64,000 nucleotides of DNA, from the NCBI GenBank assembly GCA_030549495.1, contig JAUIRK010001043.1:723501-787500 (forward strand). Direction: 5' to 3'. This document shows positions 1 through 64,000 of this stretch, piece after piece. Position 1 is the first letter of the stretch. Every line of letters starts with the position of its first letter. The DNA is from Nectonema munidae. Its lineage: Eukaryota; Nematomorpha; Nectonematoida; Nectonematidae. The position numbers were made by a program, and so were the translations under genes. The notes below the pieces were generated by a model that made no database searches, had not been told where the DNA came from, and was given only the letters and a program-made list of their open reading frames with translations.

Positions 1-122
1 TACAACCAAAACAAGATAAAACTGCTTACTAATCATAACCAACTCGCAAAAAGCAAAAGATATTAAGTGATTTAGCATAAATAATAACATAACACATTTA
101 TTTCAAGAAAATGGAGACAACA

Positions 123-260
123 TTAACCCGTTAACGACTAGAATAACCAGATAATATCTATTGTAAAAAAGATTTGTATTGAAAAGCTTTAAATAATTTT
201 ATACAAAAGTATCTGTGTATTTAACCCATTACAGACCAGTGTTAATCTGGGTCAACTATA
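123..260 (+). repeat. two piggyBac-type terminal sequences (TTAACCC...)
   Basis: TTAACCCGTTAACGACTAG begins at 123 and TTAACCCATTACAGACCAG at 221, both in the same orientation. They resemble the outer ends of the TTAA-flanked elements at 10967, 15848 and 20682 (TTAACCCATT..ACGACC). No matching opposite ends were found nearby, so these are probably solo or truncated MITE ends. Confidence 0.35.
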
Positions 261-862
261 TTTTTTTGCTATGAATTTAATTCAATGACATAATATGGAC
301 ACATTTATTATAACAAAAAATTAACTAATTAACTAACAAGTTAATTAACAGAGTAATTAGGTCAAATCTGATAGTATACGTTAAAATAAATGAACTTTTT
401 GAAATTATTAAATTTTATAGTTGTCAACGAAATCTCAGATTCCCTGCAAAACTAAAGAATGACGTATTATGAGAAAATACGTGTATTTGGAGTGTAGCAC
501 ATTTTTCAAGTTGATTTCATTATTTTCATTGTATGAAACAAGTGCTGTCAATTCTTTGTTGATGGCGATAGGAAGAACTGAAAAGTCGGAGTAATCAATG
601 TGTTCTCCTGAAATGCGAAAATAGACAATATTCTACCCCAAAAAGGTGTTAGGAACAGATTAAATCTTTTTAGAAAAATGGTAAAAACTTTATTGATTAA
701 ATTAGAAGTTGTAGTAAACCCTCTGCTATATACTCTCCTCTCCCTTATATTTCTTGTCTTAAACTCCTATTCTTGTATTGTGTGAAGAGGACAAATCTCA
801 CTTTACAACTTACTAATTTCATCAATAAAGGTTTTTTTTACCATAAATCTTAATCTATCAAC
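261..862. other. AT-rich stretch without recognised features
   Basis: No convincing reading frame, RNA gene or repeat structure was seen here. Confidence 0.5.
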
Positions 863-1120
863 GCGCTATCCAGTGGCGTATCTATCATTAATGCAGCCTG
901 GGGTGGACGCTAATTTTGGCGCGCCAAATAGCACTTCAAAGCACTCAAAATTTATTGTAGATATATGGGTATGGAAAAGTGAAATATAAAGTGTTGCAAA
1001 CCATTATTACATTACTATTCAAGTTTAAAATATCTCAATTAAAATTTTATTGATTATATATTAATACAAATACATTATACGCAGAGGGATTGCCCTTCTT
1101 GATACACTACTGGCGCTATC
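863..1120. mobile_element. non-autonomous hAT-type MITE with 8-bp target duplication
   Basis: The element runs from 871 to 1112 (242 bp). Its left end CAGTGGCGTATCTA is mirrored by the complement of the right end (CAGTAGTGTATCAA). The flanking octamer GCGCTATC is identical at 863-870 and 1113-1120, the duplication length expected of hAT transposition. There is no internal coding capacity. Confidence 0.8.
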
Positions 1121-2109
1121 ATCAACGCCCCGTTATCTATATATTTTTAAATAAGGTTAATTGAATGGAAAATTAGGTCTGAGTTACCTTTTAATAATAA
1201 TAATACGTATTATTTGCTGTTTTAGTGATAAATAAACAAAGTGAACCGATTATATTAAATATAATAAGAGTTAGAAAGTTACTACAATTTGGAAAAAATG
1301 GAGCTAGAGCTGAGGAGTGACTTAATTTCTTCATTGGCATTGTGACAATCATTAGTGTCACTGTTGCAAGTAATAACGTCATTGTTGTGATAAATATATA
1401 ATTTAAGTATATCTAATACCAAATTTTATTAAAAAAAAAGAATCTAATTTTCAAGAATCATTGTAGTTTATAATGATAAAAATAATAGGGTAATTTCATT
1501 GAGAAATAAGAGACTGCTTGCATAAAAATAAGTAGAGATTACCTAGGCCAGAAATCTTATGATGTATTAAACTAGTCAATAAGTTTGGCTAAAAAATGTA
1601 TATGTTGTACAACAAATGATTATATAGTTTCTTTTGATTTTTAATAGAAAGGGGGGTTATAAGAGATTGTATTCCTTAACTCAATTTCTTTAAAGAATTC
1701 TTAAATAGCTTCTGTTGAACTAAAAAGAAAATAATTTTATGCTGAATTTGATTCAAAATATTGTGGTATTGAAACAAAGGAAAAGGATAACATTATTCAA
1801 GTCGCTTAAGGCCTCTAGTTCATTACTTTAATTTTTCATCCAAAATGGGTTAAATATTTTTAAAAATCAAAAAAAAGATGTATCTAATGGAAAAAAAGTA
1901 CCAATTATATTCACTCTACCAGGTACTTTTACACCAAATAATGGAGTTGAATTAAATCTAAATTTAAATAATTGATTCAAATCTTCCATTAAAATTAAGC
2001 TAAGGTTGAATTTGTTATGCTTTTAAAAAATATTTTTATATTAAATATATATTAATTATATAAAATTAGACTCAAACTTTGTCTACTAGAAAATATTTTT
2101 CAAAATTTT
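1121..2109. other. AT-rich stretch without recognised features
   Basis: Short open frames here have no coding character and no family motif. Nothing else was seen. Confidence 0.5.
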
Positions 2110-4645
2110 ACCCAGGGAATCTGCCGCAGTTAAAAAGGTTCTAGCTATGAATGAGGGGCAATATTCTATTGGTTCGTTTGAATATGAAAGCATTCATTTT
2201 GCCAAACAAAATAAGCTTACTATCCATAATATTTATAGAGTGCCGACTACAAATAAAGATCTTCTAAACAAGTTTTTTTCTTTCTTTGAAAACTTGATTT
2301 TTACTATAGATAGGAAATGTTTTAATATCTTTTTGGTGACTTCAATTTTGATTTGTTGAAGATAGAGAGTTATCTAACTCAAAAGTTTTTGAATTTAACC
2401 ATAGCTGAGTCACTTATTCCTACTATCACATTCCCCACACGGTATGCAAGTAAAACCTTAATTGATCATTTTTTTATAAGTAGTAAAATTGCACATTACA
2501 AAGCCTTTAATTGCATGTCTTTTTTTTCAGACCATGTTCCAATTCTTTTATCAACAAATCTTAAAGTTAATAGTATAAATAAAAAAAAGTTGGGCGAAGT
2601 ATTTGATGAAGGGATGTTCTATGAACTATCTACAAATCTTGAATGGCAAAATTTTCTTGAGTTATACGCTAATGATGCTTCTAAACTCTTAGAGCAGATA
2701 ACTTTTGCAATATCAGAAACAATTAAAAAGTACACGTCATTAGTTGAATTTTAAAAAAATAAATATAAATTCAAAAACAACCGTTGGATAACCTAGAAGT
2801 TATAAAAATGAAAAAAAGCGTTATAAACGTTATCAAAAATATTTAAAAAGTGAAAATTTATTGAAATAAATATATCATCTTAAGAAATTTTATTAAAGAT
2901 AGAATCAGAGATTTGAAACAAAAGTTTTTTAATCACTTTTCAAACTGTAATTCGACGCAAAAGACTTGGAATAGCATCAATAAGATTCTAAAAAGAGAAA
3001 ACTATAGAAAAATATTAATAAAAGCAGAAAATGGATACTATGATGATTGTTCACTAGCCAACAAATTCAATAAAAATTTGCTTTTGTATAAAACGATTCC
3101 CCATCAGAAGAAGCTTATCTACATCACTTTAGGAACGTTAACGATTCATTTGAATTTGAATACTGTTCTACTGTGAAGTTGCTGTCTTAAAATGAAAAGT
3201 AGTAAATCTAAGGATATTTATGGGATTTCAATATATCATGTAAAGTTGATAAGAGGCATAATATCTACTGCTATATGCCACGGTATAAATCTTTGTTTAT
3301 ATAATTTTACATTTCCTGATGTTTTATAGCAGCATAAGGTAATACCTATTTACAAAAAAAAAGATAAAAATTGCCTTGGAAACTATAGACCTATATTGAT
3401 AGTTCCCAGACTTTCTAAAATTTTTGAGAAATATATACATTATCAATTAAGGGATTATTTGAACTCAATAAATTATCTGAATGATTACCAGTTTGGGTTT
3501 CGTAAGTATTACTCCACAGACTATTTTCATTCATGCTTGATTCAAAAAGTTGTTGAAATTTTAGAGAAAAAAGATGAAGCAAATCAAAGGTATTTGATAA
3601 GGTCAGACATTCGACCATCTTGAATAACTTGAATGAATGCAATTTAAGTTACAATTCTTTGTTTTTTTTACATTCTTACTTATCTGATAGAAGTCAAATA
3701 GTAAAAGTAAATGATTCCGTTTCTGACAAGTTATATGTGCAAAATGGAGCCCACAGGGGTCCATTTTGGGTCCCCTACTTTTCAGCATTGCAATAAACAA
3801 AAGTTTTTTCCACCTCAAATTTCTTTGAGTATCTTGTTTTTGCAGATGACATCTGTGCTTATCTTCCTTTGTGTAAAATAAAAAATGGTAATAATATCAA
3901 TTGAGATTTATTGAACAGAGAGTTATTCATAATTTATGATTGGTGTTCTAGGAATAATTTGATATTAAACAAGGAAAAATCAAAATGTATGCTTATTTCA
4001 TATAAAAACAGAAATTACAAATTTTTGAAATATACAGGTATCGAAGAAGTAAAAAGCACCAAGATACTTGGTCTAGTGTTTGATAGTAAGCTTAAGTTTA
4101 ATGAGCATATTGATCAAATAGCTCTCAATTTAATCGTACTATCGGTATCTTGTACTATACAAAAAATATTTTCCCTCTAAATATCAGACTTATGATATAT
4201 AAACAGTTATTTCTCTCTTATGTAAACTACAGTATAATAAATTGATACCCTTTTGGAAAAAAGCGCCTTGAGATCTTACAAAAACGAGCAATAAGAGTAA
4301 TTTATAGCATGAATAAGTTTGACCACACAACAGAAATTTTTAAGCAAAACGGATGGTTAAAATTAAATGAAATTTTCAAGCAGAGAGTAGGAGTTTTTCT
4401 TTATAAAAACTTCAATGGTCATTTACATAATGTGTTTGGCTCGTTGATTAAATATAATAAAAATCCCATATATTATACTAGGAGCTTAAGCAAACCTTTG
4501 AAAATTTATAATAGACTGAAAGGATCAAATATCTCTATTTTGAATAAATGTAATGATTTTTACCTCGATAACAAAATTCTATTTGATGACGTTTTTATGT
4601 CGTTGCTTTCTTTTAAAAAGAAAATAAAAACTACCTATTAAGTAC
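2110..4645 (+). pseudogene. LINE (non-LTR retrotransposon) ORF2 remnant: endonuclease and reverse transcriptase
   Basis: Broken pieces of one ORF2 lie in order on the plus strand across all three frames. The 2147-2750 part resembles the end of an APE-type endonuclease (PTRYASKTLIDHFF, then FSDHVPIL). The 3396-3620 part is the reverse transcriptase fingers region (LSKIFEKYIHYQLRDYL, DYQFGFRKYYST). A palm segment near 3838-3848 reads FADD, the polymerase active-site box. The 3911-4180 part (LILNKEKSKCM, KILGLVFDSKLKFNEHI) is the usual downstream RT region. Stops and frameshifts separate the pieces, so the copy is dead. The clade (CR1/Jockey-like) is not resolved. Confidence 0.8.
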
Positions 4646-5279
4646 CTACTAAAATAGTTTTTTACCAAAAGATTCACAAAAGAACTTTTAAGTTGATAAT
4701 ATTTATAACAATTTATGCGTTGATATACATCTTTTATTTCATAATGGAGAAATCTAACTGACGGCCATTTTGGCTATTGCTTTTTCCAGGATTGTAAATT
4801 ATGTGATTATGTTCTATATTTTGTGAATATATATTTATATCATTATAAATATATATATATGTGCACTTCACACTTAAATAATACCTTCCGTATAATTTTT
4901 TTTTTTGAATAAATTTTTTTCTCTCTCTTTCTATTGTTAGTTTAATTTTAGTAAGAAGTTACTATGTTTATTAAGTTGAGAAAACATCGTTTTTCTGAAA
5001 ATATCTTTTAGTTTTGAAACAGGTATTAATAAGTTTATATCATTGGAGAATAAATACCAACGAATGAAGGTAAAATGATAAGAAATTTCAATGAATGAAC
5101 ATCCTATACAACAATTATCATTGTTTGAAATTTTATTGCAAAATAAGTGGTTTTGTAGAATATTTTAATTTGCAAAACATTTTGTTTACTGTTAAAATAT
5201 TTTTTATTTAGTATAGTTAATTTTTTTATTAGAAGCATAAACTTTAAGAAATCTGATTGAAATCTTTTTATTTCGGTGT
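4646..5279. other. AT-rich stretch, possible LINE 3' flank
   Basis: No coding signal was seen. The start may be the 3' untranslated part of the preceding LINE, but no defined tail was recognised. Confidence 0.4.
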
Positions 5280-5640
5280 TTGATTACGTCCTGCCCATAT
5301 TTTAGCCATTCCCTGGAAACTTTTAATACTCGTTTCTTTAAAACCTTTTTCAGCTTAAAGAAAATAATAAAAATAAATGAAATTTTAGAAATTAAATGTA
5401 AAAGTGCAATTAATTATCAATCTGAAGAGTTTGTCCCATATATGATGCAAACAGAAGAAAATATACCTTCTCATCTTTTTCTCGATAATGTAATATCTTC
5501 GAATGCTTCATCTTTTTTCTTACCTTCCCTCGATATTAATGACATACATATAGCGATTAATTCGTTAAAAAATTTTAAATATAGTGCTAATATCTTTTTT
5601 GCCTTTCATAGAAAATATCTATATTATAATAAGCTAGCGT
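5280..5640 (+). pseudogene. LINE ORF2 fragment between endonuclease and RT
   Basis: An open frame of about 120 residues ends at the low-complexity block. The segment SLDINDIHIAINSLKN matches the style of the linker just before LINE reverse transcriptases, where a conserved helix precedes the fingers. The RT continuation appears beyond the block at 6350-6700, so one LINE copy seems to be split by it. Confidence 0.55.
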
Positions 5641-5898
5641 CTGTGTGTGTGTGTGTGTGTGTGTCGGTGGGAGTATTTTTTTTGGTTGAAAATTTTTATA
5701 TGTTTTGGGGGTATTTTTTTATGGGGTGGTGTGGTTTGGTGTGTTGGTGTGTTTGGGGGAGTTTTGGGTGGGGGTGAATTTTTTTATTTGTTTTGTGTGT
5801 TTTTTTTTTGGTGTGGGGTGTTTTATTTTTGTGGGGGGGGGGTGGGGTGTATTGTGATGGGTTGGAATAAATTTTGTTTGTTTTTTTTTTTGTGGTAT

Positions 5899-5931
<33 letters not shown>

Positions 5932-6095
5932 AAAAAAACACAAAAAAAAAAAAAACCAAAAAAAAAAAAAAAAAAAGGGGGGGGGGGGGGGGGGGGGAAA
6001 AAAAAAAAAAAAAAAAAAAGCGGGGGGGGGGGGAGGGGAATTGAAAAAAAAAAACAACCATTGGGGGGAGAGGGAAGAAAGGGCGGGGGGGTACT
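5641..6095. repeat. low-complexity T/G block, then A and G homopolymers; possible assembly artefact
   Basis: A short TG microsatellite at 5641-5664 runs into noisy T/G sequence, an A run near 5900-5925, alternating A and G runs near 5950-6045, and more G-rich sequence. The long open frames here on both strands are by-products of composition, not genes. Homopolymer alternation of this kind often comes from degraded read ends or consensus errors. A real degenerate microsatellite remains possible. Confidence 0.7.
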
Positions 6096-6715
6096 TTTAT
6101 ATTTATACAATTTCTCTCTTTTCTCTAGTATCTTTACTGCCTTAAATTAGCTAAAATAATTCACTACCTAAAAATCTTTCTTTATCAAATTAAAGCTGTC
6201 AGTATTTTCGAAAAAAGTTGTTTCAACTAAAATGATCTCTTTCATTATCAAGTTTGATCTAATTTCTCCTCAATAGTTTGAATTTCTTTCGTGATCTTCT
6301 ACTGAAAGGACGTTGCCCTATTTTTGTTCTAACATTTACGATAATTTCTATGGTAAAAACTTATATTTGACTATTTTTTATACATTATGCAAAGGCCTTT
6401 AATTCTGTAAACACTATTGATGTAAAAGTTTTATAAACTGGGCTTTCTCTCAGACTTTCATTAATGGCTTTTAGCTATTTATCAGATAGCAACTCTTCTT
6501 CCACAATTTATCCGATCTTTCAAGGAGTTTCCAATGTTCGATTCTATGCCCTCTGTTATTTTTACTTTTCATTAATGATCTTCCTTCTTTCCTTTCAAGC
6601 AATTGCACGTCATTTGGCTATACCGAATATGTTACTTTACCCTTTAAGATCGCCTTGCTAGTAGAGTTAATAATTCTCTTGAAATCGTATCCCAAACTAT
6701 ATATATACATACATA
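6096..6715 (+). pseudogene. LINE reverse transcriptase fragment
   Basis: A degenerate RT palm reads HYAKAFNSVNT around 6385-6420, followed by SYLSDSNSS near 6475-6495. After a frameshift near 6555 comes LFLLFINDLPSFLSS, the motif following the GxxQGS turn, then a decayed active-site box (GYTEYV). With 5280-5640 this probably represents a single LINE copy. Confidence 0.65.
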
Positions 6716-7148
6716 TACTACAAAATATGATTACTTTTATATTTATATAAGATAAATAGTTTGTTTCTCATTAATTTTCTTTTTATATATGAACATCAAT
6801 GTACACTTTAAAGTTTAAATTATATAAGATAATATATTATTCATGCAATATCTCAAAATATTTCTTTAAATAATTTTATTTATGCTTCATCTTATCTAAA
6901 TCGTAGAATGGTTAAAAAGGTTCTAATAGATCTCTGCAATATATTATTTTAGATAATTTTTATGTTAAACTTCTTACATAATTTTGTTGACATATATTTT
7001 AATTTAAAAATGGGTCAGGTTAAAGCGTGCATTTTTTCAGGATTCATAATCGCGATTTATAGTTTAGCAATTTTATTTTATATAGTTACCTCATGAATAA
7101 GGAAAAAACTTAAAATGTAACTTTGTCACTCCTTGCATAGTGCCATTT
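6716..7148. other. AT-rich stretch without recognised features
   Basis: Nothing but AT-rich sequence and short TA-rich tracts was seen. Confidence 0.5.
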
Positions 7149-7418
7149 TGAGTGAGCAGGACCGGCCCTAGTGTTCGCGGGGCCCTTTGCAAAATGCATT
7201 GCGCGGGCTCCAGTATGGATAGGAAAAAAGATTAAAACTGAGAAATAAGATTTTGAAAAAAAGAAAAGGGATTTGTTTTATTACTTTTCCATTAACACAA
7301 AATGGCGATCAAAGTAACTTTACTTTTCGAACCTTGCGTTTAGCGAAATCATACAATATATCATCAAAATTCTGTTCTCTACATAGATCACGCTCAATTG
7401 AAAGAATTGCCAAGTTGT

Positions 7419-8830
7419 TCAATCTATCTTCGTGAATTGTGACCTTAAGTAAGTTTTGATTAGTTTAAGGCGCGAGAAGCTTCTTTCACCAGATGCCACA
7501 GTTGCAGGTATTGTTACAAATATTCTGAGTGCAACGAAGTAGTGGGGAAAAATAGTGTATCTCCCATTAGTGGACAGATAAGTTAAAATTTCTACCGGGG
7601 TTTTGACAGTGTCTGGTAGAATATGTCTTAATGATTGAATTTCATCAGCTAATTCTCGCCCACATATATCTGTAGACTGGTCAGTTGATGATGTTAATGC
7701 TTGCTCGAAGCTTTCTGATAACTTCCGTATATCATCACGTTGAATGCTTTTGAAGCTGACAAGAAACCTGAATAAATTTACCTTTGATTTCAGCTGTTTA
7801 AATCTCGGCTGCAAGGATTGGATAACCGTGTCCATAATTCTGGTGAAGCAGTTTATTCTGTAGTCATTTTCAGGTGTGGATTCTTCTGCAGATTCATCAT
7901 ACTGCCTCTTTCTTTGAGGCTTGGCTGGAAAGATTGCATCAACTTCCATGTCTTTATCTAATTCCTTTGCCGTAACGAGAACCTGAACAAAGCCATAATT
8001 CTCAGATTCCTTAGCCAAGTCATCAAATTGTTGAATTAATACATTGCAGCACTCAAATCTACCTTTTCACCTTGCATTTCTTTACTCACAAAATTGACTT
8101 GGAGGAGCACGTCGTACCATAAATACAAGCGACACTAAGAATTTGTACTGCTTCATACAACGTCTCTGCTTCGCTTTTACTCATCGCATCTTCAACCTCT
8201 TCAGCTATTTCATCAAGTGCATTACAAATTTCAGGCAACTGATAACGAAGTGCTTTAACACTATCTATCCTACATTCCCACCTTGTTTCACACAGAAACT
8301 TCACAGATAGTTTAAAAAAACATGTTTTCTAAAAAGCGGCCATCTCTTTGTGGATGGGAAAAAGATGGTGTAAACGCGTTGCACAATTCCAAAAAAACTT
8401 AATGCATCAGGGCATGCTTTAGCCATATCTGCTACAACCAGATTGTAGTTATGACATGCTCTTGTTAATGTTCAAAAGCCGTTTTTGAACTCCAGAATAA
8501 ATGCCTTTCATGCTGGCACCATTATCATAACCTTGTCCTCGAATATTTTGAACATTTAATTCAAGCTTTTCCAACTCATTCACCAGTACATCACATAAAT
8601 TCTGTCGAGAAGTACTTTCCACGGAAAGGAACTTAATAAAACGTTCATGTACAGCTACAGATTAATAATAATAGTGTTTTATTAATAAAAATAAGCAGTA
8701 TCTGTAACACTTAATGATTTTTGTTTCGAAAGACGTAGAATAAAAGTTCAGGCAATCTGGACTCAAAGGAAGATCAACTTCATCGAGATGAAGACCAAAC
8801 TGCTTTCCATTTATTTGCAAGAAGAAAGAA
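7419..8830 (-). pseudogene. hAT transposase remnant (ZMYM1 / TTF-type family)
   Basis: The C-terminal 199 residues are open (8018 down to 7419) and end in the hAT dimerisation region: IPATVASGERSFSRLKLIK. Upstream pieces in other frames read IRGQGYDNGASMKGIYSG (about 8550-8500), the conserved D-containing core of this family, and LCETRWECRIDSVKAL (about 8300-8250). A further decayed piece around 8830-8700 reads KQFGLHLDEVDLPLS. Several frameshifts and a small insertion near 8660 make it non-functional. The N-terminal zinc finger is missing. Confidence 0.85.
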
Positions 8831-9489
8831 AATTATCATAAAATTAATATAAAAGAAATACATATATTGACATAAATACATACACACACACACATTTATA
8901 TATAAAAAATATAATATATATATATATAAATTAAAAGGAAGTAATTTATACATTATATAAAATAAAAGTATTGTATAAAGATTTCTTTAGCAACTTGTAT
9001 GAAGAAAGATTCAAAAAAATGTGATATTTATTAATAAGAATGGTGGTTCTGTAAACAATTTTCGAGAAACACGATGTTTGTTTATAATGATTAATATGAA
9101 GATAATTACATATTCTTGTATTATATGAATGATATTCATAGTTGGAAGAGATAAGAGGAGAGAACATATGCATTCTGGATAATGATGAATAATGAAAACT
9201 AACATGGCATAATACATTAATAAAAAAGATATCACAATCAAGGAAAAATTTCTGATGATTATGATTTTGATTTACAAATTTACTATATCTTTTCAACACT
9301 CGATTCAGCTTTTTCAGAAGAGTTTTATTCGAAAACCCCAGACTATGTTGGCGTATTTCAAGTGAGGGAAAATGTAAGAATAGAATAAAAGCAGTCTAGT
9401 AGGAACAGGAAGATAATTCTGAAATTTATAGAAAATTCCACAAAATCTAGCAACCTTGCAAGTAACCGCTTTGATGTGTTCAGACCATT

Positions 9490-10650
9490 TCAAATTTTCA
9501 TTTATTGTTATCCCTAAAAAAATTAAAACTCACAGTACGTTCAATAAATGTGTTATTGATGACTAGCTTAGAGTAGAAAAGAGATAGTTTGTTAGAAAAA
9601 AACATACATTTACATTTATTCAGATTAAGAAAAAAGAAGATTATTTTTAGACCATAGAGAAACATTTGCAAGTGAATCATTAACACTTATTAAACTACAA
9701 TCAGAAACTGAAGCATCAAACAAAAGCGTTACGTCATCAGCGTATAAAGTTGGATGGCAAAATTTTGGAATTACATGGATCAAATCATTGATATAAATCA
9801 AAAATAAAAATGGTCCAAGGATGGACCCTTGAGGAACACCTACATAATTGTTATAAATGTCCGAACTAAAGCCGTCAAGATAAACATAGAATTTTCTTCC
9901 TGTTAAATAAGATTCTAACCAGGAGTAAAAACGTGATCTAAAGCCAATTTGGTTTAGTTTCAATAATAGAAGGGAATGGTTAACACTATCAAAGGCTTTG
10001 GAGAAGTCAAGAAAAACTCTACTAAATTATTCGAGCTAGCAGAAAACAAATCCATATTAAAATCCCCACAAATAAGGGCTTTTCGATCAGCTAATCTTTT
10101 TGCTACAAAATTTTGAAGAAAGTCCAAAAAGCTTAAGATATCAGAGTGTGGAGGACGGTAAACAGCCAAAATATCAATGATAGAATTAGGAAGTGATACT
10201 TTAATATAACAATAGTCACAATTCATAAAGTTTCCAACGGTGTTTGCCTCGAAATAACTTATCGTATATTCAGATTTGATAAAGAAGCCAATCCCTCCTC
10301 CCTTTTTGGCTCTTATATAGTATCTGAAATCGTAACCGGACAAATTGAAGTTAATGAATGAGTCTCTGTAAGTATCAAAATATCGAAATTAAATCTAAGA
10401 GAAGACAAAAAAAGTTCAAGGATAAAATAATATTTTAATAATTTTTAACTAGGATAGTTTAAAACTTCGCATTTAAACTCTGAATATTCAAATGGAATAT
10501 TTTTAGATTGGAATTTTGAGAGAATGTGTGCAAATTGTTGAGTTCTTCTGGAAAGATATTCTTAGTTAGATTAGTGACCTTTTCGTTATAAACAGATTCA
10601 AAAATATTCAAGTCAAACAAATCTAAATTATTTGTGTGTGAAAGCATTAA
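9490..10650 (-). pseudogene. LINE ORF2: endonuclease joined to reverse transcriptase by an internal deletion
   Basis: The endonuclease part (10343-10020) shows KKGGGIGFFI, AVYRPPHSDILSF and GDFNMDLF, typical of APE-type LINE endonucleases. Near 10015 it changes directly and out of frame into the RT palm, reading LDFSKAFDSVNHSLL, so the end of the endonuclease, the linker and the RT fingers are absent. The RT part (9963-9625) carries SWLESYLTGRKF, GVPQGSILGPFLFLIYIND and the YADD active site. A frameshift near 9630 precedes the thumb region (LNLNKCKCMFFSNK). The copy cannot encode a working polymerase. Confidence 0.85.
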
Positions 10651-10966
10651 TTAGCTTATATAAAACGTTAAAGAGCTCCTATTTAATTCGTTCTGGATTT
10701 TTTTCATTCGTAACAAGGTTTCACAACTACTGGAGTTACATTGATGGTTGGATGGCAGACCTTTGGTTGCACAATTTACACAAAAAAGACTACTTTTCTT
10801 AGTACAATAGTTAGACTCATGATTAGAACCACAATACTTACAATTGAAGATTTTGGATGTGCATTTATGAGAGTAGTGATTGTATTGATTACATTTATAA
10901 CACACTTTAATATAAAATTTCAGAAGTTTTATGTCGTAAGCAACACAATTTATATAAATATACTTA
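10651..10966 (-). pseudogene. LINE ORF1, C-terminal part with zinc knuckles
   Basis: This part carries a row of Cys/His knuckles: CYKCNQYNHYSHKC (CX2CX4HX4C), CKYCGSNHESNYC, and CVNCATKGLPSNHQC. Such Gag-like ORF1 proteins bind nucleic acid in LINE ribonucleoprotein particles. The frame continues without a stop up to the TTAA at 10967-10970, where the piggyBac begins. The N-terminal part lies on the other side of it, at 14401-14750. Confidence 0.8.
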
Positions 10967-11889
10967 TTAACCCATTAATGACATCCTAACTTAAAAGTTA
11001 TGTTTTTTTTACTATAAAATTTCTTAACACAAAAACGTTTTTTCATATATTTTTTAATCTAAAGACCTTAATGACAGTTTTGTTAAATAAACCTGTTGAT
11101 TTATTGGGGCACATATCTTCAAAATAGAAATAATGAGCTCCAGTATGAAAACCAGTTACAAAATAATTACTATTTTACCAGTACCAAAACTATGGCACGA
11201 TAAAGCAGACATTAAGCCTCGATGCAATCTTTATAACTAAATTAGAGTGTAATAAGGAGAACCTAAAACTCAGAATTAAAAAAAAAATATTTTTGGAGTT
11301 CTTTGAATCAACAAAATAAAATATAACTTTTAAGTTATATTGTCACAAAAGACTACATAATCAAGGTCAATTATGTAATTTCCGAAAAAATCTCTGTGTT
11401 CACTTTTATCTGGCCAATCGACAATAAAACTCGTTACAACAAGATCCTAATATACCATTTTTAAGTGCAGGCTTCATTACCGTATAAATTTACGCAGTAA
11501 CTATGTGACCTTGATTGCACATAATCAATGTAAACAATAATGTAATGGAGTTTTTCTAGAAGAAAAGTTTATCGTTTGTTTATCATTTGTTCTTTGTACA
11601 GAATATTGTTTAAATTTTTATTTTGAAGTTCCAAATGCGACAGTAATATTGATGTGATACAAAACGTAAAGTATCTTTCAAGGCCAAAATTACTGCACTG
11701 CCTTTTGATCCGTATTCGATTACGACTACCTCGATCTTTTTCAATTTTCTTTATTTCTTTTTACTTTTCTGAAACATTCACTGAATTTCTGAATCTAAAT
11801 TTTCTTTTTAATTTCTTTTTTCGTAAGTATACCAATTTTTTGCTCGTCTATATGTATGTGTGTGTATTTATGTAAAAGAGAATAGAATG

Positions 11890-12176
<287 letters not shown>

Positions 12177-12220
12177 GTCCGTGTGTAGTAAGGTTATAAC
12201 GAGAGTTTTTATACTAATAA

Positions 12221-13941
12221 ATGTTTCAGAATATGAATGTGAATGAAGCCATATCATTTTTGACTGATAGTGAATTTTCTTCTGCTCAAATTTACATTTG
12301 TCCTCCAGAAAATTCATACATAAGCGATGTTGACAGTGGTGATGAAGATTATGAACTTTCAATCGACAACCTTTCGGGAAAACAATTGAATGCTAGTGCA
12401 AGTTTGGTTTTAAATAATATCGATGGTTCGAAGGAGTTATGCGGCGATGAAGATGATACTATGATAGATAAAAGAACTCCAGACTCAAGAAAATGGAAAA
12501 AAAATTGACATAAAAAGTATATTGTGTAATAACGATTCCCGCATTCAAGCCTCTCTAGATGATATAAACTCATTTTCCCCAGTAAAATATTTTGAGCTTT
12601 TTTTTGATGATGAAATTATGGAATTTATTCTACAACAGACAATCTTGTATGCTAAAAGGGATAAGGGGGGATTTAAATTTTAGTATGGATAAATCTGAGT
12701 TGAAGCTTTTTTTAAGTGTTCTTATGATAAGTGGTTACAGCCCAGTTTGCAGAACTAGAATGTTTTGGGAGCAAAAAGACGATATACATAACATAGCGAT
12801 AGCTAAAGCATTTAGTCGTAATCGCTTTGAGAAAATTCTTAGCTATATTCATTTAGCTGATAACCAGTGCCTAGAATGCGGTAATAAGTTGGCAAAAATA
12901 AAGCCTTTTTATGACAAAATAAACCTTCGTTTTTTACGTTATATGCCTGAATCGAAAAATATTAGTATTGATGAATCCATGATTGAATATTACGGCAAGC
13001 ATCCTTCTAAACAATTTATGAAAGGAAAGCCTATTAGATTCGGGTATAAGACGTGGACAATGTGCACTTCAGATGGCTACATTATTTCTATTTCACCATA
13101 TGCGGGTAAATCTGAAGTATATAACAAAGAATTAGGAATAGGAGGTAGTGTGGTAATGAAATTCGCTAATCTTTTACCACAAAGTAATTACCACCTGATA
13201 ATGGATAATTACTTCTGCTCCTTGCATTTGTTCGAACTTCTAAGAAAGAAGGGATTTCACGCCACAGGTGTAATAAGAAGTGATAGGTTGCAGAAATGTC
13301 CAATTCTTAATAAAAAATGCTTACTTAAAAAAAAAAGAGGTAATTTTGATTATCGCTATGACGCAAGTTCTAAAATAATTGTTATAACCTGGAGGGATAA
13401 TAACGTAGTGAATCTTGCATCCACCTGCCTAGGAGTAAAGCCAATAAAAAAAATTAAAAGATGGTGCTCTTCAACAAAAAAAATTATATACATACAACAA
13501 CCAAATGGTATAGCAGAATATAACAAATTGATGGGTGGAGTGGACAGATCAAATCAAAATGTTACACAATACCAAATGAGCATACGTTTAAAGAAGTGGT
13601 GGTGGCCTTTCTTCCGATTTTTATTTCACGCATCGCTACAAAATTCTTGGTTTTTGTACAAAAAAAGTTGTCTGTATAAAGATAAACCTCTGGATCAACT
13701 TGGGTTCATACGTGAAATTGTTAACACATATCTTCTGCAAAATTCTGCAAACAAAATTCAAATTCCTTTTTTTACAAATAAAGTTAGCAATGACATTAGA
13801 CTTGATCAAAAAGACCATGACTTTGGCAATCTTCCTACTCAAAAAATATGTGTGTTTTGTAAAAAAGGTACTAAAAAAAGATGCACCAAGTGTAACGTGG
13901 CTCTACATATGCATTGCTTCACAGCTTTTCATTCAAAATAA
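12221..13941 (+). pseudogene. piggyBac transposase, nearly intact
   Basis: This is a DDD transposase that cuts and pastes at TTAA. The acidic N-terminus (12221-12508) contains DSGDEDYELS. After an A8 run at 12497-12504 the frame shifts into VKYFELFFDDEIM, the usual start of the conserved domain. A G6 run near 12664-12669 shifts it again into the long frame ending at 13941. That frame has all three catalytic blocks: ISIDESMIEYYG, LIMDNYFCS and GGVDRSNQN. It ends in a Cys/His domain (CVFCKKG...CTKCNVALHMHCF). Both frameshifts sit in homopolymers, so a recent inactivation or consensus errors are equally possible. AATAAA overlaps the stop region. Confidence 0.9.
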
Positions 13942-14400
13942 AGTTTTTTAATAAATTTGTTGAATCTTTTTTCATCTTGTTTCTTGCTACAATAAAAAAA
14001 TAGACACTCTTCTTTTTTTCAAACTGACAATACTCCATCTTTAGTTTTAAGGTTCGGAGGTTGGTATTTGCTCTCTTCATTATTTCCAATCTCAGCTTTC
14101 AGTTTCACTGAGTCCACTTTTTCAGGTTCATAAACATGTGTATATTTTACTTTTTTAAGTTTCCCCTTGAGTTTCTTTTCAATTTACTTTTATATATTAT
14201 ATATGGAGCACATCATCAATAAAATGATATGCTCCCTTTAACGACAATATAACTTTTTGGTTATAATTTATTTTTTTGCTCTAAAAAATTATATATACGT
14301 TCTAGAATGTTATGAATAGTGTAATTGAGTTCTGTTTACATAAAACTATCATAAATTAGCTCAAAACTCATATGCTAGAGGTTGGTCATTAATGGGTTAA

Positions 14401-14750
14401 GATATGTAGTCCTGCATATATTTGCTTTGACTCTAAAGCCTATATTGCAAAAATTAGAAGATGGCTTCCCAAATTTAAAAATTGAAATTAGGTCAGTTTC
14501 CAGAATACTATTTTGTTCACATATTATTGATTTTAAAAGATCTACATTTTCAACTTTTGGAACACCCGTTATACAAAAAGTAGGCGTTTTTGGTTCTAGA
14601 CTGTTAAAAGGTAAGTTGTTAGACTTTAAGCATTGCTTAATGTGTTCTATGTTTTTACTAGATGAAGACTGCAAAATCAGGCTATTGTTTTTAAGTTTTT
14701 TGAGCTTATTGATACACAGCTTATTGTGTTGGCTTTAGTTTAGAATTAAC
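14401..14750 (-). pseudogene. LINE ORF1, N-terminal part
   Basis: About 100 residues, including TFCITGVPKVENVDLLKSI and IFKFGKPSSN, have the look of the RNA-binding region of LINE ORF1 proteins. The frame runs into the TTAA at 14397-14400 and resumes at 10966, where the zinc knuckles follow. Decayed upstream coding sequence is visible to about 14750. Confidence 0.65.
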
Positions 14751-15000
14751 CACTTCTTTGAGATTCTTCCACATTGACCCCATCTGATACTTACCTGATC
14801 TGTGATGTTAATGACATCTGCTCTTTGTGACTTTTTTGATTAAAAATTTTATATGAATTTGTGATAATCTTTATCTATAAAAGCTTCTATATAAAACTTT
14901 TTGTCTTTTATATATTTGATTAAATTTTTAATTCGATAATAGGGCGGGCCCACTGTCGCCGCATAGGTTGCAGTGGCCTAAGGGCGGACCTGTGAGTGAG

Positions 15001-15847
15001 GGCAGGGGAATTGATAAAATGAGTCAAAATTGACCTAAAACGGGTTCTTCTCAGCTTATGCATGCTATTTATACAAAAAAAAATTTGAAAAAATAATTAA
15101 ACTGTAATAAATGATCTTTATACTTCATTCTAAGGAATTCTCAAACTCTGACATTTATAAAGTCAACCTATCGACTTTTTTGAAATTTGATTGCTACCTG
15201 TCTTATGCTAAAAACCTCATAAAATTGATATAAAAAATATTTTGATTGAATTGATAAATTTCTCCTCCTTCTTTTGTCATTCTTAGGGGTGCCAAATCAT
15301 TTGATGCTATAAATTAAGGATATCCAGAAAATTTCTAAAGCTTTTTAACGATTCCATGGTTGGATATACATTAAAAAAATTAAGCAATTTTAAAAATTTC
15401 ATGCACATTCATTATAGAGTTCTATCAGGAGCGCACATCCTTAAAATCATTGGGGGCAATTTTTAATATTACTGGTCTTGAAATACCAAATATTCAAGCA
15501 ATCCTTTAAAATAGAGTGTATACAGTGCATACATGAATTTATAACTTTGTATGATTAGTAAGTAGAAATCAAAATTTTGATAAATGTTTGAGTAGTGATG
15601 GCACTTTTAATTTAACCATTACAGAAACTTTAGCCTCTCGTAAAAAAATTTCGGTCAAATCTCACTTTTTACAATATCAACTTAGCAAATAAAAATATAA
15701 TCAACTAATTTTTTAATGTTTGTATTACATTACATAGGCGGATTTAGAGTTGTAGCTAGTTTACATACGCTGTGGCTGGGCGTATGATGAATGATCTATA
15801 TATTATATATATCTTGAAAAAGATATATGACAAATGTATATTTGAAA
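15001..15847. other. AT-rich stretch without recognised features
   Basis: No gene or repeat structure was recognised. Confidence 0.5.
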
Positions 15848-15985
15848 TTAACCCATTTACGACCAATGTTCCTATTTTGGAACATAAGTAATTTCATCTT
15901 CGTCTGCTTTTTTCAATGACTTTGAATATAAATCGTCTGCGTTTTTTTAGATATCGTCTGCTTTGCTTGGTCTTAAATGGGTTAA
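15848..15985. mobile_element. piggyBac-type MITE, copy 1
   Basis: A 130-bp element (15852-15981) lies between TTAA at 15848-15851 and 15982-15985. The ends are CCCATTTACGACCAA and, complemented, CCCATTTAAGACCAA. The interior contains TCTTCGTCTGC and AAATCGTCTGCG blocks. The copy at 20682-20807 is nearly the same in the opposite orientation. Confidence 0.88.
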
Positions 15986-16630
15986 TACAGAAATGCCAAT
16001 TGAATGATAGCTTCCAACACCTATCTCGCTTCTCTATCTAATAGATAAAGTTTAATTAAATTTAATGACTAAAATTTAGTTTAGTTGAACAATTTAAATT
16101 TAGTGAATAATATATGACTAAAAATGTTTTAGTCAAAATTATCGAATTAAAAAAAATTTCATATTTTATCTAAAAATTGAGAATAATGGAATTTTCCAAA
16201 CTGAAATTTCATTTCCTTCAAAAAAAAATGAAAATTTTAATATGAGGGGTTTTCATTTCAAATTAAAAATTTTGAAATTAAAAAATTCCAAAAAAATCGT
16301 TCAATTTTTCACTTTTTTATTTCTAAAAATCTTTTTTTTTTAATTTGCCAGAAACAAAATTTATATTTAAAGCAGAGAAATGTCACACTGGACCTCAAAT
16401 GATTGATGCATAGATATATTAACGCGATAGAACATTAATATTACAGAAATTATATAAGGACTACCTTTCAAGTAAGTGATCTAAAGAACGGTTTCTAAAC
16501 TACGACAAAATTTGTTTTGAAAGCAAATAATCTTGAGTGAACATGTTCATAGATTCTGCTTTTTAAAATTTTAAAATTATTTTGCTTTACCTTTAGAATC
16601 TATTAAATAAAACATGGTGATTGCTTCCGA
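15986..16630. other. AT-rich upstream region of the ARH3 gene
   Basis: The sequence is strongly AT-rich with A and T runs. No TATA box or initiator could be singled out with confidence. The promoter of the gene at 16647 is expected in its last part. Confidence 0.4.
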
Positions 16631-16639
16631 CTTTGAGCC

Positions 16640-16810
16640 ATGAACCATGTCTACAAAAGTTTGCAAGTATTCCAACTTCAGCGGTTGCTTGGTAGGAGGT
16701 TTGCTTGGAGATTGCATCGGCGGACACTTCGAGGGAAGCGTGACTGTGACTCTGGAGTCCGTTTGGAAGCACATATGTTCACTCAAGAACGAGGAGGAAG
16801 CAAAGTATAG
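16640..16810 (+). other. upstream start codon with overlapping 56-codon frame
   Basis: An ATG at 16640, seven bases before the ARH3 start and in another frame, opens a 56-codon frame ending at 16810. It has G at -3, the main ATG has A at -3. It could lower translation of the main frame if transcription starts upstream of it. It may equally be chance. Confidence 0.3.
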
Positions 16811-17651
16811 CGATGATTCCGCCCAAACCTTTGCAGTGAGCGAGAGCATCGTCTCGGCGAAAGGATGCGAGTTGTATTGCATTGCAAATCACTTGTCCCA
16901 AGCTTATCGGAAACAACCGAAACGCGGTTATGGCGCCAACGTGGCCAAACTCTTGCGCGATCACCTGCAAGTGAAGGAGGGCACGAAAAAGCAGGAACTT
17001 TTCGCTCCGGCTTCTTCCCAATTCGCTAATCGCGGGTCTTGGGGGAATGGGGCTGCGATGCGTATTTCTCCAATCAGTCTGCTCAGCGTGGGTGATGATG
17101 AGGAGGAATATGTGCGCAGGATGAAGGAGTCAGCCCTGCTCACACACGCCCACCCCCACGGTTTCATTGGCGCTGTGCTTCAGGGCTGTGCCATTCTCCA
17201 CGCCTTGAAAGGCCCAAAACACTCAACATCAGAAAAGTATCTGGAAAGTTTGCGCCATTCCCTTTCTCTGATCCAAAGTGACGAAATTCTTCCCTTCATT
17301 CGCAAGATCGACAGCATAGAAAGGCTGCTTCCTAAGGCAGACGCAGTAGATAAAGAGGAAGTTATCCAGTGTTTGGGGAATGGAGTTTCCGCTCTTGAAT
17401 CCGTCCCAACTGCCATTTACTGCTTCTTACGCAACCTGAAACCATCAACGGATTCTCCCTCAGCCACGCTGAATGTCGTAGTTTTCGCGGTATCTCTGGG
17501 AGGTGACACGGATACTATCGCGAGCATGGCTGGAGCGATCAGTGGTGCATATCACGGATTGAGTGATATACCGAATGAAATCATGCGAAAGTGCGAAGGC
17601 TATCCTCTTGCTTTGAAACACGCCAAGGCTCTGTGCGATATGTCAGAGTAA
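16647..17651 (+). CDS. ADPRS: ADP-ribosylhydrolase ARH3-like (ADPRS)
   Basis: The 334-residue protein belongs to the DraG/ARH fold that removes ADP-ribose from proteins; ARH3 cleaves serine-linked ADP-ribose and poly(ADP-ribose) in the DNA-damage response, using two magnesium ions. Metal and substrate ligands are visible: GDCIGGHFEG with E29, YSDDS with D56 and D57, and SLGGDTDTIA with D287, D289 and T290. Other family blocks are GSWGNGAAMRI (131-140), THAHPHGFIGAVLQ (166-179) and SVPTAIYCFLR (252-262). Human ARH3 has 363 residues, so this copy is nearly full length. The start is the first ATG in frame before the family N-terminus; no mitochondrial leader is evident. The gene has one exon and a much higher GC content than its surroundings. 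No disabling change is seen. Confidence 0.93.
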   Translation: MSTKVCKYSNFSGCLVGGLLGDCIGGHFEGSVTVTLESVWKHICSLKNEEEAKYSDDSAQTFAVSESIVSAKGCELYCIANHLSQAYRKQPKRGYGANVAKLLRDHLQVKEGTKKQELFAPASSQFANRGSWGNGAAMRISPISLLSVGDDEEEYVRRMKESALLTHAHPHGFIGAVLQGCAILHALKGPKHSTSEKYLESLRHSLSLIQSDEILPFIRKIDSIERLLPKADAVDKEEVIQCLGNGVSALESVPTAIYCFLRNLKPSTDSPSATLNVVVFAVSLGGDTDTIASMAGAISGAYHGLSDIPNEIMRKCEGYPLALKHAKALCDMSE

Positions 17652-17703
17652 TAGTCTTCCAAAATCCTTCTTTCATTTCATAATATATAAAAATGTTTTA
17701 TAG

Positions 17704-17709
17704 AATAAA
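17704..17709 (+). promoter_or_regulatory. polyadenylation signal of the ARH3 gene
   Basis: AATAAA lies 53 bases after the stop codon and overlaps a second AATAAA four bases later. Confidence 0.65.
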
Positions 17710-17719
17710 TAAATCTTCA

Positions 17720-18860
17720 TTATATATACTCAAAAACGTCTTTTACCTGATTGGATAAAAACATTTGAACCAATCAAATTAGGCTAAAACCAACCAATTA
17801 TTTTGAATATTTTTCAAATAAATTTTTAAAAGATTTGTTTGGCTAAAATTTAATCATTTTCAACCATTATATTTAATATATACTACAAATTTTGAATTTT
17901 CAAACTTAGGAATTTGCAGAATTGTGAGCGCACATTTTTTGTAATTTTTGATCAATCAATATATATATATTAATTTTTTGTATATAAAAGTTAAACTTAT
18001 TTTTGCTTAAAATTTGAATTCAGAAAAAGGATATTAATTGATAAAATTAAAAGTCATTATTATTATTAACTAACTTTTGAAATTTGCTTCTTAAATAAAG
18101 CAAAATAAAATGTAAAAACACTGCAAAAAAGTTATAATAAAGAATTCTGAAAAATTACCTACTATACTTTAAATACCAGACATAACAGAAGTACTATGAA
18201 AGTCATAAGTGTGTTAGGGAAGTTGAACACTAATGACAACCTACTTTTTAAATGTATTTCATGTTTCATATATGTCATAATTTGTTTTTAAGTATGCACT
18301 TCTTAAAGTTATCTTGTCCTAGTCTAGAATATCATGCAATGCCTTTTTCAATGTCAGTAATTGATCTATTAAAAAAACTCTTTGAAACTTAAACTCCAAA
18401 TGTTAAGTACCATTACTGAGACGCAAGTATAGTGATTTTAATTTTTAAAAAGTTCAAACGAAAAAATTAAGAATGAAACAAAACTTTGTTCAGACAAAGT
18501 TAATAAGTGATAGTGAATTTTTTTATAAAATATTTTAAATATGTTTCTATGCCACTGTTTTGTATTCCGGGAATGCTAATTAGCTGCGAATCACTTTGTG
18601 AATTTTTGATAGTTTTCATAGAAGAAAATAATACAGAGCAAATTATGCTTTAAACAGCGGCACATATGGTTGAAATTTATTATGTCGGGTGTTTTAATAA
18701 TTTTAACTCAATAATGTTTCATCAATGCATTCGAATTAAAGCACAGCATCTTTTTGATCTAGTAACAGTAAATGAAGCAAAAACGGGTTTAGACTCATAA
18801 TTCTGATAAAGCCAAAGTGATGTCAACCTCTAATAGTCTAATGCATTATTTATTACCTGC
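17720..18860. other. AT-rich intergenic DNA
   Basis: No gene, RNA or repeat structure was recognised. Confidence 0.5.
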
Positions 18861-18869
18861 AACAATAAA

Positions 18870-19050
18870 GTTTTTGAACATGTTAACAATTTTGGTTATC
18901 TGGGTAGCATGATAGCCATCAATCACTTCAATTTTTGGGTTCGAAGAAAAAACCAGAATCCATGCTCGTATACAACAAATACAAGTGAGGCGTCGACAAG
19001 GCTTCAAAAGAAAAGCTTGTTTTTATTCCAACTGTAAAAGCTGAGTTTTT
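18870..19050 (+). pseudogene. possible LINE reverse-transcriptase tail fragment
   Basis: Around 18876 one frame reads EHVNNFGYLGSMIA, resembling the F.YLGS motif downstream of the RT palm in LINEs. Neighbouring frames give Arg/Lys-rich sequence like the next helix (RRRQGFKRK). The fragment is short and decayed. Confidence 0.35.
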
Positions 19051-20187
19051 CAAGTATGTGGAAAATGTCAACAAAACACCTGCAACCAGCATGCAAAAAA
19101 GTTTGTCAAAGCTGCTTTTCTATGTCTAAGACTTTGATATTTCCATAATTTTTTATTTTGAAGATTGTTTTACATTCATTTCATTTAAGTTCACTCTCAA
19201 TTAAAGGTAGACAAGTTTTTTTCATTTGATAGACAAAAAAGTTCATGCAGAATAAAAAAATCTTCTGAACCCCTGTTCAATTTTTTTTATATAAAATTTG
19301 ATTCAAATTTGTTTAATTTAAGTTTTCAGAGTCTCATAATTGTAGCAATCCACTTTTAATCAGCGTAGTCACGCTTTTTATTCACACCATGGCCGCAGTG
19401 GCCCTGTTTGACCATGCGAGAGTGAATTAACTCACAACTTGTCTTAGTAGCTCATTAGTGATTCGTGAGTGATAGCTTGCCAAACACTAAAAAATTATAA
19501 ATAAGCTGATGTCCAAATTCTTTCAGAAGTAGGAAATAGAAGTTTCTCGAGGCAAATGGGAGGAAGGAACTCTATCTGATCTTCGAAGAGATGGAATAAA
19601 TCTTTAAAAGAAATTTGCTACTCTTTTGGAATGATTTGTAATGTCTTTAGGGAAAAGTAATTAAATTAGACTTTAATTTCGCAAATTACGGTTCCTAAAA
19701 CAAATTCGCGTATAATTATTGCTAAAATTTTAGTTTTTTAATTGTTGAGCACTTATACTTGAAATGGAAATTAAGATCGCGGAATCTTTCTAGTGTTATA
19801 CATACAAATATATTGGAAATAAAATTCAGTTAAGAGTCATATATTTTATCATGTCCTTTTTGCTTAAATAATAGCTGACAAGTCCTGATCCAATTTCTAA
19901 ATGAGACTTCACGTGTAAATTTTTGGAAATCTATTGTTGGGGCTAAGATTATGTAGAATTAGAGTTAGGTTTAGTGTTAGCGCAATAGTTTGAATGATCG
20001 AAAATTTAGTTTTATTAAATGTTTTTTTAGCTGAGGGAGATAAGAACAAATGTTCCTATTTATTACTATTGATACACGGCTGACACAAAAACATCTAGAC
20101 AAACGAATACCTACATATTGACATTAGACACTCATACACTGAAATACTTAAACTTCAAAAAGAGAGGTATAGAAAGTCGATTCAAAT
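19051..20187. other. AT-rich intergenic DNA downstream of the ECI gene
   Basis: No gene or element was recognised. Confidence 0.5.
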
Positions 20188-20193
20188 TTTATT
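20188..20193 (-). promoter_or_regulatory. polyadenylation signal of the ECI gene
   Basis: AATAAA on the minus strand begins 26 bases after the stop codon of exon E. Confidence 0.7.
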
Positions 20194-20218
20194 AGAAAAA
20201 TAAGGTGTTCTCTTTAGA

Positions 20219-20379
20219 TTACTTTTGTTTCAAACTTTTGAAGTAGGCTTTTAAGCCCGCCTTTGTTTGTGGATGCGTGATGAAGGAAACGAAATCTTCA
20301 ACATCTCTTTCTTGTTCCTCCGCGAAGTCTTTGAGTAATTTTTGACGAAAGTATTGCTTACTCAATCCAACGCAGTGCG
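20219..20379 (-). CDS. ECI1: ECI gene exon E (last)
   Basis: After the acceptor ATTAAG the exon adds two bases to the codon begun in exon D, then encodes 52 residues and a stop. Residues include HCVGLSKQYFRQKLL and VEDFVSFITHPQTKAGL. This matches the C-terminal helix of ECI1, which usually contains FVSFI and ends in a Lys-rich helix. Confidence 0.88.
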
Positions 20380-23300
20380 CTTAATACAATGCATATGTTT
20401 GTCGTCAGAAAGGGAGTGAAGCTGTAGCATATCCCTGGAAAGACACTTCCTGGGCAGAGGAGGGGGTAAATGTAAAAAATGGATAGTAATACATCTTTGA
20501 TGAGTTATACACATCAGAGTACTGGAGGGAGAGAAATTTTTAAAACGCCCTAATGGTCATAATATCGCCACCAAAAATTTCACTGAATCAACTAACTTTC
20601 TAACTAATCAACTATTCATATGAATCAGTGGTCCTTAACTTTAGGGGGACCCGATTAACTTCTAAGAGGAGGCGTGCGTTCTTAACCCATTTAAGGCCAA
20701 GCAAAGCAGACGATATCTAAAAAACGCAGACGATTTATATTCAAAGTCATTGAAAAAAGCAGACGAAGATGAATCCAAAATAGGAACATTGGCCGTAAAT
20801 GGGTTAATTGTAAAAAATTCTGAAACGTGAGCAAGTTTTATGAATTTTATGAAGCAAATGCGTAAAAACCACTTTGTCATTACTTATTTACAATCTGCTA
20901 ATCTATTTTCGTATTGAATAAGTCTTTTTGAGTTGTAATGTCAAATGAAAAAAGAAACTATACTTTATATTCATTGTTAGTAATTAATTAACCTCTTCTT
21001 AAAACATTGATTTAACACGTGAAACACAACAAAGCGATATTTTCATGCTTCGAGATGTTCAACATTCCAAGTCAAAAGGAAAGAGACGATGAAACTTTTT
21101 GCTAACCAATTCGTTAACCAAGTAAGTAAATGATAATAAAATTAATTAATTAACTAACACATTACCAACTGCCCTCTTTTCAATTTTACGTCACGCACTT
21201 GATAAAGCAAAAAATTAATCATTATCACGCATTTTTTTCCTAGTTCATCCTAATTTGTCTTCTTCATCACTCTAAAACAGTGATTCCCAACCGGTGTGCC
21301 GCCAAAATGATCAACAATAAGACCTGATATCAAGAGTTTGTGATCTAAGCATCAATCCAAAGTTTCACATTGAGTACACACGCATGATTCACTCTGGTCT
21401 ATTTGTTATTTGTGTGTTATGTCTTATATCATAGTGTTACACTGTTACTACTTGAATAAACTGAGCAACTACTTTAAAACTTAACATTACATATTTGTAT
21501 TATAATATTTTCTGTGATAGCAGGATCAGTATACATTTTTTTATATGATCTCTGTATAAGGTATTGTTGCATCAATGCAGATGTAGAAATAAAAAAACTA
21601 AAAAAAATAAATTTTTTTTTTTAATTTTTAAAAGGGTGCCGCAAACTAAAAAAGAATTTTGATGTTAAAGTGAAAACTTTACGCGGAATAGCAACCATGT
21701 GCTTCACCTTTTCTAGACACTTTTCCAAGATCGCGTCGTGATTTGAGAGCTGGTTAACAAAGCCCATTTCGAGTGCGAGCTTTGGAGAGAACAACTCCGC
21801 AGTTAAAACAGCCAGTTCTGCATTACGCTTTCCAATTTTATCCATTAAAACGTTGCAAAACCTTCACGAAGTGTAAGATTTACAGCTCCTTTCAATTTAT
21901 GTTTACGAAAGCTTTAAATTTTACCAACTTGGAGGAAATAGTCCCTGAAATACAATTTTACTCAAATTATACTAATAAGATATTTTATCATGAATTTTAA
22001 CGCCATCTAGTATCTTAGGAAGGGGAATTTTCTTGCCATCATTAGCGATGCGCGAACTTATATTTTAATTAGAATATGTTTGTTTCGTAAAAGCAGTTTC
22101 AAATAAAAAAGATTGGAAAAACTATAGAAAAAAAATTCTTTAAAACAAATTCTCACATCGTAAGAACTACACATTTCAAAAAATAAGATTCCAAATATGT
22201 CTTACTTGTTTTTCACTAAAAACTAAAAACTCCGGTATTTTTTTTTGAAACATGTGTACTCATTTGTCTCAAATATACCTACAAATACCAGAAGGAATGA
22301 CATTCTCAAAAATTTTATAAAAAAAATAATGATTCTATTAATGACTTATAGCATCTGTCGCAAATCTCTAGTATAAACAAATACAGAAATAAGACATTTT
22401 ATATCAATGTTTCTGACATTCAAAAATCTTTATGTAAACTCAATTGTGAAAATGAATTTGTTAGCCTTGAATGGAAAGAGTCCGTCAGACGGCTATATAT
22501 AAGGTCTAGTCAACACTCTGCTATTCCAAGTTCAGTCAATAGCACAAACAGTTAAATACACCTCACAAATGTTATTCCGCTTTTATGAGGTATATTAGGG
22601 TATAGGCAAGCCAGTTTCTAAGAGATTTTTTAGAGGAGGAGAGAATTGCTTTTTTTTTATCCAATTTCCTAAACTAATTCTGTGATTTATTTATAAGCAC
22701 ATTTAAAAATATTAATAAAGCTGAAATTCTTTATACTCAATTTCCGCCATTTTATTTTTTGTAGTGATGGAAAAGATACCAACGTTTTTTTTATGATTCC
22801 GCTTCTTAAATAATAAAATGTAAAAATAATTTTTTACAATTAAGGCATTTTAATTAATTTAAATTGTCAAAAAAAAATTAGACTTGAATCTGTGATTTTT
22901 CATTTGGAGATAAAAATCAAGTTATTTTGGTAAAAAGGAAAATGTTTGAATAAAAATATATGATTTTATGGTATGAAGTGGAAGTTACTTGCTAGACTCC
23001 ATAACTCTCTTTAATATTGACCGTAAATTTTGTTTGCATTTTTTCGCAATGGGTCTGATAAGAATATGGGAGGGGGGGGGGGGGGTAAGACACTGCTTCT
23101 CAAATTTAAGGCACACTACACACAACGCAAGGTTGGAGATGTTAAAAGGATGGGGGTCGGAATCGGTATCTAATAGAATCTGGGGGGAGAAGTTGGAGTC
23201 CGTTTTTTTTAAATCATCTTACCTCGTCAGACTAGGTGAGGACGAAAAATATTCAAAGTTGGTATATTTAGTTAAACAAGTGAAGTTATATTTAAAGTTG

Positions 23301-26300
23301 TTCCATCCATCCATGATATTAACAAGAAAAGTATAAATGACGAAAATGAATGAAATGTCAAGGTTATATACTTGATACTTACACCCAAGATGGTATCATC
23401 GAGCACTTAAAAACGCGTTCTATTTTCAGGACTCCTAATATCAAGGTATCTTAACCCAAGGTTGTACTGTAGTAGATATTTAGTCAATCAAGTTAGAAGC
23501 GTTTTTTCCGTGATTTTATATATATATATATTTTTCCGTTGATATTTGTCACAACGCTTAATTTGTTAACACTTTTTTGGATGAAAAAAAAAATAATTAT
23601 TCATACAACATAGACTTTCATTTTTAAAAGCAAGTAATCATCAATAAATTTGTTGCAAAAAGCGGAGTGCATTTATCGTACTATGACAATTTTCACAAGT
23701 CATTTGCACCTGCCATGCAAGTCCCACCAATGAAAACCCAATTGAAAAGCACTGTATCAACCAAAAATTTGATTGGCATAACATCTAGTCAATCAAGGAA
23801 TACGCTCCAATCAAAAGTCCTGCAGTTATTTCAAAATTAAAAAGTAAGAAGCTTACAAATTTGCACTCATTCAAGCCAATAGCACCTCGTTCTTCCGACA
23901 TTATGGTGTAGTCGCTGGATATGGCTAGCAACGCTCCCAATGCGATCGCAGGACCCTTAAAACATGAAACACGTGATGAACGAATCATGGAATTTGTGAT
24001 TGGACCCGTGTCAATAAGGATTGTTGAAATGCAGTTTATCAGGGCATATGAAGAAATGAAATGCACCCAAAATAGAAATTAAAATTATATTTATATAAGA
24101 GATTTTATATCCATTTCTCAAATTCAGAAATCTTTTGAAAACTTAATTTGCGAAAATAAATTCTCAGCTTCGAATGGAAAAAGGCGGTCTGCGGGCTACA
24201 TATTTAACAGCCTGCAATCTCACCACTAGACCATCTGCCGACACTTTGTGAAAAATTACGAAATTATATTTCTTCAAAATATCTTAAAGTCTATGTCTAA
24301 AGTAGGTATTTTACTTATTTTTAAAATTTATTTCAAATGCTAATATCCAAAAAATTAATTTATGCTGGGGGGGGGGGGGGTGGGGGGCTAAAAACGTATG
24401 AGTGATGATAAGGTGTCGCTACTATCAAATAAAGTTCCTACTATCAAAATAAAGACTTTACTTGGACGCAAGCTACCACAACCTTTGGAAAAGAGTAAAG
24501 TGCGAGGAAGAGCTTTTGCAAAGAGCGCCAAAATTCTGCCAGTGAATCTTTGTCATCCTTCACCATCTCGGAGATATCAATGCCGGAGCAAAAAACTTTT
24601 TCGTTACTCTTAAAAATGTGGACTAATAATGAGATAATTCGTTTATTTTTTTTATTACGTTGTCGCGCCAAAAAAACTACATTCAGAAGTTGATAATTTT
24701 TGTAGACGTTCGTTCTTCTTTCAGTAAGTTTGCAAGCTCTTTCAAAATCTACAGAATAATTTTGTTTTCTTTTATTTTACTTCCATACACACTGTTATGG
24801 ATAACTTATATCTACTCGAAGCTATATTGCCAAATGTGTTATGATATGACATGGCTGATTACAAAACTACAGCGTATTTTTGTTTTTTTTTCTATCTATA
24901 ACTTACACCAGGGTTGTCCAAACTGCGGCCCGCGGTCTTTTCTAGAAAACCTTTGAAAATTAGTATTATTTAGACATTTATTGAGTTACTTAAAAAAAAA
25001 GTTGTTTCTTCCTAAACTTTATTTAAATTGGAATTGGAATATTATTTATTCTTTTATAATTTTAGTTTTGCTTAATCCTCTATCTATATCACATACTTTT
25101 TTCTTCTTTTCAGACTTAGTGCCACATTTTTACGATGGCTCAGAAAAGAAAAATCTCTGATGAAAAGCGTCAGTTCAAGGATAGTTGGGAATTGAGATTT
25201 CTGGTGAAAGAACCAAGTGGGCGAGTTTTATGTTTAATTTGTAATGACATAATATCTGTTATGAAAGAGCACAATGTACAACGACATTACAGCACTCTTC
25301 ATGTCACTGGTTATGATAAATACACTGATGAGGGCGGCGAGTCCTACTCAAAGATCTCAAATCAAACCTGCGTGCGCGTCAAGAAAAGATTTTCCAATTA
25401 GTGAAGCCTTCGTCTTCTACAACCATTGCTTCTTATGATGTATCACTTTTGATGGCCAAATCAAAAAAGGCATTCTCTGACGGTGATCTCATCAAGCGAT
25501 GTGCAATAGCTATGGGAAAGGCCATAGTATGGGCTTTAAAGATGCAGCTCGTGAGTTTGAAAAAATTCCACTCTCGCATCAAACTGTTGCTAGACGTGTT
25601 GATGAGCTTAGCAATTTTGTTCAGGAGAAGGTCAAGAATCAAATTTAGCAATCTGTTTATTTTTCTCTCGCTCTTGATGAAAACAAAGATATAAGGGATG
25701 TCAGTCAATTGATTATTTTTGTTAGAAGTATTGATTCACAGTTTAATTAATGTCAGTGAGGAGTTACTCGGCTTATTCCCACTTTTACCACTACGAAAGG
25801 ATCTGATCTTTATGAAGCGCTAAATTCTTTAGTGAGCGAATATGGGGGCTTTCAGAAATGCTCTTGCATTGTTACAGATGGTGCCAAATCAATGACTGGA
25901 GCTAAAAGGGGGCTGAAAGCGTACTTGAGAGATGCTGGAGTCGACTGCCCAATGTTTCATTGCATTATTCATCAAGAATCGTTATCTAGTCGCTGTATAC
26001 GTTTATCTGATGTAATGCAGCATGTATTCAAAATTATTAATTTCATTAGAGGCGGTAATAAACCGTTGAGACATCGTCTATTTGTTGATTTCTTGAGAGA
26101 TTTAGATACAAAATTTTCTGATGTTTCACTCCATTCTACTGTTCGTTGGCTCAGTGCTGGGAAATGTCTGCAGCAGTTCTTCAGTCTGCGTAATGAGATT
26201 CTAAACTTTTTAGAAGAACTGAGTGTAGACACTGATGGGTTTAAAGGTTTATTGAAAGACGTCAACTTTCTGAAAGGTCTAGCATTCCTCAATGATATTA

Positions 26301-28865
26301 CTCAGCATCTGAATAAGCTCAATTTAAGTTTACAGGGTAGGAATCAAACAATCTCTTCTCTGTATGGTTTCGTAGATGACTTCCGCAACAAATTATGCCT
26401 CTTCAAAAGTAATCTGCAAAGTAACATTCTACTTCACTTTCCAAGTTGTGATGTTATTTCAAGAGAAATAGAGGACAATAACTTCTGCTGCTTTGTTGAA
26501 ACTCTTGATACCCTGATTGAAGACTTCAACAAGCGATTCAAAGATTTTCAGCGCCTTGGGAAAAACTTGAATGTATTCAATGCTCCGCTGACTATTAATA
26601 TATCAGAAGCCGATGAAGATTTGCAGCTTGAATTGTGTGACTTGCAAAGAGACCGGTTTTTATTAAGCAAAGATACACTGCCAATCACTCAATTTTGGCG
26701 TCTTCTTTCTGAACAGCATTACGCCGTTTTGGATTGCACTTGCTGTCAATGTTTGGAAGTACCTACCTTTGTGAAGCAGCATTTTCCGCAATGAAGTCGA
26801 TTAAATCCAAAGAGAGGAATGCACTTAATCAAACATCTCTCGAAGCCTGCCTTCGTTTAGCCTTAACCTCAGTTGACATTGACACAAAGGAGTTAATTTC
26901 CAAAATGCAGGCACACCCATCCCACTGAATTTTAATTAAACTGTACGTTGTTTTTATTAAAAAATTTATTAATAAAAATGCTTCCTTAATATACTTCTTT
27001 AAATATTTTTTACGAATATATTTAAGGTTTGATTCTTAATCATACTTGTCAATTATTTTTAAGGTTTCCTAGTCTACTGACGTTTCTAAAAATTTGCACT
27101 CTTTCTTATTCGTAATATTCACATCTTAGCTTCTTTAATCTATTACCCGGCAATATTTTTTATGATAAATATAAAGGTTCATTTACATGTACATGTTTTA
27201 CTTTACATCTGGTATGGTAAGACAAGGCATATGTAGAAAAATGTCAACTGCGGCCCGCGATCTACTTTCCTTTGCCGAATGCGGCCCGCGTTCCCATAAA
27301 GTTTGGACAACCCTGACTTACACAAATTATGCAATGAGTAATTTTATCTACTAGAAGTTAAATGACATATGGTCCATTGGGCCAAATGTCGGGTACCGAT
27401 TTTTTTAAACGATTTAAAAGTTTTACATAAAAAACATTTTTTTAAAATGACTTTAAGGACGAAATCATTTTCGTGATAAAGGCATTACTGTTGCGATAGT
27501 GAAGCAGAAAATGGAGGTAAAGGTTTAACGCTTTCAGATTCCGTGTTCAAAGCGGTGTACCAAGAAATTAAAATGTCGCTTCCTTTAAACATATAAAATT
27601 CCATTGAAAAAGAAGGATTAACACAAAAAAATGAAGCTTCAAAATGTTTACATTAATATGCAAAATTGTAGCTGCATTGAAGATAAAAGCAGTATTATAT
27701 AAAAGACAAAAGGAACGTAATTTTTCACTTCATCTACACGTCTTATTTTGATCGTTTAAAAGTTTACGCATATTTTTCCTCCTCCCACAAATGGATTTTT
27801 TGGGATAAAATTTAGAATATTTACTCTGATATATCATAAACCAGCCTTTTTCAAACTTTTTTTACTGCGACGAATAGCAAGAACCACGGTTTGCATCGCG
27901 ACCCAGAATACGTAGGTGTAATAAGACAAACTCTGTTCACTAGGTTCATTTATTCAGCATCGACTATTTATATGTCCTTTCTTTTTTTTGTCATGACCCA
28001 TTTTATTTTTCACGCGACCCGCTGAAGGGTCGGGACCCTCAGTTTGAAAAACGCTGTAATAAACTATGGATTGTTTGCCATCTGTGGCAAAGCAAAAAAC
28101 ACGATGAAAGTTAAAAAGATTGAAATAAGTATAAATTGACGAGATTTTTATTTACTCCTGTCCCTTCAATGTCAGTTAATCTTAATGTTATAAAAATATT
28201 AAAAAAATTTTTTTTTCAATTTTTAAATAAATTTGTTGGATTAATTTATGGCGGTTTTATTTAAAACTATTTTTGGGGAAAAAATTAATTTTTTAAAATG
28301 GATTTTTTTTAATTATCAAATAAACTTTTTGGAATAAAATTCTGCAAGTTGTCTAAATATTGGAGAAAAATTTTTTTTTTTTAATAAAATTTTTGACTAT
28401 TTTACGTATAAAAATATATTATGGATAAAAAATTAAAAAATCATCTAATTTATAAATAAGTTTTTTGGATGATTTCATGGTTTACCCAAAATCCAAAAAA
28501 TATTGTAGAAAAAGGAATTTTATAAATAAGCTTTTTGGATGATTTATTCTTATTATATAAAAATATATTCTGAAAAAAATTAAACAGAAGAGACATATTT
28601 TAAAGCAGTCAAGGCAAACCACACAAGTAATAATTTTTTTTAATTTTTTTTTCAACTTCTAATGATTTTCAAAAAATATTAACCACGAGCTACTGCATAA
28701 AATTTAATATTTTAAATGATATAATTGCAATTCATACCGAAGAAAGAATTATTCCTTTGATCTTTGCATTTTGTTTTATTTCATCCAACTTAGCTGCCAA
28801 TTCAACTGCAAATTCTTTGTTTACCGAATTAACGGGCTTGCGATCAAGTTCAACCAATTGAATCT
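20219..28865 (-). CDS. ECI1: enoyl-CoA delta-isomerase, ECI1-type, split gene (partial model)
   Basis: ECI1 moves cis-3 or trans-3 double bonds to trans-2 so that unsaturated acyl-CoAs can enter mitochondrial beta-oxidation. Exons on the minus strand give the crotonase fold in order: Z (28738-28865), A (24462-24608), B (23857-23955), a possible C (23788-23820), D (21683-21861) and E (20219-20379). Visible motifs are FCSGID (oxyanion loop), GPAIALGA (second oxyanion region), GLNE with the catalytic Glu of ECI1, KIGKRNAELA, and the C-terminal VEDFVSFITHP...YFKSLKQK. Junctions Z-A, A-B and D-E use GT/AG sites and keep frame. B to D does not join cleanly, so the locus may be decaying or the model incomplete. 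The first exon with the start and any targeting peptide was not found. Introns contain the hAT 24901-27323, MITEs and SINEs. Confidence 0.82.
20682..20807. mobile_element. piggyBac-type MITE, copy 2, in an ECI intron
   Basis: A 118-bp element (20686-20803) lies between TTAA at 20682-20685 and 20804-20807. Its ends are CCCATTTAAGGCCAAGC and, complemented, CCCATTTACGGCCAATG. It is the inverted counterpart of the copy at 15848-15985 and shares the CGTCTGC/GCAGACG blocks. Confidence 0.88.
21278..21660. mobile_element. hAT-like non-autonomous fragment in an ECI intron
   Basis: CAGTGATTCCCAACCGGTGTGCCGC at 21278 is a typical hAT-type end, and GGGTGCCGC recurs near 21634. The expected mirrored terminal repeat is not present, so the right end is lost or diverged. 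It stops about 20 bases short of exon D. Confidence 0.5.
21683..21861 (-). CDS. ECI1: ECI gene exon D
   Basis: The exon encodes LMDKIGKRNAELAVLTAELF and EMGFVNQLSNHDAI, ending MVAIP plus one base before the donor GTAAAG. This is the ECI1 segment after the active site that forms the trimer contact. The donor splices in frame to exon E. The best AG acceptor (TGAAG) leaves a phase that does not match exon B, and a better-placed boundary at GTTTTAATG lacks an AG. Confidence 0.8.
22390..22500 (-). repeat. SINE-like repeat copy
   Basis: This copy aligns by eye with 24097-24206: TAAGA.ATTTTATATC, then GAATGGAAA followed by CGGTCTGCGGGCTA or GTCCGTCAGACGGCTA. The other copy keeps a tRNA-like head, so this one looks truncated at that end. 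Confidence 0.5.
23072..23085. repeat. G homopolymer
   Basis: Fourteen consecutive G bases follow ATGGGA. A similar run lies at 24367-24387. Confidence 0.95.
23385..23475. mobile_element. possible end of a pogo/Tigger-like element
   Basis: CTAATATCAAGGTATCTTAACCCAAGGTTGTACTGTAG resembles the wording of the Tigger ends at 32075 and 34068 (CAGT..AACCTTG.TAT..). No opposite end was identified. Confidence 0.3.
23788..23820 (-). CDS. ECI1: ECI gene, possible exon C remnant
   Basis: Eleven codons read GLLIGAYSLID, matching the ECI1 segment LGxxAPFWxxD that follows GLNE. It lies in frame with exon B, separated by 36 bases that begin GTAAGC and end GCA; a canonical CAG acceptor one base later would break the frame. 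A TAG follows immediately and no GT donor is placed well. Either a tiny intron plus a second small change is involved, or the gene is damaged here. Confidence 0.4.
23857..23955 (-). CDS. ECI1: ECI gene exon B
   Basis: Exactly 33 codons lie between the acceptor TTTTAAG and the donor GTAAGC. They read GPAIALGALLAISSDYTIM, then SEERGAIGLNECKF. GLNE holds the general base Glu of ECI1, and SDYTIM matches the conserved CDYRI. The middle Gly of the usual AGG is Leu here, closer to the ALG of enoyl-CoA hydratases. Confidence 0.88.
24097..24245 (-). repeat. tRNA-derived SINE copy with A box
   Basis: On the minus strand the head reads GGCAGATGGTCTAGTGGTGA, a good RNA polymerase III A box (TGGTCTAGTGG at 24233-24223). 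The downstream part matches the copy at 22390-22500. No full cloverleaf or intact B box is present, so this is not a functional tRNA. Confidence 0.6.
24367..24387. repeat. G homopolymer
   Basis: A run of fourteen G, one T and six G bases lies in the intron between ECI exons A and B. Confidence 0.95.
24462..24608 (-). CDS. ECI1: ECI gene exon A
   Basis: Forty-nine codons lie between the acceptor TTTTTAAG and the donor GTAAAG. SNEKVFCSGIDISEM carries the oxyanion-hole loop (ECI1: VFSAGLDLTEM), and AEFWRSLQKLFLALYSF and PKVVVACVQ follow in the family order. Both ends are in phase 0, matching exons Z and B. Confidence 0.9.
24901..27323 (+). mobile_element. hAT transposon with 8-bp target duplication, in an ECI intron
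   Basis: The element spans 24909-27315 (2,407 bp). The octamer ACTTACAC is identical at 24901-24908 and 27316-27323. The ends are CAGGGTTGTCCAAACTGCGG and, complemented, CAGGGTTGTCCAAACTTTAT. Subterminal GCGGCCCGCG motifs occur at both ends. It lies between ECI exons Z and A on the opposite strand to that gene, and carries the transposase remnant at 25135-26928. Confidence 0.93.
25135..26928 (+). pseudogene. hAT transposase with BED finger (GTF2IRD2/ZBED-like family)
   Basis: Translation starts at ATG 25135 with a BED-type finger: CLIC...QRHYSTLH. Frame changes near 25400, 25650, 25780 and 26740 break it into five pieces. The catalytic domain shows SLALDENKDI (first acidic site), CIVTDGAKSMTGAKRG (second) and HCIIHQESL. 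The C-terminal dimerisation region reads FGSTYLCEAAFSAMK and SKERNALNQTSLEACLRLAL. All domains survive but no intact frame remains. The family has given rise to host genes in vertebrates; nothing here suggests domestication. Confidence 0.9.
27324..27833. other. ECI intron sequence without recognised features
   Basis: No repeat or coding structure was recognised. Confidence 0.5.
27834..28064. mobile_element. hAT-type MITE in an ECI intron
   Basis: The element runs 27842-28056 (215 bp). The left end CAGCCTTTTTCAAACT and the complement of the right end CAGCGTTTTTCAAACT differ at one base. Flanking octamers TCATAAAC and TAATAAAC match at 7 of 8 positions. CGCGACCC blocks lie just inside both ends. 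Confidence 0.85.
28065..28737. other. very AT-rich intron sequence
   Basis: The sequence holds A/T runs and loosely repeated GGATTTTTT/AAATAAGCTTTTTGGATGAT words (for example 28455 and 28523), suggesting an old tandem duplication. Confidence 0.4.
28738..28865 (-). CDS. ECI1: ECI gene exon Z (first exon found)
   Basis: A strong acceptor (TTTTTTTCTATTTCACAG) precedes two bases and 42 codons reading IQLVELDRKPVNSVNKEFA and KIKGIILSS before the donor GTATGA. It matches the N-terminal crotonase strand and helix of ECI1 (V.L...PVNSL...., then G.ILTS). The donor joins exon A in phase 0. Another exon must lie further upstream, above 28865. Confidence 0.85.
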
Positions 28866-29555
28866 CTGTGAAATAGAAAAAAAGAGTTCACCATGTTTGA
28901 TGTATCAAAAATGCGTTCTAAGAAGCTTTTTCAAACATCAGATGCTTTGTCCATCATAAGACTGAACTGAGTCAGGAAGTGTTTGCAACACTTTGAATGA
29001 TTTTTTTGGAAAAACTTCATTTTTTTATTATTATTTAAAAAGCGTAGGCTTTTTTCGCGGCCGTGAAGTCTCAGTCAAAGGTGGTAAAGAACATATTGTG
29101 GTATGAGTCTACAAAACTAACAAATTTCTAATAGCAAAACACAATACTCTTCATAACATCTGGGATTTAATAAAATTGAGGGGTCAGAGTAGGATATTAT
29201 TAAAAAATATATTTTTAGGTATTTTACATAAAATTAAGGAAGTAAGTTTAGTATGTTTGTAAACATATGGAGAGCGGATCTACTTTATTCAAATTCGAGA
29301 GTAAGATTAGGCTTTGATAAATATTTTAAATTATTGAGTATTTGGAATGCGAGGAAATTTTTTGCAATTTATTGGAAGAGTCGAACATTTTCTTTCTGAC
29401 TCCGCCGCATCGCGGAATAACACTACCGGGGTTTATTATTAGAAAAATGCATTTTGGAATGTAACAAAATTTTAATTTGAAAAAAATTTGTTTAGATTGT
29501 ATTCATTGAAAAATGGCTTAATTTTTTTTTCTTCAAAATTTTCTCAAAATATTTT
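28866..29555. other. region where the missing first ECI exon could lie
   Basis: No clear first exon, promoter or repeat was recognised. The stretch is AT-rich. Confidence 0.4.
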
Positions 29556-29559
29556 TGTG

Positions 29560-29930
29560 ACAATTTAATTTTAGCGTTGTCTACGAAATTTTGACTTAGC
29601 TTAGGCAAATAGGATTTAGATAGGCTTTAGACACTTCATTGAGAATATTTTTCAATCCATGAGGTATGGTTTTCATTATTAAGGCTTGGAGATGAATAGC
29701 GCACTGGGTATCAATCACATCTCGAGATTTTGGCTTAATCAGTCTGAAAACCAGAACAACAAGAAATTGCTAGAGCACGGTGGTCAGTACATACTCCAAG
29801 GGCATTGTTCTGGCTTAGTACCATGAGCTGTAAAAAAGTGTCCACCTTGTCAAATATTTCTCTAGCAGTTGTTCTACTGAAATAAAAAATTGTCAACCAG
29901 GTGCTTTTCATATGCATATTGAACATAAAT
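29560..29930 (-). pseudogene. hAT transposase fragment (ZBED5-like)
   Basis: Minus-strand frames read ALGVCTDHRALAISCCSGFQ, matching the VCTDGAPAM.G..SGF core of this hAT family, then IDTQCAIHLQALIMKTIP (THC.IHRQAL.AK.MP). Stops and the GA to HR change at the core show it is dead. Confidence 0.75.
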
Positions 29931-32072
29931 GCAAGGCTGAGCTAAGTTGCAGGCAGAGTTGTGGAGAGTCGGAATAATTATTGCGACAGTTATATATTCA
30001 CATATGTTAGATTAAAAAATAAATTCATAGACACTTAGAAAAAGGCTGAAAAAATTCAATAAATATTAAAGAATGAACTTTTTTTATTTTAAGTTAAAAT
30101 TAGTTTGTAAAGGAGCAAAAATCAGTTTATGAACAGAAAATTTTTAGGACGCAAATTGTAAACCTTTGGAAATAAATTTAGTATAAATTCAATTTATGAT
30201 TCGTATTGTTTTGTCTTAGATAAAATGGTTATAGCCAATAATTTGGAAATTTTTTTGAAGACAATGCAAGAAAAACACTCTAAACTACAAATACAAACCA
30301 ATAGAACATTTTAATAAATTGTATTAACGTTTTTTTGTCATCTATTTTGTCCATAGAATTTGGTATATTAGGCTTGTGTGTGTGTAAATACTACGTTATA
30401 TATATTTATTTATTCAAAAATTTTCAATTATCTTTTTTTTCTTTATATGCTCTATTTAAATTCGAAAAAGCTTAGAAGATGGATGATAGTGCATCCAGGG
30501 GCTTTTATTAGCCTTTTGTACCACCTTGTTAATTAACAAAATAAATTTCTTTCTTTCTTTCTATTGAAGAAAATATATCAAACATTTTGCTTGCAACACA
30601 AAGCAGAAATGTCGTTTGATAGGAAAGATATGCCTCAACGTTACAAGTTCAGAACTTTTTAGCACATTCAATAAGATATCTTTACAAGGTAATATCGACT
30701 ATTCTCTCATATTATGGTACTTTTTGACAATACTTAGCAAAAACATTTTTGTTATCAAACCTGGATTTGTGCAATCGTTTAGCTTAACGTTTAAAATAGT
30801 AAATAGCTTTGTTTACTGGACTCGAGTGCTTCATTTCCAGTGCGAGCACTATTACTAAACTAATAAATAATATTTCAGGTTGAATTGATTTAAACGGTGT
30901 CTCACAAGAATGCCATCATACTTTTAGTATAGTTATTTTTCTTCAAAAAAAGATTTCGACACTTGAAGCAAGCTATATTGCAGAAAGTTATTAATTTTTA
31001 TTTATATTATTATCATTTCAAGAGCATAGTTTGGTCACGTAAGTTTTATATAAAGTTTTACTACTTTTGTAGGAACAGTTATTTTGATTGTTATTTACTT
31101 AGTGGTTTGATTTAGTTTTCATTTTTTTTAAGTTTTATATAGAAATTTGCTTTAATTTGTATTGAAAAAATATTGCTAAATTATTGAGGACGTCATTTTG
31201 ATGAAATATAAAAAAACAAATATTTCTGTGAAATAAAAACGATAAAAATAATGATCTATGAAGAATGCAAGTTAAAATACCATTATTATCTTGAATTGTC
31301 TTTACAGTTACAAAAGAACAAAATCTTCCAGTTGAAAAGTAGTTGAGATATAGAGTATTGAAAAGTTTTTTCAACATTCTTAGCGCTAAAAAATGAAATT
31401 AAATTGGAAATAATAATAACTTAGGTATCAGAATAAAATAGCATTTTTGAAAAAAAATATCTTAAAATTATACTAAAAAGTTCATTTCTTAGTTTTGATT
31501 TGAGAAAATAAATAATAGTGTTTTTAAAAAAAATAAAATTACAAGTGAAAGTCAAGTAATTAGTAAGTAAAGTTTCAAAAGGTATAAAAATTTCCTATAA
31601 TACCTTACTTTCTAGACAACAGGTTATAGAAAATATTCAGAAAATTTTTGAAAAATATTTTGACATCTTAGAGCTAGAAGAAAAAGCAGATAAAAAAGAT
31701 TAACAGATAAAATCTTTAAAGTGACCTAATCTAAAAATGTACTCTAATATCACCTTTACATATTAATTTTCAATGAATATATTTCTCTCAATGTGATGAG
31801 AATGAGGGGCATTTTAGCCCCCTTCAACTAAAACTACTATTGTATAAAATTTGCTGAAATATATCTTATATAGCTTGCTGTATCATTTTATACTATTTTC
31901 AGGTAGTTGAATAACCGTCCCATCTCAAAAACTGTCAATCAAAATAAAATATATGTTTTTTCAGTAAAATTTTTATAATATAATGTCTATAATTTATAAC
32001 TTAAAGTTTACATTTGACACACTCTTAAAAATTTATGATGATATTTATATTCGAAGAGATAGCATTTATATA
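29931..32072. other. AT-rich intergenic DNA with one retroelement-like tail
   Basis: At about 30480-30570 a GC-richer segment ends in AAATTTCTTTCTTTCTTTCT, like a LINE or SINE 3' tail. Reading frames at 30616 (+) and 31135 (-) have no recognisable motif and AT-driven composition. Confidence 0.35.
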
Positions 32073-34070
32073 TACAGTGGAACCTTGATATTAAGGACAT
32101 TCACGGTCGCATAACAATTGTCCCTTATATCAAGGTTCTCCCTACTATCAAGATAACTAATATCTAACTTATCTATTAATATTATAGTAAATTTTTTATT
32201 TAATTAGTTTTTCTTTTCAAACCAGTTCAGTATAGAATTTTGCTTTTGAAACTTCCCACTGCTTGCTATTTGTTTCACGCTTATTTTAATTTTAGAAAGC
32301 GAAACGAAGACTTCATCGATGTCTTTTTCAAGGCAAAAAGATTCAAGATCTGAAACTGCCTTTAAAGCCATATTGAGGTTTTTAATTGGAGATTCAGATA
32401 CTTCAGAATTCTCCATTTCTTCTTCAATCGGAGTAGCATCTGAACTTCGGTCCCCTTATCCAATCTCTTTTGAGCTCATCTATTGAAATGAATTCATCCA
32501 CAGACATAGGATCATAAAAATTTAGCTTTCTTACAGTTTCAACTATAAGATTATTAAATAAAGTATTATCTGTTTTTTCTTAAACGCCATTCTCTAAGCT
32601 ATCGTCACTGGAAGACGGCAACGTGAATCCGCATTTTATGAAACTTCAACAGTAGATGCTTTATGATCCACATTATTGCTTGTAGAGAAGTCACTATTTC
32701 TTTGATAGAATCATTCTTAATAGAGCAAAGAACAGAGCGTAACTAAAGTTTTTTATAATTGCTTTTGAAGTTTGCTATAATGCCATTATCAAGAGATTGC
32801 AGAACAGATGTAATGTTAGGAGGCATGAAACAAATTTTTATGTTCGAAAAACTACTTTTAACGCGTGGTTGGGTACGTTATCAACAAATAAAAGTTTCAC
32901 GTTTTTCCTTTATTAACTTTTTGTTAAAAATTTCTAAAACGTTGAGGAAAATTTTTACCCATTCGTTTGAGTTATGGTAATATTGAGCAGGAAGAGAAGA
33001 AATGTTGATTTTTTTAAATGATCTAGGTTGAGCAGATTTCCCGATTACAATTAGTTTTTCAATTTCGCCGGTCATATTTGTAAGCAATGCGATAGTAAAA
33101 CGCTCTGTTTCGTTTACCTCCAGTGCATTCTTCCCCACAAACAGATAACGTACGACTTGGTAAAGATCGGAAAAAAGTGCAGTCTCTTCCATGTTATATA
33201 TATTTTTAGATGAGTAATCCTGAATGATTTAAACCTTTCTTTCCATTGCGTTACGTCTTCTAAAAACCAATACATCTATGGTTGGTAAATGTTACCATCA
33301 TACTTAAAAAACACTTAGTTTTTAACCATCTCCCTCCGAATTAAGTTTTCATGAGAATTTTTCATGGTACCCAATATTTTTTTACAAATTAATAAATACT
33401 TTTATTCGATATAAAATTCTGAAAAGTGATATAGACAGCAATTTATAACAAAGCTCTAAATAAAGAGACAAATGAAGCCGAAATCTTTGCAAAAATTATC
33501 TTGCAACAGTACAGTATAAACTTGTTTATCAATCTTGCATAACCATTTTATACATACGCAGTTAAACATTATTATGCAAAAAAGGATGTCGAAACAGACA
33601 TGCATAGCTTTATATGCTTCTAAAATAAAGTAGCAATCTGCATGAAGAGATGAATGAAGTTATAAAAGCTTTGCACAAACATCTTTCAATGGTAAAATGT
33701 AGACTTGTTTATCAATGTTGCACAACCATTTTTACTCAATTAACTTCATATTATAAGGGTACTACAAACAGTTAAAAGATTATTATGCATACTTTTTTTT
33801 ATTTTGTTAGCTAAACTGTTTTATCGTACTCAATAAACAACAACCAATTTGATACAAGTAGCTTTTAAATGGAAAAGTTATCCTTAATAACAATGTTTTT
33901 ATCAATAATATAGTATAAAAGGGTCCTTAATTTCGAATATTGAGGTTGTCCTTTATATTGAGGGATATTTTCATATAAAAACCATTATATAAAAATGGTC
34001 CTCAATGAAGTGTCCTTATTTTTGAAGTGTCCTTAATATTGAGATGTCCCTAAGCCAAGGTTTTACTATA
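32073..34070 (-). mobile_element. pogo/Tigger-type DNA transposon
   Basis: The element covers 32075-34068 (1,994 bp) between TA dinucleotides. The left end is CAGTGGAACCTTGATATTAA and the complement of the right end is TAGTAAAACCTTGGCTTAG, followed on both sides by GGACA. The subterminal parts repeat the words CTTAATATTGAG and CCTTATATCAAGG. It carries a decayed transposase on the minus strand. Confidence 0.85.
32204..33230 (-). pseudogene. Tigger transposase remnant
   Basis: The best piece (33192-32881) reads MEETALFSDL, ALLTNMTGEIEKLIVIGKS and FKKINISSLPAQYYHNSN, following the Tigger catalytic core. Next come VDNVPNHALK (second acidic site) and, after a frameshift, FMPPNITSVLQSLDNGII (third site). 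At the first site the usual NADET is NMEET, so Asp is replaced by Glu. A C-terminal tail is open from 32416 to 32204. There is no complete frame. Confidence 0.85.
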
Positions 34071-35039
34071 CACATTTTTCCAATAATTGGCAACTTTGTA
34101 TAAAATTTCTTACAAAAACCTTCATTCAAATTTTAAATAAAATTAATTTTTTATACTAAATCAACCATGTCGATTTCATATATGAACTCAATAATTTTCT
34201 CCAAGAATATTATTAAATTTTAAACAAAATATATTTTTTTATAATAAATCAACCATTACGATTTCACTTCTAGACCCATTTTCCTCAATTAGAATATGAA
34301 AATGTCTATCAATTGTGCTTTTTACGTCTAAAAATAGTTGCCAAAAATTTCCATTTCTATTTTAAAAAAATTTAATTTTATACCAAATCGACAATGCTGA
34401 TTAGATTTCTCGATTCAATTTTCGCAATTAGGATTTAAAAAGGTCTAAATTTATCAATCATATTTGGGGTTTACAACTGAAAATGTGTCACCAAAATTAT
34501 TTATCCACATTTAAAATAAATTATATTTTTTAATTTAACATACTTAAAAATGTTAATCAAATTAGCTGTTAGTGTTGAAAATTTTCTTCAAAAATTTTTT
34601 TGTTTTAAAATATCAAAATTGTTTTCTCTATTAAAGTATAAGAATTTGTGGAATTATCTATCAAGTTTGACATTTCAGAAAAAAATCAAATTCTCTCTAA
34701 AAATTTCTTTCAAGTTTAAAATAAATTTTCAATGCCTTATCGACCTTGCTTATTTCATATTAGTGGCAAAAATTAATTTATCTTCAAAATAATCATTTGT
34801 CAAGTTTTTTCTAAAATTTATTATTTTTTGTTTATTTAGTACAAATATATGAGTATGAGAAATGTAAAGATCTGAAGACACATTAATATAAAAACGCCTG
34901 ATCATAAGAAAAATGAAATTGTAATTAAAAAAATCTGAGAATCAGAATCATAGTTTAAATTTTGATTGATTGAAAATGAGAGATATTCATAAAAGGCTTT
35001 ATTCATAATTAAAGAACTTATAGATTTTTTCAAAAAAAT
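34071..35039. other. AT-rich DNA without recognised features
   Basis: The stretch consists of repetitive A/T-rich sequence (AATTTTAAA-type words) with no family motif. Confidence 0.5.
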
Positions 35040-35450
35040 TCAATAATTTGCTCTCAAAAATAAGATGGCTTCAGTGAGTTTCTCTTTCTTCAAAGCCCTT
35101 TGGTCTGTCCTAATTAACCTTAGCCCTGAAAACAGACGTTCACACTTGTTTTGGAGGAGATGCTTCTGCCAACAGAGGAGACTCTTTCACTATCTTAGGG
35201 TATTGCTTTATAGCTTCATGAACATTCAACTTTGACTTTCTATTTATTTGTTCTACTTGCTGAAATCCAGCATGGAAGTCTAGCTTGATACTTGCTAAGC
35301 CTTTATTTTTATTATTGATCTTGCTTTATGATCTTGTTGATCCTGTAACTTTTCAAAATGCTCTTCATCGCATGTTCCCTCTGAGTCTGTGGTTGAAATA
35401 GTGTGGAGATTTTCAGTAGATGCCTTTGAATTTAAGCACTTAAGGAGTCA
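35040..35450 (-). pseudogene. hAT transposase C-terminal fragment
   Basis: Near 35150-35050 minus-strand frames read RLFSGLRLIRTDQRAL and KLTEAILFLR, the dimerisation helix typical of hAT proteins (E.LFS.LK.I..D.R..L....L.EAI.FLR). Upstream pieces include CDEEHFEKLQDQ. Multiple stops are present. Confidence 0.65.
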
Positions 35451-35454
35451 GAGT

Positions 35455-35555
35455 TAGATAAAAAAATCCGACTTTGACTCCGACTCGTAGTACTCTTAGA
35501 AATCCGACTTCTTGCTGAAACTTCCGACTCTCCCCGACTCCGCGTCCCCAATCCT
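35455..35555. repeat. GACTCC-rich degenerate repeat, likely a hAT end
   Basis: Repeated CCGACTC/GACTCCG words run from about 35480 to 35545. Similar sequence occurs near 29955, 62065 and 62930. Next to the hAT coding fragment it is probably the terminal region of that element. Confidence 0.5.
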
Positions 35556-37579
35556 GGAATTTAAGGAATGAAAAAATAAGAATCAGAATCAAAGTTACAA
35601 TTAAAAAATTCAGAGAACCAGAATCATAATCTTAAATCGCCCAACCAATACTCAATACTTATATATTGATTTCACCAGATACTATATCAAATGATGATAA
35701 AAAAAAAAGCTAAGAACAACATAGAGGTTCTTTTCAATAGAAAAGCTCTGAAATCGTTTAAATTCTGAACTAAATAAATATATGAAAAAAGTTTTTTTTA
35801 ACACAAATTGCGTAAAATGAATTTTTGAGGAAGTAGATCTAATGAAAGATGAGTATAGAATGAAGTGCTTACTTATAGGAGAAATGAGTACAGACTATTA
35901 ATTAATTAATTAATTAAGTTGTTTGTGGCATTCGCACCCATCCTTTTGGATATCGTGGCCCGCCCGGAATGCTGAGTCCAAGTCTACCTGGACTTTCCAT
36001 CTCACTAAACGCCTACCGGCCCTTGTTACTGGATAACTTGTTATATATATTATTTTACAAGAATTTATGTTACAATATATAAATACATCTGAGTGAACGA
36101 TACAATCCTAACGCGAACGCTCCCCATTTGGGAAACAAACTTATTGACTAGTGATAGCTTGATTACTAACCACGTAGAATCGGGTTACTGGAGCATTACC
36201 TAACCGTAAAAATCTTTGAATTCTTCAGAGGAAGAAAACCAGGGTAAAAAACCGGCCAGACTAGAAGCTGATAACAAATATATAGAAAAATTTCATCAGA
36301 AATAAATATTTATAAATTTAAATTTTGTCTGGTTTTAGCAAACATGATCTCAGTTCGTCGTTAGTAGAGATTTGTTTCCATCACTATTGCTGATATGGAA
36401 AGAATCATTATATCTAGCGGATGCTCTTCCTGACGGCAACTATTTTGTTTTAGGGGCTGGAAACCCTTGGCCTTTTCTTACACAAAAGAAAAAAAAAATT
36501 AAGCTGAAAGCTTTAATCAGAATTCTCCTAAAATATTTTCAAAATTTCAAATAAAATATCTGTTTTTATATCAAATCGACTATTCTTATTTTATTTCTGT
36601 ACTACATTTTGGCTAATACGGTTAAAAATATCTCGAAGTATCAATTGAATTAGTGATGTATGCCTGAAAATCATGTAAAGAAGAAGAAGAATTTGAGTAT
36701 GAAATATTTATTTAAAAAAAACAAAACGTATTATAAAATCTTTTGAAGATTAGTATTAGAGAAGGAAGCAATCTGAAACCAAATGAAAAGAGAACGTATG
36801 ATAGAAAGAAATAATTTTATAGCTGCTTCAAAAAAGATTTTGACCGTGAAAAAGAAGTTTCTCTTTTACAAATGAAAAATCTTTAAATCTATAGCTTATC
36901 AGCTAAGATTACCACTATCATTTCACTTTGATGGAAATCAGAAAATGCTGAATAGATCAGTGCCAATATGTGAGGATTTAGTCACTATCAAGATAATTTT
37001 ATATTTAAATTGAATTTATCCATTTTCTTCCTTTTGCGTGAAAGAGGGAGTCTTTTAGATGAAATAGTGGACCACTTTTTGTAATTGAACAATGAACATC
37101 ACGAATGATTTGATCATAAAAAAATTTTGAACTGGGATTGTTTGACAAATATTCAGAATTAATATCTCTTCATATCACCAGAAATACACCATACTGATAA
37201 AAAAAGCCTAAGATCATCAAGAAGATTCTTTAATAGGAATGCTTTGAGAACGAAAAAAAATCTATCGAAAATAAATCCTTAAAAAAGTTTTTTCAAACAC
37301 ATTGAAGTAAATAAATTTCTAATGAAAAAAGAGCTACCAAGAAAGGATCATCACCGAATGAATAGCAAAATTACATATTGTAAAGCATAGAAGATATGAG
37401 GTAGAGAGTACGAGCCGATAACGAATTTGTAGCCAAAAAGATGGAGGTCCTATCGAGATACATAATTTACTGACAAATGAAATATTTTGAGTCAATTAAA
37501 CATCTAAAGGTGGTTTATTAAATAGATTAAAGAAATAATTATCAGAGAAATACAATTTATTTTGAAGTTTATATATTTG
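35556..37579. other. diverged repetitive AT-rich DNA
   Basis: Blocks near 35690-35870 and 37180-37350 share word order (ATACTGATAAAAAAAGC, AGATTCTTTAATAG..AAT, CTTTGAGAACG, AAAAAAGTTTTTT), suggesting old duplicated units. A GC-richer segment at 35925-36030 and another at 36410-36470 are unexplained. No gene was recognised. Confidence 0.35.
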
Positions 37580-38090
37580 ACATTGATTGATGAATATCAC
37601 CAATAAATTCTACATATACTTGAAGGTATATATGTATAAAAAATTTTAATTTTGACATCTTTATATGGATAGGAGGTTTTTTACTTGGATAAAATGTTTC
37701 TTTTTGACATGGGCTGTCAGATTTAAATCTTTTTTTGATAGATTTGACTGATTTTCAAAAATAAAAAAAAAAAGAAACTATCACCAGTAAATTCAGCTTA
37801 CTTGAAAATGGGTGTAAAAAACGTTATATATAATTATTAATATAAAATGTTTCTTTTTATGATAAGCTGTCAAATATAAATCAATTTTTTGACAGGTTTG
37901 ATTGATTGTATAAAAAATGAATATCACTACTGAATTCAGCATACTTGAAAGTGGGTATATATATGTGTATAAAAAGTTCTTTTTGGAGATGAACTGTTAA
38001 ATATAAATCAATTTTTTGACAGGTTTGATTGATTTTGATAAAAAAAAGGACATCACCACTGAATTCAGCATAGTTGAAACATATAAATCA
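37580..38090. repeat. tandem repeat, about four diverged units of 130-180 bp
   Basis: The phrase AATTC..C.TACTTGAAA recurs near 37608, 37787, 37932 and 38060. Between copies TTTTTTGACAGGTTTGATTGATT and CTGTCAAATATAAATCA also recur. Units differ in length and sequence. Confidence 0.7.
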
Positions 38091-38701
38091 CATTAAAAAT
38101 ATTTATAAAAACTTATTAATATTTGAGAAAAGAGTCCTTGAAGTTTACTATTACCAAAATAACGCGGTCCCAATTCACTGCGTTGATGAGAAGAAGAAGA
38201 TTTATTGGTAAATACACAGTTTAACAAAGATGGAGAAGAGCATAGAATAAAATGAATTTTGAGGATAGTATTCACAATTATAAGTAAAAGATAGACTGTT
38301 ACTATCATATTTCAAAAGGCTCATTGATATTTATTTGATTGATATAACGTTTTAATAAGTTTTAACTTGGCTTGTAAGTCTATGATTTCTCATCACTATC
38401 CAATTTTTATATAAATTTATTATGTTATTGGGTGGGAATAGTATTTAAAAAAAATTAAAAAAATATTTTCAAAAGATAAGTTCTTACTCCTCTATAATTA
38501 TTTGTTTTAATTTATAGAATTTATTTGAATTTGCAAACAGGTTTCAAAATTTTGACATTCTACAGAAAATTGTTAAAATAAAAAAAAGATTATTTAATAG
38601 ATTTTTTAAAAAATATCAAAAAATATATATTTGAATAAACTGTGATAATGTCTTGCGCAAAATAGGGTTTAGAACTAAAAAAAGATAATTCAGAAGTAAA
38701 A

Positions 38702-39080
38702 ATGGTATATATTCATATATTCACACAGGTAAACATTTTTTTCTTTGGGAAAGAAACTTCCTATAAATACACAATGATTACTCTAGTAAAAAGATTAAAT
38801 ATCAGAGCATTCGTTTTTTTCATAGAAACCAAAATATCAGCGTGGAAAAACTTCTCAAAACAAATTTCGGTTTTTGGTTTAGTTGATTCCCCCTTTTCTC
38901 CTGCAATCGGGCATATGGAAACTGTTAAAGATAGAAGTGCGGAAACATTACTTCCTCTAATAGAAAAAGTGGTTGCACTTGAATCAGTTATTTACAGGGA
39001 TGAATGGCGAGCATACGCGAATGTGCAAAGATTACGTTTTTTTTCACAAAACACTTCAAGAATTTAATGTCTTGAAGAAG
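38702..39080 (+). pseudogene. Merlin / ISXO2-like transposase fragment
   Basis: From about 38870 the frame reads FGLVDSPFSPAIGHMETV, KDRSAETLLPLIEKVV and ESVIYRDEWRAYANVQR. This is the ISXO2-like DDE core shared by bacterial IS1595-type elements and eukaryotic Merlin transposons, with the first Asp in GLVD and the second in YRDEW. The frame shifts in a T8 run near 39040, and the third acidic residue with its downstream region is missing. Residues before about 38860 are not recognisable. Confidence 0.85.
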
Positions 39081-39835
39081 ATCTTGGAATGACGCTTTTT
39101 TCAGTTTAGGTGATCGTATTGCTCAGCAATTCAATGTATATTTTTATTTTGCATGAACTGATACATTTTTTCGCCAAATTTTATTTTCTACTACTACTTC
39201 TTCTTCTTTGTCTACACCTTATGCCCAAGTTGAGGGTCGGTGACTAAGGGTATTTCTACTGAAATTTTAAATATAGAGAAGTAGTGGGGAGATTATTCTT
39301 CAGGAGAGAGATTGGATGTTGCTGTTCTTCCGTTGATAAGAAAAAATGTACTCGGGTGGTTCTTTTTCAGGAGATTCAAAAAAAAGTAATAAAAATAAAA
39401 AAAAAAGATATTATATGGAGATAGCTCAATTTTCATACATTTTGTATATGGAAGATTCACGATTTAACAATCAAATATAATTTAAAAAATTTTATTTATG
39501 AAGAAAAAATTTTGATTCCTTTATATTTTTATAAAAAAAAATTATAATGAGAAGGAATATAAATTAAAAAAAAATTATTTTTTTGTTGAAAATTAAGAAA
39601 TTTTTCTTGAGTTCGAAAGAATTTACAAATAAAGATAAGATAAAATATATTCATATCTCCCCTCCTAAACAAGTAAAAAGTATTTTATTCGCTAAAATAT
39701 GTGCCAAATTTTTTCGCATAAATAATAATTCAAGAGATAAGAAGAAAATCTGTACACGTCAATCACATTTCGATCTCTCTTTATTAAAGGCAAAGGTAAT
39801 CTAGATTATTTTCATCAAGGAAGCACATTGCGCGC
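39081..39835. other. AT-rich DNA without recognised features
   Basis: Nothing with a defined structure was seen. Confidence 0.5.
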
Positions 39836-39839
39836 CTTG

Positions 39840-40050
39840 AATCGAACTATGAGGAAAGTGGGATTGATGCGGGTTCGAACCCAAGACCCTGAGTTATCGA
39901 AACCCAGTTTATAACGAACCTTACCCGCGCACAAAGTAAGGCTGCCTTCTTAGCTGATATAATTGTTGTGTTTGTTGTTAAGCCCTCAACACCCCACAAA
40001 GCACTGCAAGTAAGGCTAATCCTCTCTTGAGAAGTACTTAGCGCCAAAAT
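39840..40050 (-). repeat. tRNA-derived SINE-like sequence
   Basis: On the minus strand a GC-richer unit runs from GGCGCTAAGTACTTC to a tRNA-like 3' part with the B box GGGTTCGAACCC (39882-39871). The remainder does not fold into a clear cloverleaf. A 66-codon frame across it is probably chance. Confidence 0.5.
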
Positions 40051-40059
40051 CGTATAAAC

Positions 40060-41930
40060 TTAATAGCATTACCTCATTCCTACATCGTAAACAACTTGTT
40101 CAAGTTTCCTTAGGCCCTTCTTATCAGATTTGCTTGTGAGATTATTTTCCTGGCGTCCTTTATTCTTCTGGGCTTTATTTAGGGTGAGTTGAAGTCTCGT
40201 TTCATCGGTATTTATGTGCTTATATTTCATCTTGTTACGCGTACCAAAGCACACGCTTCAATGATACTTGAGATAACTAAAGATGTCATCATTATCTATT
40301 AATATAATTTAAAGAAAAAAAGTATGCCTATTTGCAGAAATAATTGACCTTTCAAAAAATACTTCTAGGTAAAGTGCTGAAGGATCATTTATTTGAATTA
40401 CCAAGTATCAAATAAATTGATCTTTAAATGGGACAAATTTTCGACTCTACGACGCGTAATCAAGTTAAATAAGTTAAGTTTTTAATTTAGTATTTTAACT
40501 TGATAAAGACTCGTGGAGTTGGAAATTCGTCCTATACTTAAAAATTTTTTGTTAGAAACTGTACTTTTTTTGTTTTTTTAAAATATACTCTCATTTTCAC
40601 AAAAACAAATTCACTTTTGTGTTCAATTCAAAAAATTTAATAGATCCCATCTCTAAAAAAATGTATATATCTGTAATGTTAACTTTATTTAAAGTGAAAT
40701 TTAATTGATTTTCAAGTTTTTTTTCAAAATTGATTTTCAAGTTTTTTTAATTTATATCTTTTTGATTTTATAAAAATATAATTTTTTTTAATTGCATCAG
40801 ACTTATTTCTCGAGACCAAATTGACTAGACCAATTCTATTGTTTCACAAAGTTTGCTAAGGTTTAAAAAAAAACCCACTGCAATTTGCAAATTATTCATT
40901 AATTTTGAAAACAGTCAACAAAAGAATGCAAAAAGTATAATAATTACAGGAAACAATTATCATAATTTCGCAATTATTTCACTAAACTGTTAAAACCTGT
41001 GGATGAATCCCAACAAGTATTTCTTTCAAAAAATGTTAACTTAAAGTCAAAAATTTCACTTGAACTTGTGATGCTATAAATGAAAATAGTGTAATTACTG
41101 TAATAATGTATCTGTACGACTCAAGTTATAAAAAAACATTCATTGGATATATATCTAATGCTTTTATTTAATTGTAGACAAATTTAACACAAATTATTTT
41201 TCTAATTTTAGATCAAGAATAATAATTGAAATTAAATTAAAAATCAAGAAATACTTGAAAAAATTGTGAAACAGAAAAAAAAATTGGAATAAAATTTTTT
41301 AAAAGAAATTCTTATATTCATAAAAGATTTTAATGTTTTTTTTTCAAAATTTTGGTCTAATAGCCATAAAAATAGTGAAAAATAGAGGTAAGCATTTCTT
41401 TACCATTATCAAAATTTTATCAACACCAGGTAAACTTTTTGCGTTTTAAGCATTATTATTATTTCCTGAAAAAGAATTTTCTTCCGCTCCTTATCAATAG
41501 ATCATTTTCTTATATTTAATGAAATATTTCTTACATTGATTCACAATACAGAAGCTGAAATCCACTTAAGGTCTGCGGCATTCAAAGATACGGCAGTATG
41601 ATTGGTTTAAAAAATTGTTAAATTATAAAAAAAAGAAGTTAAAATATATGATATTTTTTGAAAAGTTTAACATGTAGATGAATTTTACTTGTGTCTTGCA
41701 AACTATCTTATAAAAATATACCCAAAAACTTATAATGTTCTTCAAAATCAATTTGTTTTAATCAAACTTTAAGTAATATTGCAGATATTTTTTATAAAAA
41801 AATTATTTTCCATGCCACCGAAAATGGGGAAAGGAATCCATTTTTTTGGATTTCGAATCTTAAAAAATTTTTTCTCTCTCTCATTGTGAAAAAGCTTAAG
41901 TTGAAAAAATGGTAAATATCTAAATGAATT
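40060..41930. other. AT-rich intergenic DNA
   Basis: A GC-richer piece at 40070-40255 (minus frame of 61 codons, Lys/Thr-rich) resembles no family I know. The rest shows no structure. Confidence 0.4.
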
Positions 41931-42275
41931 CTAAAATTTGTAAAATAGATTTAAATATATATTTAAACCAATGCAAAAAGTATTCATAATCGTAATTTGC
42001 CTTTTTTTGGCCAAAATTTCGTTATAGACAAAGTGCATGGATACTCTGTTACACAAACTCTTTGCTATATGAACCAGAAAATATAAAACCACTTGCGAAG
42101 ATATGAGACAGCCGCCAGCCACGCAACTTTGCAAAGAATGGATAGAAGTGTCAATCAAGCTTGTAGCGAATAGGAGTGAAGCAGTGAAAGGGAAAGTTTC
42201 TACGTTGACGTAATCTTTCACAATCATTTGCGGTAATTGTTCACTCACCCACTCTGAATAAAAAGTCTTGCGCAA
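41931..42275 (-). CDS. unidentified reading frame or exon, head to head with the BH3 gene
   Basis: About 114 codons are open, starting at a TTG right after AGTTAG, which could be a splice acceptor rather than a start. The first 80 residues (SEWVSEQLPQMIVKDYV, PFTASLLFATSLIDTSI, LQSCVAGGCLISSQVVLYFL) look like alpha-helical protein, and this part is richer in GC than its surroundings. The last 25 codons are AT-rich and probably intronic. I do not recognise the family. It lies 92 bases from the start of the BH3 frame, so the two could share a promoter if both are genes. A chance frame is not excluded. Confidence 0.35.
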   Translation of the reverse strand: MRKTFYSEWVSEQLPQMIVKDYVNVETFPFTASLLFATSLIDTSIHSLQSCVAGGCLISSQVVLYFLVHIAKSLCNRVSMHFVYNEILAKKRQITIMNTFCIGLNIYLNLFYKF

Positions 42276-42367
42276 CTAACTGCAGTACGCCTTCAATTCA
42301 TTATCCCGAAACGTTTGCACGGGAATGTGGATTAAAAAAGACGCACTTATCACGTCTACCTTCCTCA

Positions 42368-42661
42368 ATGCCGCATTTAATAAGTGTAGCTAATCCAGGC
42401 GATAACAGCATCAAAGACTACGGGGGTCCTCTTGACGTTTCCAAGAAGATTGGAGCCAGTTTGAGGGTTATGGCTGATGAGATCGATGCAGAGAGAAATC
42501 AAAGTCCCAAAAATTCGCATACCCCCAACACACTTCCCACTCACTGGAGCTTATGGAGAAAACAAAGAACACAGCGTGCTGCATTCCTACTTTGCCTTTC
42601 TCTCCTCGTAAATGTAATGTTGCTTACAATTATTTTTAAACTAAAATTTCATATATGCTGA
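42368..42661 (+). CDS. candidate BH3-only pro-apoptotic protein with tail anchor
   Basis: The 97-residue frame has a BH3 motif at 26-44: KKIGASLRVMADEIDAERN. The four hydrophobic anchors (I28, L32, M35, I39), the small residue A36 and the invariant D37 are present; human PUMA has IGAQLRRMADDL at the same place, 8 of 12 identical. Residues 71-90 (AAFLLCLSLLVNVMLLTIIF) form one hydrophobic segment flanked by R64, K65, R67, R70 and K91, K93, as in tail-anchored mitochondrial outer-membrane proteins. BH3-only proteins bind the groove of anti-apoptotic Bcl-2 proteins. The start is the first ATG; AATAAA follows 145 bases after the stop. It could instead be a single exon of a longer gene. The BH3 is short, so family assignment rests on motif plus anchor. 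Confidence 0.62.
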   Translation: MPHLISVANPGDNSIKDYGGPLDVSKKIGASLRVMADEIDAERNQSPKNSHTPNTLPTHWSLWRKQRTQRAAFLLCLSLLVNVMLLTIIFKLKFHIC

Positions 42662-42806
42662 ATATATTTCATCTATATTTCTATATATATGTGTGTGTGT
42701 CTAGCAATTAAAATGTTTCAATAACAAAGCTTATCCAAAAGCTTTCAATGTCTATTTTGTGCTAATATATTAAAATTTTTATAATATTTAATTTATGAAG
42801 TTATGT

Positions 42807-42812
42807 AATAAA
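42807..42812 (+). promoter_or_regulatory. candidate polyadenylation signal of the BH3 gene
   Basis: AATAAA lies 145 bases beyond the stop codon in AT-rich sequence, where chance matches are common. Confidence 0.35.
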
Positions 42813-44700
42813 TTTCTTTATAATTCAATTATATGCCGTTTTTAAGCTTTTTTTTTTTTAAAATCGTACTACAAGGAAAGATGATAATCGTGGCAGCATC
42901 GGAGAACAAGCTACCAACAAAGGATCTATTTAGCCTTTCGCTTCCTCCGATATGCTACGCGATAACCGGGATCTTGTAGGGCACAAATGTGAAGATTTTT
43001 GGTTTGGGAGTTCCAATTTTAAATCAACGTGTATATAAAATATTTTTTGTCAAAATTTTCTTTGATCAGATTGGAAGCTTAGCAGGGAAAAATATAATTT
43101 TTTTATGAACACATACAAAACTTTTTTTTTTAAATATAATCAGATAAAGATATATTTATTTATTGGAAGCCACAAATTTGGAGATAGGAGGAACTGACCC
43201 CATACCCTCTTAATAAAATATGTTCACGAACAACTGCCTGAATATCAAACCCTCTCATCTGATAATTGCCAACATTTATATCCGTTTCTAATTATTATTA
43301 TTGTGCAAAAAGTCGGCCATTTTAAACTCTTTTCATTAAATTGCGTTAAAAATATATTTTTTAAATGTTATAATTGAAGTATATCAGTCGGAACTTTATT
43401 TGAAACAGAGTTAAAAATAAAATAAGATTGTAACTATTTAAATTAATAGATTCTTATTTTTTACCTATCTTTATCTTTATCTTTGGGTAAAGTTAAATAT
43501 TTCCATTTTTTCAAATTATTTTTAAGCACGTGTTTTCCAAATCTCCCAAATTAGTTAGCATATATCATATTTCCAAAATAGGCACGTTAATCAGTGGATT
43601 TTTAATTTTTTAATAGGCACGTTAATCAGTGGAAATTTGAGTCTTAAGCTCTCTTTCTTAGTAACATTAAACTGAAAAACATTAAAAGAAATGTTTTTTG
43701 CTGCATGAAATGTGTTTAGCATATATGACCGACAAAGAGGAACTAAGCTATACCCGGATATTAAGGGCTCCTTTTAAATAGGAGCGGTCATAATTTAGCT
43801 CTCTGAAAGAATACTTATTCCATGGGTAAAAACATATTAGGAATATTTTTTCTTTAAAATCCTAGTTAGAATGAAGTTAATGTGTTTGTTAGTTTAATCG
43901 CCAAATAATTGGGTCCATTAAATTTATTTTTTATCTTTGTTTCAAAACCCTTTCAATAATAGAAGTCACAGTTCTCTATAGCAATAAGGATTCCTCTTCA
44001 AATGGGATATGTGATAAGAATATAACGTTAACAAAGAGTTGCCTATTATGTAATAGGTAAATAAAATGAACAGTAGAATTTATTCAAAGTATTTTTGAAG
44101 TGTGGAATCTTCGCAAAAATACTTTTAAATATACATAGATTGAATAAATATTTACAATGTCAAAGAACAAAAGACAAAACGTGTTGAAAACTTTTTAAAA
44201 TGCAATAATATATAAATTAGAAAACACTTGCACACATTTTTTGCACCAAAGTTTTTCTCATGGTCAAAAATGAAATTCCAATGGAAAAAAACATTTTTAT
44301 TTGATAAATAAATTTATGAATTATGCTGCTTTTCAAATTCCCGATTTAAAAATGCAATCATTTTAACTTGATTTGTAAAGCAGATAGTTTTCATGTTAGT
44401 TTTTATTTCAAATGGATTTGACGAAAGTTAAATTTTTTTGCATAAAAATATCTTTTTTCAACTTCAAAATTGTTAAGTTATTATTTAGAATCAATTTTTT
44501 TTAAATATAAAAAAGTCACTGTAAACACATTTTGCTCGAAGTATTTTTCTTCTGTTTTTTGCAATTTTTAGGTCAATAAAGTCAAAAAATTTTAAGTCAA
44601 TTAAAATTCAAAAATTTATTTTATCTAAAACTAATTTTAGAAAACTAATAAATTAAAGTATTTTAATGATTAATGATTATTTATTTCTTGTTTTTTAAAT
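42813..44700. other. AT-rich DNA between the two BH3 copies
   Basis: A GC-richer piece at 42875-42990 is unexplained. The 22-bp word AATAGGCACGTTAATCAGTGGA occurs at 43577-43598 and again at 43612-43633. No minus-strand exon encoding a membrane anchor was found for the BH3 exon at 44712. Confidence 0.4.
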
Positions 44701-44711
44701 TTCTTTCTCAC

Positions 44712-44804
44712 TGGAGCTGTGTTGGTGGTATGCAAATTTCTGCGGCTTTGATTTCTCTCTGCATCGATCTCATCAGCCATAACCCTCAAACTGGCTCCAA
44801 TCTT
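44712..44804 (-). CDS. inverted second copy of the BH3 segment, with splice-like borders
   Basis: Sixty-seven bases (44746-44812) are identical to 42438-42504 in the opposite orientation and encode KKIGASLRVMADEIDAERNQ. Beyond them the copies are about 82% identical over 28 bases and then diverge. On the minus strand the segment between a possible acceptor (TTTTTTCCAAG) and a donor (CCA followed by GTGAGA) is exactly 31 codons, phase 0 at both ends. This fits an internal exon of a related gene, perhaps the multi-exon parent of the copy at 42368, or a captured duplicate. Its other exons were not found. Confidence 0.5.
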
Positions 44805-44814
44805 CTTGGAAAAA

Positions 44815-45649
44815 ATAGTAATATTGTATCATTCAAAGCACGCTTTTATTTCCTTATATTAAATGTCTATTAATGATTACATTTTCATTATAAATTTTAT
44901 TTTTAACTAATTTCATTGACATCAAAACTTGATATAGTTAAGAATTTGAAATTCTCTAAAGTTCTAGAATCTAGATAGACTACAAAGTTTGGGGACCGCT
45001 CTTTTTTATAAACAAATAGATAGGGATTTTTTTTACTGACTAAAAATCTACCACTGACATATAACACACAGAAGATCCAATAAAGATTGAATCACATTCA
45101 ACATTCCGCATTGAGAAAATTTGAGATTTTCTGACGTGTTGATGTTTTTATCATTCAACATTTTCTCGTAGAGGAATTTTTGTTCATGTGCAATTTTTTG
45201 TCTTTCATTCATTATTTTTCTAGTTTCGTTGATTAAAATATTTACTACGCTGAGCGCGATTAAAATCTTTTTGCACTCTCTCTCTCTCTCTCTGTTGAAG
45301 GTCAGGAAAGAGTTTCAGAAATCATGTAGCACCTTCTCCAATTTCCAATCAATTTTCAACCTGGAAGCAAATTATGAAAGGAGAGAAGTTCCTTGTTCTG
45401 ATTGCAAATGAAAGCAAAATTAATGTCAATTTGTGAGTTTATAGAGCGGGCGAAAAGGGGATTTTAAAAATGAGTTACGAAATTATATTTACAAAGTGAT
45501 ACAATTTCCAGGAAGATTTCTGTCATGACAAAATTTTTTTAACTAACTACACTCCTTCCTATCGAATATCGGATCACAAGAATAACAGACACTCTAAATG
45601 TATCATATGAAGAATGTTCAGCGCCTTTTAATCATTTATTAAAAAAAAA

Positions 45650-45655
<6 letters not shown>
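44815..45655. other. AT-rich DNA with a CT tract and a possible exon
   Basis: CTCTCTCTCTCTCTCTGTTGAAG near 45277-45300 resembles a long acceptor tract; the frame after it (VRKEFQKSCSTFSNFQSIF, stop at 45411) is GC-richer than its flanks. It could be a terminal exon of an unknown gene, but there is no family match. Confidence 0.25.
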
Positions 45656-45657
<2 letters not shown>

Positions 45658-45680
<23 letters not shown>

Positions 45681-45681
45681 T
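45658..45681. repeat. (ATTG)n tetranucleotide repeat
   Basis: About six ATTG units in a row lie next to the SINE-like sequence that follows. Confidence 0.9.
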
Positions 45682-45734
45682 AATGAAAAGAAAAAACAGT
45701 ATTACGATTCATTTTTACAGAAGGGAGAAGAATC

Positions 45735-45870
45735 AAAGTGGAAATAGAGGAAAGGGCTGGTGAGGTGATAGGTAGAGGCGTTGCCTACGGATCCAAAGCC
45801 TTTGGGTTCGAATCAGGGCGATGCCATCGACTTATCATAAAAAGTTCATCAGTGCAGATATGGAAGTTTC
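45735..45870 (+). repeat. tRNA-derived SINE-like sequence
   Basis: The head resembles a tRNA: an A-box-like GATAGGTAGAGGCG, an anticodon-like CCTACGGATCCAAAG, and the B box GGGTTCGAATCA (45804-45815). The stems are imperfect. A 77-codon frame running through it has no support. Confidence 0.55.
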
Positions 45871-45999
45871 TACTTCCCTTGCATGAAACACCCTGTCAAA
45901 AAAAAAATAGAGGTATATCTTCCATCGAGATGTTCTTTGCTCGGAGAAGGAAAAAAATATACAATATATGAATTATAAGCAAGTTGACATAAGTTAGAA

Positions 46000-47145
46000 T
46001 ATGTATGAATTAGTGCATATATCATAAGAGAGAAAAAAAGAAAAAAAATACAGAAAAAACTTGAATTTTATTCCGAAATTTTAAATCACAAAGTAGAAGG
46101 ACTAAAAATATCCTCATAAATGTTTGTTTCTTTATATATATATATATATATAGATAGGCTCATATGTGTTTAAAGCACTTATGTTTATAGTTAATTAGAA
46201 CTGATATATTTATGTAGTCTCTCTATATGTTGTAAGGAGAGAAACATCCCATACCGTTTTTGTGGGGTATGAACTTGAAATATTTTATATCCCATTTTCT
46301 TCAGTCTTTTCGCGTTTGGATCTTCTAACAATTATTCCTGTTAATTCTCAAAATCCTCAAAAAGATTTTGTTTCATCCTTACATAAAGTACAAAATATTT
46401 TTTATATTATTTGTGTCATCTTTGTCTTTGTTTCCCTTCTGTGTAATCTCACTTCGCTTCCAAATAAATAGATAGATCGCAAATATCGATGTACCCAGAT
46501 ATTTTAATCAACCACACAAAGTTACTAACATCTCCCTAACTAAATACAAAACTTACTAGTTAAGTAAGCATCCTCCCAAACTAATTGTCCATCTCCATCA
46601 AATAGCTAATTTGAAAAGGCGGAAAGAGATTTTTTGAATGCACATATGTCCTTTTCTAGAATTCTTTTAGGCAAATGTATGTACACTTTTTGCGAATAAA
46701 AAAAAATTAAAAAAAAACTTTCCATTACAAAAGATTAACGAATCGAATGTAGAGTTATGTTGAATTCTTAGGTATATAAAATAAACGTTTTTTGTTTCTG
46801 ATTTTGTTACTGAACTAAAGGTTCCATGATTTCCTATCTGTACATTTAGCGCCGACCCAAAGGGAAACGAACCTTGTGATTTTAGAAGCGCCAATATTAT
46901 GGAGCAGAAGGAGGAATGCTGGCGGAGACACAAATCTTCCTTGATTCACGTTGAAGATCAGTGTATGTAGTTAGCGAAAGAAACTCTTCCACAAAAGACT
47001 GGATGTGACCCAGAAAATGCCTAAACGAAACTGTTGCAGTTCAATTAGTGTAACTAATCAGGGAAAAAGGGTGTGTAAATGTTTTTTTGTCTGCAATATT
47101 TAAATAATGACAGTGTTTAATGACTGAACTCCAAACAACAATAGC
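46000..47145. other. AT-rich DNA with TA tract and a retroelement-like tail
   Basis: (TA)n lies at about 46134-46151. At 46230-46480 the sequence ends in AAATAAATAGATAGATCG, like a LINE 3' tail, and begins with the imperfect hairpin CATCCCATACC/GGGGTATGA. A GC-richer segment at 46845-46945 is unassigned. Confidence 0.3.
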
Positions 47146-47149
47146 AGAA

Positions 47150-47360
47150 GCAGGAACAAAGAGTACACGCGCGGGAGAAAGGGAAAGTTTTGGGGAACAA
47201 AGACTCGCTCGTTTTTCTCTTCTTATCTAGCACCTCTGCATGTCGTGTTCGTCATTTTATCTTCGTTATTTCACGCATTTGGAGCGTGTGTGGAAGAAAG
47301 AAAGTGAATGCGCGTGTCTGCCTGGTGATGGTGGTAGAGCATCAAGACGAGTAGAGTAAA
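47150..47360. other. local GC- and CpG-richer segment, possible promoter or 5' exon
   Basis: ACACGCGCGGGAG, GACTCGCTCG, CACGCATTTGGAGCG and GAATGCGCGTGTCTG stand out from very AT-rich flanks. No convincing frame is present. It could be a promoter, a 5' untranslated exon or a diverged repeat. Confidence 0.25.
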
Positions 47361-47599
47361 ATCACTTTGTCTGATAAGTCTGCACATTTGGTTGTGTCCA
47401 AATTTGAACACTTGTTTACTATCGCCATTAAAATACAGTTCTTATTTATGGGTGTTTTTTTTTAATTTTTCACTTATTTTTTTTTTAATAAAATATTGTA
47501 AATAATGAAAAAAATGGATAGTTTTTTTAAAATATAATAAAACTTACTAAAATATAGTTTTTTCGTTGATTAGCGATTTTAGTTAGAGTTTGCTTGGAG

Positions 47600-47690
47600 T
47601 GTTTTCAGCGTGAGGGCGTAGTTGAACCTCTAGTATGAGTGAAGAAGGCTTGGTGCTGGATCGAATCCAACACTATATGGTATCCATCTA
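47600..47690 (+). repeat. tRNA-like SINE fragment
   Basis: GGGCGTAGTTGAACC is followed by GGTGCTGGATCGAATCCAACAC, a T-arm-like hairpin containing the B box GGATCGAATCC (47657-47667). The rest is not tRNA-like. Confidence 0.45.
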
Positions 47691-48720
47691 ATCAGGTAGC
47701 TAACAAACTTTACTCACTACCAGTTAACATATACAATGAAAAAAGAGGATTATGTGCTTATAACACATATGCTTAAATCTTTTGGAGACGGTATTTATTT
47801 TTACTTCTATATAACAGACGAATATATCGCTATATTAAATAGTTTAAGTTTTTATAATTTTTATTACCATCTTCAAGGTGAAAATTCCGAGAAGAGACAT
47901 AACAATGAATAAGAGTAATCAATTCATTAACTAACTGAAAAATTATCCCACCCCAACTGAAAATTATAAAAAAATATCAGATAAAATAAGTTGATATTTA
48001 TTTGACAAATTTTTATCCATTTTATATAAACAAATTGACTTTTACAAATCATATATACCATGAAGTCTTGGTGTCATTTGAGTATTAGAGAATTTATTTT
48101 GAACAAGAACAAAAGAATGAGCTTATGTGTTCTTATAATAAATCCTTAATCATTTTACATTTTGCTCCTACTCATCTCTTCTTTTCTACTCCTTAAGAAA
48201 TATCTCATCCTACTCCAAATTTAAACAAGACCTTTTTATTCATCCACTAACCCATACTCAATAAAGCACTGTTCATAAGTATTAGTTCTATTCTATTTAT
48301 CAAATATTACTATATTATTTTTTAACATACAAATATACTTGCTCTTTTCTCATTTTCCTTTTGTTGTATTTACTTAAGTGATTCTTTTTCACTACAAACT
48401 TTGGTTTGATCCCAATAAATTGATTGGATTTGATTTATCATTACAAGCTTATAAATATGTTAAATAAATGAGGATAATTGGAAGAAAAATAAAAAAATAA
48501 AAAATATTGATGAAAATTAGCATGAAATGACAATAGCGAGGATTGCAGAATTGAAGCAAAATTTGAGGGTATGACTGAGATGAAATCAAGAATGCCTGAC
48601 TGAATTGGATTTAAACAAAAAAAAAAAAGCAAAAGCACTAAAAAAATCATAAAAAAGAAGTTGAAAATTTTTTTTTACTTGTCAGTATCTGATCCATAGG
48701 GAAGAATATTCTTTCATAGC
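47691..48720. other. AT-rich DNA without recognised features
   Basis: Nothing with a defined structure was recognised; TCCCAATAAATTGATTGGATTTGA near 48409-48434 may be a retroelement tail. Confidence 0.4.
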
Positions 48721-48724
48721 TGGA

Positions 48725-48830
48725 CAAATGGTAAGGATAGTTATGATTGGGAATCGAAACCAGAACATTTGGATCAATACCCTACCCTCCTACTACTACG
48801 TCATCTTAACCAAATTCACTAACATTTACA
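48725..48830 (-). repeat. tRNA-like SINE fragment
   Basis: On the minus strand GTAGGAGGGTAGGGTATTGATC leads to GTTCTGGTTTCGATTCCCAATC, with the B box GGTTTCGATTCCC near 48761-48749. Only the tRNA-like head is clear. Confidence 0.45.
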
Positions 48831-48839
48831 AATTAACTG

Positions 48840-50312
48840 AAAAAAAATTGCTAACTATAACTAATGAACAAATTAAATCATCTTTGATTTGATAAAACTC
48901 CTCTGAATTTTATTCAAGAAGTGGTAAACTTTGTCTACTATTTAAAGATTAGGATTAGCACTTAGGGATTTCTTTGAGGCGTCTGTGAAGATACATAGGA
49001 AGGTTGATGAAGAATTAGAACGATGGTGTGAAATTTATTGTTTTGCAAAAAATTTGTTTCTGCATATAGATTTTTCAATCGAGTTTTATATATTTATAAT
49101 CTTGCTACATATAGATATTTTTATTTGTCAATTTTTACGCTTAAATTAAGTTTTTGAAGTTTTTTATTGTTTTTTTCTCAAATATTAAATACTGTGAATT
49201 GGAATTTTTCGAATTAATAATAAATCCAAGTCTTTCTTTATATTTTCATTTCCAATTTTCTAAGTGATTATAAAGATGTAAAGTCCAAGAAGTCATAAAA
49301 AATAAAATTGATCGAATCAATAATAAACTTTGCAATAAAAGTTATAAAAAAGTTTATAATGATTCCTTAATTTTAGAAGCTGATTACATTTCAAATAAAG
49401 AAATTTTTTTATATTTTTTTGATCAAATCATATTAAGCATAAAAAGCAGCTGAAAATGTCCCCTTTTATCATTAAAATTGGGATAATTCCTTAGATTAAC
49501 ATTTTATGATCGATGCTATTTGCAGACAGAATGATTTGAATCCAGAAAAAATTGAAAATTAAAGTTTTTTTTAGTTGAAGTTACTAAATTACGCACAGAA
49601 TAAAATCAAACCTGTAATATTATTTTAAAAATTAAACCAATTATTGTTAAAAAAAATTATTTAATGAAACATCTATATCGCTTGTTCTGCTCATCCTATT
49701 CAGTTGGTTTTCGATTAGGTTTGAGTTTGATTCAACTGTAACAGGTATGTGATCATAGTATACTATGATTGCAAATCTAAACCAATAAGTAGGTTCTGTT
49801 CCTCCCTAACACTGTGAGTTAAAAGATGAAGTTCTTTTTCAATGAAAATTTTACAAGTAAAAAATGTTATTAATGACATAATAATAAGCATGACAACTTT
49901 GAAATTTTAGATTTATCTACTTGTCTCTTTTTTCCAAATAATTCAAACGAATCCATTGAGTTAAATAGTAGAACCGAAATGATCAGTGCTGGTGATCTTG
50001 CTCATCTTCATAGATCTTTTTGCACTGGCAATGCTTATATTATTATTTTATTTATATTGCATCCTTGATTTTTAGTTAAAGGTTATAACAAGCGATCATT
50101 TCTGACTATTTGTGCCGTGCTTATCTTAATGTTTATAATCTTACTTACACATATTTTTTAGTTGTAATCTGTTACATAGTCTTAATAAATATCTTCTTCT
50201 TCTATTTCATGTAAACATTATGAGTTTTAGTATAAAAAAATTGATTATCTTGCTCTTTTGTTATGTAAGCCTAGCATAAAATTAAAAAAAATCACAGGAT
50301 TACATAAATTTT
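48840..50312. other. AT-rich DNA with a possible retroelement tail
   Basis: The part near 50150-50210 ends CTTAATAAATATCTTCTTCTTCT, like a LINE 3' end. No coding remnant was recognised upstream of it. Confidence 0.35.
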
Positions 50313-50390
50313 GAGCCTCAATGGTTGTTATGGTGTACCTCTCAGCTTAACAGTTGAAGGTCAGGGGTTCGATCCCCAAGGCTCCCAACT
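50313..50390 (+). repeat. tRNA-derived SINE head
   Basis: A 72-nt tRNA-like unit starts GAGCCTC and ends AAGGCTC, giving five or six acceptor pairs. The T arm GGGGTTCGATCCCC is perfect and contains the B box. The anticodon arm does not form a 5-bp stem with a 7-nt loop, so it is not a functional tRNA. Confidence 0.6.
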
Positions 50391-50699
50391 CTAAAAACAA
50401 AATCACAAAAACTGTGATTAACCATCTTAAGAATAATGCGAGCATATAGCCTTACGGCTGAAAGTGCTTTGATATCTCAAACCAACCAACATAAATGGCT
50501 AAAAGGGATTCCAAAAGGTGGCGGAGTTGGTATATTTATTTTCAACCGAGTGGATTAATAAAATTTAAATATTTTGAGTTGTTTTGTTAATTCTTGTTAA
50601 TGTTTGTCTATTCTTTTTTCTTGTAATAATATAAAGTCTACTGTTTTTTTTGTATATACCATTAGTCATCTAAAATTACAAGTGATTTTCTTTCTTTTT

Positions 50700-51450
50700 A
50701 AAATACAACTTTGCTTCCGCTTGTAACAGATAGAAGTTTTATCATTAGCTATTTTAACATTAATTCGTTTAAAATTGATCACAGGTCCATTGAATTTGAA
50801 TATTTTAAGGATTTCATTTCATATAATTTTTTACCATTTATGACTAAGACTACTAGAACAAATTTCCTTACTCAATCACTTATATTGACAATATTTTAGT
50901 AAAATCTTTTAATATCAGTACTGATGTTTCTGACCATTTTTCATGTTTTGTGTCATTTCCTGTTTATTTTCTAAGGCTAAAATCTCTACACTTCAGCAAA
51001 CACAAAAACGTGTATTTTCTCATAATAATAATTGTAACTTTATTGCTTGTTTAAAAATTGTTGATTGGTCTCCTGTTTTTAATGAATTTAACGCTGATAA
51101 ATCCTATGACAATTTTTCCTTCACGTTTAAAAGCTGCTATAATTTAAACCTTCCGTTTACAATCAATAAAAATAAAGCTCTTACTCATTGTTTAGCACTG
51201 AACTTTCTAATCTCGGGAAAAGAAAGGTTTTTTTTATATTGTAAATATTGAAAATCTCGTACGGTTTTTGACAAAATGTTTTATAGAATTTTTTCTTAAT
51301 TAAAAGTATTCTTTTATCCTAAAAAATTTTCAAATTATTTGAGCAGGTCTTTTTAATTCGTTTTTTAACCCCAATATTAAATATAAAAATATTCCATTTG
51401 CAACTGAAGAGCTTAAGCAGAGTTTTTTTTCCCATTTATGAATTCCTCAT
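50700..51450 (+). pseudogene. LINE endonuclease-to-RT linker remnant
   Basis: Frames read LPFMTKTTRTNFLTQSLILTIF then DVSDHFSCFVSFPV, following the end of LINE APE endonucleases (P.ITK.TR......LIDNIF...., SDH.P). The frame at 50990-51200 (WSPVFNEFNADKSYDNFSFTF...LPF) matches the linker that follows. All parts are decayed. Confidence 0.65.
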
Positions 51451-51549
51451 CTAACTATGAAATACTTTAAAATCATATCAGTGCTAACATTCCATTTAAC
51501 AAATTTGAATTATCTAATTTTCTATTTCATATGGTGATATTATTATAGC

Positions 51550-51901
51550 AGTTGCTCCAGTGCCTGCGTTAAAGCTAAATTTCAAGGGGGGCTGAAATGG
51601 GGCAAAGAAACACATTTGCAAAAAATTTATTTCCTATATTACTTTATATCCTATATTACTTTGCTGAAAAGCATGAAGTACTTCTGTATAAAAACCTATA
51701 GAAATCTCATATTATACATACACATACACCAGCATTTATATAAGATTATTGTGTACAATTTTTGCTTATTTATATGTCCTTTAAAAAGTGCATGGGGCAA
51801 AACCAAAAATTTTAGGGGGGGGGGGGGGCAAAGATTAATAGAGGGGGGGGGGGGGGCACGTGCCCCAAAATTATATAGGTAGCGCAGGCACTGAGTTGCT
51901 C
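51550..51901. mobile_element. hAT-type MITE with 8-bp target duplication
   Basis: The element covers 51558-51893 (336 bp). Its left end CAGTGCCTGCGTTA and the complement of its right end CAGTGCCTGCGCTA differ at one base. AGTTGCTC is duplicated perfectly at 51550-51557 and 51894-51901. It contains two G runs (near 51817-51828 and 51843-51856) that may vary in length between copies. Confidence 0.9.
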
Positions 51902-52210
51902 CTATTTCAAATAAAAAATTTTTGGACCTGATTATGTCAATTATAGCTAAATCAATTTTATATTATACTCAGTGTCTAGTTCATATATTTAATATCTCCA
52001 TATCTTCTTGTATTTTTCTATCATCGCTTAAGCTTATCAAAGTGTTGCCCTTTTACGTCTAACTTATTTTGACTAAAGGTAGCCCGTAGGACAAAGAAAC
52101 TTTTTCTACTTTTTTAATATAATTTTTATCAATCATCTATTACTTTATGTTGTATTTTTGAATAGAGATGAAAAAATTAAAAAAAAAATTTATTTTCTCA
52201 GAAAAAAGGG

Positions 52211-52226
52211 GTATCATATATGATAC
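52211..52226. repeat. perfect 16-bp palindrome, copy 1
   Basis: GTATCATATATGATAC is its own complement. It is followed by GTTAGACATAACGATA. The same palindrome with similar flank (GTCAAGCATAAACGATA) is at 56747. Here it lies just past the 3' end of the piggyBac transposase remnant. Confidence 0.8.
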
Positions 52227-52289
52227 GTTAGACATAACGATATAAAACCTGAAAAAACTTTTGATAAAAAATTTTTTATTCAGTATGAT

Positions 52290-53560
52290 AAGAAAGAAAG
52301 CATTTAACGTGAACAGCTACTTTACATTTTAAGCACATTGTTGGAGTAAGTTTATGGCATTTCCTACATTTAAGGCCGAATTTATCGTATCTTTTTGCTT
52401 CAGATGGCTCCATTGTTGCTAAAGCTTTACTAGGTTTTGGAACTTTCCCAAATTTATTCAGAAGAACGTCTACAATTTATCTCCTGAAAGCTAGTTGATC
52501 TAGTTTATCACCAGGAGATAAACTGTAGAGAATCCAAGCTTGGTTTACAGTCATGTCGATAAGATGTGTAAATATGGGCCAGTACCATTTTTTTTCCACG
52601 CACAGAACAACGGTATTGTGCTATATTTTGGTCCATTTGATCAACCCATCCCATTTCACTATTATAAACATTGGAAATATAGGGCTGATTTATAAAAATT
52701 CTTCTTTTTCCTTACTGGAATATCTTGATGCTGTTTTCATGTTTGTCATCAAGTGTATTACTGATAGCAAGAACAGAACGATTATCGTACAATTGACATA
52801 TATTTACCTCATCAGTTCTTGTTAGGATTTTATAAAAACCTTTTTTCTTTTTTGAGATCTTTGATGGATACTTTTGGAAAATTTTTCACAATTTGGTCGT
52901 ATTGTTGATGTGGCTTTAATATTCGCTTCTCCAAATTTTTTAAAAACTTCATAGGTTGAAAAGTAATTGTCAGATATAAAGTGATAATTATTTTGCATCT
53001 TTTCATTGAGTGTTTGAGCGAAATCCCAAAGAATAGAAGGTCCAACTTCAAGTTCAGGTTTGCTCATACTTTTGCCTTGGTACAAGTCGAAATTCACACA
53101 ATACCCAGGAGAAACGCAGTGTGACCATTGTTTGTAGCCAAACCTTATAGGTTTTCCCTTAATAAACTGTTTGCTACAGTGGTTTCCAAAATATGGTATC
53201 ATAGTTTCGTCGATAAAATGAAATTCTCTAAAAGGCATATAAGCTTGGTATTTTTCTTTTAAATCGCTTAAGAGCTTTTTTAAAACGTTTGAGGGTTTTT
53301 AAGAAACAAATGAGGTTTTATTTCTCTTCCCAGAAACTCTACGGGATATACTCAATTCATCTTCTTTTTCATTATCATCAGTTTCATCAACAATTCGGGT
53401 AGCAGCAAGTTGATTTGTTGTGAGATTTTCACATGTGAAATTTTCTTCATCCCCAGAATCTTCATCAGAAATAGAAGAACAAGCATTTATTGGGGGCTTC
53501 TATAAAAAAATTTGGCGTTAGTAACTTTTTCTTCATCAATCAATTCCAAAATATCAGATA
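52290..53560 (-). pseudogene. piggyBac transposase remnant with internal deletion
   Basis: The N-terminal part (about 53560-53300) is acidic (ISDEDSGDEENFTC). It jumps directly to FHFIDETMIPYFGNH (first catalytic Asp) at 53238, so roughly the DNA-binding half is missing. SDNYFSTYEVF holds the second Asp. After frameshifts, EMGWVDQMDQN carries the third (about 52650-52620) and the C-terminal Cys/His domain reads CRKCHKLTPTMCLKCKVAVH (about 52360-52300), ending CFLSYHTE. It is related to, but clearly distinct from, the element at 10967-14400. Confidence 0.88.
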
Positions 53561-53640
53561 TTTTAAAACTCTATAAAAAACGTAGATAAAATGGCGCTGA
53601 GTCTTCATAAATAAAAGTTGTAAAGAAAATAAATTGAAAA

Positions 53641-53998
53641 CGTTGAGCAAATCTTTTATTTAACAAAATACTAGCAATAATATTTCGGTCACTATGACCT
53701 TCTTCAGATATATATGACGTAAAATGAAAGCGTGGAGTGTCTTGCTTGTGGAGTAAGAATAGGACTATTGTGATAGCTGCATCTCGTAAAAGGCGAGTAA
53801 ATTGCTCATACATATGTACTTGAACATTCACACAAATTTATCAAGACATCTTCATTATAATGTACTATATGTGTCATGAACCTAAAGTTAATATCATTAC
53901 ACTCCACGCTTTCATTTTACGTCATATATATCTGAAGAAGGTCATAGTGACCGAAATATTATTGCTGGTATTTTGTTAAATAAAAGATTTATTCAACG
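53641..53998. repeat. inverted pair of 99-bp sequences with a hammerhead-like core
   Basis: 53641-53739 and 53900-53998 are inverted copies differing at about three positions, separated by about 160 bp. Each contains CTGAAGA, a GGTCA/TGACC stem with loop TAG, then GAAA (plus strand 53932-53956; minus strand 53707-53683). This is the order of a hammerhead ribozyme catalytic core, of the type found in Penelope-like elements. A short stem III can be drawn but stem I pairs poorly, so activity is doubtful. Confidence 0.75.
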
Positions 53999-54367
53999 TT
54001 TTCTATAAAAAAACAACTCGATTATTAATTTTCAAATTTAATTCAGATTCTTTTGAGTATTTAAATATCTTGAGTCTATTTTTAAATATATTAATTAAAT
54101 GTAAAACTGCTTTTCATGAGAGTGAATTATCATTATTTATTCGACGTAAATAGAAAAATTTTAATTATATTTTTTTTTAAAAAACTAAATTTCATAAAAA
54201 ACAATCCTATTCATGACTGATAAGATATATTATGAAAACAGTTTTTCATATTAAATTTTTTATTGCTATTAGATCAAAACCTTTCAATTGTTTTACAAAT
54301 TAATATTATTTTGAGGAAGATGAAAAATTGGTTCTAAAGACCTTAACGTTTAAATTATTTAAAGCTC

Positions 54368-54492
54368 TTTAAACTATTGATAGATGGAAAATTATTTGGC
54401 TTTTCAAACATACAAAAATCTTAACAAATTTTTAAACTATTGATAGATGGAAAATTATTTGGCTTTTCAAACGTACAAAAATCTTAACAAAT
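54368..54492. repeat. recent tandem duplication, two 63-bp units
   Basis: TTTAAACTATTGATAGATGG starts both 54368 and 54431; the units differ by one internal base and at the very end. Confidence 0.92.
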
Positions 54493-54644
54493 GAGTATTT
54501 CAAATATAGTTTAACTCATTAAGGCAAAATCAACAAGTCTGTCAATCTTATTTCAACAGCTCGATTTACCCAAAAAAAGACATTAAGAAACTAAATCTTA
54601 TACTGTTTTATGAAAAAAATAAGATAGATGTTGATATAGTTCAG

Positions 54645-55140
54645 TATTTCTCAAAGTGGTTCGTACCGCCCCCTTGTAGGTGATGAACAAGTGAAAGGGC
54701 GATGGAAAGTTTTACTGTGTATGTGCAACGCTAGAAAAATAAAAGGGATTTCAAAGGTTTAGCTGTTTACAAAACATATAAGTTATATCATTACATCGCC
54801 AATGGTACAGCTCTAACAAAAACTGTACTTTTTTGATCACATAATTTTTAGTTATATCACCTGTCAAGTAAGTTTAATAGAATATTATTTATCAATTTTT
54901 TCTTTTTGAGTTTTTCAATGAAGAAAAAGTTAATAACAAAAGGCAAAACTAACTTTCTTGTGCATTAAGCACTTAAAGGGGCTGCGGAAAGTAAATTGAT
55001 TTTTAGAGGAGCGATAAAAATGAAATTGGGCAGTAAGGGGGAGGTTGCTAAAAAAAGTTCGAGATCTAATTTTGAGAAAATATACAACACAGAGTGGATC
55101 AAAAATAGCTTTTAGCTGTCTGGACAACTATTTCAGATAT
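54645..55140. mobile_element. possible hAT-like element, left end only
   Basis: CAGTATTTCTCAAAGTGGTTC near 54643 resembles hAT ends of the CAGTGTTTCTCAAAGTGG type, followed by GC-richer sequence with GGGGCTGCGGAAAG and GGGCAGTAAGGGGG words up to about 55050. No mirrored end or duplication was found. Confidence 0.3.
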
Positions 55141-55149
55141 TTCATTGGC

Positions 55150-57600
55150 ATGAGTTAGATTTTTCATAAACTAGCTTCTAAAGAAGAAACATGGCGTAAA
55201 AAGTTTTTAGTTCCACTCATTGAAGAACTAGGAAAAACATATGAAAAATAGGAAAATACTATGATGAAACAGAAATTATAACAATTACCTCAATGACCAA
55301 AAAACGAAAAAAATGTTCAAAGAAAGAATACAACAATGTAAGTATAACAATATGTTAAAAATGCTCAAAAACAATATGTAGTTAATGTTTTTATCCTAAC
55401 TCAAGGCTGATTACAGTTAAATGCAAAAACTGTTTTCATATTCAGGAAACAAATCAAGTGAAGCTTTTCATTTTTATGTTTTTTTATTTCAATAACTTTC
55501 ACGTTTTCTTTTTCATATTTAAAGTCTTCGTTTGGACATTTAAGCTAAACGAGGTAGTAGAGATAACCTGCAATCCTAGTGTTAAGTGAAAGAGTAAGAA
55601 ACGTTAAAATTGAGCAAATTATTATTGGAGTTATAATCTTACTATCCTAAATTTACCATGCCCACACCTAAAAAAAAAATAAAGAGGCTACTTACTTTAC
55701 TAAATTTAACAAACTTATAGTACAATTTTTACTGTTGTATTTGATTAGACACATAGGAATCCAAGTTATATAATCTAATGAAAAGACGGAAAAAGAAGAT
55801 CATTCTATCAAACTAATGCGACCTCTTGGTGAGAGCCTCTTTTGAAATTCAAAACCCTAGATTTCAAATATATTATAGTAAAGGTTAAAAGGCACCTTTC
55901 GTGAAAGAAGATTATACAATCATTGTTTACATATTTGAAAAAACATGAATTTGATGAATCAAAAAACATTTATGATCTGAAAATGAAAAAAAAGATTCTT
56001 TGAAAAAATTAGTTATTTGTGCAATGTTTTGTTTAAATTGTAAAATTACGTAAAATTAGATTCCAAAAAATCTCTACAAACACTATCTAATACGAAACCT
56101 CTTAACTTAATTGAAGTAAGATCATTTCTAGTTACACGCAAAAAGTATTTATTATCTTTACCATTCTATAGTTATATTTAAACCAATACACATATATTAT
56201 ATCAAAATAAAAGCACTTGTTTTTACCATTGTCAACAAATTGTTCCCAAACAGAAAAAGAAAGACTCAGAATTTTGACGCTAGACTAGATCTAAAAAACA
56301 AATGAGTAAGAAGGCGATTTATATTGATTTTCATTCCTTGTAGCTATAACATGTGTGCTGCATATGATCGATCACTGCTACAAATTTCATCGGCACGCTC
56401 AACGTCTCATATTTGATACGCAACTAAATACGAATAATATTTGCACATATGGACATGAAAACAGATGAAATGCGACTACTATGATTAATAAGCAATGCTT
56501 ATCTATGATAAAATCACATATTTGGGTTATATGATATAATTTTGCTATAAGATTTGCGTGCGAAAAAATGCCATGTTTAAAAATTGAAAACTTTTGAAGT
56601 AAAGAGCTAATAACCCTTTGGATGAGAGCGATAAAATATTTCTGTCTTTGCATCTACAATATCCCCGTTATTGATAGGAAACTTCGTGAAGAAAAAAGAA
56701 CAAAAAAATACACATGTTGAAAATGAAATTGATCACTTTATCATGCGTATCATATATGATACGTCAAGCATAAACGATAATAGTCCAAGTGTAAATATCT
56801 TATGTAATAATCTTATGTTTAATAGCAAATTTTTTGAAAAATTCTACCTAACTGTCATTAAAAAAAGCTAAAATTGAAAACAAGAAAATATTTTGTATTT
56901 ATGTCAAAATAATTTTATAGCTATTCTTTATTATTTATGTTGATGTTAGTTTATTGAATTAACTGTATTTGATGAATATATTGCAACTTATATGTTTGTC
57001 GTTATTTTGTACAGAACGGTAACTCTCGATGGTAATTTTCATTATCATCTTAATCTTCTTTTCTTGTATCTTTTTTTATAATTCATCTAATTATGAATGT
57101 GTATTCATGACCGAATCTCATTTTTTTTATTAAATCAAATAAAATTTATATATGTAAAAATATGAAAATAGGTAAAGGTACTGTTGGGTATTTTCACCGA
57201 GAAACGTGAAATTTCTTATGTTAGGTTGAAATACTCATCATCAGTATAATACGCATTATGGCTGGCAAACATTTGTGCGAAATGTTAACAAAATAGCGTG
57301 CAGTTTTTCTATTTGAGGTTCTTTATATTTTAGATTTAGATTATTATTGATATATACCATTCTAAATTTTCGGATTTTTCTATATTAACATATAAAGCAA
57401 ACAAAATCATCTGTAATCTCTAAACTTCTTGTGTGTAAATGTTCAAATATCATACATTGATATCGTAATAAGGCATTCATCGTTAACAAATAAAACGCCA
57501 AAAAGTGTTTACAAAAAAAAGAGAGCAGTTTTTATTGTTTGAAGCGGTGGTTGCGCTTACAAAGAGTTTTATAGTTTATTGATTTTTCTGAATGATACAT
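55150..57600. other. AT-rich intergenic DNA
   Basis: No gene was recognised. It contains a second copy of the 16-bp palindrome (56747-56762). Open frames at 56399 (-) and 56671 (+) lack motifs. Confidence 0.45.
56747..56762. repeat. perfect 16-bp palindrome, copy 2
   Basis: GTATCATATATGATAC is followed by GTCAAGCATAAACGATA, close to the flank of the copy at 52211 and in the same direction. It could be the end of a related element. Confidence 0.8.
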
Positions 57601-57685
57601 AACTAATCGTTACAATTCGTGGTCCGTGAATTTCTTCCAACAGTATATTGTTTCGCTCATTTCTTTTATTTTACACAATATAACA

Positions 57686-59203
57686 TGTCTGAAGATAATA
57701 ATGAGTATACTACTGACTCATATGAACAAGTTCAAGTGAGTTTTCTTCTTCATTATCTTATATCTTTGCATGTGAAACCAATCGTCTTCTCATTCTTCTT
57801 CATGTAATGTTCGAACTTTTCAATCAAAAGGCAATACGCTTTGGACATCTGAATGTACTTCATCAAGCAAAACTCTTTCGCGCAATCTTTTTCGTAAGTC
57901 TGGTGGTCCTACACCTTTCATAAAAAATCGCGTAAACAACAGTTTTAATGTCTTTATGAAAGGGTATAGACACAGAAAACTAGATGAAATAATCAAACTT
58001 ACCACAGAAGAGGCTAAAAGAAAGAATGACTTGAACTTTTCACCTTTGTCGAAATCTTGTACTCAAAGGACAAAGTGAACCTCTTCATAAATTTTGGAAT
58101 ACGAATTATGGAAAAAATTCAATGAGACGATATCTCGTAACGATTAAAAAAAAATTTTACTTTACATTTTGATGACAAGAGCTCGCGTTCTCTAAGAAAA
58201 GAAAACGATTATTTCACAGCGATTCGTTGACATTGTAGTAACGTAACGGAAAACTTTCAAAAGTGCTACTTTCCTCATGGATGAGTTACTGTTGACGAAC
58301 AACTTTATCTTTGTCGCAGCCGGTGCAAATTCATTCAATACATGCCAAATAAACCATCAAAATATGGAATAAAGTTTTGGATGCTTTGTGATTTCCACAG
58401 TTAGTATGTTTTGCAATCATTTCCTTACACTGGTAAAGATGAATCTCGAGTTCATTCAAGCTATGGTGAACACGTTATTTTGAAATTGTTAAATTCCTAT
58501 AAAGACATGGGCTTGAATGTGACTTGCTACAATTTTTTTACACTTTCCTGCGCTAAAAACCTTTTGAGACAAAAAACAACACTTGTCGGAACAATTAGAT
58601 CTCACAGAAGAGAAATTCCTCCACAAATGAAGTTTGCAAAGAATGATCGGCTTTATGAATCAAAATTCCTTTTTACGCAAGATGAAGGTATCATGTTAGT
58701 AGGTTACCGAGCTAAAAAATAAAGATGTTTTTGTTTTATCATCACAGCATCAAAATCCAAATGTTGTAGTTGACGATTCCAAAAAGCGACCAAAATGTAT
58801 TCTTTATTACAATAAAGAAAGAGGAGGAGTAAATGCTGCGGATCAAATGCTGAGAGCATATTCTACGAAACCAGGTTCCAGAAGATCGCCACTCGCAGTA
58901 TTTTTCAATTTATTGGACATCGTGTGTTTGAATACTTATATTTTATGCAAAGAAATGAGCAAATTTCAACTAAAAAGAGGGAAAAGTTTTTGAATGACCT
59001 GGGAGAATCTCTATGTGAAAAAGAGAAAAATTCTAGAATTTTTTTAAGAAAATACTAATTCTAAACGAAGATAGAGCCTCAACATCTAGCAACAAGACTT
59101 TGGAAGATGGAAAAAGGACCACCTATAAAATATGTCAAAAAAATAAAACAAGAACGTGTTGTCCGTACTGTTCTAATTATATTTGTGGATCTTGTTCTTT
59201 TTA
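57686..59203 (+). pseudogene. piggyBac transposase remnant (third, PGBD4-like)
   Basis: A short acidic start (MSEDNNEYTTDSYEQVQ) ends at GTGAGT, which could be an intron donor. Later frames give LFRKSGGPTPFIKNRVNNSF (N-terminal domain), DEQLYLCRSRCKFIQYMPNK with KYGIKFWMLCD (first catalytic block), GKDESRVHSSYGEHVIL and NVTCYNFFT (where the second Asp is expected). The third block reads GGVNAADQML, with Asn where Asp is usual. A zinc-binding end reads TCCPYCSNYICGSCSF. Frameshifts and substituted catalytic residues make it inactive. Confidence 0.85.
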
Positions 59204-62059
59204 AGTAAACTATGTTTAAAATTATAATAATTTTATTTTAATAAATAATTATAAATATTTTCTTTAAATAAGTTACTTATTTTGATTTTTTATCATAAAA
59301 TATTAAAAAATGATGATATCGGTCATTTGACCGTTATGGTCTTAGTTGAAGAAAAACTTATATACGCTTTGGAAAATTTAGAAATAAAAACAGAGAATTC
59401 GAACTTATAACTTTGTATAAAATATTAGAGTCCTATAAGTTTCGATTAAATGTGTATAAATTCCCAAGATTTACAGTCGAATGAAAATAACCTACTGGTC
59501 AATTGAACGGCTTGGTTTTTCTAGGGTTATTAAATCAACCAACCTTATTCACGCCTCCTAACTCGAGTCTTACTCAAGTCTCATTAAGATTTCCCATTAA
59601 GACTTATAAGTTTTACAACCACTATGTATCAATATAGCCGTGGTTGAAATTTTTTTCTTTTTCTTTTTCTTGTTCTTAATTTAAAATGGACACTATTTTT
59701 ATTCTTGCAGTCTTAGTAGCCTTAGTTCTTATATTTTTAGTATTTAAATTTATATCGGTAGTGAATAGTCAAACAATAGGTATTATTTTTAGATTCTATT
59801 AAAAATAAATTATTTCTTTTAGTATATATAATAATTTTGGTAGTTATTATTGATATTTATATGTAATTATCACATTCCATATTTTAAAATGTTCTGATTA
59901 TTTTTGCTTCTGAAAGTTTAATTTTTATTTAAACGTTTATCCTGAAATATACTAAAATCGAATTAAATATTTTCTGATTAGTTAAAGGACTTGTTTTGTT
60001 TTAATATTCATTTCATCTTGAGTATTTTTAAATATTTTTCCTTAGCTCTCTTTTTTTATTATAGTATTTCTTTGGATGCATAGATAAGTAGTACATTTTT
60101 TATTTAAAATAACGAAGGAATAGAGAGCTTATATTTATAAAAAATTCTCGAATCCCGTATTTTAAAATTTTTCCTGGAATTCTCGGTATTATATAATATT
60201 TTATTTCTTATTTTAAAATATATTATATATAATCAAACTTATATTCTTTTATATTGAAAAAAATAGAAAACAAAAATTGATTCCTTTAACCTAATGAAGA
60301 ACTAGAAACTACAATTATATGTATATAATTCAACCCATAGAAAATTTTATTGAAAAAAATAATGCTAGAGAGTGCTTGATTCCTTGAAATTGGTGTTCGA
60401 AAATCAACTGATATTTAAAATTAAAAAGTTGTTCCAACATCAGCTGATTCTTAAAGTGTTTTTTCAACTACTGGTTCTAATTTATATCATATAAATCATA
60501 TCATTTTTAACTCTTGTCACAAAATTAAGATTACTTGACAAAGGTAATTATTTCTTCTCTGAATTTACACTATAAAAGTTTGAATAGACAAGTTTAATTT
60601 TTTTATTTTTAATAGAATTTTGGTATTTATATAATTTTCAAAGTTTATAGTAAACTATTATTCCGCATTTACTAATATTTTTAGATAATAAAGATGTTTT
60701 ATACTGATTTAGTGGTCTGGCAATACTTTGTGAGATAGCAATAAATCGAAAAAAGTATATGAAACATACAAAGCATACCTGGTTTGCCAGACTAGTATAT
60801 ATTTTATTTACAAAATCAATGAAATCTAAAATTTCAAACTAAACCTATAAAAGCAATTTTAAAAGCTTCATTTCGAATTCAGTAATAAAATAATAAACTC
60901 TAGATTTGACTGAAGAGTTTATTTGAAAGGAACTTGGATTTTTTATACGATTTTCATGAGTAAACCACAAAAATATGATTGATACTTTCATACATTTTTA
61001 CACCCTAATGAAATAAAATCAGCATGTCCGATTTGGTATAGAAAATGAATTTTATTTAAAATTTGAATGAATGTCTTCGTAAGCAATTTTATCATCTATC
61101 AAAATTTTGATTGACATTTGCTACACAGTTGCCGTGTTTATTGGAAAAATGTGTATACGTGCTATGTGTTCTGATACATGTAATATAAATGTTAAATGCG
61201 GTGTGTAATGTAAGCACTAAGTCATAAGTTGTAGTCATTATAATATAATAATTTTGTTGAAAAAAATGTACATTTTATTTTGATTGACAGTTTTTGACAT
61301 GAGAGGGACATTTAACTAGCCTGAACATAGTATGAAAAGATGCAGCTTGCCATTTTAAGAAAAGTCAAACAGTTTGAAGGCATATAATTGCGCCAATTTT
61401 GTACAGTAGAGATTTTAGTTTACCATCGCTGATGTCAGGATTTTGAAGGGGGAACAATATTTTGCGATTCCAACTCCGCCTATGCCGATTTTACATGCTC
61501 ATTGAAAGATGTCGTGAATCTTCTTACACGTTAATGCTTTATGTTGCAACGAAAATGTTTGATCTATTTTCTTCAACATACTTTATAAAATATTTTATTG
61601 GTTTCCATTATTTTAGTTTTCTTATTTTAGATTTCCAAATTATTGTCTATAACCATTTTATCTAAGCCAAAACAATGGCATTCAAGAACCAAATTAATCC
61701 TAAATTATTTGATTTAAATTTTTTTCCAAAAACTTTCTACTCATAAAGAGAGCTTTGTTCCTCTTTACAAGGAATTTGCGTGATAAAAAAGTTCCTTCTT
61801 TAATTCTATTGAATTTTTCAGCTTGGACAAAATTGATAAAGGTTTTTTATGTTGCGTTTTTGCATAAAATTTATTTAAATTTAAGTTTTTTTTTTGTTTT
61901 TTTTATTTATTTTTTAAAATTTATTTATAATCCCAAGGATAAGATTCGTTCCCTGGATGTGCGCTTCGGTGTAATTATTATTTTAGATAATTAACGCCTA
62001 TACGAAAACAATAAATTTATAAATTTAGAGAATCATTAATTTTGTGTTTTGAACACTTT
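59204..62059. other. AT-rich intergenic DNA
   Basis: Near 59318 and 59499 the words GGTCATTTGACC and GGTCAATTGAAC, then CTAGGGTTATTAA (59525), may be the right end of the piggyBac just upstream. Otherwise nothing was recognised. Confidence 0.4.
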
Positions 62060-62950
62060 GAATCACGCCTGTGGAGTCAGAGTCGGAGTCGTAGAGAGTC
62101 GGAGATAATAGTTTCTTTTTCCGACTCCGATTCGGAAAATTCATTTGATTCAACTTCAAAATGTTTTCAAACAACTTTTGTTTGTTTTTTAACTTGTTTA
62201 CTGTTTTGATGTAATGTACCATAATAACAAAAAACTTGCTAGTTACTAGCAATGGCATGAATGATGCTAAGTTTTCTTACCAAATGTTAATGATGTAAGG
62301 AAAAATCCTTTACCAAGTGTTGATGATGTAATGAAAAATTCTTCACCAAGTGTTGAGCATACATTTACACCAGTTCGTCAATTCAATCTTATATTTCTTG
62401 AATTGTTTTGGCATTCATTTTTTCGTGAAAACTTCCGCTATTTCGATTGTCAACTTGCAACGTTTTCACCTGTTAAATTTTGCTTAAAGGAAGCTTCTTA
62501 TTTTTAATTTTTATGGTTTTCAGTTTTTAACTCCAAAATAAAAGAGCAGTAATTGTCATACAACTGTTTTTCTTTGAATATTCTTGGTAATATGTTAAAA
62601 AATAATTCTTTTTGAACAAATATGCTCTTGTCAATTCAATATTGTAGGAAAATTTTTTAAAAGAAAAAACGATTTTTAGTTTTCCTCCCGTTACACTTCT
62701 TTGGAGAGCTAAATAAATGATCAGTCTTGCGAGGGCTAAGTTACCAATTCGCTGGAAATTTATCTCATTCCTTGATGCCTCTAATATTATAATCTTTTCA
62801 AAGCAAAAAAAAATTAATAAAAATTTCTTTTTTAATTTAACAATTATGAATAAAACTTTTTTTAAAATTGGAGTCGAAGTTAGTTATTATTCCGACTACT
62901 TCTTATAACGTGCGACTCCACCGACTTCGACTCTGTCTCCACAACACTGA
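62060..62950. mobile_element. hAT-like non-autonomous element with GACTCC-rich ends
   Basis: The left side reads CTGTGGAGTCAGAGTCGGAGTCG near 62070. The complement of the right side reads CAGTGTTGTGGAGACAGAG followed by TCGAAGTCGG (to about 62948). The similar inverted ends suggest one element of nearly 900 bp, but no target duplication matches. A 77-codon minus-strand frame through the left end has Asp/Ser-rich composition only because of the repeat. Confidence 0.45.
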
Positions 62951-63348
62951 CTAATAGGATTAAGGTAATTCCTAGATTTTACACATATATAGTAATTAGT
63001 AGTGATGAGACAGTTAATCGGGATCATGAATCGTGAGGAGCGTTTTTTTGATATCGGAATCGCAATCTTTGCATCGGAAAATTTCGTTAGTGCCTTTCGA
63101 TACCTCAGCTTTGATTCTTTTTATTTTTAGGAGTATTTAAAAAGACAATTTAGAACTAAAAAAAGAAAGAAAAAAAAATAAAAATGGTATATGTAGGCTT
63201 AAAAAGGGTTGGAGTGAATTTTAATTTTGAAACCTCGATAAAGTAAACCTCTTATCTCTGATAAACTTAACGTGCATACTTCTGAATGAATACTGAATTC
63301 GCTAAGTATGATTTTTCAAAACTGATATAGTTACTTCTTTAAATTTAG
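62951..63348. other. AT-rich DNA upstream of the orphan exon
   Basis: The last part is intron-like and ends in TTACTTCTTTAAATTTAG. No upstream exon was recognised. Confidence 0.4.
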
Positions 63349-63581
63349 ATTTGGATGAAGCACGACAACGAGCGAATGAGGAGATTTCATCAAAAATGGC
63401 CTCAACTTCAAGATCATCCAGACCGAGGAGATCTCGAGTGATAGGAAGTGCTAGGATGCAAGCGTCCATGAAGAAGGACTCTGAGGAGGGGTCTGGCACA
63501 AGTATGAATTCCTCAATCTTTGAATCCTTCCTATATGAAAGAGAGGGACCAATGACTAGAGTTATTGATTCGCAAAAATAA
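63349..63581 (+). CDS. probable terminal exon of an unidentified gene
   Basis: After the acceptor AAATTTAG an open frame of 76 codons runs to TAA at 63581, with AATAAA overlapping the stop. The sequence is GC-richer than its surroundings and strongly hydrophilic: LDEARQRANEEISSK, then STSRSSRPRRSRVIG (Arg/Ser-rich), ending YEREGPMTRVIDSQK. It looks like a cytoplasmic tail of a larger protein. The preceding exons were not found, so they lie further upstream or were missed. The family is unknown. Confidence 0.5.
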
Positions 63582-64000
63582 AATTAGTTAGTTTATTTAA
63601 AAAAAAAAGTTTTTAAAAAAAGTTTACTTTTTTATTTTAACAAAATCTCTTTGATCCTTGCTGACATCTGAATTCTTTTATTAATTGTAATATGAAATAT
63701 TAAGTTGATTATTTTATTTAAAAAAAATTGAATAATTATTCACATAATAAAAATAATAAATTCAATTTATTTGCTAAAATTTAATTACTCAAACCTATAT
63801 TTAGCTAAAAACAAAAAAATCAACGATATTTAAAAAAACCCAGACGATTTATATTCAAAATCATTGAAAAAAGCAGAAGAATTCTAACTTCTTACTAAGA
63901 TAGTAAGAATTTTTTGGAGCAAGATCAAAAAAGTTAGATGCTTGTTCTTAAATTGAAATGGGAATGCTAAATCCAGAATACCATATGAGGATTGTTCTTT
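63582..64000. other. AT-rich DNA with a piggyBac-type MITE fragment
   Basis: 63836-63885 (CCCAGACGATTTATATTCAA, then CATTGAAAAAAGCAGAAGAA) matches the interior of the MITE copies at 15848 and 20682. The rest is AT-rich. Confidence 0.55.

Follow-up and report, generated by a model that had tools for sequence, protein, structure and literature searches.

A candidate BH3-only protein with a predicted tail anchor in the genome of Nectonema munidae

The open reading frame and its surroundings

The feature described here lies on the forward strand of a 64,000-nucleotide stretch of Nectonema munidae DNA, to which we refer as the window; the coordinates of its parts are collected in Table 1. Translation bears out the original prediction of a 97-residue frame, which runs from ATG to TGA with no internal stops, and with it the claims that this frame carries a full BH3 signature and a C-terminal hydrophobic segment flanked by basic residues. 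The signature occupies residues 24-41 and is made up of five hydrophobic positions (V24, I28, L32, M35 and I39), a small residue (A36) and an aspartate (D37); it contains the minimal BH3 signature of four hydrophobic positions plus L-x(3)-[GAS]-D, as given in PMC10107002. The BH3 region is separated by a short polar linker from a tail in which a basic stretch (RKQRTQR, residues 64-70) is followed by a hydrophobic span and by a basic end (KLKFHIC, residues 91-97). The span, residues 72-90, is the top 19-residue hydropathy window of the protein (mean 2.67); it is the single hydrophobic span of the protein, leaves only a few residues between itself and the C-terminal end, and is predicted to insert into a membrane.

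When the protein was compared with Pfam at E<=10 the PUMA model was the sole one matched, the Bcl-2 and BH4 models being absent, and the AF2 single-sequence model consists of two helices only, at residues 21-44 and 58-96 (mean pLDDT 67.5); by these two measures there is neither a further BH motif nor a Bcl-2 fold. The pLDDT values by block were 69-76 over residues 21-40 and 83-94 over residues 71-97, and 46-55 in residues 1-20 and 41-60. The two-helix model is in keeping with the BH3-only mechanism proposed below, without being a test of it.

Table 1. Features at and around the 97-residue frame (window coordinates).
Feature	Position	Strand	Basis or detail
Candidate BH3-only protein, single exon as read, 97 aa	42368..42661	+	Translation; inside GC island
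BH3 motif and helix, residues 24-45	42437..42502	+	PDB matches to PUMA BH3 peptides, profile score, AF2 helix
C-terminal tail, residues 63-97	42554..42658	+	Hydropathy, AF2 helix
Partial inverted copy of BH3 segment, 95 bp	44718..44812	-	90/95 identical
Putative promoter/5' leader	42081..42367	+	TATA-like ATATAAAAC at 42081; sequence motif only
Upstream ATGs	42103, 42138, 42325	+	36, 11, 22 codons
AATAAA polyadenylation-like signal	42807..42812	+	Motif
ATTAAA	42707 and 42769	+	Motif

The base at -3 of the start codon of the frame is not a purine. Just downstream of the gene there is a small GC-rich, hairpin-capable patch (42888-42963), found at a single place in the genome, which folds no better than its shuffles (z = -0.76 and -1.01) and has no match in Rfam. 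The Rfam search of the window as a whole returned no matches at gathering scores, and none at E<=1 in the region 41.9-45.2 kb.

A search of the genome (211,562,693 bases in 748 contigs), of a kind that can miss very common words, identified one further match to the BH3 segment: the partial inverted copy of Table 1, which is located approximately 2.2 kb downstream of the frame. Identity between the two is complete in the part that corresponds to the BH3 helix (67/67, residues 25-45) and 23/28 in the linker; all five differences are thus confined to the last 28 bases, an arrangement with a random probability of ~0.002. Gene conversion or selection could each account for this clustering, but since the 67 identical base pairs include synonymous sites, the copy provides no evidence of selection on the protein. 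The copy lacks an in-frame ATG in the interval from the upstream stop to its BH3, and its borders, an acceptor-like TTTTTTCCAAG and a donor-like GTGAGA, resemble the splice sites of a 93-base phase-0 exon. Two possible origins of the pair were considered and set aside. Terminal repeats of a transposon were rejected, because the genome search described above located the 95-bp sequence at these two places only and no matching target-site duplication is apparent by eye in the outer flanks. A processed retrocopy of the exon at 44.8 kb is not favoured, because the match begins 8 bases ahead of the would-be acceptor point, and these bases would be missing from an mRNA copy. If transcription reads through, the copy could form a perfect duplex of 67 bp with the transcript of the gene.

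Chance expectation of the motif and of the frame

The strength of the BH3 signature was gauged with a profile of 14 columns based on 11 BH3 peptides, whose leave-one-out scores range from 14.2 to 28.1. The 97-residue frame scores 21.56 in this profile, or 19.57 if PUMA is left out, and the next-best site of the window after both copies scores 11.19; in 40 simulated windows the best site had a mean score of 9.8, with a maximum of 14.22. In 64 Mb of simulated sequence there were 2 sites with score of at least 19.57, neither of them in a frame of 60 or more residues. At the scale of the genome (210.9 Mb), simulation with the composition of the window yielded 3 sites >=21.56 and 31 sites >=17, with none in an ATG frame of at least 60 aa, while simulation with the composition of kinase exons yielded 9 and 113 sites, respectively, of which 0 and 15 were in such a frame; a hydrophobic tail was present in 0/15 of the latter. 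All these figures refer to a Markov model as the null, not to real proteins. On these figures chance would produce the motif by itself a few times in each genome, so that it is a weak argument at that scale; the combination of motif, frame and tail is not expected, and constitutes a strong one. Some selection effect stays in these comparisons, because the window was chosen by its reader for striking features.

The same simulations bear on a different reading, in which the frame does encode a small membrane protein with a single pass, but the helix resembles a BH3 only by coincidence and has no affinity for Bcl-2 proteins. Scores as high as that of the frame did arise by chance in both genome-scale simulations, but 0/3 and 0/9 of these sites were in a frame of at least 60 aa. 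Furthermore, the set of five hydrophobic positions, small residue and aspartate is complete, and the part of the inverted copy that is identical covers the BH3 helix. We regard a coincidental helix as unlikely, while giving it some weight.

Whether the frame is a gene at all can be judged from base composition and codon usage. Only two stretches of the window, 16443-17760 and 41997-42660, reach 42.4% GC over 550 bases, a threshold that is the value of region 42100-42649 itself and is attained by 1.4% of 550-bp windows: the first stretch contains an ADP-ribosylglycohydrolase gene (Pfam E = 2.5e-51), the second the 97-residue frame. The edges of this second island are sharp, with a 100-bp GC content that goes from 18% to 34-47% and then to 23%, and the frame, with 41.6% GC, is close to the 41.7% measured for 28 kinase exons of this genome. 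The codon statistics weigh on the other side: the frame has 0.032 bits per codon, which places it at rank 12/58 among frames of at least 60 aa, in comparison with a range from -0.06 to 0.50 for the kinase exons, and as the six frames of the stretch are alike (-0.036 to 0.088) there is no coding signal specific to one of them. This lack of frame specificity, together with an average of 1.4 frames of at least 97 aa in the simulated windows, would suit an open frame that has arisen by chance where GC happens to be high, but an island with such sharp edges, one of two at that GC level in 64 kb, and the absence from the simulations of motif and frame together make this explanation highly improbable.

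Likeness to PUMA and to other BH3-only proteins

The match to human PUMA that had been claimed at 8 of 12 core BH3 positions was recovered over IGASLRVMADEI, and the common core amounts to 9/14 positions (I28 to A41) when it is extended to the A of IDA. BH3 peptides are numerous in the PDB. A search of the PDB with the 29-residue BH3 stretch at E<=10 returned six distinct chain sequences, of which five are peptides of PUMA (Bcl-2-binding component 3) and the sixth is a foldamer of the PUMA BH3, so that PUMA is the sole molecule matched: with a best E of 0.28 this result is specific in kind but alone is without significance, and in a database so rich in BH3 peptides a match to one of them is less surprising than it would be with an even library. 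The whole 97-residue protein had zero matches in the PDB at E<=10. The Pfam PUMA model gave 13.4 bits (E = 0.095) versus a cut-off of 26.4, and the protein thus falls below the threshold for this family. PUMA is a p53 target, whereas here no full p53 site with up to 2 mismatches occurs within 40.5-43.5 kb; there are 32 such sites across the whole window.

The tail provides a second point of comparison. In PMC11346437 the C-terminus of PUMA is classed as a peripheral binder rather than a transmembrane span, and only BIK and HRK among BH3-only proteins are assigned a canonical span, of the type seen here. BIK and HRK have the same architecture as the 97-residue protein, a BH3 followed by one C-terminal hydrophobic span (PMC11346437), but the BH3 letters of the latter are nearer to PUMA. 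Moreover, in the final 30 residues of BIK, as given in PMC11346437, there is a single last lysine and no basic stretch ahead of the span, whereas the protein described here has one. The original description of the protein as PUMA-like holds, therefore, for the letters of the BH3, and fails for the Pfam model and for the type of C-terminus; with a PUMA score below cut-off and a canonical span of the kind that BIK and HRK have, identity as a PUMA orthologue is not established by the sequence.

Among invertebrate proteins, EGL-1 of C. elegans is likewise short, and its BH3 (IGSKLAAMCDDFDA) has 7/14 positions in common with the 97-residue protein; EGL-1 is not known to have a membrane span. It is absent from the PDB matches of the BH3 stretch at E<=10, and the likeness given here concerns the motif. 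Sayonara (CG14044) of Drosophila, also an invertebrate BH3-only protein, causes BH3-dependent apoptosis and interacts with Buffy and Debcl; it differs in having 378 residues with coiled coils and a BH3 gained within the dipteran lineage (PMC10107002), as against 97 residues and a tail span. The BH3-only proteins of schistosomes and Hydra sit in systems that comprise pro-survival, effector and BH3-only members (PMC7022251 and PMC8998228), and their likeness to the protein described here lies in this make-up of the system.

Few invertebrate BH3-only proteins have been described, because the conserved Leu and Asp are almost their sole marks (PMC7022251). In the review PMC8998228, nematode or schistosome BH3-only seeds retrieved no homologues in other protostome branches, and human seeds retrieved possible homologues in Lophotrochozoa; nematodes are dealt with in PMC7456325. 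No reports of BH3-only proteins were found in the copepod and Daphnia literature by titles and abstract openings, and the term 'BH3-only' was absent among the matches listed for the salmon louse, which adds little. As for viral relatives, viral contigs contained 33 pattern matches, 0 of which were confirmed by tblastn at E<=1e-3.

Candidate partners and proposed role

The Bcl-2 family is represented in the same genome, in which PF00452 has four matches at three loci (contigs C478, C612 and C722). Three of the four contain a stop in the aligned stretch, as is seen when an alignment runs past the end of an exon. The exon on C478 is Bcl-xL-like (E = 2.3e-19 in the PDB, 6e-14 for the Pfam Bcl-2 model), with a BH4 and a ELFSEGIRWGRIV signature that includes RWGR; it keeps the groove arginine, which in Bcl-2 proteins pairs with the BH3 aspartate (PMC7022251). 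The gene on C612 is open over 169 residues when read from its first ATG and has the groove signature NWSR; in the PDB it comes closest to a Bak (1.6e-7), with Bax and Bcl-xL also matched, and on the basis of these similarities its product may be an effector. A structure model of this product was too poor for use (mean pLDDT 47.7). C722 carries one further match (4.9e-4). Two of these loci, C478 and C612, thus encode candidate partners with a groove signature. The caspase domain has four matches at two loci, and the p53 domain a single match (E = 3.9e-8) with one stop in the aligned stretch. Despite the presence of caspase, Bcl-2 and p53 domains, no NB-ARC domain (Apaf-1/CED-4) was recognized in the whole genome at E<=0.001, in a search carried out exon by exon that could miss a split gene.

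Overall, the GC island, the absence of an equal score in any simulated frame of at least 60 aa, and the Bcl-2/caspase/p53 set argue for a real BH3-only gene, and we consider it likely that 42368-42661 is a small gene for a protein of this class. The original proposal of a BH3-only protein with a tail anchor is in this respect supported: the score of the motif, the architecture of the protein, the gene-like island and the Bcl-2 system of the genome all agree with it. On the other side stand the codon statistics, a start codon that has no purine at -3 and comes after three upstream ATGs, the lack of PDB matches to the whole protein at E<=10, the PUMA score below cut-off, and the lack of an NB-ARC match at E<=0.001 in the exon-by-exon search. 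BH3-only proteins are triggers of mitochondrial cell death, and the protein is probably a small membrane-anchored trigger that would act like human PUMA and BIK. From the motif, the tail and the candidate partners we infer how its induction, localisation, binding and direction of effect might be related: when the protein is induced, its tail would insert into the mitochondrial outer membrane (or the ER); the BH3 helix would then bind the groove of the Bcl-xL-like protein of C478, where D37 would pair with the arginine and the four pockets would be occupied by I28, L32, M35 and I39; a Bak-like effector would thereby be freed or activated, and the caspases would be switched on as a consequence.

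A more ambitious version of this scheme, which we consider distinctly unlikely, is that a complete vertebrate-style chain has been kept (p53, a PUMA-type tail-anchored BH3-only protein, a Bcl-xL-like guard, a Bak-like effector and caspases), and that the 95-bp inverted BH3 copy is either used as an exon for a BH3 on the opposite strand or is a source of double-stranded RNA that controls the gene. The tail is compatible with either the ER or mitochondria, as would also suit a BH3-containing regulator that engages the Bcl-2 groove without starting apoptosis and acts mainly in another process, such as autophagy, mitochondrial dynamics or ER signalling; this we hold to be very improbable, as the short length, the lack of another Pfam domain and the PUMA-type BH3 would better suit a dedicated death activator. 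Since the candidate has a strong BH3 and shares a genome with its likely partners, binding between them can be tested directly, and the candidate bears on the question of whether the PUMA-type BH3 is old or has arisen several times.

Other elements of the window and of the genome were recorded in the course of the analysis. Two transposase frames with the Pfam domain DDE_Tnp_1_7, at 12607-13941 (+), open over 444 aa, and at 52822-53238 (-), are of the PiggyBac type, and a frame with a hAT dimerisation domain is found at 7419-7949 (-). IFT57 is present in the genome. The first 10 kb of a 70.7-kb contig (C107) carry a COX1 frame compatible with the invertebrate mitochondrial code, in which reading AGR as Ser fits when the frame is compared by eye with other COX1 sequences; the locus extends over 4.3 kb with 44% GC and has repeated stretches around it, and perhaps either belongs to a mitochondrial genome that is fragmented or is a nuclear copy. 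Finally, another contig (C641) has a group of eight frames with a kinase domain at ~1.96-2.07 Mb, all 396 aa long and distributed on both strands over ~110 kb.
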